The notes under the pieces: model-generated
The model's input: the letters and a program-made list of their open reading frames with translations, nothing else
Database searches by the model: none
Told to the model about the DNA's origin: nothing
DNA from: a virus
Virus record (IMG/VR): IMGVR_UViG_3300036830_000365
Location: 1-20,401 of that record
DNA length: 20,401 nucleotides
Strand: one strand, 5' to 3'
Shown: in pieces, positions 1 to 20,401 of the stretch
Numbering within the stretch: position 1 is the first letter of the stretch
Layout: every line of letters starts with the position of its first letter
Made by a program: the position numbers and the translations under genes

Positions 1-680
1 CCGTTCACCGGCGAGAGCGGGCCGCCGCCGCCCGTCTGCGTCTTGAGCACGTATCTCGAAAACCGCTCGGTCGCGTCGTAGTCGATCGCCGCCTCGAGGA
101 CGTTGTCACCCTCGGCCAGCGCCGTGCCGACCTTCTCCGTGCCGGCGCGGGTGATGAGCACCCCGCCCCTGCCGTCGGAGACGAGGAGGACGCCCGCGGC
201 CGTCGCCATGCGGTGCAGCGCGTGGTAAGCGGTGTCGCCCGGGTTGAGCACGCACTTGCCCTGCGGCGTGAGCTTGAGGCCGGCCTGGACGGTGAGGGTG
301 ACGCCGTGCTCGGCGCAAAGCTCCTTCGCCACCTTGGCGATGTCGGCGCCCGCGAACGACCACTTCTTGCCGGTCCCGAGGCCGGCCGAGCTGTCCACGA
401 TGGCCGAGGCGCGGTCCCGCCCCTGGTAGGACAGCCCCCGCGAGGTCGCCGACAGCCGGAAGCTCCGCTTGTCGACGTAGCCGTCGAGCACGACTTGGCC
501 GTCGATCTCGACCCGGCACGCGTCCTCCTCGAGGATCGGCCACGGCACGTTCTGGCCGCCCCACCGATCGCTCACGTCGAGGGTAAATGACCCGCAGATG
601 CTCTCGATCGAGCGGGTGATGCGGATGGACTTCCAGCCGCCGTAGGCGATGCCATTGACGATGAGGACCACCTCACTCAT
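1..680 (-). CDS. Mu gp44/gpP-like baseplate hub protein (3' end cut by window)
   Basis: An open frame runs from ATG at 680 off the left edge, giving 226 visible residues without a stop. The start reads MSEVVLIVNGIAYGGWKSIR, followed by ITRSIESICGSF, VSDRWGGQ, VEIDGQVVLDGYVDKRS, GLSYQGRDRAS, NPGDTAYHALHRMA and AAGVLLVSDGRGGVLITRAG. This pattern is typical of the Mu gp44/gpP (gpD-like) hub that sits under the tail tube and anchors the spike in contractile tails. The start overlaps the stop of the DNA-circularization gene by 8 nt, and this gene order is standard in Mu-type tails. The C-terminal part, usually another 100 or more residues, lies outside the window. The family call is from recalled consensus, not a search. 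Confidence 0.88.
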   Translation of the reverse strand, partial: MSEVVLIVNGIAYGGWKSIRITRSIESICGSFTLDVSDRWGGQNVPWPILEEDACRVEIDGQVVLDGYVDKRSFRLSATSRGLSYQGRDRASAIVDSSAGLGTGKKWSFAGADIAKVAKELCAEHGVTLTVQAGLKLTPQGKCVLNPGDTAYHALHRMATAAGVLLVSDGRGGVLITRAGTEKVGTALAEGDNVLEAAIDYDATERFSRYVLKTQTGGGGPLSPVN

Positions 681-1893
681 CGGAGAGCACCTGAAGGTCA
701 CCGACGCAGAAGGCCGGGTTGGTGATCGGGTTGCGGGCGATGATGTCGCTCTCCATGTCGACCGCGCCGTAGAGCTGGTAGGCGAGGAGCAGCGAGGGGA
801 TCGCGACGCGCCGGGTGACGGCGGTGACGCGCGCGTGAAGCGCATCGCTCGGCAGCGCGCGCGACACCGCCGCGCGGAGCTCCACGAGCGCCTGGTAGAC
901 CGCATCGCCGGCGTCGGCGGTCAGCTCGTCGAGGAGCGCCGTGATCTCGTCGCGCGCGGCCGTCGCGTCGTCGATCGAGGCGTAGGTGACGATGGGCGCG
1001 ATCCGCGCGGCCTCGATCACCAGCGACGCCCGGAGCGCGCCCTGTAGCGCGACCTGGTTGGCGCGCTCGCGCTGGCGGGTGGCGGTCGTCTCTGGCGCGT
1101 CCGGGCTCCATTCGACGGAGCGCGCGGCCGCGAGGAGCGCGTCTTTCACCTGGCCGGGCGCCGACTTGAGCGTCTCGCCGAGGTTGACGAAGGCGGTGCG
1201 GAACGCGGTGAGGATCGTCGTCGGCTCGGTGACCAGCTGGCTCGCCTCGGCGATGAGCAGGTGCAGTTGGCCATCGGTGGCCGCAAGCTCCTGGGTGTCG
1301 GTGATCACCGGCTTCAGGGTCTCGCCGACCCGCGTCGACGCCGCCTTGAGGTCGGAGACGGCGGAGGCCGTGGCGAAGCTCGGCAGCTGGTCGTCGAAGC
1401 CCGCCTCGAAGTCCGCGTCCGTGGCGGTGACGGCCGCGGTGGCGGCGCCGTCGACGATGTCCGGGAAGTCGGGCGCGATGGTGGGCGCGATCGACTGCGC
1501 CGGCGCGTCCGCGAAGTCGATCGCGAAAGTCGCCATGCCACCCTCGTCGGTGGTCTCGCGAACCGAGTACGTGACGCAGCTGGCGGTGCGGAGGCCGTAA
1601 TAGGGATGGACGAGCTCGCCCGGGCCGTCCGCGTTCTCCAGCGCGTCGAGAAGGCTCTCCTTCTGCGCGAGGTAGTCGTCGCCGATCACATACCCGTCGA
1701 CACGGAAGGTGCGGGCCTTGCGCCCGAGGTCCTCGTTGTAGTTCGCATCCTTCCCGGGGAACTCGTGGGTGACGACGCGGCGCCCGCCGGTGCGATCCGA
1801 CGACTTGACGAAGAACGGCACGCCGCGGAATGACGCGCCGACGAGGCGGCGGCCGCCGATCACCACCCGCCTGAGGTCCTCGCGCCAGGTCAC
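673..1893 (-). CDS. DNA circularization protein, Mu gp43/gpN-like (DNA_circ_N)
   Basis: This encodes 406 residues if translation begins at the GTG at 1893, where GTG and the upstream TGA stop share a GTGA overlap. From there it reads MTWREDLRRVV, close to the usual MSWRDRL opening of the family. A GTG three codons upstream (1902) is also possible. The N-terminal domain (about residues 1-145) shows ASFRGVPFFVKSSD, RRVVTHEFPGKD, RTFRVDGYVIGDDY, ELVHPYYG and a G-M-A-T-F strand, all hallmarks of DNA_circ_N. The remainder is helical and Ala-rich and poorly conserved in this family. Despite the historic name, Mu gpN-type proteins are structural baseplate/tail components, and the position between tape measure and hub fits that role. 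Confidence 0.9.
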   Translation of the reverse strand: MTWREDLRRVVIGGRRLVGASFRGVPFFVKSSDRTGGRRVVTHEFPGKDANYNEDLGRKARTFRVDGYVIGDDYLAQKESLLDALENADGPGELVHPYYGLRTASCVTYSVRETTDEGGMATFAIDFADAPAQSIAPTIAPDFPDIVDGAATAAVTATDADFEAGFDDQLPSFATASAVSDLKAASTRVGETLKPVITDTQELAATDGQLHLLIAEASQLVTEPTTILTAFRTAFVNLGETLKSAPGQVKDALLAAARSVEWSPDAPETTATRQRERANQVALQGALRASLVIEAARIAPIVTYASIDDATAARDEITALLDELTADAGDAVYQALVELRAAVSRALPSDALHARVTAVTRRVAIPSLLLAYQLYGAVDMESDIIARNPITNPAFCVGDLQVLSDE

Positions 1894-3497
1894 GGGATCC
1901 ACCCCGCGATCTGGCTGGGAATATTGGCGATGTTCAGCGTGGTCTCGGCGTCGACAGTGCTGCCCGGGTCGGTGCTCACGCGGGTTCCCGGCGGGCCGTT
2001 GATATCAACCCTGACCCTCGCGAACCCCGATGATCCGCCCGCCCCGGGCCCGGGCGGGCGGTCGACGCCGAGGCTTCTCCGTCCAGCGAAGAGGTTCGCG
2101 GCGGCGGCGAAGTCGTCCGCACCGGTCCTTCCCTTCCCTGGCCCCTCGAAGTAGCTGGTGCCGAACGCCCCCGCCATCTGCGACACACCAGCGGCGACGC
2201 GCCGCTGAACGTCCCTCCACTTGAGAACCTGCTCGGTGGCGTTGACCTCCGGGGAATGGCCCGTAGCAGCTCTCAGCACCGACGCGGCGGTACCCGCCAA
2301 GCTGGCGACGCCGCCGACGAGCTTCTCGACGATGCCGAGCATGTCGGCGAAGAGTTGCTTGACCGGCTCCCAGTCCTTGATGACCACGGCGGCGACGGCC
2401 GCGAGCCCGACGAAGGCGATGATCAGCAGCCCGATCGGGTTCGCGATCAATGCTGCGGCGAGGCCGGCAAGCGCGACCACGAGCGGGCCGCCGAGGACGA
2501 CCCCGAGCACGATGGCGGCGCCCCTGAGCCCACCGATCGCGTCCCACACCGTTCCGACGATCGCGGCGACGTCCTTGAACGCACCGACGGCGTCCTGGAT
2601 ATACCCAGGCAATTTCTTGCCGAAATCTTCGATGAACGCGGCGATCTCGGTCTTGTGGGCCTCGAGAAAGTCGCCGAGTTGGTTGGTGAGCTGGGTGAAC
2701 GCGGGCGCCAGCGCGGTGACGATGGTCGCCTTGACGCGATCGAGCTGCGCATTGAGCTTGGCCATCGCCAGCTCCTGCCTGAGCGCGGCGTCGACGGCCT
2801 TCTGCTGATCGCCCGCCCAGAACTTGTAGACGGCCCCCATCACCCTCAGCGCCAGGGCGCCCTTCTCGAGCCTCGGGATCAGCGCCGGGTCGACGTGAAA
2901 GGCGCCGGCGAAGGCCGTCTGCAACTCGGTGTCGCCGTGCAGCGCCTTGAGGGCGTTCGCGAACAGCAGCAGCTTGTTCATCGGCCCTTGGGCCTTGTTC
3001 ATGGTCTCCACGAACTCCGCCGCGCCGCCCGCCTTCAGAAGAGCGAACGCGCGGCCCTTGTGGAGCTCGAGCTGGCCGGTGGTCCGCACGAAGGCCACGA
3101 GGCTTTCATCCATCGCGTCGATCGACACGCCGGCGCGGCGCGCAACATCGTGGAGCGCGGCGAGGTCGTTCGCGCCGAGGCCGGTCTGCTCGGCCACGTG
3201 CCCCAGCTTCGCGTAGGAGTCGATGAGGCCGTTGACGCCGTAGGCTATCGCCGCGATGAGCCCGCCAACCTCGGCGAGCTTGGTGAGGATGTTCCCAATC
3301 GCGTCACCGAGGCCCCTGAACGCGCCGGTGACCTTCTCGACGCCCAGCCCCTCGCCGAGCGTCTTCATCTCCTTGTCGAGCTTCTCGTGAGCTTCGCGGA
3401 GGGGCTTCAGCTGCTCGTTGATCGCCTTGATCGGCCCGGTGGCCTTGTCGATGGCCTTGATGATGATCGAGAGCGGGAAGGTCTTTGAATCAGCCAC
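1890..3497 (-). CDS. Tail tape measure protein
   Basis: This encodes 535 residues from a GTG start (MADSKTFPLSIIIKAIDKAT) that overlaps the frameshifted chaperone stop by 8 nt. The N-terminus is a charged amphipathic helix region with coiled-coil character (about residues 10-60). A hydrophobic patch follows near 75-92, then a strongly hydrophobic stretch at about 328-374 that is rich in Gly, Ala, Val and Leu, as in tape measures that insert into the membrane. The C-terminal 35 residues contain VRVDINGPPGTRVSTD, a motif common at the end of Mu-type tape measures. The role is to set tail length and form the core of the tube during assembly. At 535 residues it is short for this class, predicting a fairly short contractile tail. 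Position after the chaperone and before the circularization gene is canonical. Confidence 0.9.
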   Translation of the reverse strand: MADSKTFPLSIIIKAIDKATGPIKAINEQLKPLREAHEKLDKEMKTLGEGLGVEKVTGAFRGLGDAIGNILTKLAEVGGLIAAIAYGVNGLIDSYAKLGHVAEQTGLGANDLAALHDVARRAGVSIDAMDESLVAFVRTTGQLELHKGRAFALLKAGGAAEFVETMNKAQGPMNKLLLFANALKALHGDTELQTAFAGAFHVDPALIPRLEKGALALRVMGAVYKFWAGDQQKAVDAALRQELAMAKLNAQLDRVKATIVTALAPAFTQLTNQLGDFLEAHKTEIAAFIEDFGKKLPGYIQDAVGAFKDVAAIVGTVWDAIGGLRGAAIVLGVVLGGPLVVALAGLAAALIANPIGLLIIAFVGLAAVAAVVIKDWEPVKQLFADMLGIVEKLVGGVASLAGTAASVLRAATGHSPEVNATEQVLKWRDVQRRVAAGVSQMAGAFGTSYFEGPGKGRTGADDFAAAANLFAGRRSLGVDRPPGPGAGGSSGFARVRVDINGPPGTRVSTDPGSTVDAETTLNIANIPSQIAGWIP

Positions 3498-3908
3498 GGC
3501 CGTTCACCCAATTCGCCTGCTCGATCCACATCTCCAGCTCGTCGGCGGTCATTCGTTCCAGCTCGGACGGCTGGAAGTGAAAGGTCGCCGCTAAGACGGC
3601 GAAGCCGCGTTGCCAGTCGTGAGGCACTTCCCGAAAAAACGGACGGCGATCGCGTTTACCTCCCCGATGTCGTCCATGTCGACACGCTGCAGCATCGCCA
3701 CGGGCTGACCGCACATGCGGGAGGCCACGGCCAGGAAGTTCTCTATCGTGGGCTGGAGGAGGTTGACGCCGATTCCGTCGCTGGGCTTCCAGCGACGGAA
3801 CGTCAGCTCCCGGATGGGCTCGCCCTTGCCCCATTCGACTGGCACGCTGAGCTTGACGGTGATCGGCCACTCGGCCGCGGGGGTGTCCTTCTCGTCGGTG
3901 TCGCTCAC
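3490..3908 (-). CDS. Tail assembly chaperone, long form made by -1 frameshift (gp41-42 / E-E' type)
   Basis: This joined product consists of about 92 residues from the short chaperone frame, up to the slippery heptamer at 3639-3633, plus 47 residues of the -1 frame ending at the TGA at 3490-3492. After the slip it continues REVPHDWQRGFAVLAATFHF, then QPSELERMTADELEMW, which resembles the GpE family extension of P2- and Mu-type tails. The -1 segment has no start codon suited to separate expression, and its stop overlaps the tape measure start. In tailed phages the long form bridges the tape measure and tube subunits during assembly. The total of about 139 residues is a prediction from the sequence; frameshifting itself is not demonstrated. 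Confidence 0.85.
3591..3908 (-). CDS. Tail assembly chaperone, short form (Phage_TAC_7-like, Mu gp41)
   Basis: This encodes 105 residues from a GTG that forms a GTGA overlap with the tail tube stop. The sequence ITVKLSVPVEWGKGEPIREL then LTFRRWKPSDG matches the opening of the 'tail assembly chaperone E, or 41, or 14' family. If no frameshift occurs, translation ends with the tail GKCLTTGNAASPS. The protein is not expected to be in the virion; it holds tube and tape measure subunits before assembly. Location between tube and tape measure genes is the conserved position of this two-product gene. Confidence 0.88.
   Translation of the reverse strand: MSDTDEKDTPAAEWPITVKLSVPVEWGKGEPIRELTFRRWKPSDGIGVNLLQPTIENFLAVASRMCGQPVAMLQRVDMDDIGEVNAIAVRFFGKCLTTGNAASPS
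3633..3639 (-). other. Slippery heptamer T_TTT_TTC for -1 programmed frameshift
   Basis: On the minus strand the zero-frame codons are CGT TTT TTC GGG, so the T from CGT plus TTT TTC gives a canonical X_XXY_YYZ heptamer in the right phase. Slipping back one base turns the downstream reading from GGG AAG TGC into CGG GAA GTG, which opens the GpE-like extension. Its position near the 3' end of the first chaperone frame matches the conserved tail-gene frameshift of dsDNA phages. I did not identify a convincing downstream pseudoknot by eye. Confidence 0.88.
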
Positions 3909-4273
3909 GCCTGGATCTCCTCGGCGCCCGAGCCTTCCCAGCGCACGGTGATGTTCCCCTCGTCGGTCTGCGCCTTCCACTCGCCGGCGGCGTAGGCGTC
4001 GTGCAACACGACCGTCTTGCCGCTCGCGAGGTTGAGGTTGATCGTCCCGTCGGTGAGGGTGGCCGCCGCCTTGACGTCGAGCGTCCCGCGGTCGGTGATC
4101 TCGCCCTCGATGTACGCGACCTGCGGGGTCTCCTTGAAGCCGTGGAAGGCGTCGGAGCCCATGATCGCCTCGCGCTTCGGCGTCCCGAGGTAGTACGAGA
4201 AGCTGCCCTTCGCGTCTTGGACCTCGCCGTTCGCCTGGAGCTGAATCATCCCGCCTCTACGCTGATTCGCCAT
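3905..4273 (-). CDS. Contractile tail tube protein (Mu gpM-like)
   Basis: This encodes 122 residues from ATG at 4273, preceded by GGAG nine bases upstream. The sequence MANQRRGGMIQLQANGEVQD, followed by GSFSYYLGTPKREAIMGSD and YIEGEITDRGTLDVKAAATL, fits the Mu-type tail tube family (Tail_tube, about 115-120 residues). The subunit stacks into the inner tube through which DNA leaves the capsid. It lies directly downstream of the sheath gene and upstream of the chaperone, as in Mu. Its stop is coupled to the chaperone GTG. Confidence 0.92.
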   Translation of the reverse strand: MANQRRGGMIQLQANGEVQDAKGSFSYYLGTPKREAIMGSDAFHGFKETPQVAYIEGEITDRGTLDVKAAATLTDGTINLNLASGKTVVLHDAYAAGEWKAQTDEGNITVRWEGSGAEEIQA

Positions 4274-4286
4274 TGGTTTGGGCTCC

Positions 4287-5759
4287 TTAGAGTCGGAACT
4301 GGATCTGCGCCGCCGCGACGATCAGCTGGTTGATGAGGTCCGGGGGGAGCAGCCAGTCGAGGCGATTCGGATCGCTGTCGTTGCGCTCGCAGACCAGGTT
4401 CGCCTTGAAGAGATCGAAGTTCTCGACGAGCCCCTGCTTCTCCTTTTCGCGGAACCAGCCGAGGGCCTCGCCCTTGCCCAGCGCCGGGGTCATGACCGCC
4501 TGGCCAGAGCCGAGGCGGGAGCTGTCCGCGGCGAGCTTGTGGCGGGGGTACTTCGTCGCGATGCGCTGCCGCCAGTCGTACCGGAGGTACATGAGCGTGA
4601 GCAGCGTCGTCGCGTCGAGATAGGCCGTGTCATCGGCGCCGGTGGCGTTGGTCTGGTACGTGGTGATCACGCGGTCGAGCTGGACGACCCCGCCGGTGGC
4701 CGCGCGGGTCGTCGCGATCCCGTCGAACAGGAGAAGGTTCCGCTCCTCGATCGTGAAGAGGTCGGTCTCGGCGGGCGCCTGCGCGTGGACGAAGCCGAGC
4801 GTCTGGAACGGCCGCGCAGGATCGGCGGCGCCGGCGCGCGCCACGATGGCGGCGGCCTCGGCGGCGAACTCCATGCCTGGCGTGAGCGTGTTGATGCCGG
4901 GCTGCGCCAGGATCACCGAGTGCGCGCTGTTCCGCCCTTCACCGAGCGTGGCCAGCGTCGAGAACGAGCCGGCGCCCGCGGTGATCGCGAGCCCGTCGAT
5001 CATGCGCATCGGCCCGAACCGGCTGGCGAGCTCGGCCTCGAGCGCCGTGAGGCTGGTCGCGTCGGTGTAGGGGTGCGCGATGATGTTGAACCAGGTGTCA
5101 CCCATCGCCGCGATGAGCGTGGTCAACACCGGGTTGGTGGCGCCGCTCGCGAGGGCGACGATGGCCACCCCGACGCCGGCGGGCAGCGCCTCGCCGTCGC
5201 GGAGGCTGTGCCGGAGGCTGTAGTCGTTGCCGACGGTCCCCTTGTGCCGGAACGTCACCGTCGCGACAGCGCTCGAGACCGTGGATGTGACGGGCAAGTC
5301 GAGGTCGGCGTTGATCGCCGCGTTGATCGCGGCGGCGATGACGGTGTCCGCGTCCCCGTTGGTGACGGCCACCTCGACGCGCTCGCCGCCGGGGTAAAGC
5401 ACGATCGTGCCGTCGGCGGTGGCGGGTCCGGTCACGGTGATCGTGCCGTGCGCGGCGACGCCCGAGCCGTTGTCGGCGAGGATGCCGACCCACAACTCGG
5501 TGAACTGGTTGGAGGCGAACCACGCGATCGCCATTCGGTGCAGCATCGAGCCGCGGCCCGCGATCGCGATCAGGTCGTCCGCGCTCGTCGCGCGGACGAG
5601 GGTGTTCGCCGTCCCGGCGCCGCTGCTGGTCTTTTGCCCGATGAGGAGGCCGCGATAGGCCAGCAGCGCCGGCCCCTGCGCGGCCTGGGACGAATCGAAC
5701 TCCGCCGTCACGAAGGGGACCCGAAGCGACGACGGCACGTCGTTGAAGCTGATGGTCAT
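4287..5759 (-). CDS. Contractile tail sheath protein (Mu gpL-like)
   Basis: This encodes 490 residues, nearly the same length as Mu gpL. ATG at 5759 overlaps the DUF2635 stop (ATGA). The N-terminus MTISFNDVPSSLRVPFVTAE, then the middle NDYSLRHSLRDGEALPAGV and WFNIIAHPYTDATSL, and a C-terminal half with RNLLLFDGIATTR, YLRYDWRQRIATKYPRHKLA and ENFDLFKANLVCERN are typical of this sheath family, including the conserved C-terminal region that links neighbouring subunits. This gene shows the particle has a contractile tail, even though the head genes are lambda-like. Confidence 0.93.
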   Translation of the reverse strand: MTISFNDVPSSLRVPFVTAEFDSSQAAQGPALLAYRGLLIGQKTSSGAGTANTLVRATSADDLIAIAGRGSMLHRMAIAWFASNQFTELWVGILADNGSGVAAHGTITVTGPATADGTIVLYPGGERVEVAVTNGDADTVIAAAINAAINADLDLPVTSTVSSAVATVTFRHKGTVGNDYSLRHSLRDGEALPAGVGVAIVALASGATNPVLTTLIAAMGDTWFNIIAHPYTDATSLTALEAELASRFGPMRMIDGLAITAGAGSFSTLATLGEGRNSAHSVILAQPGINTLTPGMEFAAEAAAIVARAGAADPARPFQTLGFVHAQAPAETDLFTIEERNLLLFDGIATTRAATGGVVQLDRVITTYQTNATGADDTAYLDATTLLTLMYLRYDWRQRIATKYPRHKLAADSSRLGSGQAVMTPALGKGEALGWFREKEKQGLVENFDLFKANLVCERNDSDPNRLDWLLPPDLINQLIVAAAQIQFRL

Positions 5760-5992
5760 GGCTTCCTCGTGGTGAGCGGGGTCACCGGCTCGAGCCCGGT
5801 CGGCGTGGTCGCCTTCGCCGGCTCGGCGGCCGGCGGCGCGGCCGGCTCGTCCTCGACGAGCACCACGTCGCCGTCCCGGAGGCGCCGGTGCCAGAAGCTG
5901 GTGTCGGGCACGCGCCCGCCCTCGGCGGGGAGCTGCTGCTTGGTGCGCGGGTCGCGGATGATGTCGCCCGCGCGAGCCGGTTTCACCTTCAT
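5756..5992 (-). CDS. DUF2635 protein of Mu-type tail operon
   Basis: This encodes 78 residues, with an ATG overlapping the tail terminator stop (ATGA) and its own stop overlapping the sheath start. It reads MKVKPARAGDIIRDPRTKQQ, then LPAEGGRVPDTSFWHRRLRDG and DVVLVEDE, the full signature of DUF2635, and ends in a Pro/Ala/Thr-rich tail. The family is found immediately before the sheath gene in Mu-like tail operons. Its role is not established; a small structural or assembly function is likely. Confidence 0.9.
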   Translation of the reverse strand: MKVKPARAGDIIRDPRTKQQLPAEGGRVPDTSFWHRRLRDGDVVLVEDEPAAPPAAEPAKATTPTGLEPVTPLTTRKP

Positions 5993-6558
5993 GGGGTCGG
6001 CCTCACGTTGAAGTTGTCCTCGGGGATCTCGGTGTCGGGCGTGCTGCCCGCGAGCGGATACTTGGTGTCGGCGGTGAGGAAGTCGTCCGCCAGCGTCGGC
6101 GCTTGCGGCGCGAACCAGCGGTAGGTGACCAGGTAGCTGAGCTTGATCACGCCGACGGGCGTGTCGCCCTCGTTGCGGATCGCTCGCTTCGTGCTCTGGA
6201 GCGTGGTGTTGGCGGCGCGCGCCGTGTCGGCCAGCGGCGGGATCGTCCCGAGGTAGCGGTCGCCGTCCATCATCGCTTCGATCTGGACAGCGAGATCGTC
6301 CAGCCCGTTGTCGACGTTGTCGCCCGGGAACACCCAGCCGACGATGTCCATAGTCAGGTCGCGCGTGTACTCGCGCGGCGCCGTGTTGCTCTGCTCCTGG
6401 TCGACGGTCTCCTCGTCGGTATAGACCGAGATCGCGGGCAGGTCGCCCTTGCGGTAGTCGTCCCTCCGCGAGTTGGTGACCCTCGCGCCCGCCGCCGTGT
6501 TGGCGACGATGAGCTGGGCGATCACGTAATCGCGGATGATCTGGCGCTGGTGCGCCAT
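5989..6558 (-). CDS. Tail terminator / minor tail protein U-like
   Basis: This encodes 189 residues from ATG at 6558 (MAHQRQIIRDYVIAQLIVAN). A GTG at 6564 would give two more residues and a GTGA overlap with the upstream gene, but GAGG lies 8 bases before the ATG and only 2 before the GTG, so I prefer the ATG. The pattern RVTNSRRDDYRKGDLPAISV, YTDEETVDQ, a Leu/Ile strand DLTMDIVGWVF, and LDDLAVQIEAMM is characteristic of gpU-type terminators, which cap the tail tube and bind the head connector. The C-terminal 40 residues (LADDFLTADTKYPLAGSTPD and on) are polar and extend beyond the lambda gpU length of about 130. Confidence 0.75.
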   Translation of the reverse strand: MAHQRQIIRDYVIAQLIVANTAAGARVTNSRRDDYRKGDLPAISVYTDEETVDQEQSNTAPREYTRDLTMDIVGWVFPGDNVDNGLDDLAVQIEAMMDGDRYLGTIPPLADTARAANTTLQSTKRAIRNEGDTPVGVIKLSYLVTYRWFAPQAPTLADDFLTADTKYPLAGSTPDTEIPEDNFNVRPTP

Positions 6559-6560
6559 GG

Positions 6561-6881
6561 TCACGACCTCAGGTGCAGCAGGAGCCGGATGCCCCTGAGG
6601 CTGTCGCGGCGCCGCCCGCGCACCTTGTAGACCTTGCCCTCGATCGTGAGGATCGGGTCATCCACGGCGGGGTCGGTGGGCAGCTCGTCGAGCCGCAGGA
6701 ACACCGCCGGCCCGGTCTGCTCGACGCCCGCCTCGGAATCGTCGATGAGCACGAAGTTCTCGTCGAAGAGCCCCTCGACGGTGACCGGGTCGCCGACCGC
6801 CGGCGCGTACACGACGTCCACGCCGCCCAGGTGGTCCCGGGTGGCGCGGTCGACGGTCGCGACGAGGTCGGCGAAGGCCAT
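6561..6881 (-). CDS. Head-tail connector, lambda FII-like (Phage_attach)
   Basis: This encodes 106 residues from ATG at 6881 (MAFADLVATVDRATRDHLGG). It continues with VDVVYAPAVGDPVTVEGLFD and ends TIEGKVYKVRGRRRDSLRGI plus a short Leu/Arg tail. Length and the small beta-barrel pattern agree with lambda gpFII-type connectors (about 117 residues), which attach to the gpW ring and receive the tail. It sits between the capsid cement gene and the tail terminator. In lambda, gene Z lies between FII and U, but here the next gene is U-like. Confidence 0.8.
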   Translation of the reverse strand: MAFADLVATVDRATRDHLGGVDVVYAPAVGDPVTVEGLFDENFVLIDDSEAGVEQTGPAVFLRLDELPTDPAVDDPILTIEGKVYKVRGRRRDSLRGIRLLLHLRS

Positions 6882-6884
6882 GGG

Positions 6885-7529
6885 CTACGGAACCCGCGGG
6901 ATGTACTGCGTCACCACGCGGGTGACCGTGTTCGGGAAGGTCAGCGTCAGACCGTCGGCGCTGATCGTGGCCACGCCCGGCTGGGTGCTCGCCGCCGCCG
7001 GGAGGCACGGGGTCGCGCTGTGGTCGGCCACGAGATAGCAACCGACCGATCCGGCCGTCCCCGAGGTGACCACGCGGGTCGACTGGATCATGAGCGCGGC
7101 TTGCGCCAGCACGACGGTCGCCGACGCCGAGATGGTCCCGGAGTCCTCGAGGATGGGCGCCGCGAGGGCCGCGTCCTCCTCGCCGTCATCCGCCGTCGAG
7201 GGCACGCCCGAGAGACGGACGGTGCCGGTGGTGTCGCCGCTCGCCGCGGCCGCGGCCGCCACACCCGCGCGGGTGTTCGAGGTCGCGACGGTGGTGATCT
7301 CGCCGGCGCCGTCGTCCCAGTAGAGCAGCTCGCCCTCGGTCCACGCCGTGCCGGTGTGCTTGGGCAGGGTGACCACGCCCTTGGCCGCGCCAGGGAAGGG
7401 CAGGTGCTCGGCGACCGTGTTCTTCGCGACGACGAGGAGCGCCCCGATGAGGTAGGCGTTGCCGGACACGACGCCGCCCGACGGGGCGGTGAAGGTCATG
7501 TCGTCGCCGGGCTGGATGAAGTTGTTCAT
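6885..7529 (-). CDS. DUF2190 capsid decoration/cement protein with extra C-terminal domain
   Basis: This encodes 214 residues from ATG at 7529, with GGAGA seven bases upstream. Residues 1-110 (MNNFIQPGDDMTFTAPSGGV, then SGNAYLIGALLVVAKNTVAE, KGVVTLPKHTG, ATSNTRAGVAAAAA and GTVRLSG) match DUF2190, a family of small capsid-associated proteins of about 110 residues that decorate or cement the shell. Residues 120-214 form a second, beta-rich part without close resemblance that I recognise (TISASATVVLAQAALMI, VVTSGTAGSVGCYLVAD, VATISADGLTLTFPNTV). The gene directly follows the capsid gene, which supports the role. Confidence 0.85.
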   Translation of the reverse strand: MNNFIQPGDDMTFTAPSGGVVSGNAYLIGALLVVAKNTVAEHLPFPGAAKGVVTLPKHTGTAWTEGELLYWDDGAGEITTVATSNTRAGVAAAAAASGDTTGTVRLSGVPSTADDGEEDAALAAPILEDSGTISASATVVLAQAALMIQSTRVVTSGTAGSVGCYLVADHSATPCLPAAASTQPGVATISADGLTLTFPNTVTRVVTQYIPRVP

Positions 7530-7541
7530 GGTCGGGTCTCC

Positions 7542-8957
7542 TTACACGCCCGCGTTGGTGATGCCGCCGCGGAAGTCGATGGCGTTGGCCTTGAAGTCGA
7601 AGACGATTCGCCACTCGGCGCCGTCGATCTCCCAGCCCAGGCGCGTTTCCATGCGGGGCTCCTGCTGGCCGTCGAGGAAGTCGACCTCGATCACCGGGGC
7701 GATCGACGGATCGGTGAGCATGTAGCGGCGGGTGTTCGGGAGGCGCGGCGAGGGGATGATCGTCGACACGACGCCGAGGGAGAGGTTGGGGATCTCGAAC
7801 TTGCCCGACACGTCGGGGTCGAATCGCGCCTCGACGATCGACTTCGCCGTGCCCTCGAGCCCATCGGGGACGAGGAGGATGCTCGGGCGGAGCGAGAGGA
7901 ACCGCTTCTTCGCGGGGTCCTTCTGCCGCCCCATGAGCACCTTGTCGGCGAAGAGGCTCGCCGCGCTGATGGCCGCCCCGGTTCCGATGTTGCCGTGGTC
8001 GGCGTGGAACAGCGTGTCGCCGTCGCTCATCGTCGGCCCGAGCCCACCGTTCTCGAGCAGGAGCTCGTAGACTTCCTCCTCGATCGAGAGGCCGGCGGCC
8101 ATCCCGAGGTCGGACGCGAGGTCGGTGAACGCACCGAGATCGTCGTTGACGAGCATCTGGCGGGTGACCGCGAGGATGTTCGCCTTGGTCTCGACGGTGA
8201 TGACTTCCTTCTCGCCGTCGGGGATCGCCTTGTGCTTGATCTCGGCGTTCTCGGGCACCACGTCCAGACGCCCGAGGAGGCCCTTCCGGTAGCGGTTGTG
8301 CGGCCGGAAGTCCATGGCCGTGCCGGTCTTCGAGAACATCTTCCAGGTGTCCGGCGCGACGACGTACGCCGCGAGCAGGAGCTTGTGGAGCGTGTTCTCG
8401 AGCAGGATCGGGAAGTCGCCGGTCGCGGCCGCGCCCGAGACCGAGCGCTGGCTCAGCGCGGCGGCGAAGGTCGCGGTCGGGCTCAGCCCCCTCCAGACCA
8501 CGCCGCGGAGATCGAGGCACTCGCGGGCGAGGTCGAGCAGGCGGGAGCCGCCGAACTCGCCCGGCTCGAGCTTCATGACCTCGCCGCGCTTCTTGGCCGC
8601 GGCGATGACGAGATCGGCCTTGCCCGAGCGCACGAGCAGCCAGTCGCCGGCGCCGCGCATGATCTTCTCGCGCTTGTCCTCGCCGGCCTGGATGCGCGTG
8701 GGGTCGCCGCCGACGCCGGTCGGGATGTGCTTCTGCGCGGCGCGGAGGTCGATGGCGATCGCCCGGAAGTTCGCCACAGACGTGTCCTTGCTGATGTGCT
8801 CGTCGGCCACCGCGAGCTCGAGCCCGAGCCCGCTTGTGATGCGGCGGATCTCGATGCCGCGGTCGCGCTCGGCGGCGCGCACCTCGTCGGGGGTGGCCGC
8901 GGGCGCCGGAGCCGGGTTGACGGGATCGGCGACCTTCGGGTCCTTCTTCGGGTCCAT
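7542..8957 (-). CDS. Candidate internal translation product: scaffold-capsid part (471 aa)
   Basis: An in-frame ATG at 8957 (MDPKKDPKVADPVNPAPAPA) lies exactly at the boundary between the protease and capsid halves of the fusion and is preceded by GGAGA with a 5-base spacer. This would yield the capsid half alone, in excess over the fused protease. Lambda uses an internal start in gene C to make the scaffold Nu3, so the arrangement has precedent. It is an inference from the ribosome-binding site and position; the full-length fusion may also be cut proteolytically. Confidence 0.55.
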   Translation of the reverse strand: MDPKKDPKVADPVNPAPAPAATPDEVRAAERDRGIEIRRITSGLGLELAVADEHISKDTSVANFRAIAIDLRAAQKHIPTGVGGDPTRIQAGEDKREKIMRGAGDWLLVRSGKADLVIAAAKKRGEVMKLEPGEFGGSRLLDLARECLDLRGVVWRGLSPTATFAAALSQRSVSGAAATGDFPILLENTLHKLLLAAYVVAPDTWKMFSKTGTAMDFRPHNRYRKGLLGRLDVVPENAEIKHKAIPDGEKEVITVETKANILAVTRQMLVNDDLGAFTDLASDLGMAAGLSIEEEVYELLLENGGLGPTMSDGDTLFHADHGNIGTGAAISAASLFADKVLMGRQKDPAKKRFLSLRPSILLVPDGLEGTAKSIVEARFDPDVSGKFEIPNLSLGVVSTIIPSPRLPNTRRYMLTDPSIAPVIEVDFLDGQQEPRMETRLGWEIDGAEWRIVFDFKANAIDFRGGITNAGV

Positions 8958-9617
8958 TCTGTTCTCCGGGTTGGTCGCGCTCGCGGCGCGGATGATGGAT
9001 TCGGCGTCGGCGCCGATCGGCACGACGCTGATCTCGTAGGGCTCCCAGTCGGTCGCGCGCTTCGTCGGGATCGACCCGCCGCTGACGTCCTCGACGCTCT
9101 GGTACTCGTGGACCAGATATCCGACGGAGACGTTGCGGAGGATGCCGTCCTTGACCCTGGCGAAAATCGCATCGCTGTTGGGGTCGCGGCCAAATCGAAC
9201 CGTCGCCACGCCCCGGCCGGGCTCGAGCCGCGCGGACACCACGACGCCAATGACGCCGTCGAGGTCGTAGCTGTTGTGCGAGTTGAGGAGCGGCGCGTTG
9301 CCGCTCTGCAGCCGCGCCATCCGAACGGCCTTCGGGTCGAGCGAGAGCTCTTCCCAGAACCGGTCCCAGCAGCCGCGGAGCACGCTCGCGCCCGTGGTCC
9401 AGATCACGTCGACGGTGCGCTTCTCCTCGTCGAGCGTCTCGGGGGCGACCATCGCCTCGAAGGCGCGGCGCTGGGCCTTGGGATTCTTGCGGCTCATGCG
9501 ACGCGTCGCCATCGGGCAGTCGACGCAGTTCTCGGCCTCTGCGTCGCAACCTTCGTGGGTGCAGTTCTCGCAGTCGTCGTCGTTCTGGCAGGGGTCGCAG
9601 CTGCAGGTGCAGTCCAC
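7542..9617 (-). CDS. Prohead protease-major capsid protein fusion with Cys-rich N-terminus
   Basis: This encodes 691 residues from GTG at 9617. Residues 1-36 are a Cys-rich leader with nine cysteines (C3, 5, 7, 10, 16, 19, 24, 31, 34). Residues 50-215 form a prohead protease domain: LLNSHNSYDLDGVIG with a likely catalytic His114, then ILRNVSVGY with a likely Ser164, and WEPYEISVVPIGAD. Residues 221-370 are a charged helical linker that may act as scaffold. From about 385 the capsid shell domain (FPILLENTLHKLLLAAY, NRYRKGLLGRLDVVPENAEI, NILAVTRQMLVNDDLGAF, LFHADHGNIGTGAAI) resembles Mu gpT-type shells. Protease-shell fusions of this type are known in phages. No strong RBS precedes the GTG, but the upstream gap to the portal stop is only 45 nt and the codons are in genome style. 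Confidence 0.87.
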   Translation of the reverse strand: MDCTCSCDPCQNDDDCENCTHEGCDAEAENCVDCPMATRRMSRKNPKAQRRAFEAMVAPETLDEEKRTVDVIWTTGASVLRGCWDRFWEELSLDPKAVRMARLQSGNAPLLNSHNSYDLDGVIGVVVSARLEPGRGVATVRFGRDPNSDAIFARVKDGILRNVSVGYLVHEYQSVEDVSGGSIPTKRATDWEPYEISVVPIGADAESIIRAASATNPENRMDPKKDPKVADPVNPAPAPAATPDEVRAAERDRGIEIRRITSGLGLELAVADEHISKDTSVANFRAIAIDLRAAQKHIPTGVGGDPTRIQAGEDKREKIMRGAGDWLLVRSGKADLVIAAAKKRGEVMKLEPGEFGGSRLLDLARECLDLRGVVWRGLSPTATFAAALSQRSVSGAAATGDFPILLENTLHKLLLAAYVVAPDTWKMFSKTGTAMDFRPHNRYRKGLLGRLDVVPENAEIKHKAIPDGEKEVITVETKANILAVTRQMLVNDDLGAFTDLASDLGMAAGLSIEEEVYELLLENGGLGPTMSDGDTLFHADHGNIGTGAAISAASLFADKVLMGRQKDPAKKRFLSLRPSILLVPDGLEGTAKSIVEARFDPDVSGKFEIPNLSLGVVSTIIPSPRLPNTRRYMLTDPSIAPVIEVDFLDGQQEPRMETRLGWEIDGAEWRIVFDFKANAIDFRGGITNAGV
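8963..8967 (-). promoter_or_regulatory. Internal Shine-Dalgarno GGAGA inside the protease-capsid gene
   Basis: Minus-strand GGAGA precedes ATG at 8957 with a 5-nt spacer (ACAGA). This is one of the best-placed SD sequences in the window, whereas most genes rely on overlap coupling and the annotated GTG start of the fusion has no clear SD. Confidence 0.6.
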
Positions 9618-9662
9618 GATCGAGCGGAGGATCCCGGGACTACGGGCGTGTCAAGCAGAACG

Positions 9663-11210
9663 TCACGCCTCGGCGGTGGCGGCCTTGCCGTTCGCGCCGT
9701 TCGGTTTGGGCGGCGCCGCCTCTGGCTTGGCCGGGGACGCCGCGCCCTGGATCTGGCCGGTCGCGGTCGTGTGGCGGGCGTCCGAGTCGAGGATGATCCC
9801 CTTGTCGTCGAGCTCCTTGTTCGTCTCGGCGATCTCCTCGAGGAGCTGCGTGGGGTCGTTGCCCTGCTCTCGCGCCATCTGCTTCCAGCTCATCTGGCCA
9901 TTGCGGAGCGCGCGCGAGTACGCGAGCGCCTCCTTGTCCGGCTCGAGCATCGGGGTCGGTGGGGGCGCCCATTCCGCCGTCGGGATCTGCTGCCAGTTCT
10001 CCAGGACCGCGGCGTCCTGCATCGCCCAGCGCCACACACCGTCGCAGAGCTGCGGGATCAGCATGTGCCAGCGCCAGTTGTTGACGCCCTGGTAGTGGCC
10101 CTGGCGCCCCATCCTCGCCGACGAATAGTTGACCTGCGAGTAGTCGCCCGTGAGGTCCTCGTACGTGACCCCGATGCTGACGGCGATCCTGCGCAGGTTG
10201 CGCACCGAGAAGGACATCTCGGTCACGCTCGGCGGCGTCGAGAACTTCACGTCTTGCCCTGGCGTCAGATAGCTGATCTGCCCCGGCTCAAACGACTCGA
10301 TGGTGCGGTCGATTGGATTCGGATCGCCGATCGGGGTCGCCGAGCCGTCGATGTCCGTGATGAACGCCGCGAAGCAGGCGGCGATCTTCTTCAACATCAA
10401 CTCGGCGTCTTCGAAGTCGTCGTAGTCGTTGAGTCGGGCGATCGCGCGGGCAAGCCAGGGAACACCGCGTATCTGGCCGGGCCGCTCGACGCGGTAAACG
10501 TGGATGACGTTCTCCGCCGGGACGCGCAGCGTCTGAAACCCGCCCTTCAAGGGCATCGCGAGACCGCTGCCCGGGTGGCGGGTGTAGATGTGGTACGCGA
10601 CGCGCTGGTCGCGCTTGTCGAACTCGACCCCCTGGATGATGACGTTGCCGGTGTCGGTGAAGATGCCGTCCTTGGCCGGGCTCAGGTAGTCGGGCTCGAG
10701 GACGCGGATGCGCAGCGGGATCGGAAGGCCGTCGGCGGAGGTCGCCGGCTGCTTGATGATCAGCGCCTCGCCCGATTCCGCCACGGTCTGCATGACCAGG
10801 TGCTGCAGCCCCGCGAACGGCAGACGGCCGTCATGGTCGCACCGGGTCGATTCGGCCCAGGCGTTCCAGAGCTCGATCGCCGCCTTCGCGCGGGCGCCGC
10901 GCACGCCCTTCGGCCTCGGGGTGATGCCCCAGCCGACGGTGTTCCTGGCGATCACGTCGATCCCGTTCCACGCCCAGCCGTTGTTGCGGCGCAGGTCGCG
11001 CGACAGCTCCCGGAGGATGGTGAGCGAGGACGCGGCGGCCGTGTTGGCGTCGGTGCTCGACCGTCGCCACCCAGCCGTACGGCGACCGCCAGACGCCGCC
11101 TCGAAGGCGACGGCTGCCGCTCGGGCCTGCAGCCGGCGCATCCCGTAACGGGGCGCGACCGAGAGGAGCAGGCGGTCGACCCAAGTGAGCTTCGGCTTAC
11201 TCGTTGTCAT
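9663..11210 (-). CDS. Portal protein, lambda gpB type (Phage_portal_2)
   Basis: This encodes 515 residues from ATG at 11210 (MTTSKPKLTWVDRLLLSVAP), overlapping the gpW-like stop by 14 nt. Features of the lambda-type portal are visible in order: FEAASGGRRTAGWRRSSTD (residues 36-54), LSRDLRRNNGWAWNGIDVI, VGWGITPRPKG, WAESTRCDHDGR, VIIQGVEFDKRDQRVAYHIY, VIHVYRVERPGQIRGVPWLA, LTPGQDVKFSTPPS, YEDLTGDYSQVNYSSARMG and a C-terminal charged tail. The dodecamer forms the DNA channel and docks the terminase. It lies after gpW-like and before the protease-capsid fusion, as in lambda. Confidence 0.95.
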   Translation of the reverse strand: MTTSKPKLTWVDRLLLSVAPRYGMRRLQARAAAVAFEAASGGRRTAGWRRSSTDANTAAASSLTILRELSRDLRRNNGWAWNGIDVIARNTVGWGITPRPKGVRGARAKAAIELWNAWAESTRCDHDGRLPFAGLQHLVMQTVAESGEALIIKQPATSADGLPIPLRIRVLEPDYLSPAKDGIFTDTGNVIIQGVEFDKRDQRVAYHIYTRHPGSGLAMPLKGGFQTLRVPAENVIHVYRVERPGQIRGVPWLARAIARLNDYDDFEDAELMLKKIAACFAAFITDIDGSATPIGDPNPIDRTIESFEPGQISYLTPGQDVKFSTPPSVTEMSFSVRNLRRIAVSIGVTYEDLTGDYSQVNYSSARMGRQGHYQGVNNWRWHMLIPQLCDGVWRWAMQDAAVLENWQQIPTAEWAPPPTPMLEPDKEALAYSRALRNGQMSWKQMAREQGNDPTQLLEEIAETNKELDDKGIILDSDARHTTATGQIQGAASPAKPEAAPPKPNGANGKAATAEA

Positions 11211-11472
11211 CCGAGCTCCGGAAGCCCTTGTTGAACTGCGCGCGGCGGGAGCTCGTGCGCGTGCCAGCCGCACGGGCGACGTCCGCAACCGCGTCCGCGA
11301 GCAACGACCTCAGCGCGGGGAGGTCAACCTGCTGATACGTCGCTGAGCGCTTCGGCGGTCCGTCGTACTCGACCGTTACGATCCGTTCACCGGCGGCGAG
11401 GGCGACGATCGCCGCTCGGATCTTGTCAACGTCAGCCTGGGTGTAGCCAGCCACGTTCCTGCCGAGGATCAC
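11197..11472 (-). CDS. Head-tail joining protein gpW-like
   Basis: This encodes 91 residues from GTG at 11472 (MILGRNVAGYTQADVDKIRA), 15 nt after the terminase stop. The core VDKIRAAIVALAAGERIVTV, EYDGPPKRSATYQQVDLPAL and RSLLADAVADVARAAG gives the helix-hairpin-helix layout of gpW (68 residues in lambda): a helix, a short basic beta hairpin with a Y/T pair, and a second helix. The tail TRTSSRRAQFNKGFRSSDDN is basic, as expected for a protein lining the connector. The position between terminase and portal is the gpW position. Start choice is uncertain by a few codons. Confidence 0.82.
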   Translation of the reverse strand: MILGRNVAGYTQADVDKIRAAIVALAAGERIVTVEYDGPPKRSATYQQVDLPALRSLLADAVADVARAAGTRTSSRRAQFNKGFRSSDDNE

Positions 11473-11487
11473 GCGGCGGCGCGCGTG

Positions 11488-13572
11488 TCAACGACGGCGG
11501 CTGAGCCAGCCGCCCGGGCGCGCGTTGACCCGACCGCCCTTGTTCAGCCAACTCGGCCCCGCTGGCGGGCGCGCGGGGGGCGGCGGCGCCGGGGGCGGCG
11601 GCGCCGCGATCGGAACAGGCGCTGGGCGCTGTTCCGGCGGCACGGTCGCGGGCACCGCTCCACCCCCGGCCGCGGCCGCGCGCGCGGCCGGCTTGGCCGC
11701 CGCCTTCCACTTCCGCATTCTGTCGAGCCCGAGCACGTAGGCGGCCGCGCGCGCCAGCACTCGCGCGTCGAGCTGGTGGTTCTCGCGGCCTGGCAAGATC
11801 TGCCACTCGTGGACCGTCCTGCCCTTCCTCGTCCGTCGCGTGACCAGGTGCTCGGCGGTCAGTTCCTTGAAGAAGCCCTCGGAGTACTCGGGGAAGTGAC
11901 AGAACCCAGGCGGGGCTTCTTCGCCCTCGGCGATGCGCAACCGCAGCCAGCCGTAGAGCTCGCCCTTTGCCAGCGAGGCGCCGACCGGCCACACGCGGTA
12001 GCCGGCGCGAAGCTTCTTCCCGCGAATGGTGACGTCGACCGACGACGGCGCGCCAACGAGCGCACGCTCGGTCTGCACGCCCTTGCAGGCGATCACGCGG
12101 TTCATCGGGTAGCCGCGGGCCCAGCCGTAGACCTGCTGCGTGCTGTATCCGCTGTCGATGGCCATGAGCGAGATCGGCAAGTCCTCGCCCACGCCGGGGA
12201 ACGAGCGACCGAGCAGCTCGTCGAGCTTCACCCAGGTGGAATCGAGCGACGTGTCGCCCCAGAGAACGCCGGCCTCGACCGAGAAGCTCTCCTTGTTCGC
12301 CAGCCACGCGACGATCTCGTAGACGAGCCGGTCCTGCTGCACGTCGACGCCCGCTGTGACGGCGACGGCGGCGACGGGGATTGTGCCGATCGGGTAGTGC
12401 TCGCGGCGCTCGTAAAGCCGCTCCCAGTCGGGCGCCTCGCCGCGCTCCTGCCAGACCTCGCCCAGGGTCGTGTTGATGAAGGTCTGGAGCTTCTTCGGGT
12501 CGCGCTTGGCGGCGACGAACTCGCGCGCGATGTCCGCCCACGTCGCGTTCGGGGAGAACGAGTAGGCCGACCAGAGGTGGTAGCTGCGGTGCCGCCCGTC
12601 GCCGGGCTTGCCGGCGATCCACCTGCCGAAGCGGACCATCTGCCGCTTCTGGCGGTGCTCGATCACGCACCCGTTGCCGCGACAGACGAAGAACGCCTTC
12701 TCGGGCTGTCCCTCCGGCCACCGCATGTAGTGGCCGCGCTCGCTTTCCTCGCGGAAGGTGAGGAAGTCCATGTGGCCGCACTGCGGGCACGGTACGTGAT
12801 ACCGACGCTGATCGCCGGCCTCGAACATCTCCGCGATCCGGGACGACCCAGCCAGGAGGGGGGTCGATCCGGCGATGATCTTGCGGTTGTGGTAGGCCTC
12901 CGCGCGCTTGATTCCGAGGCTGATCGGGTCGCCTTCGCTGCCGGCGCTGGCAGGATACGCGTCGACCTCGTCGAACATGACCACGCGGCGTGAGACGCGG
13001 CGGAAGCCGGCGCCGCTGTTGGCGCCGACCAGCGACAGGACGCCGCCTGGAAATGACTTGTGGGTGAGCGTAGCGCTCGAATCTTTGGCGCTCTTCCGGC
13101 GGCGCCGGCGCCCGCGCCCGCGCCGTCCACGCGCCCCCTCGTCCTCCTCGTCCTTGACGGCAATACGCGCCAGCACCGGCACATCGCGCAGCATTGGCGC
13201 GATCGTCTCCTTGCTGAACCCCTTCGCTCCCTCGACGGTGGGTTGCACGATGAGCATCGAGCTCGGGTCGTGCGCGATGTGATAGGCGATCGCCGCCGAT
13301 ATCATGAGCGTGTACCCGACGCGGGCCGACTTCATCACCGTCACCTGGGTGACGCTGGGGTCGTTCAGCGCGTCGAGGATCTCCTGCTGGTAGGGCAGCG
13401 TTCGCCAGCGCCCGGGCTCGGCTGCGGTCTCGGCGCTGAGCACGAAGTACTCGTCAGCCCACTCGGATAGGGGCATTCGTCGCGGAGGTCGGAACGCCAG
13501 CAGCGCCCTGGCGATCACGCCGCCGAGGACGTCGTCGCTCGATCCAGCCGCGCTCGCCGCGGCCGCGGTCAT
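11488..13572 (-). CDS. terL: Terminase large subunit, lambda gpA type (Terminase_GpA)
   Basis: This encodes 694 residues from ATG at 13572 (ATGA overlap with the small subunit). The order is: MPLSEWADEYFVLSAETAAE; a lambda-style deviant Walker A KSARVGYT at 81-88; TLTHKSFPGGVLSLVGANS at 168-186; Walker B VVMFDEVDAYP near 197-207; a zinc-binding set C262, C265, C297, C302; then a nuclease domain with AGVDVQQDRLVYEIVAW (D410), LMAIDSGYSTQQVYGW (D473) and NHQLDARVLARAA (D602). It packages DNA by ATP hydrolysis and cuts it at cos. Residues 140-164 are an unusual Glu/Asp then Arg-rich insert. The C-terminal 70 residues are Ala/Pro-rich. Confidence 0.96.
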   Translation of the reverse strand: MTAAAASAAGSSDDVLGGVIARALLAFRPPRRMPLSEWADEYFVLSAETAAEPGRWRTLPYQQEILDALNDPSVTQVTVMKSARVGYTLMISAAIAYHIAHDPSSMLIVQPTVEGAKGFSKETIAPMLRDVPVLARIAVKDEEDEGARGRRGRGRRRRRKSAKDSSATLTHKSFPGGVLSLVGANSGAGFRRVSRRVVMFDEVDAYPASAGSEGDPISLGIKRAEAYHNRKIIAGSTPLLAGSSRIAEMFEAGDQRRYHVPCPQCGHMDFLTFREESERGHYMRWPEGQPEKAFFVCRGNGCVIEHRQKRQMVRFGRWIAGKPGDGRHRSYHLWSAYSFSPNATWADIAREFVAAKRDPKKLQTFINTTLGEVWQERGEAPDWERLYERREHYPIGTIPVAAVAVTAGVDVQQDRLVYEIVAWLANKESFSVEAGVLWGDTSLDSTWVKLDELLGRSFPGVGEDLPISLMAIDSGYSTQQVYGWARGYPMNRVIACKGVQTERALVGAPSSVDVTIRGKKLRAGYRVWPVGASLAKGELYGWLRLRIAEGEEAPPGFCHFPEYSEGFFKELTAEHLVTRRTRKGRTVHEWQILPGRENHQLDARVLARAAAYVLGLDRMRKWKAAAKPAARAAAAGGGAVPATVPPEQRPAPVPIAAPPPPAPPPPARPPAGPSWLNKGGRVNARPGGWLSRRR

Positions 13573-14072
13573 GCCCCGTTGTCCGCCAGGTCCGTGAGGC
13601 ACTCGCGAAGTAGGTCGTCGATCATCGCGAGCTGCTCGGGCGTCATCGTCGGGTCGCGCTGCGCCGCGCGCGCGGGGATGCCGAGCAGCTTCGTCCGGAT
13701 CCCGCCGAAGAGCGTGATCAGCCGCGCCTCGACGTCCTGCGCGTTGACCAGTTGGCCGCGGAGCTCGGCGAGCTCCATCTCGGCGCGCTCGGCATTCACC
13801 GTCTCGCGCCGCGCGCGGGCGTCGGCCAGCGGGGACGGCGCGGAGGGCGCGCTCACCGCCGGCGCGGTTGGGCCCGACAGCGGTACGCGGTCCTCGTTCG
13901 TCGACGCCGCCCACTCGGCGTCGGCCGCCTTGGCGCTGCGGATCTTCTTGCGGTCGGGCGTCAGCGACGTGTCGAGCCGCCCGTCGCGGATCGCCACCTG
14001 GACCGCGCGCAGCGCCCCACCCGGCAGCCCCAGGCGCCGACGGTGCCGCCCATACTCGCGCAGTCCCATCAT
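13569..14072 (-). CDS. terS: Terminase small subunit, Nu1-like
   Basis: This encodes 167 residues from ATG at 14072, with a second ATG one codon later. The N-terminal LREYGRHRRRLGLPGGALRA, VQVAIRDGRL is a winged-helix DNA-recognition motif like that of Nu1-type small terminases. A Pro/Ser/Ala linker follows (about 65-85), then a coiled-coil region RARRETVNAERAEMELAELR and LFGGIRTKLLGIPARAAQRD, which is typical of the oligomerization and large-subunit-binding half. It binds the packaging site next to which it is encoded. It is the first gene after the only sizeable noncoding gap. A possible SD (GAGGA) is 16 nt from the ATG, too far to be convincing. Confidence 0.88.
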   Translation of the reverse strand: MMGLREYGRHRRRLGLPGGALRAVQVAIRDGRLDTSLTPDRKKIRSAKAADAEWAASTNEDRVPLSGPTAPAVSAPSAPSPLADARARRETVNAERAEMELAELRGQLVNAQDVEARLITLFGGIRTKLLGIPARAAQRDPTMTPEQLAMIDDLLRECLTDLADNGA

Positions 14073-14206
14073 GGAAATTGACTAAACATCCTCAGTGCTT
14101 GAATGGGTGAGGTCTCGCGATGTCCCTGACCCGCGATGGGGGGTGCACCCCGGAAGGACCCACGGGTACCCCCCCACCCCACCTGTCCTACACGGGTCAC
14201 GTGGGG
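14073..14206. other. 134-bp noncoding gap beside terminase; candidate cos/packaging or control region
   Basis: This is the only gap above 50 bp in the window. It holds two perfect palindromes, GGGGTGCACCCC at 14140-14151 and GGGTACCC at 14164-14171. It also holds the direct repeat CACGGGT at 14161 and 14191 (30 bp apart), and GGTCAC at 14195 and 14205 (10 bp apart, the second running into the stop of the upstream gene). Next to terS there is a short AT-richer stretch (14073-14100). In lambda-type phages cos lies immediately upstream of the small-subunit gene, so this is the natural place to look. I see no convincing promoter hexamers and no U-tailed terminator. Confidence 0.4.
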
Positions 14207-14794
14207 TCACTTCCCCTTGTCCTTCGCCAGCTCGAGCGGCAGCAGCCGGGCAAACGTGTCCGCGAACGACTTGCCGCCGCGGTCGGCGACGGCCTGCGCC
14301 TCGCCCTGGTGGAGGAGCGCGTCGACGGGCCGCGAGCCGAGCAACTCCTTGATGGGCAGTCGCTCTTTGCCGAGCCGCTTGAAGATGCCCTCGTGCCCCG
14401 ACTTCATCGTCGCCACGAACGCGCCGGGAACAAGCGAGCGCACGCCCTTGTTGACCTCGACCTCGAGCACCTTGCGCTTGCGGACCTTGCCGTCGGCGCC
14501 GGTGACGCGCTGGGTGCGGAGGCGGTGCGGGTAGGCGATGAGCGGCACGACGAGGCCCGTCATGCGGAACACCCACTGGCCCTCGAGGAGGTTGCCCTTG
14601 GGGCTCTGCAGCTGGATGGCCTTGGAGACGGTGCCGGCCTTGAGCGCCTTGCGCGCGCGGATGCGCTTGCTGGCCGTGCCGCGCATGTCGCGGAGGGCGG
14701 TGGCGCCTGCCTTGCGGAGAGCGCGCCCGACGGCGGCGGGGACCTTCTCGAGGTCGGCGAGGGCCTTCGTGTCCCAGGTGATGTCGAGCTTCAT
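14207..14794 (-). CDS. Minor tail protein Z-like / HK97 gp10-like tail component
   Basis: This encodes 195 residues from ATG at 14794, sharing an ATGA overlap with the upstream zinc/HTH gene. MKLDITWDTKALADLEKVPA, then RALRKAGATALRDMRGTASK, QLQSPKGNLLEGQWVFRM, GHEGIFKRLGKERLPIKEL and ALAKDKGK-like basic end fit the gpZ family (about 190 residues), where the R-LPIKEL-G motif is frequent. gpZ acts at the tail tip near the head connector in lambda. Here the gene lies upstream of the terminase rather than between FII and U. An HK97 gp10-type protein is the main alternative. Confidence 0.72.
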   Translation of the reverse strand: MKLDITWDTKALADLEKVPAAVGRALRKAGATALRDMRGTASKRIRARKALKAGTVSKAIQLQSPKGNLLEGQWVFRMTGLVVPLIAYPHRLRTQRVTGADGKVRKRKVLEVEVNKGVRSLVPGAFVATMKSGHEGIFKRLGKERLPIKELLGSRPVDALLHQGEAQAVADRGGKSFADTFARLLPLELAKDKGK

Positions 14795-15168
14795 TTCGGT
14801 GTCCTCCGGTTCCACGAATGGAACTCCCGTCGAGAACGGCGTTCGGCAAGCCGCGCGGCCAAGTCGCGGAGCAGGTAGCGGCGCTCGGTCCCGGCGGTGA
14901 TTCTGATGCGCACGGCCCCGCGCTGCACCCAACGGCTCATCGTGCCGCGCGGAACACCGAGGCGCATCGCCTCGGCCCAGGTGATCCATCTCGACAGCGG
15001 ATGAGGCGCCCTCGGCCCGGTGCAGCGGTCGAGGTGCTGCACCAGGTCGGCGGCGGTGGTCTGCGTCTCGCAGCTCGGGCACACGACGGACGGCTCGCGC
15101 TGGCGGTCGAGGGCGACGCGCTGCTTCTGAGGCACGGTCAGGCGGCGGTAGTCGTCCGCCTTCGCCAT
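14791..15168 (-). CDS. Zinc-finger plus helix-turn-helix DNA-binding protein
   Basis: This encodes 125 residues from ATG at 15168, which forms a TGATG overlap with the DUF1064 gene; a GTG two codons upstream is possible. Residues 30-49 carry CPSCETQTTAADLVQHLDRC, a C-x2-C...H-x3-C zinc-finger-like element. Residues 61-108 (WITWAEAMRLGVPRGTMSRW, VQRGAVRIRI, RRYLLRDLAARLAE) look like a MerR/excisionase-type winged helix-turn-helix with a recognition helix near 75-82. It probably binds DNA and may be a late regulator since it precedes the structural genes, but this is inferred from position only. Confidence 0.6.
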   Translation of the reverse strand: MAKADDYRRLTVPQKQRVALDRQREPSVVCPSCETQTTAADLVQHLDRCTGPRAPHPLSRWITWAEAMRLGVPRGTMSRWVQRGAVRIRITAGTERRYLLRDLAARLAERRSRREFHSWNRRTPK

Positions 15169-15542
15169 CAGCACGCGGCCTCGGCATTGATCTCGTCCAC
15201 CGACCAGCCGCCGCCGTCCTTCTTCCGCCGCCGGGACACCTGGAAGAATCGGTACGGGTGGAGCTCGGCGGCGACCTTGATCTTGACCCGCCCCGTCGAC
15301 TCGACGAACCCCTTCACCTCGAAGAAGTGGATCTCGCCGTCGGGCATCAGCACGCGGAAGTCGGGCAGATACCAGGTAGCGTCGGCGAGGCGGAGGCGCT
15401 CGACGCCAAAGTCCCAGCGCACGATCTCGCCCTTGGCCTTGCGCTCCTCGAGGACGGCGGAGAAGCCAGCCTCGTCGCGGTTCATGTCCTTCCGCGGCCC
15501 GCGCTGGTGCCAGCGGCCGCGCACCGGATGGATAGCGTTCAT
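15168..15542 (-). CDS. DUF1064 PD-(D/E)XK nuclease-like phage protein
   Basis: This encodes 124 residues from ATG at 15542 (ATGA overlap with the upstream gene). MNRDEAGFSAVLEERKAKGE supplies a conserved Glu near residue 32; ATWYLPDFRVLMPDGEIHFF and EVKG give P60-D61 and E75-V-K77, the D and E-x-K of a PD-(D/E)XK nuclease fold; RVKIKVAAELHPYRFFQV follows, with the K-rich helix typical of DUF1064. The family is common in phage replication modules and is thought to process DNA branches, but its exact role is not settled. Placement between a nucleotide pyrophosphatase and a DNA-binding protein supports a role in DNA metabolism. Confidence 0.8.
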   Translation of the reverse strand: MNAIHPVRGRWHQRGPRKDMNRDEAGFSAVLEERKAKGEIVRWDFGVERLRLADATWYLPDFRVLMPDGEIHFFEVKGFVESTGRVKIKVAAELHPYRFFQVSRRRKKDGGGWSVDEINAEAAC

Positions 15543-15838
15543 CCGGCCTCCCTGGCGATGAGGAACAGCAGGCAGCTCGCCGCGTGCGCTAGGTGGTGAC
15601 ACCCACTCTCGGGGTCGAGGATCTCGCCGTCCCACCACGCGGTCATGTGGCGCACCGCGGCGTCGTAGTAGCGCCGGCGGTGATCGGCGACGAGCTGCCA
15701 GTTGTCGATCCCGTACTTGTCGGCGCCGAACATGAGGACGCGCACCACCGCGCGGATCCCGCGGCTCGGCAGCAACGAGTACTTCTCCTTGCCGGCGTCG
15801 TGCTTCTCGCCGGTCGGTGCTCGGAGCAGGCTCGTCAC
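15539..15838 (-). CDS. dATP/dGTP diphosphohydrolase N-terminal-like protein (DUF5664)
   Basis: This encodes 99 residues from GTG at 15838 (GTGA overlap with the helicase-loader-like gene). The motif series EKHDAGKEKYSLLPSRGI, VLMFGADKYGIDNWQLV, RRRYYDAAVRHMTAWWDGE, LDPESGCHHLAHAASCLLFL is the signature of DUF5664 proteins. These are all-alpha NTP-pyrophosphatase relatives; acidic and His residues (D46, D69, E77, H81, H82) could bind metal. Related enzymes remove pyrophosphate from purine deoxynucleotides and help phages reshape nucleotide pools. No adenylosuccinate-synthetase-like purZ gene is visible, so a 2-aminoadenine genome is not implied. Confidence 0.85.
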   Translation of the reverse strand: MTSLLRAPTGEKHDAGKEKYSLLPSRGIRAVVRVLMFGADKYGIDNWQLVADHRRRYYDAAVRHMTAWWDGEILDPESGCHHLAHAASCLLFLIAREAG

Positions 15839-16203
15839 TCGTCGTCCTCCCCGGGCACGCGGTCGTGCCTGCGCGCCTCGGCCTCCTGCTTCCGCTGGTG
15901 CCACTTCGCCAGCAGCCCGGCGACCGCGACGCGCACCTCTGGCTGCGTGGCGCGGAGTAGCGGCGGGATGTCGTCCGGCGGCCCAGGCCTCGGCGCCACC
16001 GCCTCGACGCGCCCGCGCAACTCGGCGATCGTCGGGAACCTCGGCGACGACCGCATGTGCGCGAGCGCAGCTCGGCCAACGTCGGCCGCTCTCACGTCGG
16101 ACAACCCCTCGCGGTACGCCTCGCGCACGGCGTCGTCGATGACGGCGAGCTGGTACGCGCCGCTGAGCTTGCTGAGGAGGGCGTCAACCTCGCGTGCATT
16201 CAC
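15835..16203 (-). CDS. Probable helicase loader, G39P-like
   Basis: This encodes 122 residues from GTG at 16203 (GTGA overlap with the initiator-like gene). It is mostly helical; the key segment is DDAVREAYREGLSDVRAADV then RSSPRFPTIAELRGRVEAVA, where an F-P-T-I-A-E-L motif at the end of a helical bundle is characteristic of the SPP1 G39P family (about 126 residues), which loads the replicative helicase onto initiator-marked DNA. The C-terminus is charged and probably disordered. Its place immediately after the initiator-like gene, like lambda O-P or SPP1 38-39, supports the role. No helicase gene is in the window, so it may recruit the host helicase. Confidence 0.55.
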   Translation of the reverse strand: MNAREVDALLSKLSGAYQLAVIDDAVREAYREGLSDVRAADVGRAALAHMRSSPRFPTIAELRGRVEAVAPRPGPPDDIPPLLRATQPEVRVAVAGLLAKWHQRKQEAEARRHDRVPGEDDE

Positions 16204-17417
16204 GGTTTTTCCTCCGCGAGCGACATCGCCCGCAGTTCTGCCGGGGAGTAGCCTCTCCGCCGGCCGTTCGTTGGCGCGCGCGTCGGCGGCAGCGTCGGGG
16301 CCTTCAGCAACACGGTGACCTTCTCCGCGAACGCCGGGATCGTCGGTCCACGCGTGTCAAAAACGAACGGGTCCGGTTCGTCGAAGAACCGCTGCAGCGC
16401 GCCGAGCAGCCGAGCACTGTCGTACTCCGTCGGCAGTCGCTTCAGAAACCTCCGGTCACGTGCATGGTGGTGCTGGTACGGCAACCCGAGGCGCGCCCGG
16501 TGCAGCTCGCAGAAGCGAGCCTCCACAGCCAGCACGCGGTTGCCGGGATCCCCCGGGGGTGAGCAGCATGGCTTGGGAGCAGACGGCGCGGCCGCGCCCG
16601 TCCCGAGAACCAACTGCAACCCCTCAGCCGGGGACGTTTTCGCGGTCGCGCGAGCGGCCGCAATATCTTCCGGATCGGATCGGTCAGGCACGGATCGGTC
16701 AGGCACGGAGTGACCGGTCACAGTTTGTGACGCGTCACGCGTGTTGTGACCGCTGTCGGCGAAGGCCATCGACCCTCGCGCGATCACGTCCTTGACCATC
16801 TCCAGGAGTTCCGGAGAGGCGGAGAACCACTCACCTTTTTCTCTATACTGAGAGAATCGGTGATGTAGGGCCTTCTCGCAGGCAAGCGAACCCTGGGCCG
16901 CCGCGAGCACGACCAACTTGTCCGGCCTGCTGGTCTGCAACCCCACGAGGCGCTTGGCCAGGTCGTCGGCGCGGCCGATCTTTATCGGGCCGCCGTGCTC
17001 CGACTGGATGAAATAGATCACCGTCTCGCGCTGATCTGGGTCTAGACCAGCCCGGATCATGTCGCGGCGGCGCAGCCGGCTTTCCTGCTGCCTGACGGTG
17101 CCGGACTGGCTCGCCTCCTGCGCCTCGATGAAATTGCGCACGACGAGGCTTCGGTCGCCATTCTGCAGTTCGACGCAGCCGTCCTCGATGAGGACGGGGA
17201 GCGCTCGCCGGACAACCTCCTCCGGCATGCGAAGGAGTTCCGCAAGGCCACGCCATCCTCCGGATGCGAGTCCACGGCTTCCCAGGTCGAGCACTCCGAT
17301 TCGATCCACCTTGCGCAGAATAAAGACGAGGAGGGCTCGCGCCTCCCAGCACATGATCGCCCAGTCGGTGGTGTCCCGCGTGTAGATGCGGACGTAGCGC
17401 TCGTCGCCCCAGTTCAT
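16200..17417 (-). CDS. Replication initiator-like winged-helix protein with embedded GIY-YIG (T5orf172/MUG113-like) domain
   Basis: This encodes 405 residues from ATG at 17417 (ATGA overlap). Residues 1-118 (YVRIYTRDTTDWAIMCWEAR, ALLVFILRKVDRIGVLDL, GLAELLRMPEEVVRRALPVL, NFIEAQEA, QQESRLRRRD) are the winged-helix N-terminus seen in phage replication or replisome-organizer proteins. Residues 132-211 (VIYFIQSE, PIKIGRADDLAKRLVGLQTS, CEKALHHRFSQYREKGEWF) match the T5orf172/MUG113 branch of the GIY-YIG fold, with E181 as the usual acidic residue. A repetitive linker at 222-260 carries the VPDRS repeat. Residues 300-375 (RFLKRLPTEYDSARLLGALQ, FFDEPDPFVF) look like a C-terminal initiator segment. 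Whether the nuclease domain is active is unknown. Confidence 0.72.
   Translation of the reverse strand: MNWGDERYVRIYTRDTTDWAIMCWEARALLVFILRKVDRIGVLDLGSRGLASGGWRGLAELLRMPEEVVRRALPVLIEDGCVELQNGDRSLVVRNFIEAQEASQSGTVRQQESRLRRRDMIRAGLDPDQRETVIYFIQSEHGGPIKIGRADDLAKRLVGLQTSRPDKLVVLAAAQGSLACEKALHHRFSQYREKGEWFSASPELLEMVKDVIARGSMAFADSGHNTRDASQTVTGHSVPDRSVPDRSDPEDIAAARATAKTSPAEGLQLVLGTGAAAPSAPKPCCSPPGDPGNRVLAVEARFCELHRARLGLPYQHHHARDRRFLKRLPTEYDSARLLGALQRFFDEPDPFVFDTRGPTIPAFAEKVTVLLKAPTLPPTRAPTNGRRRGYSPAELRAMSLAEEKP
16676..16705. repeat. Tandem 15-bp direct repeat (two copies) in initiator gene
   Basis: CGGATCGGTCAGGCA occurs perfectly at 16676-16690 and 16691-16705, followed by CGGA as the start of a third copy. 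It encodes the VPDRS-VPDRS repeat in the linker of the initiator. Phage origins of lambda type carry direct repeats inside the initiator gene, so this may be part of an origin. Confidence 0.75.
16710..16751. repeat. Two perfect 12-bp palindromes plus half-site; candidate origin iterons
   Basis: GTGACCGGTCAC (16710-16721) and GTGACGCGTCAC (16727-16738) are both perfect palindromes of the form GTGAC-SS-GTCAC, with starts 17 bp apart. A GTGACC half-site follows at 16746-16751. Together with the adjacent 15-bp tandem repeats they form a 76-bp cluster in the linker-coding part of the initiator-like gene, the place where lambda-type origins lie. The function is inferred. Confidence 0.55.
16831..16863. 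repeat. AT-rich interrupted inverted repeat near the candidate origin
   Basis: Arms TCACC...TTCTCT (16831-16844) and AGAGAA...GGTGA (16851-16863) flank a 6-nt spacer, with a 3-versus-2-nt bulge inside each arm. The stretch is unusually AT-rich for this window and encodes part of the GIY-YIG segment (HRFSQYREKGEW). It is about 80 bp from the palindromes. It could be a DNA-unwinding element or a trace of acquired DNA. Confidence 0.4.
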
Positions 17418-17719
17418 TTCGCCACTCGAAGGTGCGGGGTCCTGTGATCGGACTGTGGACGGTCGGCGGGCTGACTGTGGATCAACAGTGGCTGGGCGAT
17501 GCGTGCGTGGAACGGCGCGCAGCGGAGCAGGAGGTCGATCGCGATCTGATCGGAGCTGAGCGCGACAGAGGCGTGGAGAAAGTGGCCGGTCTGATAGCCC
17601 TCGCCGACGAGGATGAGCATCAGCGCCGCGTCGGCCGGGGTGCGGACGAGCGCCATGCGTTCCTGGAGATACCCCAGGCGCATCATCACCGCGCGCTTGA
17701 ACGCCGCCCCGGTCGACAT
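17414..17719 (-). CDS. Hypothetical protein, 101 aa
   Basis: I do not recognise this protein. ATG at 17719 lies 7 nt after the preceding stop, and its TGA overlaps the initiator ATG (ATGA), which is good evidence that the frame is translated. MSTGAAFKRAVMMRLGYLQE, RMALVRTPADAALMLILVGE and GYQTGHFLHASVALSSDQIA suggest two or three amphipathic helices with a hydrophobic patch at about 31-39 that is too short for a membrane span. The last 20 residues are polar and basic (QPADRPQSDHRTPHLRVAK). Confidence 0.65.
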   Translation of the reverse strand: MSTGAAFKRAVMMRLGYLQERMALVRTPADAALMLILVGEGYQTGHFLHASVALSSDQIAIDLLLRCAPFHARIAQPLLIHSQPADRPQSDHRTPHLRVAK

Positions 17720-17726
17720 TGCGACG

Positions 17727-18380
17727 CTACCGGGCCTCGTCTTCCTCGAACGCCTGCGGCGCCGAATCGGCCGCGGGGATGCCGTTCTTCTTCGCGCGCT
17801 CGCGCTTGGCGGGCTTGAAGCCGGCGTCCTTGGGCGGGGCCGCGTCGGGGAGCACGCCGGTGGCGACGGCCTCGGCGAACGCCTTGGGCGAGGCCGCGGG
17901 CGGCGGCGTGACGGGCGAGGCATCGACCGGCGCGCTCGCCGGCGGCATGCAGTTGCAGGGCTCGGCGTCCTTGGACTTGCACCAGATCGCGTGGGGCAGA
18001 TCCGGCGCATCGGCCGAGAAGGTGGTCACGCCCGGCAGCTCGGGCTGGAGCGTGTCGGCGATCTCCTCCTCGGTCATCGCGCGCTCGTCGACGACCTGGT
18101 AGGTGTCGAGGCGGATGATCTCGACGCACCGCCGGTTGGGGTCGAGGTTGCGCCGGCACTCGACGGGGCGCAGCTCCTTGCCCGTACGCGCGAGGTCGCG
18201 GAGGTGCGCCTCCTTGGCCTTCAGGTCCTTGACCTTGGCGGCATGCGCGGCGGCGAAGCTCGTCTTGGCGAGCTCGAGCTCGGCGAGCTGCTGGCAGGCC
18301 TCGAGGTGCTCGCCGACGACGGTCTCGCGGCGGTCGGATGGGATGGTGCAGAGCAGGTCACGGTAAATCGGGTCGGTCAT
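17727..18380 (-). CDS. Hypothetical phage protein with coiled coil, 217 aa
   Basis: ATG at 18380 has AGGAG eight bases upstream, so the start is secure. Residues 22-70 (VVGEHLEACQQLAELELAKT, AAKVKDLKAKEAHLRDLA) form a likely coiled coil. Residues 70-115 (ELRPVECRRNLDPNRRCVEI, IRLDTYQVVDERAMTEEEIA) contain a small beta unit with two Cys and the pattern R-x-D-T-x-x-V-V...R-x-M-T-x-E-E, which I have seen in unnamed phage early proteins. The last 75 residues are Pro/Ala-rich with a CNC motif and a basic end. I assign no function. It precedes the replication genes. Confidence 0.72.
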   Translation of the reverse strand: MTDPIYRDLLCTIPSDRRETVVGEHLEACQQLAELELAKTSFAAAHAAKVKDLKAKEAHLRDLARTGKELRPVECRRNLDPNRRCVEIIRLDTYQVVDERAMTEEEIADTLQPELPGVTTFSADAPDLPHAIWCKSKDAEPCNCMPPASAPVDASPVTPPPAASPKAFAEAVATGVLPDAAPPKDAGFKPAKRERAKKNGIPAADSAPQAFEEDEAR

Positions 18381-18391
18381 TGGAGATTCTC

Positions 18392-18922
18392 CTATGGGTT
18401 CCAGATCGTGCCGGCGTCGCGGAAGGCGCGCCGGAAAGTGGTGGCGCGGCGGCCCCAGTAGCAAATCGCAGAAGCGAACGGCGCTGGCCCGTCCGCACCG
18501 ACGAAGCGGAGTCGGCCGCGCCAGAAGCACACGGTGGCGTCGACGATGTTGTCCTGCCACCACACGGTGCTCGTGTCGACGGGCACGAGCGCGATCACCT
18601 CGGCGCCGCGTTTGGCCTCGGCGCGGCATTTCGCGGTCCACGGGTCGAGCGAGCCGCGCGAGTAGGGCGGGTTGGCAAAAACGAGGCCGGGCGTGCGGGT
18701 GATGGCGAGGAGCGCGCACCAGTCCTGCGCCAGGCCGTCGACGATGCACGCCTCGCGCATGGAGACGCGCTCGACGCAGGTGACGAGCGCGCCGGTCGGG
18801 TTCGCGCGCGTCGTGCATGGGTCGAGCGCGATGGGAGCGACCTGGCGCACGCGGTCGAGCACGACGGCGGGGGTCTGCCAGTCGTCCTTGCCGATGACGT
18901 TCTGCGCGGCGAGCACGGTCAC
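18392..18922 (-). CDS. Phage DNA N6-adenine methyltransferase (Dam-type)
   Basis: This encodes 176 residues from GTG at 18922 (GTGA overlap with the HNH stop). It has the compact layout of the phage DNA_N-6-adenine methyltransferase family: DWQTP at 14-18, LDPCTTRANPTGA at 33-45 in place of a classical SAM motif, the catalytic FANPPYSRG at 82-90, the VPVDTSTVWWQD segment at 113-124, RGRLRFVG at 136-142 and PFASAICYWG at 148-157. Length is normal for the family. It would methylate adenine in phage DNA, protecting it from host restriction or from the adjacent HNH nuclease. The target site cannot be read from the sequence. Confidence 0.93.
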   Translation of the reverse strand: MTVLAAQNVIGKDDWQTPAVVLDRVRQVAPIALDPCTTRANPTGALVTCVERVSMREACIVDGLAQDWCALLAITRTPGLVFANPPYSRGSLDPWTAKCRAEAKRGAEVIALVPVDTSTVWWQDNIVDATVCFWRGRLRFVGADGPAPFASAICYWGRRATTFRRAFRDAGTIWNP

Positions 18923-19182
18923 GCGACCTCCGAGAGCGGCTTGGCGCCGCGGGCGAGGTTGCAGCGCTGGTGCGCCAGCCGCAGGTTCGGCAGCACGGTG
19001 AGCCCGCCCTTCGAAGCCGGGATGACGTGGTCGAAGGTGATGTAGTCGCCGCTGCGCTCGTCGCGGACGTGCCGATCGAGCGGCTCACCGCACAGGTGGC
19101 AGCGGTCGCCGTCGCGCGAGAGGAGCGCAGTGATGCGCCGGCCGCGTGCCTTGCGGCGGAAGTCCACGCGAGCCTTCGCCAT
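18919..19182 (-). CDS. HNH endonuclease
   Basis: This encodes 87 residues from ATG at 19182 (TGATG junction with the zinc-finger gene). A basic N-terminus (MAKARVDFRRKARGRRITAL) is followed by CHLCGEPLD (C28, C31), then ITFDHVIPASKGG with the HNH D51-H52, LPNLRLAHQRCN with N66 and H71, and a closing Cys74. Both zinc pairs and the catalytic His are present, so the enzyme looks intact. Small HNH proteins are encoded near terminases in many phages and can help DNA packaging; here the gene is further upstream, paired with a methyltransferase. Confidence 0.93.
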   Translation of the reverse strand: MAKARVDFRRKARGRRITALLSRDGDRCHLCGEPLDRHVRDERSGDYITFDHVIPASKGGLTVLPNLRLAHQRCNLARGAKPLSEVA

Positions 19183-19559
19183 CAGGCGGCCTCCGTCGAC
19201 GACTTCACCGACTCGAAGTACCCGGCGTGCTCCGTCGCGTCGGCGATCCCGTGCACATCCCGCAGGTGTTCCGTGGCCTTCGCCGGCGCGACGAGGCAAC
19301 CGCAGCAGACCCGCGGCCCGTAAACGACGCTGGCGAGCAGGCAGCGCAGGTACTCGCCGGGCTTCTCTCGGCCGAGACGTTGCTGACCTCGGTTGCCGGG
19401 GCGCGGCGAGTTGCGCCGTCGCTCCTGCGCGCCACGGAGCGCGTAGCGTCGTCCAGCGCAGACGCGGCACTCGAACGCCCGACCGTCGGGGGCCTTGGCG
19501 AGGCGGTTGAACTCGGCGAGCGGACGCTCGGCACCGCAGTTCGTGCAGGTCTTCGTCAT
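19182..19559 (-). CDS. Zinc-finger protein, 125 aa
   Basis: ATG at 19559 follows a strong SD (GGAGG, 7-nt spacer). The N-terminus CTNCGAERPLAEFNR...FECRVC gives two CxxC knuckles (C5, C8, C31, C34), a zinc ribbon of the kind found at the front of HNH proteins. The middle is basic (residues 40-66). The C-terminal part has CCGC (85-88) with H98 and H103, in the order VCCGCLVAPAKATEHLRDVH, resembling a second C2H2-like site. It lacks an HNH core of its own. It directly precedes the HNH gene with a one-base overlap, so the two may act together or descend from one split gene. This is inferred. Confidence 0.75.
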   Translation of the reverse strand: MTKTCTNCGAERPLAEFNRLAKAPDGRAFECRVCAGRRYALRGAQERRRNSPRPGNRGQQRLGREKPGEYLRCLLASVVYGPRVCCGCLVAPAKATEHLRDVHGIADATEHAGYFESVKSSTEAA

Positions 19560-19566
19560 CGCGATG

Positions 19567-19571
19567 CCTCC
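19567..19571 (-). promoter_or_regulatory. Strong Shine-Dalgarno GGAGG for the zinc-finger gene
   Basis: Minus-strand GGAGG lies 7 nt before ATG at 19559, in the 13-nt gap after the preceding stop. It fixes the start codon and marks a fresh ribosome entry point in an operon otherwise dominated by overlapping stops and starts. Confidence 0.75.
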
Positions 19572-19572
19572 G

Positions 19573-20343
19573 TCATGCTGCCACCGCCGGGCGATGAGAC
19601 TTGGCGGTCCTCACATGCTCCTCCAGCCAGTGCGGATGGACGACGCATCCACAGCCGCAGACGACCCAGCCGACGGGCCAGGTCGGTCGTGCGGGGGGGG
19701 GGGCAGCCGTCTCAGCCGACTGGGCGGCGAGCAGCTCGGCGCGCGCGCGGATGGCGCTCACCGTGCGGAGCGGCGAGGACGAGGGGCGCACCCGCGCCGG
19801 CGGCACCGGGGATTCCGCGGTGGACGCCCTGGCAGGAGAGCGGGACGCGGTTGTGTCCGCCGGCGCCACAGCCGGCGCGGGTGCGCTGGAAAGGGAACGC
19901 GACGGCGACGGTACTTCATGAGCGGCAATCACCTCGCGCCGTCGCAGGATCTCCCTGCGCACCACAGCCGGCGCCGTCGCATCCGTCGAAATGGTGCGGT
20001 CTCTCCCGCCGTCACGCCGTCTTTGCCGCCCGCGTTGTGGCAGCGCGTCCGCCCGCGCCGAGCCTACTCCCGATCCCGCGCCCCTGGCCGAATGCCCCGC
20101 ATTGGCGGTGACACCGACAGGCCGTCCCTTTCGGACCACGGCCGGCGCGGTAGATCGATCGGTTTCGCTTGGGATTTGAGAGGTGGCCCTCGCCGAGGAC
20201 GACCGGGCAGGCCGGGTCACCCGGGTTGCCGCGGAAGCGCTCGAGCGACGAGCCGTAACGGTGTTGCCCGAGCGGACGAACGCGCCGATGCGGCGCGCGC
20301 CGTGCTCGAGCGTGTCGGCCAGGTCGGCGAGCGTGCGCGTCAC
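19573..20343 (-). CDS. Hypothetical protein with low-complexity middle and Cys-rich C-terminus, 256 aa
   Basis: Function not recognised. GTG at 20343 overlaps the preceding stop as GTGA, and MTRTLADLADTLEHGARRIG is a credible amphipathic helix. Residues 28-200 are rich in Ala, Arg, Ser and Pro and look disordered; codon choice there is less uniform than in neighbouring genes. A short unit, APAVV(R) or APAVAP, occurs three times in frame. The C-terminal 40 residues are distinctive: WPVGWVVCGCGCVVHPHWLE then EHVRTAKSH, with three Cys and three His that may bind a metal. An 11-C run encodes three prolines just before this end. The frame in the middle should be regarded as less certain than at the ends. 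Confidence 0.55.
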   Translation of the reverse strand: MTRTLADLADTLEHGARRIGAFVRSGNTVTARRSSASAATRVTRPARSSSARATSQIPSETDRSTAPAVVRKGRPVGVTANAGHSARGAGSGVGSARADALPQRGRQRRRDGGRDRTISTDATAPAVVRREILRRREVIAAHEVPSPSRSLSSAPAPAVAPADTTASRSPARASTAESPVPPARVRPSSSPLRTVSAIRARAELLAAQSAETAAPPPARPTWPVGWVVCGCGCVVHPHWLEEHVRTAKSHRPAVAA

Positions 20344-20401
20344 CCGACACCTCGCAGCCCGAGCTGGCCGGGGAGCTTGCCGAGGACCTCGAGCTCGCGG
20401 C
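20340..20401 (-). CDS. C-terminal end of an upstream gene (partial)
   Basis: The last 19 codons of a reading frame (RELEVLGKLPGQLGLRGVG) end in a TGA at 20340-20342 that overlaps the next GTG. The GTGA junction, repeated throughout this operon, is the reason to accept it. The bulk of the gene is outside the window and no function can be given. Confidence 0.5.
   Translation of the reverse strand, partial: RELEVLGKLPGQLGLRGVG

Follow-up and report, generated by a model that had tools for sequence, protein, structure and literature searches.

Initiators of the lambda O type, whose genes contain the origin, combine a DNA-binding N-terminus and in-gene repeats with a C-terminal half expected to contact the helicase, are followed by a loader or helicase gene and, in their usual form, have no nuclease domain. 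Odn of phage ICP1, which joins an initiator DNA-binding domain (RepA_N) to a T5orf172 nuclease, is a weapon against satellite origins that cuts those of PLE in an iteron- and E180-dependent manner (PMC8263062). The T5orf172 homing endonucleases of ICP1- and T5-like phages have genes of their own, commonly located near replication and other essential genes, and in most cases carry DNA-binding domains of the Zn-finger kind (CapR/DUF723/DUF4397) (PMC10448857). In the literature searched, we found no description of a GIY-YIG domain within an initiator.

The gene for the protein described here lies on a linear piece of viral DNA of 20.4 kb in IMG/VR (the whole stretch analysed, a fragment hereafter called the window), whose structural genes, specifying a lambda-type terminase, portal, capsid, tail sheath and tape-measure-like protein, point to a contractile-tailed phage. 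The replication-initiator-like gene, at 16200..17417 on the minus strand, is an intact ORF encoding 405 residues, with an in-frame GIY-YIG domain and a family context that is set out below. Its ATG overlaps the stop of the upstream ORF (ATGA) and its own stop overlaps the start of the next gene (GTGA), and these 4-bp overlaps with both neighbours make frame and start credible. Three other minus-strand genes in the region are worth recording: an HNH endonuclease gene ~1.5 kb upstream of the initiator (18919-19470; PF01844, E=3.6e-9), which is another homing-type candidate of the early region; a dATP/dGTP diphosphohydrolase-type gene two genes past the initiator (15539-15904; PF18909, E=1.5e-30), which may bear on modified-base metabolism; and a likely Holliday-junction-resolvase-type gene formed by the final 124 residues of frame 15168-16079 (phrog_190, E=4e-14).

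That residues 132-211 (16785..17024, minus strand) form a T5orf172/MUG113 domain, as the preliminary description had proposed from the motifs IYFIQ, KIGRA, RLVGLQTS, CEKALHHRF and GEWF, is borne out in full. Every motif is found, the coordinates correspond exactly to these residues, and both Pfam profiles give strong matches above their curated cut-offs, MUG113 (PF13455) at residues 146-209 with E=4.2e-11 (43.7 bits against 22.3) and T5orf172 (PF10544) at residues 133-212 with E=4.9e-8 (33.8 bits against 20). The protein also matches PHROG 8130 (E=3.7e-20), with the GIY-YIG domain lying mid-profile (434 positions). An AlphaFold2 model built on a 44-sequence alignment contains two well-predicted and separate domains, a winged helix (residues 24-93) and a GIY-YIG-type fold (residues 133-214), the latter composed of β133-139, β145-150, α153-161, β168-175, α178-187 and α202-214 with pLDDT 93-97. 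When the whole model was used for a PDB fold search, winged-helix regulators alone were found, none at E≤0.001, and a GIY-YIG entry was absent among the matches listed, probably swamped by the multi-domain query. An NCBIfam search returned nothing useful, and the matches in PADLOC were all weak ones to PDC-S57 (E=0.0015), a candidate that has yet to be characterised.

Across all 22 aligned domains, which include those of the window, of relatives L013 and L037 and of the much-diverged L044, there is no variation at Y135, K146, G148, R156, E181, H185 or E196-W197-F198. The catalytic-type set (Y135, K146, R156, E181 and H185) is thus complete in the window protein, for which nuclease activity is predicted. 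Between the window and L013, identity is 54% in the GIY-YIG domain, 54% in the winged helix and 26% in the C-terminus. A further family member, L133 (4001-5266), keeps a degenerate GIY-YIG domain within an initiator-loader-DnaB operon; E181 is replaced there by A, K146 by R and G148 by S, so that the domain looks dead, in an operon that is intact.

The N-terminal region (residues 1-118; 17064..17417, minus strand) comprises the winged helix, modelled with pLDDT 92-97, and a conserved FIEAQEA..RxRR helix. The first 125 residues of the window protein have no significant Pfam or PHROG match, and neither this region nor the C-terminal region alone gave a tblastn match in named phages. Relatives of the N-terminal region were recovered from IMG/VR in increasing numbers with a single sequence (8), an alignment (33) and a second alignment (55), identity to the eight viral relatives being 45-63%, and GTDB genomes, among them MAGs of Myxococcota, Burkholderiales and Chloroflexi, yielded six. 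It is these relatives that identify the family. The PHROGs annotated 'replication initiation protein' include phrog_1408, matched by L004 (the same gene as L024; E=2e-13), and phrog_1032, matched by L009 (the same gene as L041; E=5e-12); initiator PHROG 2447 is matched among the relatives as well, and L022 weakly matches Phage_rep_org_N (E=0.009). Directly downstream, often with an ATGA overlap, at least 21 of the 39 distinct members have a gene for either the helicase DnaB or an AAA+ loader of the DnaC/IstB type, and these include the GIY-bearing L037 and L044. The 405-residue protein is a member of a phage replication-initiator family characterised by an origin-binding-type winged helix, a repeat array in the DNA that encodes its own linker and an adjoining helicase or loader gene. 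The placement of the GIY-YIG domain within a phage winged-helix initiator, also part of the preliminary description, is supported by the winged-helix model and by the initiator PHROGs and operon context of the relatives. In the L013 and L037 contigs, the family N-terminus occurs just once, so that the initiator at work there is apparently the fused form.

The distal part of the protein is less readily assigned. Residues 222-289 (16551..16754, minus strand) are predicted to form a disordered linker (pLDDT<50), and residues 290-405 (16203..16550, minus strand) a helical region (helices 291-310, 318-327, 334-346 and 360-372; pLDDT mostly 60-86) that we infer to be the end contacting the helicase or loader. 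This region has no Pfam or PHROG match in the window protein, and its suggested resemblance to the ends of known initiators has found no support from profiles. The next gene (15835..16203, minus strand), which encodes 122 residues, is a possible helicase loader: it matches phrog_2289 ('helicase loader') weakly (E=0.076), and in a pairwise comparison it is 28% identical (E=2e-4) to the gene in the same position in L029, which itself matches phrog_2289 with E=6.6e-7. A phmmer comparison with ORFs downstream of the relatives gave no match for this gene, and a recognisable DnaB is absent from the window, which is a fragment.

The DNA encoding the linker contains an origin-like array (16678..16750). 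Two copies of GATCGGTCAGGCACG, at 16678 and 16693, lie ahead of a cluster of GTGAC/GTCAC motifs at 16710, 16717, 16727, 16734 and 16746, and these motifs, within 16710-16750, form the palindromes GTGACCGGTCAC and GTGACGCGTCAC plus one further half-site. This clustering exceeds what the amino-acid sequence alone gives (synonymous shuffles, P=0.0025) and is common to the family: a GTGAC/GTCAC cluster lies inside the gene in 38 of 39 members, with a density of 8.9 motifs per kb in the gene against 2.1 in the flanks. The clearest case is L013, in which three 45-bp repeats contain paired GTGACC-N-GTCAC palindromes. The cluster usually starts around nt 330-400 in GIY-less genes and around nt 630-705 in GIY-bearing genes, a shift that approximates the length of the insert. 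By analogy with the organisation of lambda O genes, these arrays are putative origins. The lowest-GC 40-mer of the initiator gene (16825-16864; 40% against 66%) falls within the part encoding the GIY-YIG domain, ~75 nt from the array, and is a possible unwinding element.

The insert is rare and scattered within the family. A GIY-YIG HMM detects the domain in five of 64 distinct members (the window, L013, L037, L133 and L044, the last from a Polyangiaceae MAG), the five positives having E≤4e-15 and the next best sequence E=0.42; a search of Myxococcota genomes brought no fused member to add to L044. The usual form is therefore the one without a nuclease domain (59 of 64 relatives), as the preliminary description held, and the fused architecture, found in so few members and dispersed over the tree, is not a fixed property of the family. 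Of the two outcomes that would have told against the preliminary description, a family-wide fixed architecture and a missing GIY-YIG match, neither was thus seen. The position of the domain, after the winged helix and ahead of the array, is identical in all five GIY-bearing members. On a winged-helix tree based on 116 columns, each of the five is a label change of its own, and well-supported branches force four or more of these changes. Grouping the window, L013, L037 and L044 in one clade is rejected (AU test, p=1.5e-5), whereas grouping the window with L013 is not (p=0.136), and since the GIY-YIG domains of these two are sisters (support 99/97), they may share one capture. With 116 columns, repeated gain can be told from repeated loss or from domain shuffling in part at most.

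Particularly instructive is the comparison of L037 with L018, L022 and L035, which have homologous initiator-loader-DnaB operons (identity 55-64% in the winged helix, 33-35% in the C-terminus, 54-60% in the loader and 63-76% in DnaB) differing by the ~105 residues of the GIY-YIG domain. Presence and absence at one site in homologous alleles, as is typical of homing, is thus seen both in this comparison and in the use of one slot by five of 64 members. Homing genes are also free-standing or intron- or intein-encoded, which is not so here, the GIY-YIG domain being an in-frame part of one ORF. Elsewhere in the family, a free-standing GIY-YIG gene (L095; contig IMGVR_UViG_3300015192_000002, 55197-55406) lies ~2.3 kb downstream of the GIY-less initiator L028.

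The same pairing exists outside the family. When viral structures were searched, the top match (E=1.2e-12, spanning 428 columns) was p19 of Myxococcus phage Mx8 (NP_203433; PHROG 8130), annotated as a replication initiation protein, in which a winged helix, a GIY-YIG domain, a linker and a C-terminus follow one another and whose gene is directly followed by the DnaC-like p20. Mx8 p19 shares this domain order with the 405-residue protein but has a winged helix of the RIRSIKPxFF family (phrog_16167/12556), which the alignment of the window family does not match. A repeat search found no GTGAC-type array in p19, and no published description of its fusion was found. Most other GIY-YIG relatives are small stand-alone proteins in varied locations. 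In three instances, a stand-alone T5orf172 gene immediately precedes an initiator gene or shares 4 bp with it, the initiators being of three different kinds: in L068/L091 with a one-base gap, in L089 (549-848) through a GTGA overlap with an RIRSIKP-type initiator (845 onward) and in the Streptomyces linear plasmid pSCL1 (L178:2480-4053), where the GIY-YIG gene overlaps an initiator-like HTH gene with internal 16-bp repeats (GAGTCAAAATGACTCA), which is followed by a gene for a DnaB-like ATPase. Two candidate fusions to HNH domains were discarded. In Bordetella phage IFTN5, UOK17325 (OM293954.1, L111:1501-2331), annotated as an HNH endonuclease, matches initiator PHROGs alone, and since no HNH domain was found in this RIRSIKP-type initiator, the label looks like a misannotation; in JBD44, a real HNH gene adjoins the initiator and is unfused.

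The reading that we prefer, and hold tentatively as something just short of probable, is that a homing-derived nuclease is tethered to the winged helix of an initiator and directed at related origins or GIY-less initiator genes, initiation itself being independent of the nuclease. The GIY-YIG domain would descend from free-standing homing-type nucleases living beside replication genes, and the winged helix would bring it to GTGAC-type arrays, where it could cut the origins or initiator genes of related replicons, be they co-infecting phages, satellites or GIY-less alleles. Such a cut would either remove the competitor or convert its initiator gene to the GIY-bearing form, and the carrier's own copy might escape either through the insert, which parts its array from the ancestral junction, or through differences in iterons and spacing. 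The nuclease would be dispensable for initiation, since the operon is complete both in GIY-less relatives and where the domain is dead, and the recurrent joining of GIY-YIG domains to initiators suggests a use against the replication origins of rival phages. Exclusion of rivals and capture of a homing-type domain, both suggested in the preliminary description, are still candidates and probably grade into each other, a continuum of the kind documented for ICP1 Odn. A bolder proposition, which we consider possible but rather doubtful, is that the initiator is also an origin-directed nuclease, with origin, binding protein and nuclease in one gene, that it destroys or converts the origins of GIY-less relatives and that this arrangement arose repeatedly in different initiator families; if true, the replication module itself would be both weapon and homing element. 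An insert of purely selfish nature, spreading into GIY-less initiator alleles, decaying as in L133 and being lost with no benefit to the phage, is unlikely but credible. It would suit the scattered distribution, the one dead copy, the free-standing GIY-YIG relatives that adjoin initiators and the common location of T5orf172 homing genes near essential genes (PMC10448857). It sits less easily with a domain translated within an essential protein, with no intron, intein or separate gene, and conserved equally with the winged helix between the window and L013; nor would it predict fusion to two different initiator families, which suggests that the winged helix is used for targeting.

The domain may also have a non-catalytic role, since L133 keeps the fold without its catalytic Glu, and the strong divergence of L044 could be taken in the same sense. 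That the fold is generally no more than an extra DNA-binding or spacing element of the initiator is, in our view, quite unlikely, considering that the Y, K, R, E and H residues are intact in the window, L013, L037 and L044 despite drift elsewhere. The preliminary description also envisaged nicking of the phage's own origin. The domain would then act on its own array to start or switch replication in a nick-primed or rolling-circle mode, for which its intact nuclease residues and its position next to the array, within one protein and gene, might speak. This idea is now disfavoured, and we regard it as very improbable, because the GIY-less sisters L018, L022 and L035, together with the catalytically dead L133, keep a theta-type loader-DnaB operon, and because 59 of 64 relatives lack the domain. 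Equally hard to credit is a stand-alone, Odn-like DNA-binding nuclease that resembles an initiator, the true initiator being elsewhere: the window is a fragment and its adjoining loader is weakly supported, but the fused gene occupies the initiator slot of the operon in L037 and L044, the L013 and L037 contigs contain no second member of the family, and the embedded array and long C-terminal region have been kept. Homologous operons that differ in the insert (L037 against L018 and L022) make both origin exclusion by initiators and the avoidance of self-cutting directly testable.

Set against known systems, the window family has a lambda O-like organisation, with N-terminal DNA binding, in-gene repeats and, in at least 21 of 39 members, an adjoining loader or helicase gene. 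Its nuclease domain is of the same family as the T5orf172 homing endonucleases of ICP1- and T5-like phages, but is here an in-frame part of an initiator. Odn and the window protein both have an N-terminal initiator-type DNA-binding domain joined to a T5orf172 GIY-YIG domain, E181 of the window protein corresponds to the catalytic Glu E180 of Odn, and an iteron-type origin, the target of Odn, would by analogy be the expected target here. Odn, however, is a dedicated nuclease that stands apart from the replication of its phage, and its RepA_N domain is a copy of that of the satellite it attacks; the window protein has no Pfam match to RepA_N, its winged helix matches initiators of phage families, with no satellite target found, and its nuclease domain is part of a protein that is apparently the initiator of its own phage, with an embedded array and a C-terminal region after it. 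The pairing itself is already public, and has been for years, in one annotated example (Mx8 p19), and has a well-studied analogue in Odn; what this locus brings to the fore is an Odn-like pairing inside an apparent own initiator, in the same slot, on no fewer than two winged-helix families that are unrelated, together with its occurrence as coupled neighbour genes in phages and a plasmid.
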